From the NCBI GenBank assembly GCA_024401415.1, contig JAKSLC010000006.1, positions 1-45,657 of the forward strand: 45,657 nt of DNA, given 5' to 3'. Both the position numbers and the translations under genes were made by a program. Below, piece after piece: positions 1 through 45,657 of this stretch. Source of the stretch: Bacteroidales bacterium. GTDB lineage: Bacteria; Bacteroidota; Bacteroidia; Bacteroidales; Marinilabiliaceae. The notes beneath the pieces are model-generated. The model worked only from the letters and a program-made list of their open reading frames with translations. It had not been told where the DNA came from and did not search any database. Position 1 is the first letter of the stretch; every line of letters starts with the position of its first letter.

Positions 1-520
1 TACACCAAATGCCACAGCATACGAAAGCTACTACTACCGCTACATCATGAACGGAGCCATGACACAATTGACACGCATAGAGCTAGGCAACAATATAGAA
101 GAGGCACACATGCAAGACAGAGCACTCATTGCCAACTGGTGTTTGAAAAACGCTCCAGAGGTAGTGAGTCTAGTAAAGATAGACGACAAGACATACGTAG
201 AAGTCAAAGATTTCAAAGCATTGAGACAGCTCTTCGGCAAGCTACTGTTTGAGATACAACGTATTACCAGTGAAGGCGATATAAAGGCAGCGCAAGAGTT
301 GATAGAGACATACGCAGTCAAGGTTGATACAGACATTCACGAAGAGATACTCAACAGAATCAGCAAACTAAGCATTGCACCATACAAAGGTTTTGTAAAT
401 CCATTGATTACACCTATTTACAATGAAGACGGCACAATTAAAGACTTCTCAGTATCATATACAGAGCAGTTTGATGAGCAAATGCTACGTTACAGCAAAG
501 AGTTCGGCTTCTTGAAATAG
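1..520 (+). CDS. Dipeptidyl peptidase III (M49 family), C-terminal part
   Basis: The reading frame is open from the window edge (first full codon at base 2) to a TAG stop, giving the last ~172 residues of a larger protein. The segment 'MTQLTRIELGNNIEEAHMQ' followed by a helical 'LRQLFGKLLFEIQRITSEGD' stretch and a final 'QMLRYSKEFGFLK' matches what I recall of the C-terminal lobe of Bacteroidota M49 zinc dipeptidyl peptidases. These release dipeptides from the N-terminus of oligopeptides. The catalytic HExxGH-type motif would lie upstream, outside the window, so activity cannot be judged. A strong hairpin follows the stop and separates it from the receptor gene downstream. The family call is from memory of the alignment, so moderate to good confidence. 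Confidence 0.78.
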   Translation, partial: TPNATAYESYYYRYIMNGAMTQLTRIELGNNIEEAHMQDRALIANWCLKNAPEVVSLVKIDDKTYVEVKDFKALRQLFGKLLFEIQRITSEGDIKAAQELIETYAVKVDTDIHEEILNRISKLSIAPYKGFVNPLITPIYNEDGTIKDFSVSYTEQFDEQMLRYSKEFGFLK

Positions 521-542
521 AAATTACAATTTCAAAATACAA

Positions 543-580
543 AGGCCTCGTACTAGAAAAAATGTCTAAGTACGAGGCCT
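543..580 (+). terminator. Hairpin terminator after the M49 peptidase gene
   Basis: Perfect 12-bp inverted repeat (AGGCCTCGTACT / AGTACGAGGCCT) with a 14-base loop, 22 bases after the stop codon. The downstream T-run is weak (AATTTGTT), so release may be inefficient. Confidence 0.75.
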
Positions 581-607
581 AATTTGTTCATAATGAAAGC
601 TTATCCC

Positions 608-638
608 TTGTCTATATTAAAAAAATCAAATACCTTTG
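608..638 (+). promoter_or_regulatory. Bacteroidota promoter for the TonB-dependent receptor
   Basis: TACCTTTG at 631-638 fits the -7 element TAnnTTTG; a TTG at 608-610 sits 20 bases upstream. The transcript would have a leader of roughly 55 bases before the ATG at 700. Confidence 0.65.
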
Positions 639-699
639 CGCCCGATTTTTAACTCACATAGACGATACAACCGAGAGTAGGTTGTACAGACAGAAAAAT

Positions 700-3582
700 A
701 TGAAAAGAACTATTTGTTTACTGATGAGTCTATTGGTAGTGGGCTCTACAGTAATGGGACAAACCCGATTCACTAAGGAGGAGGTACTTTCGATGACAGT
801 GGAAGAACTCTCTGATCTTCCTTTGGAGGCATTAATGGAAGCCGTAGAAACGTTAGGTGTAACAAGTGTAGACGAACTCTTTGCGATGATTATGAATAAG
901 ACCGTATCATCAGCGTCAAAGTCGGAAGAATCTGCATTTACCTCTCCTCTTGCATCGACGATGATTACAAAAGAGGAGATTCTCCAATGGGGATGTAACT
1001 CTATTGAAGAAGCCCTTCGCCTTGTGCCAGGCGTGATGGTTTCTACAAAGACTAATGGCAACTTTGATGTTCAACTTAGAGGCCTTAACAACATCACTGA
1101 TGGACAACGTCTGCTATACACAGAGAATCAATGTACACGTTTACTCATAGATGGTCGTGACATATCAGATTATGTATCAGGATCCATGTTTATGGACTTT
1201 TTGCCTATTGGTATAGAAGACGTAAAATGTATTGAGGTTGTACGAGGACCGGTTTCAGCGCTTTATGGTCAGAATGCGGTAACAGGCGTTATCAACATCA
1301 TCACAGAAAAGCCTGGAGACAAACCTGACTACATGACAGGCGGTACCATTCAGACATCCTTGGACAATGGTACGACTATAGCTTCAGCAGCTACCCGTCT
1401 GCAATTCAACGAGCACGTAGGTGGAGGAATCTCAATAAACCTTGAGACCCGTAAGCGTACTACAGAAGACGTATACATACCTGGAACGAAAGCCAACTAC
1501 TGGTACTCTCCAGAATTTGAAGCTTTGGGATACATGGACGGTCCACAAGGAGGCAAAGCAGAAGGCAAAGCTGAGCCATTCAAGGGTGGATGGATCAGCC
1601 TTGACAAAGTAGGCAAGCTCCGTATCAATGATGGCACAGCGGAGAACCCTTCGTACTCACCAGTTACCTTCCAGCAGATAAACATAAACGAGCTTATTCC
1701 TGATGCCTCAATGGCCAAGAAGCAACAAGCTATCAATGGTTATCTGAACTTCAAGTTCGGCAATTCAGTCATTGACCTTACTGCTGGTTATAACAAAACC
1801 CATGTAAACACCTCTACACTTGACGAGTGTGCCTTTACACTAGGCGGTCGCAAGAATCAGGGTGTATACTTCAACATTAACGGAAACATTGGCGGTTTAT
1901 CTTTGATCTTGAATTATGACCGACACTCTAACGATTATTGTGTAGGCACACCTGGTTATCGAGTACATGTTACACGTGCTGGTGCTATAGCAGATTATAC
2001 ATTCAACCTGTTGGACAACAAATTGCAAATCAGACCATCAGCAGAGTGGGCAATGTATTCATCAGAAGACAAGGAGAAAGACCGCAAAGAGACTATCAAC
2101 GGTGTAGAATATAACATGTCGTCATTCTGGGGCGGTGAGGTATCTACATACACAATAGCGCCTGCGCTCAAAGCAGATTATACGACAGACAACAAGTGGA
2201 AATTCACTGCAGCAGCACGTGTGGATATCACTACAAATCCGGCGCGTGAAAATCTGAACTGGCTGGTAGAGGCAAACAAAGAAATCAACTCCAACAACTT
2301 TATCCGCTTCTCATACGCCCGTGCGACACGTGCTGCGGTATTGACAAACACCTCTGTGAAATATCTGATGGACAGACAATCGGTAACGATGCCAAAATAT
2401 ATCCATCTAGAGGGTTCGACACACGACCTGATGTACTTGGACGGCTTTGAGCTTGGCTATCGAACACGACCTATCAGTTCACTTATGATAGACCTGGAGG
2501 CCTACTATTCTATATCACAAGATTATGGAGCATTGAAAGCCTCTGGTTCATATCTTACGACAACCGGCGAGGGATTTTTGCAGTGGATGACTGGTGCTCT
2601 TTCGGCATTCAGTGCAGAAGGTCAGCAAGGAGTAGCAAACTTTATCTCAAACAACTGGGCGAAATCGTATGACACACATTCGATCTACAAGTATGGCAAT
2701 GTTCCATTCAAGGCACGACAGCTAGGATTGTCGGTCAATACAGATTGGATTGTCACCCCAAAACTTATCTTGAAAGCCAACCTCAACTGGCAGCAGACAC
2801 GCGTAGACAACTATTACACCTATGCACAGGCTGGCAGTGTGAGAGCACAGTTGGGCAACTGTGTAAACGATGCCAACGCTGAGGCTGAAGGACGCGTAAA
2901 CAAGTCAGTTGCGGGCTTTACCAGCACGATACTTAATGGTGCATTTACATACGCTACGATGGAAGCGATGAAAGGTCAATATGGACAAGACGACCAGCGA
3001 TTTATGCTAAGTATCTTAGCATACGGTCAGGATTGTGCCAATGCACCTGCTGGACTAAAGACTAAATATGAAGGTCTGCTTACACAAACGGATTACGACA
3101 ACATCCATCAGGCATACCTTAGCGGAGCAGCTACATACACTGCTGAAAATGGCACGGTAGTAAACCGCAGTGAGTTCCTCGGCATATTCTATGGTTGCAA
3201 ATATGATATTGTCATCGATAAGAATACTGGTCTATTCTCTATCGCCAACTCTAAACAGCCATCGCCGGAATTGAGCGACAACCACAAGCACAAGTCGACG
3301 CCATCCTTCTATGGTTCACTTGGTCTCATCTACAAGCCAGTAAGTTTTGTAAACTGCTCGGCGTTGATGAACTTTATGTCGAAGCGAGAATTCATGACTT
3401 CTTATGGAGAGGCTACGCAAAATGCCATCTATAACCTTAATGTCAAAATTGGTTGGACGCCAAACAAGAACGTTGAGTTCTTCGTTCAGGGACACAACCT
3501 CATCAGTAACGACAGACAAGAGTTTATCTATGGCGACCCTGTCAAGGCTATGTTCACCACAGGTATGAGCTGTAGATTCTAA
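700..3582 (+). CDS. TonB-dependent outer-membrane receptor
   Basis: This 960-aa protein has a signal peptide (MKRTICLLMSLLVVGSTVMG-Q). I take the ATG at 700 because an upstream in-frame TTG adds only a charged stretch before the signal peptide. A plug domain covers roughly residues 55-210, with the typical runs 'EEALRLVPGVMV', 'VQLRGLNN' and 'IEVVRGPVSALYGQNAVTGVINI'. The rest is a beta-barrel ending in an aromatic residue (CRF), as expected for outer-membrane insertion. No CarboxypepD_reg domain precedes the plug and no SusD partner follows, so this is not a canonical Sus-type glycan importer; a vitamin, iron-chelate or peptide ligand is more likely, but the substrate cannot be read from sequence. 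The energy-coupling TonB proteins could be those at 19.7-21.3 kb. Confidence 0.93.
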   Translation: MKRTICLLMSLLVVGSTVMGQTRFTKEEVLSMTVEELSDLPLEALMEAVETLGVTSVDELFAMIMNKTVSSASKSEESAFTSPLASTMITKEEILQWGCNSIEEALRLVPGVMVSTKTNGNFDVQLRGLNNITDGQRLLYTENQCTRLLIDGRDISDYVSGSMFMDFLPIGIEDVKCIEVVRGPVSALYGQNAVTGVINIITEKPGDKPDYMTGGTIQTSLDNGTTIASAATRLQFNEHVGGGISINLETRKRTTEDVYIPGTKANYWYSPEFEALGYMDGPQGGKAEGKAEPFKGGWISLDKVGKLRINDGTAENPSYSPVTFQQININELIPDASMAKKQQAINGYLNFKFGNSVIDLTAGYNKTHVNTSTLDECAFTLGGRKNQGVYFNINGNIGGLSLILNYDRHSNDYCVGTPGYRVHVTRAGAIADYTFNLLDNKLQIRPSAEWAMYSSEDKEKDRKETINGVEYNMSSFWGGEVSTYTIAPALKADYTTDNKWKFTAAARVDITTNPARENLNWLVEANKEINSNNFIRFSYARATRAAVLTNTSVKYLMDRQSVTMPKYIHLEGSTHDLMYLDGFELGYRTRPISSLMIDLEAYYSISQDYGALKASGSYLTTTGEGFLQWMTGALSAFSAEGQQGVANFISNNWAKSYDTHSIYKYGNVPFKARQLGLSVNTDWIVTPKLILKANLNWQQTRVDNYYTYAQAGSVRAQLGNCVNDANAEAEGRVNKSVAGFTSTILNGAFTYATMEAMKGQYGQDDQRFMLSILAYGQDCANAPAGLKTKYEGLLTQTDYDNIHQAYLSGAATYTAENGTVVNRSEFLGIFYGCKYDIVIDKNTGLFSIANSKQPSPELSDNHKHKSTPSFYGSLGLIYKPVSFVNCSALMNFMSKREFMTSYGEATQNAIYNLNVKIGWTPNKNVEFFVQGHNLISNDRQEFIYGDPVKAMFTTGMSCRF

Positions 3583-3610
3583 CAGATAGCAAAAATACTT
3601 AGATACTATC

Positions 3611-3647
3611 AGGAGTAGTTGGAGATTACCCAGCTACTCCTTTTTTT
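3611..3647 (+). terminator. Terminator of the receptor gene
   Basis: Hairpin AGGAGTAG ... CTACTCCT directly followed by a run of seven T. Confidence 0.85.
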
Positions 3648-3701
3648 GCACATATAACTCACATTCATAGATCTATGGCATCTGTGAAACAGTCTATCTA
3701 T

Positions 3702-3709
3702 TATATTCG
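3702..3709 (+). promoter_or_regulatory. Possible degenerate -7 element (TATATTCG)
   Basis: Seven of the eight positions fit TAnnTTTG, 33 bases before the ATG of the 569-aa exported protein. No convincing -33 element is visible. Confidence 0.3.
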
Positions 3710-3742
3710 CATTTTGAATTATGCTACAAAACAATCGGCATT

Positions 3743-5452
3743 ATGAAGATAATATTGACTATCCTGTTATTGGCATTCTCGCTATCAGTCTTTGCGCGCA
3801 AGAGAGTAATCAACAAACCATTTGTTGGCTCATGCTCTGAATTAAGTTTGAGCATTGAAAAGATAGAAATAGATGATGACACAACATCTGTGTTCTTTGT
3901 ATTGCAAGATACCCGAAACTGTTATTTAAACGATGAGTGTTATTTAATAGCCGGAGGGAAAAGACTACAGATTTTTGATGGGGAAAGAGTTACCGAAGAG
4001 TACAACAATAAGATACAAACGCTTAACAAAAGAAATCCAAATACTGCAAATGAATTAAAGTATGTATTAAAGTTTCCTGCCATTGACAAGAATATAGACT
4101 CTATAGATTTTGAGGAGGGAGACACAACACTATATGAATATGAGCAATGGTATTTATGGGATATTGCACTAAATAAGAGAGCCGAAAAGCGGATACGAGA
4201 GAAGTATGAGAATAACGGCATACCAAAGATTGTCAAGCAAGAGTCTCTAAATGCCTCATCAGACAAGCCTTTACTAGGAGACGTGGAATGGGAAGGAGGC
4301 ACTGCAATAGTAAAGGGAAAGATATATAATCTAGATGGAAGAAGTAGGAAAAAAAAGATAATTTGCCAAAAGAGAAGTGAATTATTATATGACATTTATC
4401 CCAATGGTACAACAATAATAGCCGAAGACGGGACATTTGAATTCGAGACGAGAGTTGATCATAAATATCAACCTATTTCTTTTACAATAGAATCATTAGG
4501 TATAGAGACTACGATTCTTGTCAGCAATGGAGACACATGCATGATGCATTTTGACCCAGTTGAAACAAACGAACATTTCATGAATGGAGGGAAGGAACCA
4601 ATTATCTATTGGACAGGAGCAAATACAAACTTGAATAACGTTTGCTTGTTAACCGGCAAAGCCCCCTCAATAGGAATTCCAGTAAAAATAAGAGGCAAAG
4701 AGGCAAGACTAAAAGCTATTATCACGGCGAGAGACAGTTTGATACATAATGCAAGGAGAAGTGATTTATCCCCAAGAGCCTTGGACTATTATAATATGGC
4801 TGTGAATCGTTCCTACATGCGGCTTATGCATTTAGAGAAGAATTATATGGAATGCGCAAGGTATGTTAATGACAAATCTTATTTTTATCTGTCAGATAAT
4901 TTTGATGGTGAAGAAATAGACCGCACAGATGAATTACGCAACGACATTAGATTAATCGAAAAGGCAAGTAAAATTTTATCATGGATAGATACGCTCACGG
5001 AAAATATACGCGAGCAACTAAAAGAGATAAAAGATCAACGATTGGTCGAATACCTGCTTAGATGCAACCAGAAGAATATCGCAACGTACCACAAAGATTT
5101 CATGAAAGATGACGGGATCCTAGGCAAAATACTTAATGAATACAAGGGCAGGAAAGTAGTAATTGTTGTATGTGTATACAGACCTCAGAATACTAGCAAA
5201 GAAGAATGGGACACTATAAGAAGAAAAGCGGAAGACGACAACCCTGCCTTAGTACACATTGGAGTAGAAAAACCGAAACTACGAGAAGAACCGCACTACG
5301 ATATCAGCAAAGAAGAGAGAAGGAAGATGATAGATATTTTTGGCTACAAATGGGAATGCTTGCTTTTTGATGAAAATGGATATTTCGTAAAGGGGTTTAA
5401 CAAGTCTTGGCACGGACGTGTACAAGTAATTCAAGACTATCAATTTCAGTAA
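3743..5452 (+). CDS. Exported protein with degenerate thioredoxin-like C-terminus
   Basis: This 569-aa protein has a signal peptide (residues 1-18, ending VFA). Residues ~178-270 read like a beta-rich DUF4369-type N-domain ('GDVEWEGGTAIVKGKIYNLDG', then 'ETTILVSNGDTCMMHFD'). A helical middle region is followed at ~457-569 by a segment shaped like a TlpA/thioredoxin fold ('GRKVVIVVCVY', later 'ECLLFDENGYFVKGF'). The CxxC redox motif expected after the first beta strand is missing, so a thiol oxidoreductase role is unlikely. Codon use is more AT-rich than in the neighbouring core genes. It is followed two bases later by a short exported gene, implying co-transcription. A fragment of a second copy of its C-terminus lies at 7010-7155. 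Function unknown; the domain reading is tentative. Confidence 0.7.
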   Translation: MKIILTILLLAFSLSVFARKRVINKPFVGSCSELSLSIEKIEIDDDTTSVFFVLQDTRNCYLNDECYLIAGGKRLQIFDGERVTEEYNNKIQTLNKRNPNTANELKYVLKFPAIDKNIDSIDFEEGDTTLYEYEQWYLWDIALNKRAEKRIREKYENNGIPKIVKQESLNASSDKPLLGDVEWEGGTAIVKGKIYNLDGRSRKKKIICQKRSELLYDIYPNGTTIIAEDGTFEFETRVDHKYQPISFTIESLGIETTILVSNGDTCMMHFDPVETNEHFMNGGKEPIIYWTGANTNLNNVCLLTGKAPSIGIPVKIRGKEARLKAIITARDSLIHNARRSDLSPRALDYYNMAVNRSYMRLMHLEKNYMECARYVNDKSYFYLSDNFDGEEIDRTDELRNDIRLIEKASKILSWIDTLTENIREQLKEIKDQRLVEYLLRCNQKNIATYHKDFMKDDGILGKILNEYKGRKVVIVVCVYRPQNTSKEEWDTIRRKAEDDNPALVHIGVEKPKLREEPHYDISKEERRKMIDIFGYKWECLLFDENGYFVKGFNKSWHGRVQVIQDYQFQ

Positions 5453-5454
5453 AA

Positions 5455-6081
5455 ATGAAGACAATATTATTATTCTTATTGTCCTTTATAGGCGTAAATG
5501 CTATGGGGCAGATTGAGGAATACATGATTAGTTCGACACGACAGGCATCGTTACCTTTCTATGGAAGATTGTGTGAGTCTGAACTATCGTTCGTCGGCAT
5601 CAACAATCCCGGTCTTGAAGAAACTGTATACATGTCTTTCGACTTGTCTTCTTCATGTGAAATAGATGATGCTTTTGCAATATATGCATACTGGCAAATA
5701 CGAGGAAATAAGCTAGTAGCTATACATCATGGAGATTATCAGATTGGCAATGATTATTTGGTAATAATAGATCAAAATGGTAAAGTTTTGGATAGTATTA
5801 TTGCAATGGTTTCGTGTGATGAATACTATGTTCACCCTATGCAATACAAGATACAAGTCGATAATAGTATCGTTGTCAGACAAGCCGTTATTACTTCAAT
5901 AATAGACATAACACCAATGTGTAATGGATATATCCCAAAAGAGTTTTACATGAGATATGTTGATAAGATCTATACAATAAGTAATGAAGGAAAATTTATC
6001 TTGAAAAATACTACCAAACATGCCATTGAGAAAAAGACTTGGAAAGATTTTGAGGGGCTTAATATCATTATGGATGAATAA
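5455..6081 (+). CDS. Small exported protein, paralogue 1 (unknown function)
   Basis: This 208-aa protein has a signal peptide (MKTILLFLLSFIGVNAMG-Q). I chose the ATG at 5455, two bases after the preceding stop, because the upstream in-frame TTG would place 16 hydrophilic residues before the hydrophobic core. I recognise no family. Its second half ('GYIPKEFYMRYVDKIYTIS' and the C-terminal 'WKDFEGLNIIMDE') is closely shared with the next gene, while the first halves are much less alike. It probably belongs to one transcription unit with the 569-aa protein. Periplasmic or surface location is inferred from the signal peptide only. Confidence 0.75.
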   Translation: MKTILLFLLSFIGVNAMGQIEEYMISSTRQASLPFYGRLCESELSFVGINNPGLEETVYMSFDLSSSCEIDDAFAIYAYWQIRGNKLVAIHHGDYQIGNDYLVIIDQNGKVLDSIIAMVSCDEYYVHPMQYKIQVDNSIVVRQAVITSIIDITPMCNGYIPKEFYMRYVDKIYTISNEGKFILKNTTKHAIEKKTWKDFEGLNIIMDE

Positions 6082-6116
6082 AACTATATGTTCGTAGAAA
6101 TAAAAAACTGCCCCAA
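5986..6116 (+). repeat. 131-bp direct repeat, copy 1
   Basis: This tract differs from 6733-6863 at only two bases. It spans the last ~31 codons of paralogue 1, its stop codon and 35 bases downstream, ending inside what is a complete terminator hairpin in copy 2. In copy 1 the second arm of that hairpin is missing. Confidence 0.95.
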
Positions 6117-6189
6117 CTACCGTCACGCAAGTTCGTCCAAATGATGGGAACAATTCAAATACGCAACCTCAACCTGAAGTACAATAAAT

Positions 6190-6828
6190 ATGAAAAGATT
6201 TTTCTTTATGATATTGATAATGCTGACAAGTATCAATGTTTACAGTCAGATAGAAAAATGGTCTATAGATTATCTAGACAATGAATATACGCCTTATTTC
6301 ATGTGCTATAATTGGGGTGATGGTCATGAGGCACATGGCGTTTATGGTGAGACTATAGAAGACAAAATCTATATGAGTTTTGACATGAAACAAACAAGCG
6401 AATGTGTAGACGCATGCAGCGCAGTATTCGCGAAGTGGAATTGGTCCTCTTCGTTTTATTTGGTTATCTTGGATTACGGCAATTATATGCATGGCGTACA
6501 ATACCTTTTAACGATTGATTCCAACGGGAAAGTTATAGATAATCTTATGGTATTCGTCTCTAATAACGACTACCATATTAGCCCAATGCAGAGCAAAATA
6601 CAAGTTGACAAGAGCATTATAGTAAGACAAGCCGTAATTACTTCGTTAATAGACAATACACTTATGTGTGGGGGGTATATCCCTAAGGAGTTCTACATGC
6701 AATATGTTGATAAAACATATACGATAAGTAGTGAAGGAAAATTTATCTTGAAAAATACTACCGAACATGCCATTGAGAAAAAGACCTGGAAAGATTTTGA
6801 GGGGCTTAATATCATTATGGATGAATAA
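6190..6828 (+). CDS. Small exported protein, paralogue 2 (unknown function)
   Basis: This 212-aa protein has a signal peptide (MKRFFFMILIMLTSINVYS-Q) and is homologous to the preceding 208-aa protein. Shared features are 'KIYMSFDM' versus 'TVYMSFDL', 'YLLTIDSNGKV' versus 'YLVIIDQNGKV', and a C-terminal ~31-residue block that is almost identical even in DNA. No known domain was recognised. The gap to paralogue 1 (108 bases) contains no complete terminator, so read-through from paralogue 1 is plausible. Confidence 0.75.
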   Translation: MKRFFFMILIMLTSINVYSQIEKWSIDYLDNEYTPYFMCYNWGDGHEAHGVYGETIEDKIYMSFDMKQTSECVDACSAVFAKWNWSSSFYLVILDYGNYMHGVQYLLTIDSNGKVIDNLMVFVSNNDYHISPMQSKIQVDKSIIVRQAVITSLIDNTLMCGGYIPKEFYMQYVDKTYTISSEGKFILKNTTEHAIEKKTWKDFEGLNIIMDE

Positions 6829-6863
6829 AACTATATGTTCGTAGAAATAAAAAACTGCCCCAA
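6733..6863 (+). repeat. 131-bp direct repeat, copy 2
   Basis: Partner of 5986-6116, with two mismatches. Immediately upstream the two paralogues fall to roughly three-quarters identity by eye, so the boundary is sharp. Confidence 0.95.
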
Positions 6864-6882
6864 TCGGAAGATTAGGGCAGTT
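6853..6882 (-). terminator. Terminator hairpin, best read on the minus strand
   Basis: Arms AACTGCCC / GGGCAGTT. On the minus strand the hairpin is followed by a TTTTTT-rich tract, whereas on the plus strand no T-run follows. It sits just downstream of the asd fossil in minus orientation, so it may be the fossil's original terminator. Confidence 0.65.
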
Positions 6883-6903
6883 CCAATATAAGTATATTTA
6901 ATC

Positions 6904-7017
6904 TTACTTCTTGTTCTTGATGGGCCACTCAGCGATTTGGACAGCGTTGAGAGCTACAACCATCATGATAGTTGTACAGTTAGGGTTAGCGATCATGATA
7001 GCACCATACATAGTAAT
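6904..7017 (-). pseudogene. asd fossil: three asd segments joined in frame
   Basis: Reading the minus strand, this piece contains three short blocks of the intact asd gene located 1.7 kb away. On plus coordinates they match 8640-8691 (C-terminus, three mismatches), 9232-9278 (perfect, encoding the active-site NPNCTT region) and 9371-~9398. The two internal deletions are 549 and 96 bases, both multiples of three, so the peptide '[20 protein letters not shown]' continues in frame into '[14 protein letters not shown]'. The junctions fall on shared TTGAGAGCT and CGAT. It lacks nearly all of the NAD-binding and catalytic domains and cannot be a working dehydrogenase. An open frame on the minus strand runs through it from an ATG at 7089, the first ~30 codons being antisense to the neighbouring fragment. 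Confidence 0.88.
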
Positions 7018-7155
7018 GAAGAGAGAAAAAAGATGATAGATATGTTTGGCTACAAATGGGAATGCCTGCTTTTTGATGAAAATAGGCATTTCGTAAAGGG
7101 ATTTAACAAGTCGGGATACAGACGTTTAACCATAATTCAAGACTATCTTGAATAA
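7010..7155 (+). pseudogene. C-terminal fragment of a second thioredoxin-like exported protein
   Basis: About 45 codons match the C-terminal end of the 569-aa protein ('KKMIDMFGYKWECLLFDEN', then 'HFVKGFNKS' and 'IIQDY'), ending in a TAA. There is no signal peptide and no start codon of its own; upstream the homology ends abruptly in the asd fossil, which is in the opposite orientation. It is a truncated paralogue, showing that this gene family once had at least one more copy here. Confidence 0.85.
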
Positions 7156-7218
7156 AATGTGCTGCAGATTCTTGTCATAAACAGATTAACTGCATATAAA
7201 ATGAGACCCAACTATGGG

Positions 7219-8367
7219 CTATCTCCTACTCATTCCTACAGATTGGCGGAGCCAGAGTGCGAAGAATGGGTCGGATACAGAATATGTTTTATCTTGAACA
7301 GTGACCCATTCCTGATCTTTAAGTATGCGGAGGGCTGTTTGGATCATGCTGGCTGACTCAAGGTGATGGGTATGGATGAATGCACTTGAAGTTATTTTTT
7401 CCACTCTTTTTTCTACGGCGATAGCGGTCAGGACAGCCTTCTGTTTAGTCGTAAGTCTGGACAATGCCTCGCGATAACCATAGCTTGCAACTTCCAGTAT
7501 ATTATTAGTGCATTGTTTTAAGGTTTCTATGGTACACTCCTCGCCAGGTTCTATAGCATCGTATGCTTCGTGTAGAATATTCTGCAAGCAGAAAGTATTG
7601 CCATCGAAATAAGAGTATAGAGCTTCGAAAGCATTGTCGGCTATCTGTCGACCACCCTTTTTGAACCAATACTGTGTAAACTCCTTATATTTCGCTATAT
7701 CTATGACATCCAGACGCATTATAGTAGCGCTATTATAGAATGCCCGCTTATTTGACTGGAACATATCGCCAAGCAGATGTGCCTGTGAGCCAGAGAATAT
7801 AAAGTGACAATTCTGCATATTCTGAATTTTTCCACGCAGCAAAGCTTCTATATTCTTCTCGGGGTAACTACCTATTCGTTGGAATTCATCTATAGATACT
7901 ATGCAAGGCTTATCTGCCTGCTCGAGCCAACTGAATATTTCGTCCAATGTATATTCGGGTTGCGTTACGTTTCCTATTTCCAAAGAGAAAGAAGGTAACC
8001 CAGATAGAGGGTCAAGGCTAAATTTAGGGTTTAAGGAGCGTATGGACTGTGCGAGGGACATTAGCACCTTTTGACCTTGAGGCATTAGTCGGGAGTAGAC
8101 CTCCTTGCCGAATTCATATACGAACTCCTGTAACGATGATGTATGTAGAATATCGAAGTAGAACGTGTAAAAATTCTCTTTTAGTTGACTCTGACAGTAG
8201 CAATGATTTATCAACCCAGTCTTTCCGATACGACGATTAGCCATAAGGAGAATATTTGTTGAACGGCCAACGATCTGTTGTACCAGTCGTTGAGTTTCCT
8301 CCTGTCTATCGCAGAAATATTCATCGGGTATGATACCCGACACTATGAAAGGGTTTCTCGTATCCAT
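7219..8367 (-). CDS. AAA/archaeal-type ATPase, STAND-like
   Basis: The ATG at 8367 gives 382 residues. Longer frames start at TTG inside the promoter, so I reject them. Features include a short N-terminus 'MDTRNPFIVSG', a Walker A 'ANRRIGKTGLI' (~43-53), a Walker B 'CIVSIDEF' (~155-162), a 'FIFSGS' sensor-like strand, and a C-terminal winged-helix-like region ending near 'VSDPFFALWLRQ'. This architecture is that of the PF01637 ATPase family, common in Bacteroidota as single genes of unknown target, some thought to be selfish or defence-related. It is monocistronic and flanked by the fossil region on one side. Biological role cannot be assigned. Confidence 0.85.
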   Translation of the reverse strand: MDTRNPFIVSGIIPDEYFCDRQEETQRLVQQIVGRSTNILLMANRRIGKTGLINHCYCQSQLKENFYTFYFDILHTSSLQEFVYEFGKEVYSRLMPQGQKVLMSLAQSIRSLNPKFSLDPLSGLPSFSLEIGNVTQPEYTLDEIFSWLEQADKPCIVSIDEFQRIGSYPEKNIEALLRGKIQNMQNCHFIFSGSQAHLLGDMFQSNKRAFYNSATIMRLDVIDIAKYKEFTQYWFKKGGRQIADNAFEALYSYFDGNTFCLQNILHEAYDAIEPGEECTIETLKQCTNNILEVASYGYREALSRLTTKQKAVLTAIAVEKRVEKITSSAFIHTHHLESASMIQTALRILKDQEWVTVQDKTYSVSDPFFALWLRQSVGMSRR

Positions 8368-8391
8368 CTCTATATGCTTATGCACCAAGGG

Positions 8392-8399
8392 CAAAGGTA
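8392..8399 (-). promoter_or_regulatory. -7 element (TACCTTTG) of the ATPase gene
   Basis: A perfect match to TAnnTTTG on the minus strand, 24 bases upstream of the ATG at 8367; it decides the start by making the upstream TTG codons untranscribed or leader sequence. Confidence 0.65.
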
Positions 8400-8587
8400 G
8401 TATATTTCTTTGATTATGAAAAATTCATTATGAAAATTTCATAAAAGAAAGAGGTAGATTTTAATGACAAAGTGGGTGTGGATGATGTGCGATAGATTTA
8501 AGTATGGCAAAATATTTTTCCAACGAGTTTCAGGAGATAATGGTATCAAGGGAGTTTTTTTGAGAGGTTATTTATACGAAAAGAAAC

Positions 8588-8616
8588 ACCCCTTATCCCG
8601 AGAAGGAATAAGGGGT
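8588..8616 (-). terminator. Terminator of asd
   Basis: Nine-bp perfect arms (ACCCCTTAT / ATAAGGGGT) 23 bases after the asd stop, followed on the minus strand by a T-rich tract (GTTTCTTTTC). Confidence 0.8.
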
Positions 8617-8639
8617 ATTGGTATAAAGCGTAATTGAAA

Positions 8640-9647
8640 TTACTTCTTGTTCTTGATGAGCCACTCAGCGATTTGAACTGCGTTGAGAGCTGCACCCTTC
8701 TTGATCTGGTCGGAAACGAGCCAGAAGTTGAGGCCGTTAGGGTTAGTGAGGTCGGCGCGAACGCGGCCAACGTGTACTGGATCCTTGCCTGCGAGGAAGA
8801 GAGGCATTGGGTATACCTTGTTAGCTGGGTCGTCCATGAGAACTACGCCCTCTGCCTTAGAGAAAGCCTCTCTAGCCTGAGCTGGGGTAACTGGAGACTC
8901 CATCTCGCACCAGATAGCCTCTGAGTGAGAACGCATAACTGGGATACGTACGCAAGTTGCTGAACACTTGATATCAGAGTGCATGATCTTGCGAGTCTCG
9001 TTGTACATCTTCATCTCCTCCTTAGTGTAGTCGTTGTCTGTGAAGACATCGACCTGAGGGATGATGTTCATAGCGAGCTGATACTGGAACTTCTTTGCTA
9101 CAACTGGGTTGCCAGCTACTACGTCCTTAACCTGCTGCTCGAGCTCTGCCATACCTGTTGCACCAGCACCTGAAGCTGCCTGATATGTAGCTACGTGTAC
9201 ACGCTTGATGTGGCTGATATTCTCAATAGCCTTGAGAGCTACAACCATCATGATAGTTGTACAGTTAGGGTTAGCGATAACGTTACGAGGAGTATTGAGA
9301 GCATCTGTAGGGTTAACCTCAGGAACTACCAAAGGCACATCCTCGTCCATACGGAAAGCGCTAGAGTTATCGATCATGATAGCACCATACTTAGTGATAT
9401 CCTTCTCGAACTCCTTAGATACGCTAGCACCTGCAGAAGCAAGAACGATATCTACGCCCTTGAAATCATCTGTATCGTGCTTAAGCTCCTTAACGGTAAG
9501 CTCCTTACCACGGAAAGTGTACTTACGGCCGGCACTGCGCTCAGAGCCGAACAATACCAACTCATCGAGAGGGAAATTTCTCTCGTCCAATACCTTTAGG
9601 AACTCCTGTCCTACGGCACCACTTGTACCTACAATAGCTACTTTCAT
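8640..9647 (-). CDS. asd: Aspartate-semialdehyde dehydrogenase
   Basis: This 335-aa protein has full family length. The N-terminal nucleotide-binding loop is 'GTSGAVGQ' (7-14), the catalytic cysteine is Cys129 in NPNCTT, and the later '[13 protein letters not shown]' segment carries the substrate-binding Arg and the active-site His. It catalyses NADPH-dependent reduction of aspartyl phosphate to aspartate semialdehyde, the branch point for lysine/diaminopimelate, threonine and methionine. It has its own promoter and terminator, so it is monocistronic. A deletion-riddled second copy lies at 6904-7017. Confidence 0.97.
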
Positions 9648-9681
9648 TTTCTACTGTGTTATGCGTTTCAATTTGTGAGTG

Positions 9682-9711
9682 CAAATATAAAACTAATTGT
9701 TTAATTTTCAA
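9682..9711 (-). promoter_or_regulatory. Promoter of asd
   Basis: On the minus strand TATATTTG (9682-9689) is preceded by TTG (9709-9711) at 19 bases, the classical Bacteroidota spacing. The leader is about 30 bases. Confidence 0.75.
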
Positions 9712-9734
9712 CTAGCATTAAATATATTTAACCA

Positions 9735-10538
9735 TTAAACGCCAGAAAAGCTTGAGAATCCGCCATCTACAGGGATAATAGTACCTGTTACGAAGCTAGC
9801 TTCATCAGAGCAAAGGAACGCTACGATGCCATTAAGTTCGCTGATATCACCGAAACGACGCATAGGAGTCTTAGCGATAACCTTGTGGCTACGCTCTGTG
9901 AGGCTGCCATCCTCGTTGATGAGGGCACGACGATTCTGCTCGCCTATGAAGAAGCCAGGAGCGATAGCGTTGACACGGATTTTCTCAGAATATTTGATAG
10001 CCATCTCCTGAGCGAGCCACTTAGTGAGAGCTACGACACCCTCCTTAGCTACGGCATAACCCATAACACGAGTCAGGGCGTCATAAGCAGCCATAGAAGA
10101 GATGTTTATGATATTACCACTCTTCTGCTGAGCCATGATGCGGCCGAAAGCGAGACATGGGTAGATGGTACCATAGAGGTTAAGGTCGATTACGCGACGG
10201 AGATCCTCGTCCTTGATATCAAATACATGCTGGTCGTCCATAACGTTAGCGCCTGCAACGTTACCGCCTGCGCAGTTGACGAGGATATCTATGCGACCAT
10301 ACTTCTTAGACAACTCGATAGCGAGGGCATCTACTGCCTCCTTGCTGAGAACGTCGCACGCTGACCCCTCTACCTCGCCGAGAGCCTTCATATCTGCGAG
10401 AGCTGCATCGACTTTATTCTGGTGAGCACCTACTATATATACACGGCAACCTGCTGCAAGGAGACCCTTGCTTATGTTTGATCCGAGCACACCGCTACCA
10501 CCAGTAACGACTGCTACTTTACCTTCTAGTTTTTTCAT
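9735..10538 (-). CDS. uxuB: SDR-type D-fructuronate reductase (mannonate oxidoreductase)
   Basis: This 267-aa short-chain dehydrogenase has the nucleotide-binding motif 'TGGSGVLGS' (12-20), 'NCAGGN', an active-site Ser in 'NISSMAAY', and the 'YAVAK' (YxxxK) pair near residue 160; it ends 'IIPVDGGFSSFSGV'. SDR enzymes next to mannonate dehydratase act as the NAD-dependent interconverter of fructuronate and mannonate, as in the Bacillus yjmF-type gene, replacing the unrelated long-chain E. coli UxuB. It lies 16 bases after uxuA on the same strand, so the two are almost certainly co-transcribed. The specific substrate is inferred from this context. Confidence 0.85.
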   Translation of the reverse strand: MKKLEGKVAVVTGGSGVLGSNISKGLLAAGCRVYIVGAHQNKVDAALADMKALGEVEGSACDVLSKEAVDALAIELSKKYGRIDILVNCAGGNVAGANVMDDQHVFDIKDEDLRRVIDLNLYGTIYPCLAFGRIMAQQKSGNIINISSMAAYDALTRVMGYAVAKEGVVALTKWLAQEMAIKYSEKIRVNAIAPGFFIGEQNRRALINEDGSLTERSHKVIAKTPMRRFGDISELNGIVAFLCSDEASFVTGTIIPVDGGFSSFSGV

Positions 10539-10554
10539 TATATCTTTTGTTGTA

Positions 10555-11739
10555 TTACTTATGATCTGTTGTGTGGCCTTGGCGAACCATAGCCATCATA
10601 CCATCGACCTGTGCGAGAGCGTACATACGGCCATGGAAAGAGTAACCAGCGTTATAGCCCTTATCCTCATCGCCGAGCATCATACGACCATGGTCTACGC
10701 GCATTGGGACATCAGCCTTAGCATTCTGCTCGAAGAAACATACGAGATCGGCAACATTAGCGCGACCGCCAGTATGGAGAGCTTCGATGAAATTGCCATC
10801 AGGAGTAGCCATAGTAGAACGTAGGTGTATGAAGTGGATGCGGTCTACGAACTCGCGAGCCATAGCAGGGACATCATTATGGAGGCCTGCTGAGAGAGAG
10901 CCAGCACAGAAAGTGAGGCCATTGTGAACATTAGGCACTGCATTGAGGAACCAACGGATATCCTCGGCGCAAGTAACGATACGAGGGAGGCCCAACAACT
11001 GGAAAGGAGGATCATCAGGGTGAACACACATATTGATACCCCACTTATCGCAAACAGGCATAATCTTCTCCAACCAATACTTCATATTGTTACGGAGAGT
11101 ATCGCGGTCGATACCCTTATAGAGGGCGAGAAGATCCTTGAACTTCTTAACTGGGTTATTATCCTCCTCGGAGATATTGCCATTAACGAAGCCCTGAGTC
11201 TTGATGATGATATTCTCGACGAGCTGCTGGCGGAACTCATCAGTAGCTGTCTTGTGCATAGCGTCGACGCGAGCGAGTTCTGCAGGAGAATAGCAATCGC
11301 GAGCGCCCTCGCGGCCGAGGATATATATTTCGAAATATGCGAATTCGGTACGATTGAAATACAAAGAAGAGGTGCCATCAGGCCATGGGTGTTCGAGATC
11401 TGTACGAACCCAGTCGATGACAGGCATAAAATTGTAGCATACTGTCTTTACACCAGCGCGACCAAGATTCTCGAGAGAGATGATATACTTCTCAATGAGT
11501 TCGTCACGATCTGGACCTCCGTATTTAATAGACTCCATTACAGGAAGGCTCTCTACAACGCTCCAACGGAGGCCTGCCTTCTCGATGTAGGATTTGAGGT
11601 CCATGATATCCTCATAAGTCCAAATATCGCCATTCTTTACTTGATGGAGAGCTGTTACGATACCTTCTACGCCGATCTGACGGAGCATTTGCAGGGAGAT
11701 TTTATCGTTCTTCCCAAACCAACGCCATGTCTTTTCCAT
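10555..11739 (-). CDS. uxuA: Mannonate dehydratase
   Basis: This 394-aa protein has the usual length for UxuA. Family landmarks are the N-terminal 'MEKTWRWFGKNDKISL', a metal-ligand His in 'MCVHPDDPP', 'TFCAGSLSAG' with the conserved Cys, 'HLRST', and 'DHGRMM' near the C-terminus. It dehydrates D-mannonate to 2-keto-3-deoxygluconate in the hexuronate pathway, with a divalent metal. First gene of the uxuA-uxuB pair; no isomerase (uxaC), KDG kinase or uronate transporter gene is next to it, so the rest of the pathway must be elsewhere. Confidence 0.96.
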   Translation of the reverse strand: MEKTWRWFGKNDKISLQMLRQIGVEGIVTALHQVKNGDIWTYEDIMDLKSYIEKAGLRWSVVESLPVMESIKYGGPDRDELIEKYIISLENLGRAGVKTVCYNFMPVIDWVRTDLEHPWPDGTSSLYFNRTEFAYFEIYILGREGARDCYSPAELARVDAMHKTATDEFRQQLVENIIIKTQGFVNGNISEEDNNPVKKFKDLLALYKGIDRDTLRNNMKYWLEKIMPVCDKWGINMCVHPDDPPFQLLGLPRIVTCAEDIRWFLNAVPNVHNGLTFCAGSLSAGLHNDVPAMAREFVDRIHFIHLRSTMATPDGNFIEALHTGGRANVADLVCFFEQNAKADVPMRVDHGRMMLGDEDKGYNAGYSFHGRMYALAQVDGMMAMVRQGHTTDHK

Positions 11740-11778
11740 AGTTCTATATTTGTATTAATTATGTGTATTTACTTGGCG

Positions 11779-11786
11779 CAAAGATA
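11779..11786 (-). promoter_or_regulatory. -7 element (TATCTTTG) of uxuA-uxuB
   Basis: Exact TAnnTTTG match on the minus strand, 39 bases upstream of the uxuA ATG. No clear -33 element is visible, which could mean an activator is needed. Confidence 0.6.
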
Positions 11787-11939
11787 GGTATAATTCGCAT
11801 TTACTATTCCCCTATCAGGAGTATTCTTCAGTAGCTATAATAATAAATTGAGTTAAAATTTGTAGTTAAGACCACAAATCATTGCAAATGTTATGTTTTT
11901 TGCTCACGTAGAGTTCGACCGACACGTACAAGAGAGAAA

Positions 11940-13598
11940 TCAATAGAGGCTATTGACCTCTTCCTTAACCTCCTTATGTAAAAGGAGCAGACCTATAAGA
12001 TTAGGAACAGCCATGAGTACAATTCCTATAGATGCGACAGCCCAAACAATAGACGTATCAGTAATGGCGCCTATGAAAAATACGCAGATATAAACTATAC
12101 GGAAAGGCAAAACCGCCTTAGGCCCGAACAAAAATATAGCAGCTCTATCTCCATAATAACTCCACGCTATAGTAGTAGAAAAAGCGAAAAGGAGGAGAGC
12201 CAGAGCCACGATACACTCTCCGAAATCTCCGAACCAACTTGAGCTAAAGGCGCGAAGAGTAAGCGGAGCGCTATGAATAAGAGACTTACCACTTATAGAT
12301 AGTTCTCTATCTGTACCAGACATTATTTGTGGTTTACCTTCCTTGACAACAAGTTGTCCGGTGAAAGGTCCGCCATTAGCAGAGTAACGAACCATGACAT
12401 TCTCTGCCAAAGAATTAGCATGAGTAAAATACACTCTATCTGTTGGCAAAAGCCATCCGTCTTCGACTCTCAAGGTACCATTATACAAAGAAGAGACATC
12501 GTGAAGAGCCGCATTAATATCAGCCGAATAATCAGATTTAGCCGTTACTATCTCAATGTCTGACATCTGAAAAGTATTTTCGAACTTTTCTTTCCATACC
12601 CCGGAGGTAAGAATCATGAGACCTGTAAGGGAACAAATGACTATAGTATCAATAAAAGGTTCAAGCAAAGCAACCAAACCCTCGCGGGCAGGCTTATCAC
12701 AACGAGCTGCAGCGTGAGCAATAGGAGCAGAGCCCTGGCCAGCCTCATTAGAAAAGAGTCCACGACCGACGCCCTTAGAGAATGCAAGAGAGACAGTAGA
12801 ACCCAAGAAACCGCCAACAGCAGCTGTACCAGAGAACACATCGGTAAAAATAGACAACAGAGATGGAATAAAATTATCGATATGACAGATGATAACCACC
12901 ATAGCTCCAATGAAATAAGCCACAGCCATAAAAGGGACAATTCTCTCGGTGACCATAACAATACGCTTGAGGCCGCCAAGAGTCACCAGAGCGAGAACGA
13001 TAGACAATGCGATGCCTGTCACAAGAGCAGGGACACCGAACGTAGAACCCAACGCCAGTGATATACTATTAATTTGAGGAAGACATCCAGTGCCGAAAGA
13101 ACCGATGAAAGTAAACAAAGAAAAAAGGACCGCCATGATGGTGCCGATATAAATCTTACGGCCTGCCAAATTAAAATTCAAACGTGACTCCATATAATAC
13201 ATGGGGCCACCAGCCACTGTGCCATCAGGCAAAATAGTACGATACTTATGAGACAAAGTAACCTCGACCATCTTAGTAGTCATACCGATAGCAGCAGTAA
13301 CAAGCATCCAAAACAAAGCGGCGGGGCCACCCAAGTGAATAGCGAGGGCTACACCGGCAATATTACCAGTACCTACAGTGCCAGACAATGCTGTAGACAA
13401 AGCCTGGAAATGAGTAGCATCTCCGACAGCGTAATTATCTCCATCCTTACCGCGGACTACTCTTACCGCGCGACGGAACAACCTAATCTGAGGGAATCTC
13501 AAATAAAAAGAGAAAAACAGACCTGTTCCTAGCAAGAGAGCTATAAACAAAGGATGATTACTTAGATATGCGTCGAGTTCGTTTATCAGTTCTACCAT
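11940..13598 (-). CDS. Sodium:alanine/glycine symporter (AGCS family) with inserted domain
   Basis: With the ATG at 13598 the protein is 552 aa; an earlier in-frame start would lie on or before the promoter element. It has about ten membrane helices and the AGCS signatures 'TALSGTVGTGNIAGVA' and 'SNEAGQGSAPIAHAAA'. The family imports alanine or glycine with Na+ across the inner membrane. Between two late membrane helices (roughly residues 336-455) there is a ~115-residue hydrophilic, beta-strand-like insertion; the corresponding loop is short in typical AGCS members. It is divergent from nhaC, with overlapping promoter regions. Confidence 0.93.
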   Translation of the reverse strand: MVELINELDAYLSNHPLFIALLLGTGLFFSFYLRFPQIRLFRRAVRVVRGKDGDNYAVGDATHFQALSTALSGTVGTGNIAGVALAIHLGGPAALFWMLVTAAIGMTTKMVEVTLSHKYRTILPDGTVAGGPMYYMESRLNFNLAGRKIYIGTIMAVLFSLFTFIGSFGTGCLPQINSISLALGSTFGVPALVTGIALSIVLALVTLGGLKRIVMVTERIVPFMAVAYFIGAMVVIICHIDNFIPSLLSIFTDVFSGTAAVGGFLGSTVSLAFSKGVGRGLFSNEAGQGSAPIAHAAARCDKPAREGLVALLEPFIDTIVICSLTGLMILTSGVWKEKFENTFQMSDIEIVTAKSDYSADINAALHDVSSLYNGTLRVEDGWLLPTDRVYFTHANSLAENVMVRYSANGGPFTGQLVVKEGKPQIMSGTDRELSISGKSLIHSAPLTLRAFSSSWFGDFGECIVALALLLFAFSTTIAWSYYGDRAAIFLFGPKAVLPFRIVYICVFFIGAITDTSIVWAVASIGIVLMAVPNLIGLLLLHKEVKEEVNSLY

Positions 13599-13623
13599 GG
13601 AATACACTGTAAGATATGAAGCG

Positions 13624-13631
13624 CAAATATA
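13624..13631 (-). promoter_or_regulatory. -7 element (TATATTTG) of the AGCS gene
   Basis: Exact TAnnTTTG match on the minus strand, 26 bases before the chosen ATG. It lies 17 bases from the plus-strand element of nhaC, so the two promoters overlap. Confidence 0.65.
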
Positions 13632-13647
13632 GTCCAAATAATTTAAT

Positions 13648-13655
13648 TAACTTTG
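13648..13655 (+). promoter_or_regulatory. -7 element (TAACTTTG) of the nhaC-tadA-DUF3108 operon
   Basis: Exact TAnnTTTG match, 31 bases before the ATG at 13686. It makes the in-frame TTG at 13653 an impossible start. Confidence 0.65.
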
Positions 13656-13685
13656 CTCAAGTGTTCAAAAGACTTTCATATTTAC

Positions 13686-15098
13686 ATGAAACAACAACAA
13701 ATCCCTTTCATAATCGCACTTATTCCGCTAATAGTGTTAATAATACTACAAGCGTTCATCATCTCATCATTTGGATCCAGCGCCCTTGACGGAGCCAGTC
13801 AGGTTGGGCTTCTTGTTACTTCGGCAGTAGCTGTATTAATAAGCGTATGCTTTTACAGATTTGACTATTCTGGATTTGAAGAAGCTATATCGAAAAGTAT
13901 TTCCAATGTCTCGACAGCGATAGTGATGCTCATGCTGATAGGTTCGCTAAGCGGCACATGGATGATAAGCGGAATAGTACCATACCTTATAAACGAAGGA
14001 TTACACATAATATCGCCTATAATATTTCTCCCCACCACATGTATACTTTGCGCTCTGATATCCATTGTGACAGGATCATCGTGGACCACAGTTGCAACGA
14101 TAGGCATTGCACTAATAGGAGTAGGTCGTGCCAACGGCTTTGACGACGGATGGACGGCGGGAGCCATAATCAGCGGAGCGTACTTCGGAGATAAGATGTC
14201 TCCTCTATCAGACACGACAGTTTTAGCCTCATCGACAGTAGGGACGCCCCTATTTGAGCACATAAAATACATGACAAAGACAACAGTACCGACAGTTGTC
14301 GTGACCATACTTATATACGCTGTAGCCAGTCTACTGATATCAGGCAGAGAAGAGAGTGACATAAACGCATACGTAAACGGCATTAATTCAACATTCAATA
14401 TATCCCACTGGCTACTAATAGTACCTGTGCTAACCGGGCTAATGATATACAAAAAGATACCTGCGATACCCGTAATGTTCTTTGCTACCCTACTTGGCGT
14501 TGCGACATCATTGATACTCCAAAGAGACATACTTATACAGATAGGCGAAGGAGACATATTCAAAGGGACGATGACAAGCGTATTTGGCGCTACCAACATT
14601 TCGACAGGCAACGAAGAGCTAGACAACCTTGTCTCCACGGGCGGAATCGCAGGAGTAATGAACACTATATGGCTAATAATATGTGCCATGGTATTTGGCG
14701 GAGTCATGACAGCAGGAGGATTCCTACGCGTCATAATGGAGAAGATAGTATCTGCAGCCAAAAAGACATGGAGCCTTGTTGCTTCTACTGCTGCGTCAGG
14801 CATCATTCTCAACGCTATAACCTGCGACCAATACCTGGCAGTAATACTTACCGGATCGCTATTCAAAGACAAATACAAAGCAATGGGGCACAAACCGAGG
14901 CTATTAAGCAGAAGTATAGAAGACGGGACCACGGTCACGTCTGTACTAGTGCCATGGTCGACCTGCGGCATGACCCAAGCGACCGTACTAGGAGTAGCTA
15001 CTATAACATACCTTCCATACTGTTTTTTCAACTATTTATCCCCAATAGCAACGATTTTGCTGAGTATACGTATTAAAGGGAAATCTCATGAAACATGA
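13686..15098 (+). CDS. nhaC: Na+/H+ antiporter, NhaC family
   Basis: This 470-aa protein has about 11-12 membrane helices. Family landmarks are 'TGSSWTTVATIGIALIGVG', 'GAIISGAYFGDKMSPLSDTT' and the late 'EDGTTVTSVLVPWSTCG' repeat-like motif. It exchanges Na+ for H+ across the inner membrane, or Na+-linked substrates in some relatives. The TGA stop overlaps the tadA start (ATGA), so translation is coupled; it is the first gene of a three-gene operon. The use of TGA as a real stop here matters for interpreting tadA. Confidence 0.93.
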   Translation: MKQQQIPFIIALIPLIVLIILQAFIISSFGSSALDGASQVGLLVTSAVAVLISVCFYRFDYSGFEEAISKSISNVSTAIVMLMLIGSLSGTWMISGIVPYLINEGLHIISPIIFLPTTCILCALISIVTGSSWTTVATIGIALIGVGRANGFDDGWTAGAIISGAYFGDKMSPLSDTTVLASSTVGTPLFEHIKYMTKTTVPTVVVTILIYAVASLLISGREESDINAYVNGINSTFNISHWLLIVPVLTGLMIYKKIPAIPVMFFATLLGVATSLILQRDILIQIGEGDIFKGTMTSVFGATNISTGNEELDNLVSTGGIAGVMNTIWLIICAMVFGGVMTAGGFLRVIMEKIVSAAKKTWSLVASTAASGIILNAITCDQYLAVILTGSLFKDKYKAMGHKPRLLSRSIEDGTTVTSVLVPWSTCGMTQATVLGVATITYLPYCFFNYLSPIATILLSIRIKGKSHET

Positions 15099-15532
15099 TG
15101 GACGACACATACTACATGAAAGAGGCCCTCAAGGAAGCGCATAAAGCCATGGAAGCCGATGAAGTTCCCATTGGAGCGATAGTAGTATGTAACGGGACGA
15201 TAGTAGGCAGAGGCCACAACCAGACCGAAATGCTATCAGATGTAACTGCACATGCAGAGATACTTGCGCTTACAGCTGCGACACAAACTCTAGGCGGCAA
15301 GTACTTGAACGACGCTACTATGTATGTAACTGTAGAACCATGAACGATGTGCGCGGGGGCGTTAGCTTGGGCGCAATTAGGAAGGCTAGTATATGGAGCA
15401 TCAGACGAAAAACGAGGATACGCCAGACTAAGTCCCAGTCCACTACACCCCAAGACAGAAGTCACACGAGGACTAATGGAAGCAGAGTGCAAAGAACTGG
15501 TACTACGATTTTTCAGCAACAAACGACGATGA
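15095..15532 (+). pseudogene. tadA: tRNA adenosine deaminase with in-frame TGA at a Zn-ligand Cys codon
   Basis: Reading through one TGA at 15341-15343, the frame gives a full ~145-aa TadA. It has 'EVPIGAIVV', 'GHNQTE', the catalytic 'HAE' in 'TAHAEILAL', then 'VTVEP-(TGA)-TMCAGALAW' and 'KTEVTRGLMEAECKELV'. The family motif is PCxxC; the TGA stands exactly where the first Cys (a zinc ligand) belongs, one base away from TGC or TGT. All other key residues and the whole downstream frame are intact. TadA converts A34 of tRNA-Arg(ACG) to inosine and is normally essential. Options are a recent nonsense mutation, an assembly error, selenocysteine, or read-through. No convincing bacterial SECIS hairpin is seen just downstream. 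It overlaps nhaC and the next gene by 4 bases each. Confidence 0.9.
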
Positions 15533-16347
15533 ACAAAACACTACTAATCATAACTATTGCAGTAACACAAATCCTCGCCTTACATGCAAGTGCGCAATGC
15601 GTAGAGCACAACAGGACTACAAAACCTGGAGAGTGGGCTCACTACAACGCCTACTACAATTGGCACTTCATTTGGATGAACGCTGCGGATGTGTACTTCA
15701 ACACGCAAGCAATAAGCGATGATCTTCTTCTAATAGAATCCACCGGCAAAACGAAATCGGGCTATGATTGGTTTTTCAGTGTACGAGACACATTCCAGAC
15801 GGTAGTAGAGAGAGCTACTCTGAGGCCCAAAATATTCAGACAAGCGAACTATGAAGGAAAGACCACCACAATCAGCAACTACGAATACGATGCTACAGCG
15901 AGAACCCTCAGTGCCATATCTACACAGAAAAAAGGCAACAAAAAAAGCAATAAGACAACATTTAACGGAGAGTGGGACCTGTGCGCCGCAGACGTACTAA
16001 CCATGGTATACAAAGCGAGAAACATAGACTTTGAGAACTACGAACCTGGAGACACCATACCAATGTCCCTCATAATAAATTCAGAAATATTCGACCTTTT
16101 CATCAGATATCACGGCAAATCGCAAGCCTCCACACGAGACGGCAGAACATACGAATGCTTAAAATTCACACCACTTTTAGTAGAAGGCACCATCTTTTCC
16201 GGGGGAGAAGATATGACAGTATGGGTTACTGACGATGAAAACAGGGTGCCAATAGTAGTTGAAGCCAAAGTGCTAATAGGCAGTGTCAAAGCGATACTTG
16301 ACGAAGTTAAGGGCACACTATCTCCGCTCAAAGAAATAGGAAAGTGA
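15529..16347 (+). CDS. DUF3108 exported protein
   Basis: This 272-aa protein has a signal peptide (MNKTLLIITIAVTQILALHASA-Q). The ATG overlaps the tadA stop (ATGA). The 'GEWAHYNAYYNWHFIWMNAA' run, 'YDWFFSVRDTFQTVVE' and the final 'VPIVVEAKVLIGSVKAILDE' are typical of DUF3108 proteins, periplasmic beta-rich proteins of unknown role. An alternative ATG at 15340, which overlaps the tadA TGA, is in the same frame and open through to this gene; it would add 63 residues that hide the signal peptide, so I do not use it. Third gene of the nhaC operon. Confidence 0.85.
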   Translation: MNKTLLIITIAVTQILALHASAQCVEHNRTTKPGEWAHYNAYYNWHFIWMNAADVYFNTQAISDDLLLIESTGKTKSGYDWFFSVRDTFQTVVERATLRPKIFRQANYEGKTTTISNYEYDATARTLSAISTQKKGNKKSNKTTFNGEWDLCAADVLTMVYKARNIDFENYEPGDTIPMSLIINSEIFDLFIRYHGKSQASTRDGRTYECLKFTPLLVEGTIFSGGEDMTVWVTDDENRVPIVVEAKVLIGSVKAILDEVKGTLSPLKEIGK

Positions 16348-16396
16348 ATCTTTGATAAAAAAAGCGGCTAATCGAATCATGTATATAAAAAATGAC

Positions 16397-16404
16397 TATT
16401 TTTG
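16397..16404 (+). promoter_or_regulatory. -7 element (TATTTTTG) of the DASS transporter gene
   Basis: Exact TAnnTTTG match, 54 bases before the ATG. A 9-bp inverted repeat (AAAAGCGGC at 16360-16368, GCCGCTTTT at 16406-16414) brackets it, the right arm starting two bases after the element. Confidence 0.6.
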
Positions 16405-16458
16405 CGCCGCTTTTGAGTACGTAAAATACTTAATCAACGAACATATTAAACAATTGTA

Positions 16459-17961
16459 ATGGACAAGAGTAAACTTGTTAAGCTAGTGTTTGTTCTTATT
16501 CTGACTCTCACAGCCTGGTTTGTTCCAGCAGAGACATTCGGAATTCCAAACCTTACAGTAATCGAACAGCGAGTGATTGCTATTTTTCTATTTGCTGCTT
16601 CTATGTGGATACTTGAGGTATTCCCAATCTGGACGACATCAGTTTTTGTTATAGTTTTAATGCTTCTGACTGTCTCTGACAGTTCGTTGATGTTCCTCCG
16701 CCCAGAAGGATTAACCGAACTTCTTGCAGCAAAGAAAAATGGTATTATTGACGAAGCAGGCCTTAGCAAACTTGCAGAGTTACAAGGGTATTATGGTACT
16801 GCGATCAGTTACAAGAGTATCATGGCTACTTGGGCCGATCCAATTATCATGCTATTCTTAGGTGGATTCTGCCTTGCCATTGCTGCGACACGATGCAACC
16901 TTGACATTAACCTTGCGCGAGTACTTCTCAAGCCTTTCGGCACACGTTCAGAGATTGTACTATTCGGCTTTATGATTGTAACAGCAGTATTCTCTATGTT
17001 TATGAGTAATACAGCTACAGCGGCCATGATGCTGACAATTATCGCGCCTGTATTGAAGATGCTTCCATCGGAAGGCAAAGGACGCATTGCACTTGCGCTT
17101 GCGATTCCAGTGGCAGCCAACGTAGGAGGTATCGGAACACCTATTGGAACACCTCCAAACGCCATCGCCCTCAAGTACATGACAGACAGTGGCATCTGCG
17201 ACCAGATTGGTTTCGGTCAATGGATGTTGGTAATGGTACCATTCGTCATTATACTTCTTGTATTTGCATGGTTCCTCCTGTTGACATTCTTCCCATTCAA
17301 AGCGAAGCATGTAAACATCACACTTGAAGGCGAGTTCAAGAAAGACTCACAATCTATAATAGTATATAGCACATTTGCAGTTACAGTAATTCTCTGGTTG
17401 CTCGACAGCGTATCAGGACTTAACTCGAATGTGGTAGCTATGATACCTATCGCAGTATTCTGCATCAGTGGAATTATTGGCAAAGAGGAGTTAAAGAGCA
17501 TCAACTGGGATGTGCTTTGGTTGGTATCAGGAGGTTTTGCACTTGGCGTAGGACTTCAGGGTTCGGGCTTGGCGAAGCATCTTGTTGAGACAATTCCATT
17601 CTCAGACTGGTCGCCAATGATGGTGCTCGTAGGTTCGGGCATTGTATGTTACCTCATGTCTACATTCATGAGTCACACAGCATCCAGCGCGCTCCTAGTT
17701 CCAATTCTTGCTGCAGTGGCTAAGGGTATGGGTGACAACCTTGCAAGTTTCGGCGGTATCACAACAATGTTGATTGGTGTAGCTATTTCATCATCACTTG
17801 CAATGGCACTCCCTATCTCTACACCTCCAAATGCGCTTGCACATGCTACTGGCTACACAAAGCAGAGCGACATGATGAAGATTGGCGTTATCATAGGTGT
17901 AGTAGGTATTGCACTTGGATATGTAATCCTCATCTTCTCACGCCAGATGGGATTGCTCTAA
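16459..17961 (+). CDS. DASS/SLC13 family sodium-coupled anion symporter
   Basis: This 500-aa multi-spanning membrane protein carries both SLC13/DASS signature repeats. The first is 'SNTATAAMM' (~181) with 'GGIGTPIGTPPNAI' (~223); the second, inverted copy is 'SHTASSALLVP' (~404) with 'ALPISTPPNALA' (~455). These form the two substrate/Na+ clamshell tips seen in VcINDY. Members import dicarboxylates such as succinate or fumarate, citrate, or sulfate; dicarboxylate is a guess, as the specificity is not readable here. Single-gene unit with its own promoter and terminator. Confidence 0.94.
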   Translation: MDKSKLVKLVFVLILTLTAWFVPAETFGIPNLTVIEQRVIAIFLFAASMWILEVFPIWTTSVFVIVLMLLTVSDSSLMFLRPEGLTELLAAKKNGIIDEAGLSKLAELQGYYGTAISYKSIMATWADPIIMLFLGGFCLAIAATRCNLDINLARVLLKPFGTRSEIVLFGFMIVTAVFSMFMSNTATAAMMLTIIAPVLKMLPSEGKGRIALALAIPVAANVGGIGTPIGTPPNAIALKYMTDSGICDQIGFGQWMLVMVPFVIILLVFAWFLLLTFFPFKAKHVNITLEGEFKKDSQSIIVYSTFAVTVILWLLDSVSGLNSNVVAMIPIAVFCISGIIGKEELKSINWDVLWLVSGGFALGVGLQGSGLAKHLVETIPFSDWSPMMVLVGSGIVCYLMSTFMSHTASSALLVPILAAVAKGMGDNLASFGGITTMLIGVAISSSLAMALPISTPPNALAHATGYTKQSDMMKIGVIIGVVGIALGYVILIFSRQMGLL

Positions 17962-17998
17962 AAGCGAGGAACAGATCTCAATTTACATTATAAACAGG

Positions 17999-18038
17999 AC
18001 GTATGCTTGACGAATAGTTGGGCATACGTTTTTCTTTT
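17999..18038 (+). terminator. Terminator of the DASS gene
   Basis: Eight-bp arms ACGTATGC / GCATACGT followed by TTTTTCTTTTT. Confidence 0.85.
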
Positions 18039-18067
18039 TATATCTTTATAAGGTCAAAAGATACAAA

Positions 18068-18442
18068 ATGATGGAAACAGGAAAGACATACACAGTGACG
18101 ACCACTGTAACAGAAAAAGACACTGCATTAGCAGTAGGGTCAGGAACACTACAAGTATTAGCTACACCAAGGATGATAGCTCTGATGGAAGAGGCAGCAA
18201 TGAATTGTGTAGCAGAACAGCTAGCTGATACAGACACCACGGTGGGTACACTTATGAACACTACACACGTCAAAGCATCAGCCATAGGAGCAGAAATCAA
18301 GGTTACTGCAGAGCTTACGGCAGTAGATGGAAGAAAACTTTCATTTACGGTTAAAGCGCATCAAGGAGACACCCTTATAGGCGAAGGAACACACGAAAGA
18401 TTTGTGGTAAATATAGAGCGATTCATGTCGAAATTGAGATAA
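18068..18442 (+). CDS. Hotdog-fold thioesterase (FlK-like)
   Basis: This 124-aa protein shows the layout of fluoroacetyl-CoA-thioesterase-like hotdog enzymes: 'GSGTLQVLATPRMIALMEEAAM' helix region, then 'TTVGTLMNTTHVKASAIG' with the conserved Thr/His, and 'GDTLIGEGTHERFVV'. Members of this family in gut bacteria hydrolyse acyl-CoAs of unknown identity. The first of two adjacent ATGs is used; starting at 18071 is equally possible. It is convergent with dusB, the two sharing the intergenic hairpin. Confidence 0.85.
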   Translation: MMETGKTYTVTTTVTEKDTALAVGSGTLQVLATPRMIALMEEAAMNCVAEQLADTDTTVGTLMNTTHVKASAIGAEIKVTAELTAVDGRKLSFTVKAHQGDTLIGEGTHERFVVNIERFMSKLR

Positions 18443-18483
18443 ATTCCACAAATTAGGGGATGAGACACATTTATAAAAAGAAA

Positions 18484-18512
18484 AGCTGAGCGACTAACCC
18501 CATCGCTCAGCT
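18484..18512 (-). terminator. Terminator overlapping the dusB stop codon
   Basis: Nine-bp perfect arms AGCTGAGCG / CGCTCAGCT. On the minus strand it is followed by TTTTCTTTTT, and the dusB TAG (18494-18496) lies in its loop. It may also serve the thioesterase gene from the other side. Confidence 0.8.
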
Positions 18513-19474
18513 ATTTCATCAAGGATAACCTTCAGTTCAGGAATATGTTCCTCCCTGAGCATTTTAATCTTCGTTTCGCGGAAATCGACCAGTCCTTTAA
18601 ACGCTATTGCCAGATGACGGCGAACATGTAGAACGGCGCGACGTTCATCGCCGATCCAATTCATAGTCTCATCAATTTCTCTTTTCAGGATATCAACCAA
18701 CTGGCGCATAGAAATAGGAGGCAACTTCTCTCCTGTTTTAAGGAAATGCTTAACCTCTGAGAAAATCCAAGGCTTTCCAATAGCTGCGCGACCTATCATT
18801 ATAGCATCTACCCCAAATTTATCGAAAGCATTTCTTGCGCCTTCTGGAGTTGTGATATCGCCATTACCAATGATAGGGATAGTCATACGAGGATTATTCT
18901 TCACCTCGCCAATCAACGTCCAATCAGCTTCTCCAGTATACATTTGAGCACGAGTACGGCCATGAATGGTAAGAGCAGAAATACCGACATCCTGCAGACG
19001 TTCAGCAGTATCGACGATAAACTTAGAATTAGCATCCCAACCGAGGCGAGTCTTCACGGTAACTGGAGTATGATCCACAGCTCTGACGATCTGGCGAGTC
19101 ATCTCTACTAGCTTTGGGATATCTCTGAGCATACCTGCACCTGCGCCCTTGCTCGCAATTTTTTTAACTGGGCACCCGAAATTGATATCTATAATATCAG
19201 GCCCTGCCTGTTCGACAATCTTAGCGGCCTCCACCATAGGCTCAATTTCGCGTCCATAAATCTGGACGCCAACGGGGCGTTCATCGGCGAGGATATTAAG
19301 TTTACGCATAGAGCTATCGATATCTCTGATTATTGCGTCGGCACTAACGAACTCTGTATACATAAGATCAGCGCCAGCCTCCTTACACAAGCGGCGGAAA
19401 GGGATATCAGTCACATCCTCCATTGGAGCCAGCAATACAGGCTCAAAGCCTAAGTCGAGCGAACCTATTTTCAT
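18494..19474 (-). CDS. dusB: tRNA-dihydrouridine synthase
   Basis: The ATG at 19474 gives 326 residues. Family marks: 'APMEDVTDIPFRRLC' FMN-binding start, catalytic Cys101 in 'INFGCPVKK', 'TVKTRLGWD', 'LTIHGRTRAQMYTGEADW', and 'IIGNGDITT'. It reduces uridines in the D-loop of tRNAs with FMN and NADPH. Upstream in-frame ATGs exist (19492 and earlier) but they fall at or beyond a likely -7 element (TACTTTCG at 19495-19502) and add non-homologous residues. The stop codon is inside the terminator hairpin. Confidence 0.95.
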   Translation of the reverse strand: MKIGSLDLGFEPVLLAPMEDVTDIPFRRLCKEAGADLMYTEFVSADAIIRDIDSSMRKLNILADERPVGVQIYGREIEPMVEAAKIVEQAGPDIIDINFGCPVKKIASKGAGAGMLRDIPKLVEMTRQIVRAVDHTPVTVKTRLGWDANSKFIVDTAERLQDVGISALTIHGRTRAQMYTGEADWTLIGEVKNNPRMTIPIIGNGDITTPEGARNAFDKFGVDAIMIGRAAIGKPWIFSEVKHFLKTGEKLPPISMRQLVDILKREIDETMNWIGDERRAVLHVRRHLAIAFKGLVDFRETKIKMLREEHIPELKVILDEIAERWG

Positions 19475-19494
19475 ATTGTCATCAAATTGCATTG

Positions 19495-19502
19495 CGAAAG
19501 TA
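19495..19502 (-). promoter_or_regulatory. Possible -7 element (TACTTTCG) of dusB
   Basis: One mismatch from TAnnTTTG on the minus strand, 21 bases before the chosen ATG. Confidence 0.35.
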
Positions 19503-19652
19503 GACAAAAGTGAGCGAAAGGAGCTATTTATCATCAAAAAAAATGTAGCATATAGTGAACAATTCAAAAAAAAGACATAACTTGCACTCGCTTTTGAGAC
19601 CTAGTCGCATTAGCACATACAAAAGAAAAGACTTGACTTGACAAATAATAAC

Positions 19653-19668
19653 GGCACTCCGCAGTGCC
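19653..19668 (+). promoter_or_regulatory. Small leader hairpin before tonB paralogue 1
   Basis: GGCACT-CCGC-AGTGCC, 14 bases before the ATG. A similar but weaker element (GGCA-CACATGT-TGCC) lies at the same place before paralogue 2, and both are followed by GTTTGA-N2-TATGG at the start codon. Confidence 0.4.
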
Positions 19669-19682
19669 ACAATGTTTGACTT

Positions 19683-20369
19683 ATGGAAATTAAAAAGACT
19701 CCTAAGGCGGACCTTGAAAACAAGAAGTTGTTGTTCAACGAGATTGGCCTCGCGCTAGTTCTCCTCGGATGCTACCTAGCATTTGAGTGGAGCACAAAGG
19801 CAGCAGAGATCAACGTTGACGCAATGGTTGACGAGGTTGTCGTTGAAGATGAGATGGTTCCAATAACCAAGCAGGAGGAGGTTAAGCCACCTCCACCACC
19901 TCCACCACCAAAGATGGCAGAGGTTCTTACCATCGTAACAGATGATACAGAGATTAATGACGATCTTGAAATCTTCGATACCGAGGACACAGATGAGCGT
20001 GAAATCGTTTATCAAGAGGTTGAGGTAAAGGAAGAGGAAGAAGAGGAGGTAGAGGAAGTATTCGTAATCGCAGAGCAGATGCCTGCATTCCCAGGTGGCG
20101 ATGTAGAATTGCGTAAGTTCCTTGCTCAGTCAGTTAAGTATCCTGTGATTGCACAGGAGAACGGCATCCAGGGTCGTGTATTCGTATCATTCGTTGTAGA
20201 CAAGACAGGATCAGTAACAAATGCAAGAGTTGCTCGTGGTATTGATCCAAACCTCGACAAAGAGGCACTTCGCGTGGTAAATTCCATGCCTAAGTGGACA
20301 CCTGGTATGCAACGTGGTAAACCTGTAAAAGTATCTTACACTGTACCTATCAACTTCGTGTTGCAGTAG
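19683..20369 (+). CDS. tonB: TonB family energy transducer, paralogue 1
   Basis: This 228-aa protein has the classical TonB order: short cytoplasmic N-terminus, one membrane anchor (~21-36), a proline run at 69-76, a very acidic linker (~105-125, including six consecutive Glu), and the TonB C-terminal domain (~133-228) with 'MPAFPGGDVELRKFLAQSVK', 'GRVFVSFVVDKTGSVTNARV' and 'MPKWTPGMQRGKPVKVSYT'. It couples the inner-membrane proton gradient to outer-membrane receptors. No exbB/exbD genes are nearby. It has its own terminator and a close paralogue directly downstream. Confidence 0.93.
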   Translation: MEIKKTPKADLENKKLLFNEIGLALVLLGCYLAFEWSTKAAEINVDAMVDEVVVEDEMVPITKQEEVKPPPPPPPPKMAEVLTIVTDDTEINDDLEIFDTEDTDEREIVYQEVEVKEEEEEEVEEVFVIAEQMPAFPGGDVELRKFLAQSVKYPVIAQENGIQGRVFVSFVVDKTGSVTNARVARGIDPNLDKEALRVVNSMPKWTPGMQRGKPVKVSYTVPINFVLQ

Positions 20370-20392
20370 TACTGGTGAAGAAAACAATAATC

Positions 20393-20427
20393 AGAGAGTT
20401 GTCGATTATTCGGCGACTCTCTTTTTT
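20393..20427 (+). terminator. Terminator of tonB paralogue 1
   Basis: A 12-bp stem with G-U pairs (AGAGAGTTGTCG / CGGCGACTCTCT), loop ATTATT, then TTTTTT. Confidence 0.85.
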
Positions 20428-20562
20428 ATTGTATGAAAAGAGACGACGAAATGTTAAAAAAGTAAGCCATCAACACATAAAAATGCCCTCTAGTCTTAAA
20501 TTATCTCAAAAGTAGCACTATACACTATGAATTGTCAAATAATCATAGTAGATTGCAATACA

Positions 20563-20580
20563 GAACAAGGCGCCTAGTTC
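20563..20580. promoter_or_regulatory. Near-perfect 18-bp palindrome before tonB paralogue 2
   Basis: GAAC-A-AGGCGCCT-A-GTTC: only the two A positions break the symmetry. It lies 53 bases upstream of the second tonB start, a possible operator; no equivalent stands before paralogue 1. Confidence 0.4.
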
Positions 20581-20633
20581 TCAATAAACGGAATTATTAA
20601 CCGGCACACATGTTGCCATAATACGTTTGAGCT

Positions 20634-21323
20634 ATGGAAACAAAGAAAACCTCTAGAGCGGACCTAGAAAACAAGAAAGGTCTATTCACGGAGATAGGAT
20701 TAGTAGTAGCACTAGTGGCATGTTTCACAGTATTTGAATGGTCTACTACAGCGGCGGAAATCAACATCACTGGATTGACAGAGCCTTTGGTTCTTGAGGA
20801 CCCGATCATGGTTCCTATTACACGCATTGAAACGCCGACTCCACCCCCACCACCAGCACCGAAGATGGCGGAAATAATCAACATAGTTGAAGACGATGCT
20901 ATTCTTGAAGAAGAACCTGACTGGGGATCTTCAGAGGCTGGAGAAGACGATATTATCAACTTCACAACCATTGAAGTCAAGCCAGAAGAGACAGAAGAGG
21001 ACGACACAGAGATTTTAATCTTTGCGGACCAGATGCCTGTATTCCCTGGAGGCGAGTCGACACTTCGCAGATTCCTTGCAGAATCTGTGAAATACCCAGC
21101 CATTGCCTTAGAGAGCTGTATACAGGGACGAGTATTCGTTTCTTTCGTAGTTGACAAAAATGGCGACGTTACAAACGTAAAGATAGCACGAGGCGTTGAC
21201 ACTTCACTAGACAAAGAAGCAATACGTGTAGTACAATCTATGCCAAAGTGGACACCTGGCATGCAGAGAGGCAAAGCAGTAAGAGTTGCCTACACTGTAC
21301 CAATCAACTTCGTTTTGAAGTAA
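20634..21323 (+). CDS. TonB family energy transducer, paralogue 2
   Basis: This 229-aa protein parallels paralogue 1 over its full length: 'RADLENKKGLFTEIGLV' anchor region, 'PTPPPPPAPK' proline stretch, acidic linker, and the C-terminal TonB domain ('MPVFPGGESTLRRFLAESVK', 'MPKWTPGMQRGKAVRVAYT'). The C-terminal domain is far more conserved than the linker, which suggests that both contact the same kind of receptor but differ in reach. Separate terminators and a distinct upstream palindrome suggest the two genes are controlled separately. Confidence 0.93.
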   Translation: METKKTSRADLENKKGLFTEIGLVVALVACFTVFEWSTTAAEINITGLTEPLVLEDPIMVPITRIETPTPPPPPAPKMAEIINIVEDDAILEEEPDWGSSEAGEDDIINFTTIEVKPEETEEDDTEILIFADQMPVFPGGESTLRRFLAESVKYPAIALESCIQGRVFVSFVVDKNGDVTNVKIARGVDTSLDKEAIRVVQSMPKWTPGMQRGKAVRVAYTVPINFVLK

Positions 21324-21355
21324 AGAGACAAATACACACAAACATATAGTTATAA

Positions 21356-21386
21356 AGAGTATGCCGAAAGGCGTACTCTTTTTTTT
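21356..21386 (+). terminator. Terminator of tonB paralogue 2
   Basis: Ten-bp stem with one G-U pair, closing GAAA tetraloop (GCC-GAAA-GGC), then a run of eight T. Confidence 0.9.
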
Positions 21387-21565
21387 GTACAAAGAACGTA
21401 AAGTGAGAACTGGAAGATCGCAAAGCGACATCTATAGGTCACAAAAAGAGAACAGGAATAGAACGGAAAAACAAAACACTTACAGGTCTGGATAGACAAC
21501 AAACAGGCGACAGAACAAAGCAACAACAAAGAGCGCTGTACAAAATACACGCAGTAAAATATAAC

Positions 21566-21590
21566 AAAAAAGGCGAGCCTGAGGCTCGTC
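21566..21590 (-). terminator. Terminator of the outer-membrane protein gene
   Basis: Stem GGCGAGCC / GGCTCGTC with loop TGA; on the minus strand a T-run (complement of A at 21566-21571) follows. The ~180 bases between this and the tonB terminator show nothing else I can recognise. Confidence 0.85.
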
Positions 21591-21618
21591 TTAATTACAA
21601 TATTATAAAATTCAAATA

Positions 21619-22185
21619 TTAGAACTTGAAAGTTACGCCAAGAGACAAATGTGAGTAGCGGCCCCAGAAAGCAGTCTCAGCATTGAAACCGAAGCTATCG
21701 CTAACCATGTAACGAGCACCAGCGATAAAATTATAGATAAACTCGCTTTCCTTGCTCTCAACTGTACCCAACATTGGGACTTCAGTCTTATACTTATTCC
21801 AATCGGCGATGCCTACACGGAAACCAGCATAAGTATCCAAAGCAGGAACGAAGCAATAGTGCATTGTACCACGAGTAGCCAAGTGGAAACGAGTAGCCTT
21901 AAGCTCGATGCCATCATAATCCTTGCTACCGAAGCCGAAACCGACCTCGCCACCAACACCGATAGCACCCTTACCATGAATCATATCATCGAGGATACCA
22001 TACTCAGCTGTAACACCGAAAGCGTGCTGAGCGAAACCATCAACACCGTCGCCATCAAAAGAACCGATAGAATAGAGAGCGTTAACAACGAGATCGCCCT
22101 TCTTGTACTCTGCATTTTGAGCATAAGCTACTGAGCCTACAGCAAACATAGCAGCAACAGCTACTACCAACTTGTTTAATTTCAT
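21619..22185 (-). CDS. Small outer-membrane beta-barrel protein
   Basis: This 188-aa protein has a signal peptide (MKLNKLVVAVAAMFAVGSVAYA-Q). Alternating hydrophobic/polar strands with Gly and aromatic residues ('HAFGVTAEYGI', 'IGVGGEVGFGFG', 'TYAGFRVGIADW') and the C-terminal 'LSLGVTFKF' ending in Phe indicate an eight-stranded barrel of the OMP_b-brl type. No ligand can be assigned. Monocistronic, divergent from rsgA. Confidence 0.85.
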   Translation of the reverse strand: MKLNKLVVAVAAMFAVGSVAYAQNAEYKKGDLVVNALYSIGSFDGDGVDGFAQHAFGVTAEYGILDDMIHGKGAIGVGGEVGFGFGSKDYDGIELKATRFHLATRGTMHYCFVPALDTYAGFRVGIADWNKYKTEVPMLGTVESKESEFIYNFIAGARYMVSDSFGFNAETAFWGRYSHLSLGVTFKF

Positions 22186-22230
22186 TGTATTATAAGTTAA
22201 TCTGTTAATATTGTGTCATTGTTGACGTCG

Positions 22231-22238
22231 CAAAATTA
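22231..22238 (-). promoter_or_regulatory. -7 element (TAATTTTG) of the outer-membrane protein gene
   Basis: Exact TAnnTTTG match on the minus strand, 45 bases before the ATG. Confidence 0.6.
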
Positions 22239-22291
22239 GTCGTAATATTGAAAGTAAGCAAGAAACAATAACTATATTTAGTCGAAATAAT

Positions 22292-22299
22292 TAACTTTG
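22292..22299 (+). promoter_or_regulatory. -7 element (TAACTTTG) of rsgA
   Basis: Exact TAnnTTTG match, 18 bases before the ATG at 22318; it excludes the in-frame TTG at 22297 as a start. Confidence 0.65.
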
Positions 22300-22317
22300 C
22301 ATACAAAAGATACCCAA

Positions 22318-23241
22318 ATGAAAGGAACTGTTATCAAATCGACAGGAAGTTATTACGATGTGCGACTAGAGGAAGACCAAAGAGTCGTTACTAACTGTCG
22401 CATAAAAGGCAAAATGCGCACGGACGACATAAAAAGCACCAACCCAGTTGCTGTTGGTGACTATGTGAGCATATCCATAGAAGCCGGAGAAGGCATGATA
22501 ACAGAGGTGTTGCCGAGGAAGAACTATGTAGTAAGGCGAGCATCGAACCTATCTAAGCAGACACATGTACTAGCGGCCAATGTAGACCAGGCGTTATTAG
22601 TAGCAACAATAAACTATCCTGTGACGACGCCAGTCTTCATAGACAGATTTTTAGCATCGGCAGAAGCTTTTGATGTGCCAGTGATACTAATCTTCAACAA
22701 AGTAGACAGATACGACCAGCAGCTTAAAGAAGAGCTCAAGTCATTCGAGGCGATATACAAGAACATGGGGTATGAAGTTATAGAGATATCAGCCAAACAC
22801 GACGAAGGACTAGAGCAGGTAAAAGAGATACTGAAAGGCAAAGTAAGCGTAATAGCTGGGCATTCTGGTGTTGGCAAATCGACGCTCATAAACAAAATTG
22901 AGCCAGGATTAAACCTTCGCACAGACGAGATAAGCGAGACAAACAACAGTGGCAAGCACACCACTACATACGCGGAGATGCACCCATTCTCATTTGGAGG
23001 ATACATAATAGACACCCCTGGTGTCAGAGGATTTGGCATTACGGGCATAGAGAAAAACGAGATAGCGCACTACTTCAGAGACATATTCAAGATCTCGGAC
23101 AGATGCCAATACAACAACTGTACACACAGGCATGAGCCAGGCTGTGCGGTGAAGCAAGCCGTAGAAGAGGGAGAGCTACCATACAGCAGATACCAAAGCT
23201 ACATAAACATTGTAGACAGTTCTACCAGCAAATACCGATAA
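22318..23241 (+). CDS. rsgA: Ribosome biogenesis GTPase RsgA
   Basis: This 307-aa protein shows the circularly permuted GTPase order: an OB-fold N-domain, then G4 'NKVD', then G1 'GHSGVGKS', G3 'DTPG', and the C-terminal zinc knuckle 'CQYNNCTHRHEPGC'. RsgA helps late maturation of the 30S subunit and detaches when GTP is hydrolysed. The next gene (PorT-like barrel) has its own promoter. Confidence 0.96.
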   Translation: MKGTVIKSTGSYYDVRLEEDQRVVTNCRIKGKMRTDDIKSTNPVAVGDYVSISIEAGEGMITEVLPRKNYVVRRASNLSKQTHVLAANVDQALLVATINYPVTTPVFIDRFLASAEAFDVPVILIFNKVDRYDQQLKEELKSFEAIYKNMGYEVIEISAKHDEGLEQVKEILKGKVSVIAGHSGVGKSTLINKIEPGLNLRTDEISETNNSGKHTTTYAEMHPFSFGGYIIDTPGVRGFGITGIEKNEIAHYFRDIFKISDRCQYNNCTHRHEPGCAVKQAVEEGELPYSRYQSYINIVDSSTSKYR

Positions 23242-23321
23242 AAGGCACGAATTAGCACGGGAAAAACGCGTTTAAATACGATTTCTTCTGCCAAGAAATG
23301 TGCTTATTTGATTTTTTTCCA

Positions 23322-23350
23322 TTGTAACGTAAAAATTATATCTACCTTTG
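23322..23350 (+). promoter_or_regulatory. Promoter of the PorT-like barrel gene
   Basis: TTG (23322-23324), 18 bases, TACCTTTG (23343-23350). Leader about 33 bases. Confidence 0.7.
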
Positions 23351-23388
23351 CAACCAATAATTTTTATACAACCACTATTTATTTAAAG

Positions 23389-24207
23389 ATGAATAAGAAA
23401 ATAGCGTTACTCGCAATTACACTTTCATTCTCACTTGCTGCGACAGCTCAGCGAGGGGGAGATCGCGACTATGAGGAACCAGACAAAGAGATTGCAAGTC
23501 AGGTAAACTCGAGTTTAAATAGTAATGGCAGAGAGTTCCATTATGGAGTTAAAGTTGGTTTGAACCTCACAACTGTAAGTTCAGATGCAGATGATATTCA
23601 AGCCAAGATAGGACAGATGGGTTTCTTGTGTCGTTGGCAATGGGAGAAGTGGGCTATCCAGCCAGAGATTTTCTACTCAAAGATGGGTGTTCGTTCACTT
23701 GAGAAAGAGATACTTTGGAATCCAGATGAAGTATGGCGTCTAGACGGCCAGACAATTCACGGACACGCAGACCTGATGAACGACGAGGACTTCAAGATTG
23801 GGTTCTACACACATTGTATTCAGATGCCAGTAATGTTCAAGTACTATGCTCCAATATTTGACAGAGGCTTGAACATCCAAGCAGGACCAGTACTTTCAGT
23901 AGACCTTGACTACGAGCTATCCACACCTATCCAAAAAGGATATTTGAAAGGCGACTACTTCGGCACACGTGTACAGAAATACACGAACGGCGACGTAAGA
24001 ATTACAGGCGTAGAGTCGATGCGTTACTTAGGTCGTAACCGTAACCGTATAGGTGCACTTATGCAGTTTGGTTTTGGATATGACTCTAAGTCGGGTATTG
24101 GTGTTGACTTCCGCTATGCGATGGGACTTACCCCAGTATTTAAGGATTTGTACAACACACACTCTAAGTATCGTGTTTGGTCAATATCATTCTCATACGT
24201 ATTTTAA
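23389..24207 (+). CDS. PorT-like outer-membrane beta-barrel protein
   Basis: With the ATG at 23389 the 272-aa product has a signal peptide (MNKKIALLAITLSFSLAATA-Q). An upstream in-frame start would precede the promoter. 'HYGVKVGLNLTT', 'GFLCRWQWEKWAIQPEIFYSK', 'MPVMFKYYAP' and the final 'YRVWSISFSYVF' are features of the PF13568 outer-membrane beta-barrel family, which includes PorT of the type IX secretion system. A true PorT assignment is not justified without alignment. ychF follows after 19 bases, so the two are probably co-transcribed. Confidence 0.82.
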   Translation: MNKKIALLAITLSFSLAATAQRGGDRDYEEPDKEIASQVNSSLNSNGREFHYGVKVGLNLTTVSSDADDIQAKIGQMGFLCRWQWEKWAIQPEIFYSKMGVRSLEKEILWNPDEVWRLDGQTIHGHADLMNDEDFKIGFYTHCIQMPVMFKYYAPIFDRGLNIQAGPVLSVDLDYELSTPIQKGYLKGDYFGTRVQKYTNGDVRITGVESMRYLGRNRNRIGALMQFGFGYDSKSGIGVDFRYAMGLTPVFKDLYNTHSKYRVWSISFSYVF

Positions 24208-24226
24208 TAACCGATATATATAATAG

Positions 24227-25327
24227 ATGTCACTACAGTGCGGAATAGTAGGATTGCCTAATGTAGGAAAGTCGACACTTTTCAACTGTCTTTCAAACGC
24301 GAAAGCGCAATCGGCCAACTTTCCATTTTGTACTATTGAGCCTAATGTAGGAGTTATCACAGTACCGGACAAACGTCTGGAGGCGCTTGATGCGATAGTA
24401 CATTCACAGCAGGTTGTTCCTACTACAGTAGAAATTGTAGATATTGCTGGCCTTGTGAAAGGCGCAAGTCGTGGCGAGGGTCTTGGCAACAAGTTCCTTG
24501 CGAATATACGAGAAACAGATGCCATCATCCATGTACTTCGTTGCTTTGACGATGAGAACATTACACATGTGGATGGATCTGTAGATCCAGTTCGCGATAA
24601 AGAGGTAATTGATACTGAGCTTCAGATAAAAGATCTTGAGACTGTTGAGCAGCGCATACAAAAATGCGAGAAGCAGGCCATCTCTGGCAAGGATCCTGAA
24701 GCGAAGAAACAACTCGATATATTACTACGTTACCGAGAGGCTTTACAAGCAGGCAAGAATGCCCGTACAGTAGAACTCACAGAGCCTGAAGAGAAAATTG
24801 CCAAAGGCTTTTTCCTCTTGACCTCTAAGCCAGTAATGTACGTCTGCAACGTTGATGATGCGTCTGTGGTTACAGGCAACGCATACGTTGAGGCTGTCAG
24901 GAACGCTGTAAAAGATGAGGATGCAGAGATTCTTGTCATAGCTGCGCAGACAGAGGCTGAGATTAACGAGCTTGAGACATACGAAGAGCGCCAGATGTTC
25001 TTGAACGATCTTGGACTTGAGGAGTCGGGTGTAGTTAAACTTATTCGTTCTGCATATAGTCTTTTGAAGCTCCGCACATTCTTCACAGTAGGAGAGAAGG
25101 AGATCAGAGCATGGACATTCCATGATGGATTCAAGGCGCCACAAGCTGCTGGTGTCATTCACTCTGACTTTGAGAAGGGCTTTATCAGAGCGGAGGTTAT
25201 CAAATACGACGATTTCATTAACTTGAAATCGGAAGCTGCATGCAAAGAGGCAGGCAAGCTTGGTGTCGAGGGCAAAGATTACGTTGTTCAAGACGGAGAT
25301 ATAATGCATTTCCGTTTCAACGTCTAA
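24227..25327 (+). CDS. ychF: Ribosome-binding ATPase YchF
   Basis: This 366-aa protein is full length. P-loop 'GLPNVGKSTLFN' at the N-terminus, 'NFPFCTIEPNVGVI', 'DIAGLVKGASRGEGLGNKFL' (G3 region), a coiled-coil insertion in the middle, and the C-terminal TGS domain 'AWTFHDGFKAPQAAGVIHSD'. YchF/OLA1 is an Obg-family member that prefers ATP and binds ribosomes. The C-terminus 'QDGDIMHFRFNV' is typical. Confidence 0.97.
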   Translation: MSLQCGIVGLPNVGKSTLFNCLSNAKAQSANFPFCTIEPNVGVITVPDKRLEALDAIVHSQQVVPTTVEIVDIAGLVKGASRGEGLGNKFLANIRETDAIIHVLRCFDDENITHVDGSVDPVRDKEVIDTELQIKDLETVEQRIQKCEKQAISGKDPEAKKQLDILLRYREALQAGKNARTVELTEPEEKIAKGFFLLTSKPVMYVCNVDDASVVTGNAYVEAVRNAVKDEDAEILVIAAQTEAEINELETYEERQMFLNDLGLEESGVVKLIRSAYSLLKLRTFFTVGEKEIRAWTFHDGFKAPQAAGVIHSDFEKGFIRAEVIKYDDFINLKSEAACKEAGKLGVEGKDYVVQDGDIMHFRFNV

Positions 25328-25344
25328 AAAAATAAGAGAAATAT

Positions 25345-25375
25345 TTTGCGAGTGCGGAGAAAAAAGTTACCTTTG
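25345..25375 (+). promoter_or_regulatory. Promoter of tRNA-Cys
   Basis: TTTG (25345-25348), exactly 19 bases, TACCTTTG (25368-25375): a consensus Bacteroidota housekeeping promoter. Confidence 0.85.
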
Positions 25376-25392
25376 CACTCGCAAAACCAAAG

Positions 25393-25464
25393 GGTCGGTT
25401 GGATGAGTGGCTTAGTCTACGGTCTGCAAAACCGTCTACAGCAGTTCGAATCTGCTACCGACCT
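25393..25464 (+). tRNA. tRNA-Cys (anticodon GCA)
   Basis: The acceptor arms GGTCGGT / ACCGACC pair perfectly, with the Cys-specific discriminator U at 25464. The anticodon stem is ACGGT / ACCGT with loop CTGCAAA (anticodon GCA at 25426-25428). The T-arm is AGCAG-TTCGAAT-CTGCT. CCA is not encoded. It reads UGC and UGU, not UGA, so it would not by itself decode the TGA in tadA. Confidence 0.97.
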
Positions 25465-25470
25465 CGAAGA

Positions 25471-25509
25471 AAAGCGATAGAGTAAGACTCTGTCGCTTTT
25501 TTTGTTTTT
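25471..25509 (+). terminator. Terminator of tRNA-Cys
   Basis: A 13-bp stem with one G-U pair (AAAGCGATAGAGT / ACTCTGTCGCTTT) and a T-rich tail. Confidence 0.9.
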
Positions 25510-25600
25510 GGTGGTAGATTACGATATGGAGATATACTGACACCTAATTTTGAGGAGATTTGTGGTTTTCATATATAAGCGCAAGACACGAACGTAAAAA

Positions 25601-25627
25601 AGGCGAGAGACTGCAAATCTCTCGCCT
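25601..25627 (-). terminator. Terminator of the sigma-factor operon
   Basis: Ten-bp perfect arms AGGCGAGAGA / TCTCTCGCCT, loop CTGCAAA; on the minus strand a T-run follows. Confidence 0.85.
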
Positions 25628-25649
25628 TATACTATACTGGTTGTGCAGG

Positions 25650-26228
25650 CTATTTTTCCTGTTTCAGTTCGATATCAGGGTTAGCCCGGATAAGATCACA
25701 GATGAAGTCGTTAAGATTATTAGGATTTAGATAGAGATCGTCATACTTATTATAGCGGATATGGATAGAGAAACCATGCATAGGAGAGAAATAGCTATGT
25801 TTTCCAAGTCTCTCTACATACAGAATAGACGATACAGGAATAGACTTTCTGACACGCTGAGGGAATCTGAAACAACGCTGCAGTTCGCCATTGACAATCT
25901 GCCAATACGAGAAGCCGGCATTGAGGGGGAAGCAGAACAGATACGCAAAAATCAGAGCCAAGAAACCGAAGAGCAAGATATATCGCCAAGTATTTAATGT
26001 TTCCGGCTCAAAGAAATACCTATATAAATATAAGCTCAAATTAAAAGCGACGCCGATTCCTAAAACGATATTAGTCCATGGCGTTCCTATTGTATACTTC
26101 TTAGCAACCTTTTCTATCTGATCGTCGGCGATAATTGTCTCATTATCCAACTGCTTTTTCAGAACCGACAACTGTTGTTTAAGCAACTGCAACTCTTCAA
26201 AATTATCCTTATTTTCCATAGTAATCAT
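25650..26228 (-). CDS. Two-helix membrane protein coupled to an ECF sigma factor
   Basis: This 192-aa protein starts with an ATG that overlaps the sigma-factor stop (ATGA), indicating coupled translation; an ATG three codons later is also possible. Residues ~8-45 form a heptad-rich, probably coiled-coil segment ('LQLLKQQLSVLKKQL'). Two membrane helices follow (~53-72 and ~82-102). The C-terminal ~85 residues resemble a bacterial PH-like domain ('VSSILYVERLGKHSYFS', 'GFSIHIRYNKYDDLYLNP'). It is not a FecR or zinc-finger anti-sigma by sequence. By position it may sense or sequester the sigma factor, which is inference only. Confidence 0.75.
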   Translation of the reverse strand: MITMENKDNFEELQLLKQQLSVLKKQLDNETIIADDQIEKVAKKYTIGTPWTNIVLGIGVAFNLSLYLYRYFFEPETLNTWRYILLFGFLALIFAYLFCFPLNAGFSYWQIVNGELQRCFRFPQRVRKSIPVSSILYVERLGKHSYFSPMHGFSIHIRYNKYDDLYLNPNNLNDFICDLIRANPDIELKQEK

Positions 26229-26716
26229 TCTGCATTAGGGTTAGACATCTGGCGCAACTGCTCCTTGATACGGAACAAACGCACTGAAACATTCTTTGCT
26301 GAGATACCGACAATTTCGCCGATCTCCTCATAACTTAAGTCCTCCATCCACAAGAGGGCTATGACACGGTCGAACGGGCGAAGCCTATGTATGCGATCGT
26401 GCAGCATCTGGATCTGCCTAGAATCCTCCTCATCGACAGTCAAGAAATTGCTGACCTCGAGTTGGATCTTATCTTTATTTTTCCGTTCCTTACGACAGTA
26501 AGAGATACAAGTATTAGAACAGATACGCCATACCCAAGTCTTCTCGCTACTATCTCCGCGGAAAGATCCGAAAGCACGCCACAACTGCACCAGAGCCTCC
26601 TGCATAAGATCCTGGGCTTCGTCCTGATCGGCAGCATTCATGAGGCAGACAGTATAGATAGTCTCCTTATGGCGATGGACTAGTTGTTTGAACTCCTTTT
26701 CCTTGCTTGATTCCAT
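26225..26716 (-). CDS. ECF-type RNA polymerase sigma factor
   Basis: This 163-aa protein has region 2 ('YTVCLMNAADQDEAQDLMQEALVQLWRAF', '-SSEKTWVWRICSNTCISYCRK-') and region 4 ('LSYEEIGEIVGISAKNVSVRLFRIKEQL', helix-turn-helix), and no sigma region 1.1 or 3, so it is extracytoplasmic-function type. It overlaps the downstream membrane protein. No receptor/SusCD genes follow, so it is not a typical nutrient-uptake ECF/FecR module. No clear promoter was found in the ~100 bases upstream. Confidence 0.93.
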   Translation of the reverse strand: MESSKEKEFKQLVHRHKETIYTVCLMNAADQDEAQDLMQEALVQLWRAFGSFRGDSSEKTWVWRICSNTCISYCRKERKNKDKIQLEVSNFLTVDEEDSRQIQMLHDRIHRLRPFDRVIALLWMEDLSYEEIGEIVGISAKNVSVRLFRIKEQLRQMSNPNAE

Positions 26717-26871
26717 TTGTTATTCGATCAAATGTTTCTGTTTTACCTATTAGTCGCAAGAGGCAGACGAAAAACTACAAGATTCAGCGACTTTGTTTCA
26801 GAAAAATTACATACCCGTAAAAATACGGCATGATGGTAAGGATGCGAATGCTGTGTTTTGTATAAAATGAC

Positions 26872-26893
26872 GGCGCAGACCGAAGTCCGCGCC
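26872..26893 (-). terminator. Terminator of the GT90 gene
   Basis: Stem GGCGCAGAC / GTCCGCGCC with one A-C mismatch and loop CGAA, 26 bases after the stop. Minus-strand T-run is short (CATTTTAT). Confidence 0.65.
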
Positions 26894-26918
26894 ATATTAG
26901 AGAATCTAAAATTCGGAT

Positions 26919-27893
26919 TTATTGAGCAGTCTTCTCGAAATACTTTTTCAAGACCAGAAGAGATATGACATCTTCCCGCTCCTTATTTTTGAATTGAGCA
27001 ATATACTCATGATTATGTTCGATAATAGCCCTTGCTTCATCGGGGTGGTCGATGTAATACTGCAGACGTTCTTCCAAATCGCTATAATCCTTTGCGATTC
27101 TGATATAGTTATAATCAGGTTTCAGACGACCCTCCATAAACCAAGTCTCATAGACCAACTCTGGCGTGACAGGTATAGAATTAGAAGACATGATCCACTT
27201 TAGATTTGTAGCGACATCATAACCCTCCAGGCTGAGAATGAACTTATATTTAAGATGTTCGGCGATAGTAATCTTAGGCTTAATCCAATCCTTACAATAA
27301 TCCCTGTTCTTATTGACCTGACCCAACTCGCAAAGAGGATTGCCGAAATACTTTCGCATGAAATTAACGCGATGCTCCTGAGAAACACCCATATAGCCGA
27401 TCATTCTATTCTCCTTGTTCTCATAAGGGATACGATCATTAAGGAATACAAAGTGGCGTACCTTATCAAGATTAAGCAATACGCTATTAGCGTTATCGCC
27501 AGCAATCGGACGACTTTTGGTTATAGACGGGAAATCTGGCACATGAGTGATATCGCCATATAGCGTCAAGATCTTCTTATCGTCGGGGAAGAATCTAGTA
27601 TACTCATAAGTATCGAAGAAATAAGTACTTCTAGCCTGCTTAGCCTTCAACTTGCTAGTCTTTTTAAAATGGGCCAATTCGATGGCATTATCAGACAGAG
27701 GAGTTTCGTTAAGAAGTTTGCAATAGTAATTTACTCTATCATTGATATACTCTACCTCATCAGGATGCTTCTTGAGATAACTATCTATTTTAGACTCGAG
27801 ACGAGATTGACAAAAACACTTCGGCATGAAGTAACGATAATAGCCCTTCATATAAAACCACAAGTGCATATTCTTATTAAAATCTATTGCCAT
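26919..27893 (-). CDS. Glycosyltransferase family 90 (CAP10-like)
   Basis: The ATG at 27893 gives 324 residues; a GTG two codons earlier is less likely. 'SRPIAGDNANSVLLNLDKVRHF', 'YMGVSQEHRVNFMRKYF' and especially 'HLKYKFILSLEGYDVATNLKWIMSSNS' are the hallmarks of the GT90/CAP10 fold, which in Gram-negative bacteria adds sugars (often xylose or related) to lipopolysaccharide core or O-antigen. No membrane helix is predicted. It stands alone with its own promoter, away from other LPS genes except lpxA/lpxC at the window end. Confidence 0.9.
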   Translation of the reverse strand: MAIDFNKNMHLWFYMKGYYRYFMPKCFCQSRLESKIDSYLKKHPDEVEYINDRVNYYCKLLNETPLSDNAIELAHFKKTSKLKAKQARSTYFFDTYEYTRFFPDDKKILTLYGDITHVPDFPSITKSRPIAGDNANSVLLNLDKVRHFVFLNDRIPYENKENRMIGYMGVSQEHRVNFMRKYFGNPLCELGQVNKNRDYCKDWIKPKITIAEHLKYKFILSLEGYDVATNLKWIMSSNSIPVTPELVYETWFMEGRLKPDYNYIRIAKDYSDLEERLQYYIDHPDEARAIIEHNHEYIAQFKNKEREDVISLLVLKKYFEKTAQ

Positions 27894-27913
27894 AAGCACG
27901 ATATTAGACGGAG

Positions 27914-27921
27914 CAAAGATA
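27914..27921 (-). promoter_or_regulatory. -7 element (TATCTTTG) of the GT90 gene
   Basis: Exact TAnnTTTG match on the minus strand, 20 bases before the ATG at 27893. Confidence 0.65.
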
Positions 27922-28026
27922 CTATTATTTTACATTGAGGAAAAGAATATAGCGGCATCGGACAAAGAGCAAGTCATACTGGAGGGGAGATTGCGGTTGG
28001 GGAATTGTGTGTGTTTAGGGATAGTA

Positions 28027-28046
28027 AGAAGGAGCATGCTCCTTCT
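28027..28046. repeat. Perfect 20-bp palindrome
   Basis: AGAAGGAGCATGCTCCTTCT reads the same on both strands. It lies in the 310-base gap between the divergent GT90 and manC genes, upstream of an 11-bp-periodic repeat. No gene is visible in this gap. Confidence 0.9.
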
Positions 28047-28061
28047 GTACGGCGTGGCTAG

Positions 28062-28109
28062 GCTCGGGCTACACTCGGTGTGTACTCGGGGAGCACTCGG
28101 GTTGCTCGC
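28062..28109. repeat. Four imperfect units with 11-bp period (RCTCGG core)
   Basis: The hexamer GCTCGG/ACTCGG begins at 28062, 28073, 28084 and 28095, exactly 11 bases apart, followed by a degenerate GCTCGC at 28104. The last units can fold (GAGCA-CTCGGGT-TGCTC) and run into GCAGTTTTTT, so the end resembles a terminator on the plus strand. The tract is clearly GC-richer than its surroundings. Confidence 0.8.
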
Positions 28110-28166
28110 AGTTTTTTACAAAACAGAGAGAAGGACATACGGGATACTCATAAAAGGATATATTCG

Positions 28167-28174
28167 TATATTTG
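28167..28174 (+). promoter_or_regulatory. -7 element (TATATTTG) of manC
   Basis: Exact TAnnTTTG match, 29 bases before the ATG at 28204. Confidence 0.6.
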
Positions 28175-28203
28175 CACCCGTAAACAAGCTTACCACATTT
28201 TAT

Positions 28204-29289
28204 ATGAATCATTTAGTGATTATGGCAGGCGGCGTAGGAAGTCGCTTTTGGCCAATGAGCAGACCAGAGAACCCTAAACAATTTATAGACGTGTTAGGAG
28301 TTGGTCGGACCTTGATACAGCTAACAGTAGACAGATTTGGCAAAGAATTTGCGCCTGAAAACATATGGGTAGTGACATCTGCTAAATATGCGGAGAAGGT
28401 ACATACCCAGCTACCAGAGATACCAGAAGAGAACATACTACTTGAGCCATGCATGCGCAATACAGCACCATGTATAGCATACGTGACATGGAAGATAAAG
28501 CAAGTGGACCCAGATGCGACATTAGTAATATCTCCAGCAGACCATTTTGTGGTAAACACAGAAGAGTTCAGAAGAGTTATTCGTGAGGGAGTAAAATTTG
28601 TAAAAGGCACTAGCAACATATTGACCCTTGGCATGTTCCCTACCCGACCTGACACAGGCTACGGCTACATACAATCTGGAGATGGGGTAAGAGGCTCAGA
28701 AGTTTGTCAAGTAAGAGCATTCAAAGAGAAGCCACAACTAAACGTTGCGAAACAATACCTGAACGAAGGAGGCTACTACTGGAACGCAGGACTCTTCATC
28801 TGGGATGCCCAAACAGCAGAGCAAGCGCTCAGAGTATTTGAGCCAGAGATATCATTGCTATTCGACAAGATGTCGGAATCATTTGGTCAGCCAAACGAGC
28901 GAGACGTTATAAACGAGCTCTTCCCACAATGTCGCAGCATTTCCATTGACTACGCAGTAATGGAGCGCATGAGTGGCAAGACAATGACAATGAACGGCAA
29001 GAGTGCCGGAGTATACGTTATGCCATCAGACTTCGGATGGTCGGACCTTGGCACATGGGGCTCTCTCTACATGCAACTAGACAGAGACTCTCAAGGCAAT
29101 GCGGTAGTTGGCAAAGAGAACGTACGACTCATAGAGAGCAACGACTGCATAGTACGCACATCCTCGAACGTGAAGATGGTACTTCAAGGATTGGACGGCT
29201 ACATTGTAGCTGAGGACAACAATACATTCCTAGTCTGCAAGAAAGAAGAAGAGCAACGCATCAAGCAATTCAGCGAGAGCTTCAAATAA
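28204..29289 (+). CDS. manC: Mannose-1-phosphate guanylyltransferase
   Basis: This 361-aa protein starts at the ATG after the promoter; the long upstream open frame is chance. Nucleotidyltransferase signature 'GGVGSRFWPMSRPENPKQF' at the N-terminus, 'NTAPCIAY', 'ISPADHFV', 'FKEKP' and 'SIDYAVMERM' are all present. It makes GDP-mannose from mannose-1-phosphate and GTP, feeding fucose/mannose glycan synthesis. The C-terminal isomerase domain of bifunctional ManC/AlgA proteins is absent. It is followed after 6 bases by a methyltransferase gene, so the pair is an operon. Confidence 0.95.
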   Translation: MNHLVIMAGGVGSRFWPMSRPENPKQFIDVLGVGRTLIQLTVDRFGKEFAPENIWVVTSAKYAEKVHTQLPEIPEENILLEPCMRNTAPCIAYVTWKIKQVDPDATLVISPADHFVVNTEEFRRVIREGVKFVKGTSNILTLGMFPTRPDTGYGYIQSGDGVRGSEVCQVRAFKEKPQLNVAKQYLNEGGYYWNAGLFIWDAQTAEQALRVFEPEISLLFDKMSESFGQPNERDVINELFPQCRSISIDYAVMERMSGKTMTMNGKSAGVYVMPSDFGWSDLGTWGSLYMQLDRDSQGNAVVGKENVRLIESNDCIVRTSSNVKMVLQGLDGYIVAEDNNTFLVCKKEEEQRIKQFSESFK

Positions 29290-29295
29290 GAGAAG

Positions 29296-29940
29296 ATGAT
29301 AACGCCCGAGTTAGAAGAATACATAGAACAGCATATAGACAAAGAACCTGAAGTGCTACATGAACTAAACAGGCAGTCGCACATCAGGTTTCTGCTTGGG
29401 CGTATGGCCAGTGGTCACTGGCAGGGGCGTCTGCTCAAGATGTTTGTGAGGATGATTAACCCTAAGAAGATATTAGAGTTAGGCACCTTTACAGGCTATT
29501 CTGCGCTTGCCATGGCAGAGGGATTACTAGATGAAGAAGCTTACGTAGACACCATAGAGATAGACGACGAGCTAGAACCCACGATACGAGAATTTCTGGA
29601 GAAATCGCCCTACGGAGCCAAAGTTCGTCTACACATAGGCAAATGTGAAGAGGTCATAGAGCAATTAGGAGGGCCTTGGGATTTAGTATTTATGGATGCC
29701 AACAAGCGGAACTACCCTGAGTACTACAAGATGTGCATGGAGCACATACCAGTAGGAGGCTACATAATAGCAGACAACATACTCTGGGACGGGAAAGTAA
29801 TAGGGCCGCTACCGAAAGCAGATGCTGCACAGACACAAGCCATTAGGGACTTCAACGATATCGTAGCCAACGATCCGCACGCTGAAAAAGTGATATTACC
29901 CCTACGAGACGGACTGACCATAATACGGAAAATTTCTTAA
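29296..29940 (+). CDS. SAM-dependent O-methyltransferase (family 3)
   Basis: This 214-aa class I methyltransferase has motif I 'ILELGTFTGYSALAMAEGL', 'DTIEIDDEL' (SAM ribose acid), and the metal-binding pair 'MDANKRNYPEYY' and 'DNILWDG' seen in catechol/caffeoyl-CoA-type O-methyltransferases. Some bacterial relatives modify tRNA (TrmR) and others small catechols; which applies here is not decidable. Second gene after manC, probably by convenience rather than a shared pathway. Confidence 0.88.
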   Translation: MITPELEEYIEQHIDKEPEVLHELNRQSHIRFLLGRMASGHWQGRLLKMFVRMINPKKILELGTFTGYSALAMAEGLLDEEAYVDTIEIDDELEPTIREFLEKSPYGAKVRLHIGKCEEVIEQLGGPWDLVFMDANKRNYPEYYKMCMEHIPVGGYIIADNILWDGKVIGPLPKADAAQTQAIRDFNDIVANDPHAEKVILPLRDGLTIIRKIS

Positions 29941-29997
29941 CAGTGTTAAGCCGTTATAATTCAGCCGATAGTATTTTAGAACCCCTAGTAAATACGT

Positions 29998-30022
29998 GTT
30001 ATTAACAGTCATTGTTAATAAC
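29998..30022. promoter_or_regulatory. AT-rich dyad just upstream of the SPOR-gene promoter
   Basis: Nine-bp perfect arms GTTATTAAC / GTTAATAAC with a 7-base spacer, ending six bases before the -33 element. Candidate operator; alternatively the weak terminator of the manC operon. Confidence 0.45.
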
Positions 30023-30028
30023 TAATTA

Positions 30029-30059
30029 TTTGCAGAAATGTGGTAAAATACTACTTTTG
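30029..30059 (+). promoter_or_regulatory. Promoter of the HU-SPOR gene
   Basis: TTTG (30029-30032), 19 bases, TACTTTTG (30052-30059): full consensus. Leader about 20 bases. Confidence 0.8.
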
Positions 30060-30079
30060 CATCGTTGATAAAAAATGAG

Positions 30080-30988
30080 ATGAAGACTATAACAAGACAT
30101 ATATCGTCAATGCTTTATGACCATGAATGCGTGATTGTACCTGGGCTAGGTGCCTTTATCACCAATTCTGTGGATGCTACAATTGACGTAAACAGAGGTC
30201 TTCTTCTTCCTCCACGTAAAGAGGTGGTATTCAACATTCAACTGACTCATAATGATGGGTTATTAACAAATTGCATTGCACAATCTGAGAAGATTACGTA
30301 TTCTGAGGCTGCAATGCGGATAAAAGGTTTTGTTGACACCTTAAAATCAGATTTACAAAGTGGAGAGATAGTTACATTGCCACACCTTGGTAAGATGGCG
30401 CTATTGAAAAATGATGCCATAGCGTTTACCTCGGACAGCAAGATGAACTACCTATCTGAGAGTTATGGGTTAGGATCGATCAGTGCGCCAGTACTACCAA
30501 TAAAGACATCATACTCGATACGAATTGGGGCACATCCTCAAGCCAGACGAGTAGCGGGATGGGCAGCGGCAGTAGCCCTATTGCTCTGTTTCGGTCCGAA
30601 ATTGAATGACATTTCCGTACCAGAGAGAAACAATACCAACTATGCATCTATGGCCTCGGTCTTTGAGGCAGCGATGGCACCTTCGACGACCATGACAGAA
30701 GAGAAAGAGCTCTACTACAATGTTGCGGAGGCCATAGCAGAGGAGCAGATAGAGGAGGTACGCTACCACATAATAATAGGCAGTTTCCCTACGCTGAAAG
30801 ATGCGAAGAGGCGTCGTGCTGAGTTGGAGAAAAAAGGCATAACAGACATAGAGCTGATTACCACACCAAACAGCAAACGAGTGAGACTAAGCGTTGCTTC
30901 ATTTGCTACGCAAGAAGAGGCGAAAGAGCAGAACCGCATCATCCGCAAGATACAAGGCATGGAGAAAGCTTGGGTCTTGAAGGAATGA
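30080..30988 (+). CDS. HU-CCDC81 and SPOR domain protein
   Basis: This 302-aa protein starts at the ATG after the promoter. Residues ~1-125 are the paired CCDC81-type prokaryotic HU-like domains found in Bacteroidota ('SSMLYDHECVIVPGLGAFITN', 'LTHNDGLLTNCIAQ'). A membrane helix is near residues 157-170 ('GWAAAVALLLCFG'). The C-terminal ~75 residues are a SPOR domain ('YHIIIGSFPTLKDAKRRRAELE', 'RLSVASFATQEEAKEQ') that binds denuded peptidoglycan. The layout suggests a DNA- or protein-binding cytoplasmic head linked across the membrane to the septal wall, so a division or chromosome-positioning role is plausible but unproven. Confidence 0.9.
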   Translation: MKTITRHISSMLYDHECVIVPGLGAFITNSVDATIDVNRGLLLPPRKEVVFNIQLTHNDGLLTNCIAQSEKITYSEAAMRIKGFVDTLKSDLQSGEIVTLPHLGKMALLKNDAIAFTSDSKMNYLSESYGLGSISAPVLPIKTSYSIRIGAHPQARRVAGWAAAVALLLCFGPKLNDISVPERNNTNYASMASVFEAAMAPSTTMTEEKELYYNVAEAIAEEQIEEVRYHIIIGSFPTLKDAKRRRAELEKKGITDIELITTPNSKRVRLSVASFATQEEAKEQNRIIRKIQGMEKAWVLKE

Positions 30989-31025
30989 GAGCCATATAAT
31001 CTGCTACCACTAAAATCTATAACAA

Positions 31026-31730
31026 ATGAAAAACGACACCCCGAGTTACTACACGATTCACGATCTACCGGAGGACGAGAGGCCACGAGAAAGATTGCTC
31101 ACCCAAGGTCCCGAAACACTTTCAAACAAAGAAATACTTGCCATAATGATTGGCAGTGGAGTTCCAGGGCACAGCGCTCTTGATTTAGCGAAAGAGCTTC
31201 TTGACAAACATGACAATAACCTTTCTCTTCTTGGACGTGTAGGAGCAGACGAGATAATGTCTATCAAAGGCTTAGGCAAAGCCAGAGCTGCCCATATTAT
31301 AGCCACGCTAGAATTTGGACGCAGGAAAGCCAAAGCAGATGCAGAGCATGAGATTCGCACATTTCGTTCGGCCAATGATGTTTTTCGTGTAATGCAGCCA
31401 ATAATGGTAGATTTACCAGAAGAACACTTCCGCGTCTTGATGCTGGATACAGCCTGTCAGCTTATACGCATAGAAGAGATAAGCATAGGAGGTATAGATG
31501 CAACGATAGTAGACCTACGAACATTATTTCGCAAGCTGATACTTGGAGGGGCAGCCAGATTTATAGCGGTACACAACCATCCTTCGGGGAACAGTTCGCC
31601 GAGCAGGCCAGACAAAGAGTTGACCATGAGAATACAAGAGGCGGCGAAGACACTCAGCATACGATTTGATGACCATATAATCATTGGGAAGAATTCGTAC
31701 TTCAGCTTCAACGAAGAAGGCCTGATATAA
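31026..31730 (+). CDS. radC: RadC/JAB-domain protein
   Basis: This 234-aa protein has an N-terminal helix-hairpin-helix region ('IMSIKGLGKARAAHI') and a C-terminal JAB1/MPN-type metalloprotease-like domain with 'HNHPSGNSSPSRPDKEL' (HxHP...SxxD). Despite the name, a repair role is not established; the JAB fold suggests an isopeptidase or nuclease-associated function. It follows the SPOR gene by 37 bases and precedes a transporter by 18, so it may be in one transcript. Confidence 0.95.
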   Translation: MKNDTPSYYTIHDLPEDERPRERLLTQGPETLSNKEILAIMIGSGVPGHSALDLAKELLDKHDNNLSLLGRVGADEIMSIKGLGKARAAHIIATLEFGRRKAKADAEHEIRTFRSANDVFRVMQPIMVDLPEEHFRVLMLDTACQLIRIEEISIGGIDATIVDLRTLFRKLILGGAARFIAVHNHPSGNSSPSRPDKELTMRIQEAAKTLSIRFDDHIIIGKNSYFSFNEEGLI

Positions 31731-31748
31731 AAACAGATAGAAAAAAAT

Positions 31749-32690
31749 ATGTCACACCTAGGAGAGTTACTATCACTTATCACTGCAATATTATGGACAG
31801 GATCGGCCATAATTGCCGAACGAGCCGTAAAACGAGTTGGCCCACTCAACGCCAATATCGTCAAAATGGCGTTGTCTTTGCTGCTAATTATCATTTGCCT
31901 GGCTATCTATACAGGAACCCCATTCCCGAAATATACAAATACTGCGACGTGGATGTGGCTTGGCCTATCAGCGATGGCTGGATATGTATTCGGAGACATG
32001 TGCCTGTTTTCATGCTACAATCTGATAGGCTCACGTTTCGGACAACTTTTCATGACGTTGGCACCGCTTTCGGCAGCCCTCTTTGGATGGGTATTGCTGG
32101 GTGAGAGCATGACCCCTATGGGTTATTTAGGCATGGCTCTGACAATTACAGGCATAGCTATCTCTGTTTTCAACAGACAGGAGGGCAACGACGGAAAGAA
32201 ACATACCCGTCTAAAGTTACCTCTCTCAGGAGTGCTTTGTGGTATCGGTGCAGGCATAGGCCAAGGCGTCGGACTAGTTCTAAGCAAGCAAGGCATTCTG
32301 GAATACGAATCTCTGATACCAGCTTCAGATACCGCTGCTGCACAATCACTTTCTATGTCTGCTACATTCATGCGAGCTGTGTGCGGCGTTATAGGCTTTA
32401 TTATCATCTTATTCATAAGGGGCGCGCATAAAGACTTTGCCACTAAGGTGTACCACCGCAAGGCACTTCTCTTGCTTACTGGGGCCACACTATTCGGACC
32501 GTTTATTGGAGTCTCCTTATCTCTTGAGGCTACGAGATATGCAAGTGTCGGCGTCACACAGACTATAATGTCAATATCCCCAGTAATGATACTTATACCT
32601 GCAGTACTAATCTTCAAGCAGAAAGTAACACTTATTGAGGTATTAGGTGCGCTTATTAGTGTAGCCGGAGTAGCGTTGTTTTTTGTGTAA
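31749..32690 (+). CDS. EamA/DMT-family transporter, 1
   Basis: This 313-aa protein has ten predicted membrane helices as two EamA repeats ('GELLSLITAILWTGSAIIAER' at the start; 'LLLLTGATLFGPFIGVSLSLEA' in the second half). The family exports or imports metabolites such as amino acids and nucleotide precursors; substrate unknown. Within the second repeat is a longer, less hydrophobic loop. It lies in the radC strand with an 18-base gap. It is not closely alike to the second EamA gene after frr. Confidence 0.88.
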   Translation: MSHLGELLSLITAILWTGSAIIAERAVKRVGPLNANIVKMALSLLLIIICLAIYTGTPFPKYTNTATWMWLGLSAMAGYVFGDMCLFSCYNLIGSRFGQLFMTLAPLSAALFGWVLLGESMTPMGYLGMALTITGIAISVFNRQEGNDGKKHTRLKLPLSGVLCGIGAGIGQGVGLVLSKQGILEYESLIPASDTAAAQSLSMSATFMRAVCGVIGFIIILFIRGAHKDFATKVYHRKALLLLTGATLFGPFIGVSLSLEATRYASVGVTQTIMSISPVMILIPAVLIFKQKVTLIEVLGALISVAGVALFFV

Positions 32691-32711
32691 TAAGAAAATA
32701 TATTACCTTTG
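32682..32711 (+). promoter_or_regulatory. Promoter of frr
   Basis: TTTG (32682-32685, inside the end of the upstream gene), 18 bases, TACCTTTG (32704-32711). Confidence 0.75.
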
Positions 32712-32738
32712 TGGCACTAAAATAGAAACAAAAAAGCT

Positions 32739-33302
32739 ATGCAAGAAGAGATAGAACTCATAATGGACGATGCCAAAGAGCAGATGCAGAAGGCTATCGA
32801 CCACCTAGATTACGAATTGGGAAAGATTCGTGCTGGCAAAGCCAACCCAAAGATGCTTGAGGATATCCGTGTTGAGTATTTCGGCACTGCTACTCCACTT
32901 TCACAGGTAGCAAACGTATCGGTACCAGACCCACGTACTATTGCTATCCGCCCATGGGAGAAGTCTATGATTCCAGCTATCGAGAAGGCAATTATGGCAG
33001 CAAACCTAGGTATGAACCCTGACAACAATGGTGAGATGATCCGCATCATGGTTCCACCATTGACAGAAGACCGCCGTCGTGACCTTTGCAAGCAGGCTAA
33101 GGGAACTTGCGAGGATACTCGTATCGTTGTAAGAAATGTACGCCGTGACGCCAATGAGGAGTTCAAGAAACTGAAAAAAGATGGCCTTTCTGAGGATATA
33201 GCAAAGGATTCAGAGGCAGAGGTTCAGAAGATTCATGACTCATTCATGAAGAAGATTGACGAACTCTACGTTGCTAAGGAGAAAGATATAATGACCGTAT
33301 AA
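32739..33302 (+). CDS. frr: Ribosome recycling factor
   Basis: This 187-aa protein is the standard length. 'LGKIRAGKANPKMLEDI', 'NVSVPDPRTIAIRPWEKSMI', 'LTEDRRRDLCKQAK', 'RNVRRDANEEFKK' and the final coiled-coil 'DELYVAKEKDIMTV' are typical. RRF splits post-termination ribosomes with EF-G. The next gene starts two bases after its stop. Confidence 0.98.
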   Translation: MQEEIELIMDDAKEQMQKAIDHLDYELGKIRAGKANPKMLEDIRVEYFGTATPLSQVANVSVPDPRTIAIRPWEKSMIPAIEKAIMAANLGMNPDNNGEMIRIMVPPLTEDRRRDLCKQAKGTCEDTRIVVRNVRRDANEEFKKLKKDGLSEDIAKDSEAEVQKIHDSFMKKIDELYVAKEKDIMTV

Positions 33303-33304
33303 AG

Positions 33305-34198
33305 ATGCTGACCAAGGGAATGAAATATATCCCTGCCCTATTTACTGCAATAGTTTGGGGTTCAACGTTTATCGCATCAAAGCATATAATAACGCATGGT
33401 ATAGAGCCATGCGTTATTATGTTTATAAGGTTTGTACTGGCATATATTTCATTGTGGTGTATATACCCCAGGTATATACCGATAAAGTGGAATAGAGACG
33501 AACTGAAATTCTTACTTATTGGACTTTCGGGAGGTTCGGTCTATTTTCTTTTTGAATACCACGCCTTGCAGCATACTACTGCAACTAATGTTGGACTACT
33601 CACATCGTCTGTTCCCATTGTTGGGACAACACTCCAATATATTGTCTATCGCCAAAGACCTAACAGGCATTACATCATAGGATCGCTACTAGCGTTCGTT
33701 GGAGTAGCATTTGTCATTCTATCTCCAGTACTTCAGAGCGGAGACACCAGTTCTTTGACAATCAACATATTGGGCGATTCGCTTTGTATTGTATCCGTTT
33801 TACTATGGTCGGTCTATTCACTTGTTCTGGACAGGGTTAGCGATAGATACTCGCCGTTCTTCGTTTCTCGCAGGCTATTTTTCTATGCCATTATTACTAT
33901 ATTACCATTTGCGCTATATTACTCCTCGAAAGAAGAGATAATGACACTAGCAACAGATTATTCGTGCATTATCAGTGTCTTATATCTTGGAATTATAGCC
34001 TCTGCTACGTGTATGTGGCTATGGAACTGGAGTTTCAACAAAATAGGTTTATCCAAGACGAATGTATTTCTTTATATAATGCCGCTCGTTTCGCTTATTA
34101 CCGCAACAGCGTATGACGCATCGGAATTTACCATTTGGGCTGCGGTTGGAGCGGTATTGATATTTATTGGGATTGTGCTGGCAGATCGCAAAGGTTAG
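33305..34198 (+). CDS. EamA/DMT-family transporter, 2
   Basis: This 297-aa, ten-helix protein has two EamA repeats: 'TAIVWGSTFIASKHIITHG' at the start and 'LYLGIIASATCMWLWNWSFNKIG' near the end. Start alternatives are the ATG at 33305 or 33320. It begins two bases after frr, so it shares the frr promoter. A 14-bp perfect inverted repeat sits within codons ~28-39. Confidence 0.88.
   Translation: MLTKGMKYIPALFTAIVWGSTFIASKHIITHGIEPCVIMFIRFVLAYISLWCIYPRYIPIKWNRDELKFLLIGLSGGSVYFLFEYHALQHTTATNVGLLTSSVPIVGTTLQYIVYRQRPNRHYIIGSLLAFVGVAFVILSPVLQSGDTSSLTINILGDSLCIVSVLLWSVYSLVLDRVSDRYSPFFVSRRLFFYAIITILPFALYYSSKEEIMTLATDYSCIISVLYLGIIASATCMWLWNWSFNKIGLSKTNVFLYIMPLVSLITATAYDASEFTIWAAVGAVLIFIGIVLADRKG
33386..33420. 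repeat. 14-bp perfect inverted repeat inside an EamA gene
   Basis: ATAATAACGCATGG / CCATGCGTTATTAT with a 7-base loop, about 85 bases downstream of the frr stop and within the coding region. In RNA it would make a stable hairpin that could reduce read-through or translation of the transporter. Confidence 0.85.
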
Positions 34199-34292
34199 AT
34201 ATAACTATGTATGCCAAATGTGCGTCAGTACTTATTATTCTGGAGGCAGAATAAGAAATAGCCGAGATACTTCTTGCAGACAATATAACAAA

Positions 34293-34874
34293 CTATACAA
34301 AAGCTCTGTAGAGATTGCAACCGGCAAGGTTACCAATCACTATAGAGATATAAACCACCAAGACAGAAGCCAGATTATCCATCAGCAAGTCTGGAGAGAC
34401 CATGCAATAGTAATAAGCGTCTGCTATGCAGTGAGTGAATCCGCAGAGGATGAATACAGGGACACCAAAAAGAAGAGGCAAGAACTGCTGTTTTCGGGCA
34501 AACTCCACGGCAGTAGTCATAATAAGGCCACAACCAATACCTAACAATCCACACTTGACAGGTCCAAGAGACAAACGCTTCTGCAATATAGCATCAGCCG
34601 TTTTTACGAGATCAGGCTCACAATACCTTACCAACATAGCTGTGACGAAGCAGCCTAGAATATTAGCCAGCAATATCATGCCCAAGTTTCCCCAAGAATT
34701 CCTAGTAACGTAACCAGCTGTACCTGTATAGAGTTTCAGTTTATAATGCACGACAGCCAACAGGCCGAAAGCAAAAAGGACGGCACCTACAACACCACCG
34801 ACATTCAAAAAGACCGTTCCACCTATGCCGATTGTAATACCTGCGAATACCCCTCTACGTATTGTTTCTATCAT
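34293..34874 (-). CDS. Compact formate/nitrite-type transporter
   Basis: This 193-aa protein has six predicted membrane helices with short loops. 'GFTHCIADAYYY' corresponds to the FNT signature containing the central pore histidine, and 'RRGVFAGITIGIGGTVFLN' to the first helix. FNT proteins are pentameric channels for formate, nitrite or hydrosulfide; typical members are 250-290 aa, so this one is short, with trimmed N- and C-termini. Convergent with the second EamA gene; a reading frame on the opposite strand is a shadow. Confidence 0.8.
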   Translation of the reverse strand: MIETIRRGVFAGITIGIGGTVFLNVGGVVGAVLFAFGLLAVVHYKLKLYTGTAGYVTRNSWGNLGMILLANILGCFVTAMLVRYCEPDLVKTADAILQKRLSLGPVKCGLLGIGCGLIMTTAVEFARKQQFLPLLFGVPVFILCGFTHCIADAYYYCMVSPDLLMDNLASVLVVYISIVIGNLAGCNLYRAFV

Positions 34875-34893
34875 AATTTCATTTGGTTTCGTA

Positions 34894-34924
34894 CAAATGT
34901 AGGGGAATAATCTCGTTTCACAAA
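34894..34924 (-). promoter_or_regulatory. Promoter of the formate/nitrite-type transporter
   Basis: On the minus strand TTTG (34921-34924), 19 bases, TACATTTG (34894-34901): full consensus. Confidence 0.8.
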
Positions 34925-34992
34925 ATTCTTCTCTGACAGATAGCCGGTACAGAGCAGGAAGGTACTTGGTAGTATAAGGGAAGGCTGTTGTT

Positions 34993-35017
34993 CATCGCAG
35001 TTTTTTATAATGCGATG
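34993..35017 (-). terminator. Hairpin after the ccsBA stop
   Basis: Seven-bp perfect arms CATCGCA / TGCGATG with loop of 11, 20 bases after the ccsBA stop on the minus strand. There is no T-run outside the hairpin on that strand, so function is uncertain. Confidence 0.4.
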
Positions 35018-35036
35018 AGGGAAAATGGGAATGTTG

Positions 35037-36242
35037 TCAAGCATAACTATGCATGCCCCCTAGAAGATAATTCACACCGAAATAGGTAAACAAAACCGTA
35101 AAGAAAGCCAGCACGCAGAATGTATGGTAGGCCTTCGGCGTCTGCAACCAAGAGAACTTCCTATAATGAACCGGGAAACAATATACCAGTAAAGTTATCA
35201 AAGCCCATACCTCCTTAGGGTCCCATGTCCAGTAGTTACCCCATGAGATATTTGCCCATAGCGCACCGACAAATATTCCGAGAGTCAGAAGTATTATTGA
35301 AGGATAAAGCAATGTCCTACTTAGCATCATCATAGCTTCTCCCTTACGCTTATTGGCAAGTCCTATTACACCACATATCAATACCACAGCAAGTAAAGCA
35401 TAAGCCGACATTATTATGATGATATGTACGAACAGCAGAGGCGATCTCAAGACAGGAGGCAAAGTACCCTCTTGCCATCCAATTATATATTTTACTATCC
35501 AATATGCGACGAATGCTCCTACAAGAGACAATACTGTAATCTTAGCAGGCTTTGGCACACCCTTGAGCCATGTTCTCTGAGACAATAATTGACGGAAAGA
35601 GGAAGTTGGAGAAGCGAGCCAGACAAGAGAGCCTATCAAGAGGAACAAATATCCGATATATGTTATCAAGATTCCCCATGGATCATGGACAACAGCTAGC
35701 GTACTTCCCTTGAGATCTTCGTCATACGAAACCTGAAGGAATCTATAGCCATCTTTCTTACAAATATTATTCATGGAGATATAATACTTATCTCCATCTA
35801 TGGCAATATGGCTTACAAAATCTTCTGCCATTTCGCTCTCCTTATGCAACTTCATCTCAAATCGCACTAATGAGACCTCAAAAGGCAGTCTTTCTACTAA
35901 TATTCCCTCATTATCAGTCACAATATTAGTATGATGCCCCTCTCTGACATAAAGATAACCATCTCTACCGAAGTAATGAGTTACCCCTGCGCCAACCAAA
36001 ATAAAAGCGAATGCTATATGTAATACAAACAACGCTGGTCTTCGCTGCAATTTATTGCTGAATATGTACGCCATACCCGATATAGCAAGAAGGGCCCAAA
36101 TGGCACAGAACCAATCAGCACCATATATATTCTTGTGAGCAAAATCTGTTCCGTATAGATTTTCTATTACTGATGCCACAATGAGAACAACCATTATTGC
36201 CACTACAGCAACTAATATAAATATGCCTAATTTCTTTTTCAT
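35037..36242 (-). CDS. ccsA: Cytochrome c biogenesis protein (ResB-CcsA fusion)
   Basis: The ATG at 36242 gives 401 residues. The N-terminal half is ResB/CcsB-like ('HIAFAFILVGAGVTHYFGRDGYLYVREG', one beta-rich periplasmic stretch), the C-terminal half is CcsA with the haem-handling WWD motif 'WGNYWTWDPKEVWALIT', His in 'LFVHIIII', and the end 'FGVNYLLGGMHSYA'. Such System II synthases carry haem across the membrane and attach it to CxxCH motifs. It is short compared with other fused CcsBA proteins, the ResB part being reduced. Last gene of the operon whose third product is a di-haem protein, its likely client. Confidence 0.93.
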   Translation of the reverse strand: MKKKLGIFILVAVVAIMVVLIVASVIENLYGTDFAHKNIYGADWFCAIWALLAISGMAYIFSNKLQRRPALFVLHIAFAFILVGAGVTHYFGRDGYLYVREGHHTNIVTDNEGILVERLPFEVSLVRFEMKLHKESEMAEDFVSHIAIDGDKYYISMNNICKKDGYRFLQVSYDEDLKGSTLAVVHDPWGILITYIGYLFLLIGSLVWLASPTSSFRQLLSQRTWLKGVPKPAKITVLSLVGAFVAYWIVKYIIGWQEGTLPPVLRSPLLFVHIIIIMSAYALLAVVLICGVIGLANKRKGEAMMMLSRTLLYPSIILLTLGIFVGALWANISWGNYWTWDPKEVWALITLLVYCFPVHYRKFSWLQTPKAYHTFCVLAFFTVLFTYFGVNYLLGGMHSYA

Positions 36243-36249
36243 ACTTTCA

Positions 36250-36257
36250 CAAAGATA
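36250..36257 (-). promoter_or_regulatory. Possible -7 element (TATCTTTG) of ccsBA
   Basis: Exact TAnnTTTG on the minus strand but only 7 bases before the ATG, so a transcript from it would be almost leaderless. It abuts the hairpin at 36257-36286, so it may be fortuitous. Confidence 0.35.
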
Positions 36258-36286
36258 GGTTCTTCGTCTCAAACAACGAAGAACCT
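36257..36286 (-). terminator. Intra-operon hairpin between the di-haem gene and ccsBA
   Basis: Ten-bp perfect arms AGGTTCTTCG / CGAAGAACCT with a 10-base loop. Only a weak T-run (ATCTTTG) follows on the minus strand, so it may attenuate rather than stop transcription into ccsBA. Confidence 0.6.
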
Positions 36287-36322
36287 AATAAAACAAAGTG
36301 ACTTACAACTAAAAAAAGGGAA

Positions 36323-37957
36323 TTATATCGAGTTTACGAACGTTTCCACACAATCTCGTTCTTCTTTAGAGAGTTTACGGAACTCCTCAACAGCCTTGCG
36401 AGCATCACTCTGAGGTGAATAGCCATGCCACATGATAGCCTCAATGACATTTTTTGCTCTGCAGTCGTGCATGCGATCCTCGGCTCCCGTTACAGTCTTA
36501 CTCAGTCCTCTTCCCCACAATGGTGTAGTTCTGCACCACCCAGTTCTGATATCGTTAACCATAAACAGACGATGCTGAACCAGATCTGAATATGGCCAAA
36601 TAGTCTGATTTGGGTATCTTGGCAACTCTACACTAGCATTCTTGAAGAACTTGTTAGGGTCTTGCACCTCATCGTCCCCAGTCTTCCACGATGGCTTATG
36701 ACAATATGCACAACCTATTTTATTGAATATCTTCTTGCCTTTCTGTACTTCTGGCTTGTCTAGATCACGAGCAGCAGGGACAGCCAATCCTCTATGCCAT
36801 ACCATAAAGTCTTTGTAGTCCTGATCAGACATCTCTGGTGTCATCAGCACCTCTTTACTTCCCATGAGGTAATTGTATATATCTTCCTCTACATCGCCAG
36901 TTAAGTTTTGCTCAGGATAATACTTATAGAACTCAGCTTGTACCTCTGGATCTTTTGATGCCACCTGAGCATAGGACTTAGTCATATAGTGATACATTCT
37001 GTCTGAGCGAGTCACGTTTGTGATATTCCATATAGCATTGGCACCTGGACCATCCTGAAGAGGACCACGACTGATGGCATACGTAAACCTTCTCATATAC
37101 TTAGTACCGTCACCCTGAAGCGTATTAGCATACATATTTGTAAATACGCCGTTAGAGTACATTGCAGGATTAAGAGACACTCCATATGTCTCTTGTCTCT
37201 GATACTCAGCAAGTATCTCAGAGTCGTCTATTGCATCAAGCATACCTGTACCGTATACACCAATGGTAGACTCCAATCGCACCTTGACACTCTCATAAGG
37301 AACAACACTCGTTACGCCACCCTTAGTTACCTCAAGTGGCACATAGAATGCATCTTTATCTATCGTCACTTCAGGGTAAGTAAGGTCGTATGTCTCTCCA
37401 TCATCAAACTTATTTCCCCATTCATCAGTAGCCCTCAACCAAGTAATATGGATACCATCCTCATTTATTGGAGCCTTAAAAGGTTTAACAGCCATGGTCT
37501 GAGGCATACCTGTGAGGCTACTGAGGTAGGTATCAGTCTCATCTGTTATTACGAGAAGATAGCCATTACCCATATCATCAGCACGATATCTATCCTGACG
37601 CTTGCCATGACCATACGATGGGTGGCAGTAGAGGCAGCCTCTCCTGATATACAAAGGACCAAGGCCCTTGAATGCACCTGTAGTAGAGTTTTTGTAATCT
37701 CTCTTAAAGAAATATTCTCCCTTCTTGAAGGCATCATACATACCAGCCTGCTCTGTCGCAGGAGTAGCTTGCTCATAGGCGTGCGAAGTATAATTGAAAA
37801 CAGTTCCTAGTTCGCCGCCAGCATACCACTCCTCAGAATATGTCGAGGGGTCATCCAACTGGGTATCGCTACCACTCCCCCCCTTGATGTCATCTGCACA
37901 AGAAAATAGCACAGATGACATCAACACTGAATAATAAAGATAATGTGCTTGTCTCAT
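36323..37957 (-). CDS. Di-haem oxidoreductase family lipoprotein
   Basis: This 544-aa protein has a lipoprotein signal ('SVLFSC', Cys20). Two c-type haem sites are visible: 'CLYCH' (108-112) and 'CAYCH' (~413-417). 'GLGPLYIRRGCLYCHPSYGHG' and 'TPLWGRGLSKTVTGAEDRMHD' match the DHOR family (PF06537), related to MauG/peroxidase-type di-haem proteins. Partners on both sides are imelysin and a cytochrome c maturase. A role in periplasmic redox handling of a metal is inferred from this context; no enzyme activity is established for the family. Confidence 0.88.
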   Translation of the reverse strand: MRQAHYLYYSVLMSSVLFSCADDIKGGSGSDTQLDDPSTYSEEWYAGGELGTVFNYTSHAYEQATPATEQAGMYDAFKKGEYFFKRDYKNSTTGAFKGLGPLYIRRGCLYCHPSYGHGKRQDRYRADDMGNGYLLVITDETDTYLSSLTGMPQTMAVKPFKAPINEDGIHITWLRATDEWGNKFDDGETYDLTYPEVTIDKDAFYVPLEVTKGGVTSVVPYESVKVRLESTIGVYGTGMLDAIDDSEILAEYQRQETYGVSLNPAMYSNGVFTNMYANTLQGDGTKYMRRFTYAISRGPLQDGPGANAIWNITNVTRSDRMYHYMTKSYAQVASKDPEVQAEFYKYYPEQNLTGDVEEDIYNYLMGSKEVLMTPEMSDQDYKDFMVWHRGLAVPAARDLDKPEVQKGKKIFNKIGCAYCHKPSWKTGDDEVQDPNKFFKNASVELPRYPNQTIWPYSDLVQHRLFMVNDIRTGWCRTTPLWGRGLSKTVTGAEDRMHDCRAKNVIEAIMWHGYSPQSDARKAVEEFRKLSKEERDCVETFVNSI

Positions 37958-37971
37958 AATTCGATTATATG

Positions 37972-39078
37972 TTATTTGTTCTGAAGGAACATCTCTGCTG
38001 CAAGAAGCGCATCGTCAAGCGTCTCAAGAGCACCGATAGCCGTCTGAGCACTAGCGTCGGTATAATTGAGCACAAAAGGCTTCTTCATGTTGCTGATAGC
38101 ACTGATAGCCGACTCTATAGCCAACACGACCGCATCGTCTATTGCCTTGCCGTTCTTAGCATTAGCTATTGCTACTGAAAGAGAACCCGCTTGAGGCTTC
38201 TCCGATTTAAGGCCACCATAATAAGCATTGCGAACGCTGACAATATTATCCACAAAGTCCTGGATTGAGTTATATGAATATGGCGACTCTATATAGTCTA
38301 CATCCTCACCATTATGAGGAGTACCAATTTTACCATGAGCAACCTCATCAACAATAGTACGAGCACCCTCAAGGATTTGAACACTACCTGCCAATACTGT
38401 CTTCCATCGGTTATTTGCACCTGCAGTTTCCATATCTTCACCAAAGTTGTCAGGTATCTCTATCTCTGCATCTTCAAGGAGCTGCTGTTTAGCCTCTGAT
38501 ATATTCTCTACACCTGCCCAAGCGCCCTCAAGACGAGCTGCTGATACAGCCAAGTCCTCTGCAATACTTGCCACGAAAGTGAGATCCTTTTCGGTCAAAT
38601 CAGCGTAGTCACGAGGCTTACCATCTCTAAAAAGTATATACTCCACGCCATGGAAGCCGAGCAGCTCAGGGTTAGAAGTCTCGAAATCCGTCATACTGCT
38701 ATAGGCTTCAATATTGAATGGCCATGTATCAATATGAGGGTCTATACCATAGTTAGAAGCTGCGCCGAAAAGAAAAGCTTCCGACCACTCCCAGTATTGT
38801 CTAGCCTGCTTCCACTCCTCACAAGCTTTCACGACACCCTCGTTATCGGACATATTCTCCACAGCTTTCAGCAACGAAACAGCGTGATCAGCAAGACCAC
38901 GGTAAGTCGGGATTACCGTATTATTTACGAACTGGGCATTAGCCACCTTCAATACAGAATCAGATACTACCGACCCACCATCTTTGTTATCATCTTCTTC
39001 GTCATCACAAGATGTCAAACTCATTGCACAAGTAGCAGACATTGCTACAAATAGCGCCTTTGTAAAAGAAAAATTCAT
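37972..39078 (-). CDS. Imelysin/M75-family lipoprotein
   Basis: This 368-aa protein has a lipobox 'SLTSC' (Cys24) followed by an acidic, flexible stretch. 'YRGLADHAVSLLKAV', 'WKQARQYWEWSEAFLFG', the family signature GxHxxE in 'GFHGVEYILF' (141-147) and an all-helical remainder identify an imelysin (EfeO/IrpA relatives). These proteins bind or help acquire iron at the cell surface; peptidase activity attributed to some is disputed. It sits 14 bases upstream of the di-haem gene in the same operon. Confidence 0.92.
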   Translation of the reverse strand: MNFSFTKALFVAMSATCAMSLTSCDDEEDDNKDGGSVVSDSVLKVANAQFVNNTVIPTYRGLADHAVSLLKAVENMSDNEGVVKACEEWKQARQYWEWSEAFLFGAASNYGIDPHIDTWPFNIEAYSSMTDFETSNPELLGFHGVEYILFRDGKPRDYADLTEKDLTFVASIAEDLAVSAARLEGAWAGVENISEAKQQLLEDAEIEIPDNFGEDMETAGANNRWKTVLAGSVQILEGARTIVDEVAHGKIGTPHNGEDVDYIESPYSYNSIQDFVDNIVSVRNAYYGGLKSEKPQAGSLSVAIANAKNGKAIDDAVVLAIESAISAISNMKKPFVLNYTDASAQTAIGALETLDDALLAAEMFLQNK

Positions 39079-39115
39079 ATTAGATATATGTTTATACGTT
39101 GTTTATCTATTATTA

Positions 39116-40387
39116 CTAAAACTTAAAGAATCCACTATAAGCAATACCCAGGGATACACCAGGTTCGTCATTATACTGCGACTTAAGGAACCTTTTTGAG
39201 TATTCTGCCTTTATAACAATTTCCTTCATAGGCATAAAATTCAAACCCACAGCCATTCTGTGTTTGCCACACCACTCATAAGTATCAGAGAGTTTACCCT
39301 TAAAAAAAGAGTCATAATACTCGTAGTGACCGAAGAGGTACAGTACATTATCCGTTTTGTTGGGATTCAGCAAAGAACATCCAAGTTCAAGGCTGAAAGC
39401 GACTGCATCAGACCCCACATACTGACGTTTACTTGGGCTATCATCATACTTAGTAGCGAAAGTCTCCCTATTCCACAATCCTATCTCATAGGCATCACAC
39501 AAATGGGCATAGTCGGCATAGCCTCGCGCTATGATTCTCCTATTCCTATACTGGAAGTCAAAAGACCCGACAACCAATGTTCCCTTACAATCCTTATATT
39601 TAGTGTTCTTACTCAGCGAATTTCTAAAAGTAGGGCCAGCATATCCAGAGACACCCAACCTCAAGCCAGGGATGCTATAGTTGTCGACTCTCAACACCCC
39701 AGCATAGTTATTAGCAACCTTGAACTCGTATGGACTAGCTGCTCCATAATGGACAAAAGACTCATTACCGAACTGATCAGCATTAAGACCAGAAGTGAAT
39801 ATTGCCTCATATTTCCAGTTTTCAGTCCTTCCCCAAAAGCTGATACCTACCTGATGCCAAGTACAAGGCAATATAGTATTCTCCCCCTCCGGTCTATATA
39901 CGGTGAAGAATTCATTTGGCAAGTGCCCCTGGTTAGTCAAGCCGACAGGGATAATGATTTCACCAGCTCTGATATTCAGCTCATTGCTGAAAGATTTCTG
40001 AATCCAGAACTGCTCAAGAGCCACCTCTCCACCTCTCTCTACTTCTGCTTCATACTCTCCCGACTCTTCGGCCTCCATCTCAACAGCTGTTTCAGCTCCG
40101 CCATGCTCAAACTCTATTTCAGTATTCAGCTTCCATCCTTTACCAAAATCATAGGCGACGAAGAATACCACGTGAGGCAAGTCAAATCTTCCATATGAGT
40201 CATCATCAGCATGCGCCTCGGGTTTACTATATCTATAGATGTGGTCTGAGTAAAAGTTGCGTGTCATCACAGCCTCGCCATAACCGCCAAGTGAGAGACG
40301 GTTTTTCTTCACTTGTGTAGAATCTGTCTGCGCCATTGCCGCTATCGTCAGGAGAGTCGCCACAGACAATGTTATAAGTTTTTTCAT
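39116..40387 (-). CDS. Porin-like outer-membrane protein
   Basis: The ATG at 40387 gives 423 aa with signal peptide (MKKLITLSVATLLTIAAMA-Q). A longer open frame upstream runs through a terminator and a protease fossil and is not coding. 'RLSLGGYGEAVMTRNFYSDH', 'FDLPHVVFFVAYDFGKGWKLN', 'EIIIPVGLTNQGHLPNEFFTVYRPE' and the final 'SLGIAYSGFFKF' are typical of a phosphate-selective-porin-like (OprO/P) barrel of ~16 strands. First gene of the imelysin/di-haem/CcsBA operon (37-base gap), so its cargo is probably the metal or chelate that the system handles. Confidence 0.88.
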   Translation of the reverse strand: MKKLITLSVATLLTIAAMAQTDSTQVKKNRLSLGGYGEAVMTRNFYSDHIYRYSKPEAHADDDSYGRFDLPHVVFFVAYDFGKGWKLNTEIEFEHGGAETAVEMEAEESGEYEAEVERGGEVALEQFWIQKSFSNELNIRAGEIIIPVGLTNQGHLPNEFFTVYRPEGENTILPCTWHQVGISFWGRTENWKYEAIFTSGLNADQFGNESFVHYGAASPYEFKVANNYAGVLRVDNYSIPGLRLGVSGYAGPTFRNSLSKNTKYKDCKGTLVVGSFDFQYRNRRIIARGYADYAHLCDAYEIGLWNRETFATKYDDSPSKRQYVGSDAVAFSLELGCSLLNPNKTDNVLYLFGHYEYYDSFFKGKLSDTYEWCGKHRMAVGLNFMPMKEIVIKAEYSKRFLKSQYNDEPGVSLGIAYSGFFKF

Positions 40388-40475
40388 CTCTTTACGTCTA
40401 ATCATTTTCACGACGCAAAGTTCGCCCAACAATATTGGTATTGAAATACCTACATTTAGGGAATAAAATATCAAA

Positions 40476-40510
40476 GGGGGAGCATCACTGCTGATGCCCC
40501 CCCCTTTTTT
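40476..40510 (+). terminator. Strong GC-rich terminator between porin and protease genes
   Basis: Stem GGGGG-(A)-GCATCA / TGATGC-CCCCC with loop CTGC, then CCCTTTTTT on the plus strand. No complete plus-strand gene ends here; it could insulate the region or be left from a lost gene. Confidence 0.7.
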
Positions 40511-40559
40511 GGGTATTTCATTTCTTAATACGGTTGACGAAGTGCAGTCATTCTCATAC

Positions 40560-40705
40560 ATTGCTACATCGCCGAAGTGATACTGGTACACCATTCTCAT
40601 TTTGTATAACAGACCCCAACGCAAGAACTCATAGATTTCGCGATGATGGCAGATGGACACCAAGAGGTAGACAAATGGATATAGCATAAACAATGGTGTT
40701 TCCTT
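40560..40705 (+). pseudogene. Fossil of a retropepsin-like gene with internal deletion
   Basis: Bases 40561-~40680 match 42587-~42703 of the second protease gene at high identity, including the active-site codons (DTGTPFSFCITDP), then at the sequence AATGG jump to material matching 43032-43065. A one-base insertion (CCCCAACG versus CCCGACG) breaks the frame after the DTG block. It is thus a third family copy, eroded by a ~330-base deletion between short repeats. Confidence 0.85.
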
Positions 40706-40778
40706 ATTACTAAATCCTAATTTTGCCATACCTATTTCTAAAAACGAAACAAAAAATTTCGCATTTGCAAAATTGTGT

Positions 40779-40786
40779 TAATTTCG
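40779..40786 (+). promoter_or_regulatory. Possible -7 element (TAATTTCG) of the protease pair
   Basis: One mismatch from TAnnTTTG, 45 bases before the ATG at 40832. A TTTG at 40764-40767 is too close to serve as -33. Confidence 0.3.
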
Positions 40787-40831
40787 CAAAAAATAATGAC
40801 TAGTATTTCTTAATATAAACGCCATAACATC

Positions 40832-42007
40832 ATGAAACACATCTGTTTTATTATACTAAATTGTTTAATTATATATACTTCATGCCAATGTGACTGTACT
40901 CGACAAAGTTGCAAACAAACAAATAGCGAGAACGCTAGAAAAACTGACACTACGCAATTCTGCTACGATATTAATGGCAGGATGATTACTAATGTATATA
41001 TCAGCGGCAAAAAATACTGTGCTATTTTTGACACAGCTAATGATTTGATTCATTTTGATATAGATTCTTTCCCTGAGCTTCGGGACAGTACGTGTGAACA
41101 TCCATTAAATGTTACCAACCAGTGGACAGGGAAAACAGGAATCGGATATAGAGTGAATAAACCTATCGATATAATATTGCCATCAAACGACACACTACAC
41201 TATAAATCATACGGATTAATACATATGGGGTCTTATGATTTCCCTAACGTCAGAATATATCTATCTATTCCAGAAGATGAAAAGAGAGTTCTAAACATAG
41301 ATTATGAGAAACGACATCTACGCATTTTAGATAAAGTACCACAAAACGTAGTAGACAGCTGCTCGCTTAATTCGCCTATAGAATTATCAGGAAGAGATTT
41401 GTCTATAACAATTCCATTATCATTCGTATTTGGCAATGATACCATGAATGTTGAGATGGATGGATTAATTGACACAGGGAGTCCAAATGAAATATCATTT
41501 ATAGGAGGGGATATAGATATATGCGCAAACAAGGAGTTAGTGCACCGACTCAAAGAACATTCTATAGCAACGGATAGTAAGAACGGCTACTATTTAGCAC
41601 ACGAAGTGAATGTATTAAAAGATACATTTGTATTCAAGAATAGTAAATCTGGATTTAATATATGTAGCAATATATGGGGGAACAACATGCTATGCCGATA
41701 TAACTTGTATCTAGACCTTAAGGATAAGAAGGCATACGGTGTTGCCATAGATGAAATAAACAAAACGTACGACATTAATAGAATGGCTGCAATGTTTAGC
41801 GGAGACAGAGCTGTTGTTTATCACGTAGGCGAGAAGAGTTATTTTGGGAAACATGGAGTCAGAGTAGGAGATTGCATATTATCATGCGACAATAAATCTA
41901 TGTTGGAAATACCTTTTGGCTATTTCAAGGGAAGAGTTGCGACACTAGAGATAATGAGGGATGGACAAGTGATAGAAATACAAGTTACAGACGATATACA
42001 AGAATAG
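40832..42007 (+). CDS. Retropepsin-like lipoprotein with PDZ-like tail, paralogue 1
   Basis: This 391-aa protein has a lipoprotein signal ('IIYTSC', Cys18). Two retropepsin-like halves are seen: the first active-site loop is 'CAIFDTAND' (Asp67, DTA instead of DTG), the second is 'DGLIDTGSPNEIS' (Asp214). Residues ~326-390 look PDZ-like ('YFGKHGVRVGDCILSCDNKSM', 'RVATLEIMRDGQVIEIQV'). Paired halves could form a pepsin-like catalytic site. The changed first triad may make it inactive or altered. Bacteroidota carry many such lipoproteins of unknown substrate. Followed 3 bases later by paralogue 2. Confidence 0.8.
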   Translation: MKHICFIILNCLIIYTSCQCDCTRQSCKQTNSENARKTDTTQFCYDINGRMITNVYISGKKYCAIFDTANDLIHFDIDSFPELRDSTCEHPLNVTNQWTGKTGIGYRVNKPIDIILPSNDTLHYKSYGLIHMGSYDFPNVRIYLSIPEDEKRVLNIDYEKRHLRILDKVPQNVVDSCSLNSPIELSGRDLSITIPLSFVFGNDTMNVEMDGLIDTGSPNEISFIGGDIDICANKELVHRLKEHSIATDSKNGYYLAHEVNVLKDTFVFKNSKSGFNICSNIWGNNMLCRYNLYLDLKDKKAYGVAIDEINKTYDINRMAAMFSGDRAVVYHVGEKSYFGKHGVRVGDCILSCDNKSMLEIPFGYFKGRVATLEIMRDGQVIEIQVTDDIQE

Positions 42008-42010
42008 AGT

Positions 42011-43174
42011 ATGGGCATTAGTAGAACATATACAATAGCATGTGCTATTTTGTGTGCATGTACATCGGAGAACCAGTCAGCACATACCTACACTAATGAT
42101 ACTGACAGAACTTTGGTAGACAACTCTAATTTTGAGATAGAGTATGATGTCATTAGGATGAATACTGTGATTAATGGTACGGATACTATTAATGCGATAT
42201 TTGATACTGGAGCACTTGTGCACTACCATATGGATGCCGTAAATTTCGAAAAGCTATTTCCCAACCATCAAAATATTACCAATATTAATGGCATAACAAT
42301 ATCTGAAGGCGACAGTATCAGCATATTAGGATATAATTATCTAGGGAAGACTATTACGAATGCTGGTACAAATCTGTCCTTATTCGGGCCACGCTATGAG
42401 GTTGACTATAGGATGTGGAAATTTGATATGGAGAACAGGATACTTTCTATTACAGATAGCATTGATGAGAGTCAATATCCTTTGAAGTTTAATATCTACT
42501 TTGACACAAGAGGAAAGGATAGAATTGTCCCCTTTGTGAATATTCCGATAATATTTAGTAATGGTAACGACAGTGTAAGAACCGATTGTTGCTATATGGT
42601 TGATACTGGCACTCCTTTCTCATTTTGTATAACAGACCCGACGCAAGAATTTATAGATTTCGCGATAATGGCAGATGGCCTCCAAGAGATAGACAGATGG
42701 ATGTCGGAAAAAAGAGGAGATAAAAAGATACTATTTGCATCGGACTACACGATAGATGGAACAGAATGCCTACAAAATGGGATGAAGGTAGTCATTTATA
42801 CGGGGGTCAGATCAATGAGAGCAGAATTCAAAGATGTCGAGAAGGGGAATGGAGGGAAAAGAGTTGTTGGAACAATAGGCATGCAATTTCTGAAGAACTT
42901 CAACTTTGTTATTGACCTTAAAAATGAGAGATTGCTACTTAAGCCAGTTCAAACTAACTATCCATCTAAGCCTATCATCAAATATGATTTTAGGGCAGAC
43001 AAAGAGAATAGAGTTTACATGATGAATATAAATGGGTATAGCATAAACAATGGTGTTTCCTTGAATGACTCTGTGATTTCTGCCAATGGGAAGGCCTGGG
43101 TAGATTATTCTAAGAAAGAGAAGGATAGTCTACTTGTTGTGGCTAAGGATGTTGAGTGGGCATTTGAGAAATAA
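42011..43174 (+). CDS. Retropepsin-like lipoprotein, paralogue 2
   Basis: This 387-aa protein has a lipoprotein-like start ('ACAILCAC', Cys15 or 17). Both halves have intact DTG triads: 'NAIFDTGALVH' (Asp65) and 'CYMVDTGTPFSF' (Asp198). The typical flap/C-terminal strand 'VVGTIGMQFLKNFNFVIDLKNERLLLKP' follows. Unlike paralogue 1 the C-terminus is short and has no clear PDZ domain. Cell-surface or periplasmic anchoring is expected. The two genes are translated from one message, given the 3-base gap. Confidence 0.82.
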   Translation: MGISRTYTIACAILCACTSENQSAHTYTNDTDRTLVDNSNFEIEYDVIRMNTVINGTDTINAIFDTGALVHYHMDAVNFEKLFPNHQNITNINGITISEGDSISILGYNYLGKTITNAGTNLSLFGPRYEVDYRMWKFDMENRILSITDSIDESQYPLKFNIYFDTRGKDRIVPFVNIPIIFSNGNDSVRTDCCYMVDTGTPFSFCITDPTQEFIDFAIMADGLQEIDRWMSEKRGDKKILFASDYTIDGTECLQNGMKVVIYTGVRSMRAEFKDVEKGNGGKRVVGTIGMQFLKNFNFVIDLKNERLLLKPVQTNYPSKPIIKYDFRADKENRVYMMNINGYSINNGVSLNDSVISANGKAWVDYSKKEKDSLLVVAKDVEWAFEK

Positions 43175-43206
43175 GTGATTATAAAATAAGCAATAAAAAC
43201 ATACTT

Positions 43207-43350
43207 ATGAGAATATACCATTTACTGTTATTATGAGTCACAATAACAGTCTCCTCTTGTAACTATTACAGTTCTCAACAAAGTCGCAATTCCACCTTGC
43301 TGTATTCGTCAGGAAAAGTGTGGAGAATAGTACTTTGATCGTCAGAAAAA
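43207..43350 (+). pseudogene. Decayed start of another lipoprotein gene
   Basis: From ATG 43207 the frame reads MRIYHLLLL, a TGA stop, then VTITVSSC: a signal peptide with lipobox broken by the stop. 'SSQQSRN' after it resembles 'CTRQSCK' just after the lipobox of paralogue 1, and the DNA stretch TCTCAACAAAGTCGCAA is similar to ACTCGACAAAGTTGCAA there. A further TGA follows ~40 codons on. Probably the remnant of a third array member; short, so tentative. Confidence 0.5.
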
Positions 43351-43447
43351 ATGTGATTAGATACGATTGAGTATAGAACCATAGCCTTCCAATACTTATA
43401 ATTGGTGACTAAAATAAATAGAGCCTCACTCCACAAGAAAGAAAACA

Positions 43448-43486
43448 AAAAAAGAACACCCCCCACAGTATATCAACTATAGGGGG
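43448..43486 (-). terminator. Terminator of the AraC-type gene
   Basis: Stem CCCCC ... GGGGG around 43457-43486; on the minus strand it is followed by TGTTCTTTTTTT. Confidence 0.8.
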
Positions 43487-43505
43487 CTACAATAGTTATT
43501 CTGCT

Positions 43506-44414
43506 TTACACAATAGGAACATATATATCCGTCAAGAGTTCTTCTGGCGCCACTTCCTGAGGATCGTTGAGATATATTTCAAATGCTGGTCGTTCATCAA
43601 GCACATATCCTTTCTCTTGTATGAGTTTGCCATAAATAGTGTCATACGCTATCTCTAGATGTTCATATGAACCCTTATAGGTATATATTGCATACTTGCC
43701 ACCTGCAAGGTTCTTAACACCTATTTCGCCCTTCGGACTCAGTGTCACAGGCGTAATCATACCGATATCGGATATCAGCTTGTCAGGATCAGTAACCTTA
43801 GGGTCATTATGATAGATACCCACATATTGCACCTCTCCACCGCACAACATCTTATACAGGAAACCAGAGTCTTTCTTGATTTCTTCTGCATATACCTCTT
43901 TGAGGTACTCTAACAGCGATCCCCAAGACTGGTCATAGTCTATAGAATTGTATGCTCCATAACGGCGAACATATATGATTGGTCGTTCATTGAGTTGCTC
44001 TATGCGCTCCTTGAGCTGCATAAGAGGATTAATCTTTGCTTCTTTCACGATGTAAATTGTTGGATTGTTACGATAATCAGAAGGGGATACACCGTAGCAC
44101 TCGCGAAATGCCTTGGTTAAGGATGAAGGAACGTCATAACCGACCACTGCAGATACGTCGGCTATCGGTCTGTCAGTATATCGCAGAAGCTCAGCGGCCA
44201 TCTCAAGTCGTCTGCGTTTTATGAAAGCCCCGATATTCTCTCCAAGCATGGCCTTCATGATGCGGTGAAAATGAAAGACAGAGAAGCCCGACATATTTGC
44301 AAGGTTCTGCACGTCTATCGGTTCACTCAAGTGACCCTCTATATAGGCAGTCACTATATTCACACGTCGCAAGTAATCGACCATCGTTGGAGAATTAGTC
44401 TGTTGTGTCTTCAT
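43506..44414 (-). CDS. AraC-family regulator with GyrI-like effector domain
   Basis: This 302-aa protein has two N-terminal helix-turn-helix units (~residues 12-112; 'VQNLANMSGFSVFHFHRIMKA' and 'IADVSAVVGYDVPSSLTKAF'), then a GyrI-like/Rob-type ligand domain to the C-terminus ('RPIIYVRRYGAYNSIDYDQSW', 'GGKYAIYTYKGSYEHL', 'RPAFEIYLNDP'). This Rob/SoxS-like design binds hydrophobic small molecules or toxins and regulates stress or efflux genes. Monocistronic; its target is not evident here. Confidence 0.93.
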   Translation of the reverse strand: MKTQQTNSPTMVDYLRRVNIVTAYIEGHLSEPIDVQNLANMSGFSVFHFHRIMKAMLGENIGAFIKRRRLEMAAELLRYTDRPIADVSAVVGYDVPSSLTKAFRECYGVSPSDYRNNPTIYIVKEAKINPLMQLKERIEQLNERPIIYVRRYGAYNSIDYDQSWGSLLEYLKEVYAEEIKKDSGFLYKMLCGGEVQYVGIYHNDPKVTDPDKLISDIGMITPVTLSPKGEIGVKNLAGGKYAIYTYKGSYEHLEIAYDTIYGKLIQEKGYVLDERPAFEIYLNDPQEVAPEELLTDIYVPIV

Positions 44415-44440
44415 CCATTATCTGTTCTGATTTACATCGG

Positions 44441-44448
44441 CAAAGGTA
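44441..44448 (-). promoter_or_regulatory. -7 element (TACCTTTG) of the AraC-type gene
   Basis: Exact TAnnTTTG match on the minus strand, 26 bases before the ATG. Confidence 0.65.
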
Positions 44449-44506
44449 AGCAGGTTCAATATGCTAGAGTTGTCCAAAATTGCTAATGTTGTCTATATGA
44501 AAACAA

Positions 44507-44538
44507 ACGCAGTCCGGAGAGAGTTCTCCGAACTGCGT
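44507..44538 (-). terminator. Terminator of lpxA
   Basis: A 14-bp stem with one mismatch (ACGCAGTCCGGAGA / TCTCCGAACTGCGT) and a 4-base loop; T-rich on the minus strand. Confidence 0.8.
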
Positions 44539-44564
44539 CTTATTGTATAATCATACTATATATA

Positions 44565-45341
44565 TTACTTCAAACCTGGGACGATACCACGCTCGCTGCT
44601 CTTAACGAAATCGAGAATCATATCGCGAGCCTCGCTTTGAGGCATCTCCTCCTCGATAGCTTTAACAGCTTGGGTTGTGTTAAGATTCTTACGATAGAGA
44701 TAATCGTATACTGTATTGATAGTATCGATCTGCTCACGTTCAAAACCACGACGACGAAGGCCCACGAGATTCAAACCGCAGAATGCAGCAGGCTCACGAC
44801 CGATCATAGAGAATGGAGGAATATCCTTACCGAGACGGGTACCACCCTGAATCATAACATACGAACCGATGCGGGTGAACTGGTGAACGAGAGAGCCACC
44901 ACCAACTACAGCGCAATCCATAATCTGTACCTCGCCAGCGAACTGACAAGCGTTAGATACAATAATATTAGAACCCAAAACGCAATCATGACCTACATGA
45001 ACGTAAGCCATAAGCAGGTTATTGGAACCGATAATTGTGGTATTCTTAGAGGCAGTACCACGGTTTATGGTAACGCACTCGCGGAAAGTATTATTGTCGC
45101 CAATCTCGCAAAGTGTGTACTCACCTACGAACTTGAGGTCCTGTGGAATGGCACCGATTGTAGCGTGAGGGAATACACGGTTGTTCTTACCCATGCGTAC
45201 GCCATCACAAACAACTGCGTTGGACATGATGTGGCAGCCATCGCCGATCTCAACGTCGCCTGCGATGCAAGCGAAAGGATCGATTCTTACATTTGCGCCA
45301 ATCTTAGCTTTAGGATCAACTGATGCTAATGGACTAATCAT
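44565..45341 (-). CDS. lpxA: UDP-N-acetylglucosamine acyltransferase
   Basis: This 258-aa protein is full length. Left-handed beta-helix hexapeptide repeats run from 'PLASVDPKAKIGANVRI' through 'AVVGGGSLVHQFTRIGSYVMI', with the catalytic His in 'AYVHVGHDCVLG'. The substrate-specific loop 'NRGTASKNTT' and C-terminal helices 'ARDMILDFVKSSERGIVPGLK' follow. It adds a 3-hydroxyacyl chain to UDP-GlcNAc, the first step of lipid A synthesis. It is 29 bases after lpxC on the same strand, as expected for a shared transcript. Confidence 0.96.
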   Translation of the reverse strand: MISPLASVDPKAKIGANVRIDPFACIAGDVEIGDGCHIMSNAVVCDGVRMGKNNRVFPHATIGAIPQDLKFVGEYTLCEIGDNNTFRECVTINRGTASKNTTIIGSNNLLMAYVHVGHDCVLGSNIIVSNACQFAGEVQIMDCAVVGGGSLVHQFTRIGSYVMIQGGTRLGKDIPPFSMIGREPAAFCGLNLVGLRRRGFEREQIDTINTVYDYLYRKNLNTTQAVKAIEEEMPQSEARDMILDFVKSSERGIVPGLK

Positions 45342-45370
45342 CTTCTACTAAACTTTTTTAGTTCGTTATA

Positions 45371-45657
45371 TTAAAATCCGTATTTCTTTATCAACATACG
45401 AGCGAACTCAGCATTTGAGCCATGGCCCGAACGTGTAGCAATGATTCTGCCCTTGATAGGCTTACCTACCAATGCCAAATCGCCAATAAGGTCGAGAAGT
45501 TTATGACGAGCAGCTTCATTATTGTACTTAAGATCGCGGTCGTTCAGTACGCCCGAAGGGTGAATAGTAGGTGTCTTACCCATAAGTGCTGCCACCTGTG
45601 CCTTCTCCTCTGCTGTAAGTTCCTTCTCTACGAATACTATAGCATTCTCGAGATCAC
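45371..45657 (-). CDS. lpxC: UDP-3-O-acyl-GlcNAc deacetylase LpxC, C-terminal end
   Basis: The frame runs off the window edge and provides the last ~95 residues. 'EAARHKLLDLIGDLALVGKPIKGRIIATRSGHGSNAEF' is the conserved end of LpxC, including the His in the 'SGHGSN' active-site motif. The protein ends shortly after this (ARMLIKKYGF, TAA). In most Bacteroidota a FabZ dehydratase domain is fused here; no FabZ sequence lies between this stop and lpxA. LpxC is the zinc-dependent committed step of lipid A synthesis. Confidence 0.92.
   Translation of the reverse strand, partial: DLENAIVFVEKELTAEEKAQVAALMGKTPTIHPSGVLNDRDLKYNNEAARHKLLDLIGDLALVGKPIKGRIIATRSGHGSNAEFARMLIKKYGF

Follow-up and report, generated by a model that had tools for sequence, protein, structure and literature searches.

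Organization of the tadA locus

The window, as we call the whole 45,657 nt stretch of DNA that was analysed, is contig 173 of a draft genome (G000; 2.74 Mb in 216 contigs, 86.7% complete). It carries a gene for TadA, the tRNA-Arg adenosine-34 deaminase, which is interrupted by one TGA codon. The features on which the account below draws are as follows.

13653..15098, plus strand: nhaC-like antiporter gene upstream of tadA (359.7 bits, below the NhaC cut-off of 370)
15095..15532, plus strand: tadA, from its translation, the matches of its two pieces to Pfam and NCBIfam models and its identity to the G010 relative
15251..15259, plus strand: HAE motif, codons 53-55, from the translation
15341..15343, plus strand: in-frame TGA as codon 83, in place of the first PCxxC Cys, from the translation and the codons of relatives
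15347..15349, plus strand: ATG in frame with tadA downstream of the TGA, encoding the PCxMC Met and a conceivable restart, from the sequence
15350..15352, plus strand: codon 86, TGC, the intact second zinc Cys, from the translation
15529..16347, plus strand: DUF3108 gene downstream of tadA (PF11306, 130.9 bits)
25393..25465, plus strand: tRNA-Cys(GCA), identical over 72 nt to those of the relatives G010, G013 and G009

The tadA frame opens with the ATG at 15095 and closes with the TGA at 15530-15532, and its translation is intact and conserved save for the one in-frame TGA. The stop of the nhaC-like gene overlaps the tadA start, and the tadA stop overlaps the start of the DUF3108 gene, in each case as ATGA; the same two genes flank tadA in G010, G013 and G009. 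The 82 residues before the TGA match PF14437 (80.5 bits) and PF00383 (74.4 bits), both over the Pfam cut-offs, as well as the NCBIfam TadA model NF008113 (E-value 3.1e-21), while the 62 residues after it match NF008113 (E-value 1e-8) and score 25.4 bits with PF14437, slightly below the cut-off of 27; taken alone, each piece scores below the whole-protein cut-off of NF008113. The TadA models are thus matched on both sides of the stop, and the likeness to the family (NF008113; PF14437) takes in the whole length of the sequence, the HAE motif, the second zinc Cys and the C-terminus. The difference is that TGA replaces the first zinc Cys, such that the HAE and PCxxC zinc site is incomplete, with HAE and the second Cys in place. 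We take the HAE motif to provide a zinc-binding His and the catalytic Glu.

Both the translation and the family matches agree with the first-pass annotation in describing a tadA that is otherwise conserved and has its TGA exactly at the first PCxxC Cys, and apart from this codon the gene is undamaged. The coincidence of a stop with a zinc ligand is probably less striking than it sounds, since Cys codons are one base away from TGA and since a nonsense codon at any position of this small gene would also have been noticeable. The in-frame ATG (15347-15349) is separated from the TGA (15341-15343) by three bases, rather than the six given at first. A second ATG (15340-15342) overlaps the TGA in another frame and starts an open frame of 335 codons (15340-16347) that runs into the DUF3108 gene; in G010, G013 and G009 this frame is interrupted by stops, and its openness in the window looks fortuitous. 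Elsewhere in the window, two adjoining genes (19683-20369 and 20634-21323) are about 60% alike, with the relatives of each matching both, and are possibly the products of an old tandem duplication.

Comparison with related genomes

The closest relative of the tadA product is that of G010 (91% identity over 145 aa), with nucleotide differences concentrated at the third base of codons (11, 7 and 71 at positions 1, 2 and 3 respectively); among the best 80 loci from a collection of named genomes, the closest belongs to a Bacteroidales metagenome-assembled genome from horse faeces (85% identity). A tadA match (E-value up to 1e-25) was found in 58 of the 61 genomes searched, G000 included, and the three lacking one are more distant, sharing only the order. 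No internal stop is present in any of the 57 matched relatives outside G000; two of these matches are partial (residues 2-117 and 2-93), yet both span codon 83. Over 110 loci, made up of 30 from the genome search (G000 included) and the 80 best from the named collection, with G009 occurring in both, codon 83 is TGT in 58, TGC in 48 and TGA in the window alone, with three unscored. The question raised earlier, whether close relatives have TGY here, is therefore answered in the affirmative for 106 of the 110 loci, and the three closest relatives all have TGT.

Synonymous change is saturated in these tadA comparisons and thus only dN is useful. Between the window and G010, dN is 0.067 after the TGA and 0.029 before it; the corresponding values are 0.125 and 0.049 with G013, and 0.131 and 0.089 with G009. 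In comparisons of the relatives with each other the second half is also the faster (second and first halves 0.136 and 0.063, 0.114 and 0.107, and 0.103 and 0.067). By these substitution patterns the part of tadA after the TGA shows no decay, which implies that the stop is young, an error, or tolerated.

Decoding of TGA

The use of TGA was surveyed in 491 kb of the window genome (18% of it: the window, 20 further stretches and five more), using 145 conserved ORFs with at least 50% identity in sampled stretches of G005, G009, G010 and G013. Positions with Cys in a relative carry TGC 252 times, TGT 289 times, another codon 78 times and TGA once, the single TGA being that of tadA. Among 134 scored genes, the stop is TAA in 97, TAG in 19 and TGA in 18, and release factor RF2 is encoded in the genome (438.5 bits; cut-off 370). 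The tRNA-Trp is identical to that of G013, the one genome with which it was compared, and ARAGORN called no tRNA with a TCA anticodon among the 26 tRNA matches in this incomplete draft. The first-pass annotation had regarded global TGA-to-Cys recoding as unsupported, and with 541 TGY codons to one TGA, and TGA ending 18 of 134 genes, that judgement is borne out.

Matches over cut-off to tRNA-Sec, SelB and SelA were each found in none of the 15 genomes of the genus; in 14 control genomes the same searches found them in five, two and one respectively. All 15 genus genomes contain sub-threshold tRNA-Sec matches (best 41.6 bits; cut-off 47), of which ARAGORN identifies the top one in G000 as a tRNA-Leu, and sub-threshold SelB matches (best 196.5; cut-off 242.25), which we infer to be other translational GTPases. 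A SelA match below threshold occurs only in G010 (18.1; cut-off 267.9), and SelD, sought in the window genome only, gave a single match of 57.3 bits (cut-off 125); the search for selA, selB, selC and selD that had been proposed thus gave nothing in favour of selenocysteine. There is no Rfam match up to an E-value of 10 in 15300-15480, and the RNA at the TGA folds unremarkably (60 nt, z −0.47, with 59 of 200 shuffled sequences folding at least as well; 50 nt, z −1.06), so that neither Rfam matching nor folding z-scores point to a SECIS-like structure 3′ of the TGA. The weak 5-bp stem noted previously, and considered not to be a typical SECIS, does exist within this ordinary 60 nt fold.

Arginine decoding and the search for a second tadA

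The substrate of TadA, tRNA-Arg(ACG), is encoded in the genome, as would be expected of one with this enzyme; ARAGORN, run on the tRNA loci, reports two copies of it and one of tRNA-Arg(CCG). It is matched in all 15 genus genomes, is 100% identical in G010, G009 and G013, each of which also has two copies, and has an anticodon loop reading TTACGGC. The two G000 genes (L151:1501-1574 and L152:1006-1079) are identical, lie on separate contigs and have at least 16 upstream bases in common. Arginine CGN codons in the 145 conserved ORFs comprise 867 CGT, 427 CGC, 243 CGA and 34 CGG. From the tRNA genes and codon counts, arginine decoding looks built for inosine.

TadA is described as essential in E. 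coli in PMC3711424, which also describes Mollicutes without it. An E. coli TadA mutant in which tRNA editing is almost nil is reported to show no significant growth difference in minimal medium (PMC13170351), and genuine loss of TadA is thus not unthinkable. If the TGA is real, the window genome resembles those Mollicutes in having a disabled tadA, but differs in having kept tRNA-Arg(CCG) and two tRNA-Arg(ACG) genes and in that the rest of tadA shows no decay.

It had been suggested that a second intact tadA would mark the interrupted copy as an error or an ordinary pseudogene; none was found in the 86.7% complete draft. Three other genes with a deaminase fold were considered. One (C88) has an intact PCPMC but scores 85.4 bits with a TadA cut-off of 150, and is presumably GuaD-like; the others are RibD (C165) and a dCMP-deaminase-like piece (C107).

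Other lone stops in the draft

In-frame stops counted without strict filters included many false rows from antisense ORFs. A strict test was applied that called for a single stop, lying in the 10% to 90% range of the alignment and flanked on either side by 30 residues of which at least half are identical. Of 140 ORFs from the window genome it flags two, namely tadA and a gene in stretch L170, and the number remains two among the 145 conserved ORFs after five stretches were added; a further candidate, L173, fell out under the filter. Lowering the identity threshold to 35% (162 ORFs) brought in L171 and L295, both of which were set aside: 14 stops interrupt L171, and the TGA of L295 stands at position 152 of 154. 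The L170 gene (14711-12837, minus strand, contig 2 of G000) is otherwise intact and has its lone TGA at a conserved Gly; its relative in G013 has 619 aa, 76% identity and Gly at the TGA position, and the two halves of the L170 gene itself weakly match, below cut-off, models of lipoteichoic acid synthase and of phosphoglycerol transferase.

The same test in the sister genomes flags 1 of 239 ORFs in G010, 0 of 321 in G013 and 1 of 310 in G009. The G010 and G009 rows (L242 and L163) were dropped as wrong-frame readings because their differences fall at codon position 1 (12, 0 and 2, and 8, 0 and 0, at positions 1, 2 and 3), leaving 0 of 870, or 2 of 870 if they are kept. By Fisher's test, the excess of lone stops in the window genome has a P value of 0.020 (2/145 against 0/870), which becomes 0.10 with the two dropped rows kept and 0.14 without tadA, the gene that prompted the test. 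These figures hint that the draft carries more scattered single-base nonsense changes than its sisters do, as a weaker consensus would.

Origin of the interrupted tadA

We favour the explanation that this is an ordinary and recently functional tadA in which a Cys codon has undergone a single-base nonsense change, present as a consensus error, a minority allele or a very recent nonsense allele; we put its probability at roughly 0.85. The change is probably an incorrect base in the consensus of the draft, arising either by error or from a minority strain variant, and a real, very recent nonsense mutation is possible though rather unlikely. If the base is real, RF2 would read the TGA as a stop and yield an 82-residue fragment that has neither zinc Cys and is predicted to be without deaminase activity. 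Support for an error or recent mutation comes from the sequence comparisons: 106 of 110 loci have TGY, the three nearest relatives all having TGT; the 57 matched relatives are free of internal stops; and the part after the TGA shows no decay. Similarly, the two tRNA-Arg(ACG) copies and the 427 CGC and 243 CGA codons are what continued deamination of A34 would lead one to expect, and the lone TGA at a Gly codon in L170 of the same draft fits scattered single-base errors. Against this, the excess of lone stops in the draft is weak, and both of them are TGA, which read-through would also predict. Of the possibilities offered by the first-pass annotation, an error or fresh nonsense mutation is the one best supported, read-through and a split enzyme have gained no positive support, and selenocysteine is contradicted by the lack of over-cut-off matches to its machinery in the genomes searched, the ordinary fold and the TGY of relatives.

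Low-level read-through of a real TGA, in which a near-cognate tRNA lets enough full-length TadA be made, would account for the conserved part after the TGA, the retained substrate tRNA and the use of TGA in each of the two lone mid-gene stops sampled. The zinc site would be preserved only if Cys were inserted. With RF2 present, no suppressor change in tRNA-Cys (identical to those of three relatives) or in tRNA-Trp (identical to that of G013), no TCA-anticodon tRNA called in the incomplete draft, and a TGA that is not common to the relatives, we regard this as improbable. A stricter form, in which the TGA is fixed, TadA is made only by Cys-inserting read-through without selenocysteine machinery, and the L170 gene is a second client, is very improbable. 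In a narrow literature search, no titles were found on selenocysteine or read-through in TadA. Selenocysteine as a zinc ligand has in its favour that the TGA stands at a Cys position, but it would require the Sec genes to lie in the 13% that the draft lacks, although none were found in the sister genomes; with tRNA-Sec, SelB and SelA over cut-off in none of the 15 genus genomes, the one SelD match of the window genome below its cut-off, no Rfam match or unusual fold around the TGA, and no relative sharing it, its probability is vanishingly small. Genome-wide reassignment of TGA, to Cys or another amino acid, is as remote and is already contradicted within the sampled 18% of the genome. Its likeness to known bacterial cases, in which UGA is reassigned to Trp or Gly (PMC8629427), is an in-frame TGA in a conserved gene, here two such genes; unlike those cases, there are only two lone TGAs in 145 ORFs, rather than many at one kind of residue, and they fall at unlike residues, Cys and Gly, while TGY prevails at relative-Cys positions, TGA still terminates genes and RF2 is kept, with no TGA-reading tRNA among those called in the incomplete draft.

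Two further proposals would accept the TGA as a stop. If it is real and fixed, the lineage might live without TadA and read CGN codons with an unmodified A34. This would be in keeping with the failure to find a second tadA in G000 and with the Mollicutes precedent and the nearly unedited E. coli mutant reported to grow normally in minimal medium (PMC3711424 and PMC13170351), but not with the lack of decay past the stop, the retention of tRNA-Arg(CCG), the unchanged substrate tRNA or the description of E. coli TadA as essential (PMC3711424), and we consider it very unlikely. A split enzyme, with residues 1-82 and a piece restarted at the ATG at 15347 together forming an active deaminase, draws on that ATG being in frame and three bases past the TGA; since both pieces would lack the first zinc Cys, and since the Met is the usual one of PCxMC and is present in the relatives too, it is scarcely credible. 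Self-editing of the stop by TadA was also considered and rejected: UGI would be read as Trp and not Cys. In addition, the A of the TGA lies outside the UACG motif given in PMC13170351.

Should the stop be real and the enzyme nevertheless made, read-through of a stop codon would be needed to express a gene described as essential in E. coli; with a real stop and no enzyme, A34 deamination would be missing from a gut bacterium whose CGN decoding is normal. On present evidence, the interrupted tadA is mainly a caution that recoding or selenocysteine can be mimicked by a single nonsense base in a draft assembly.
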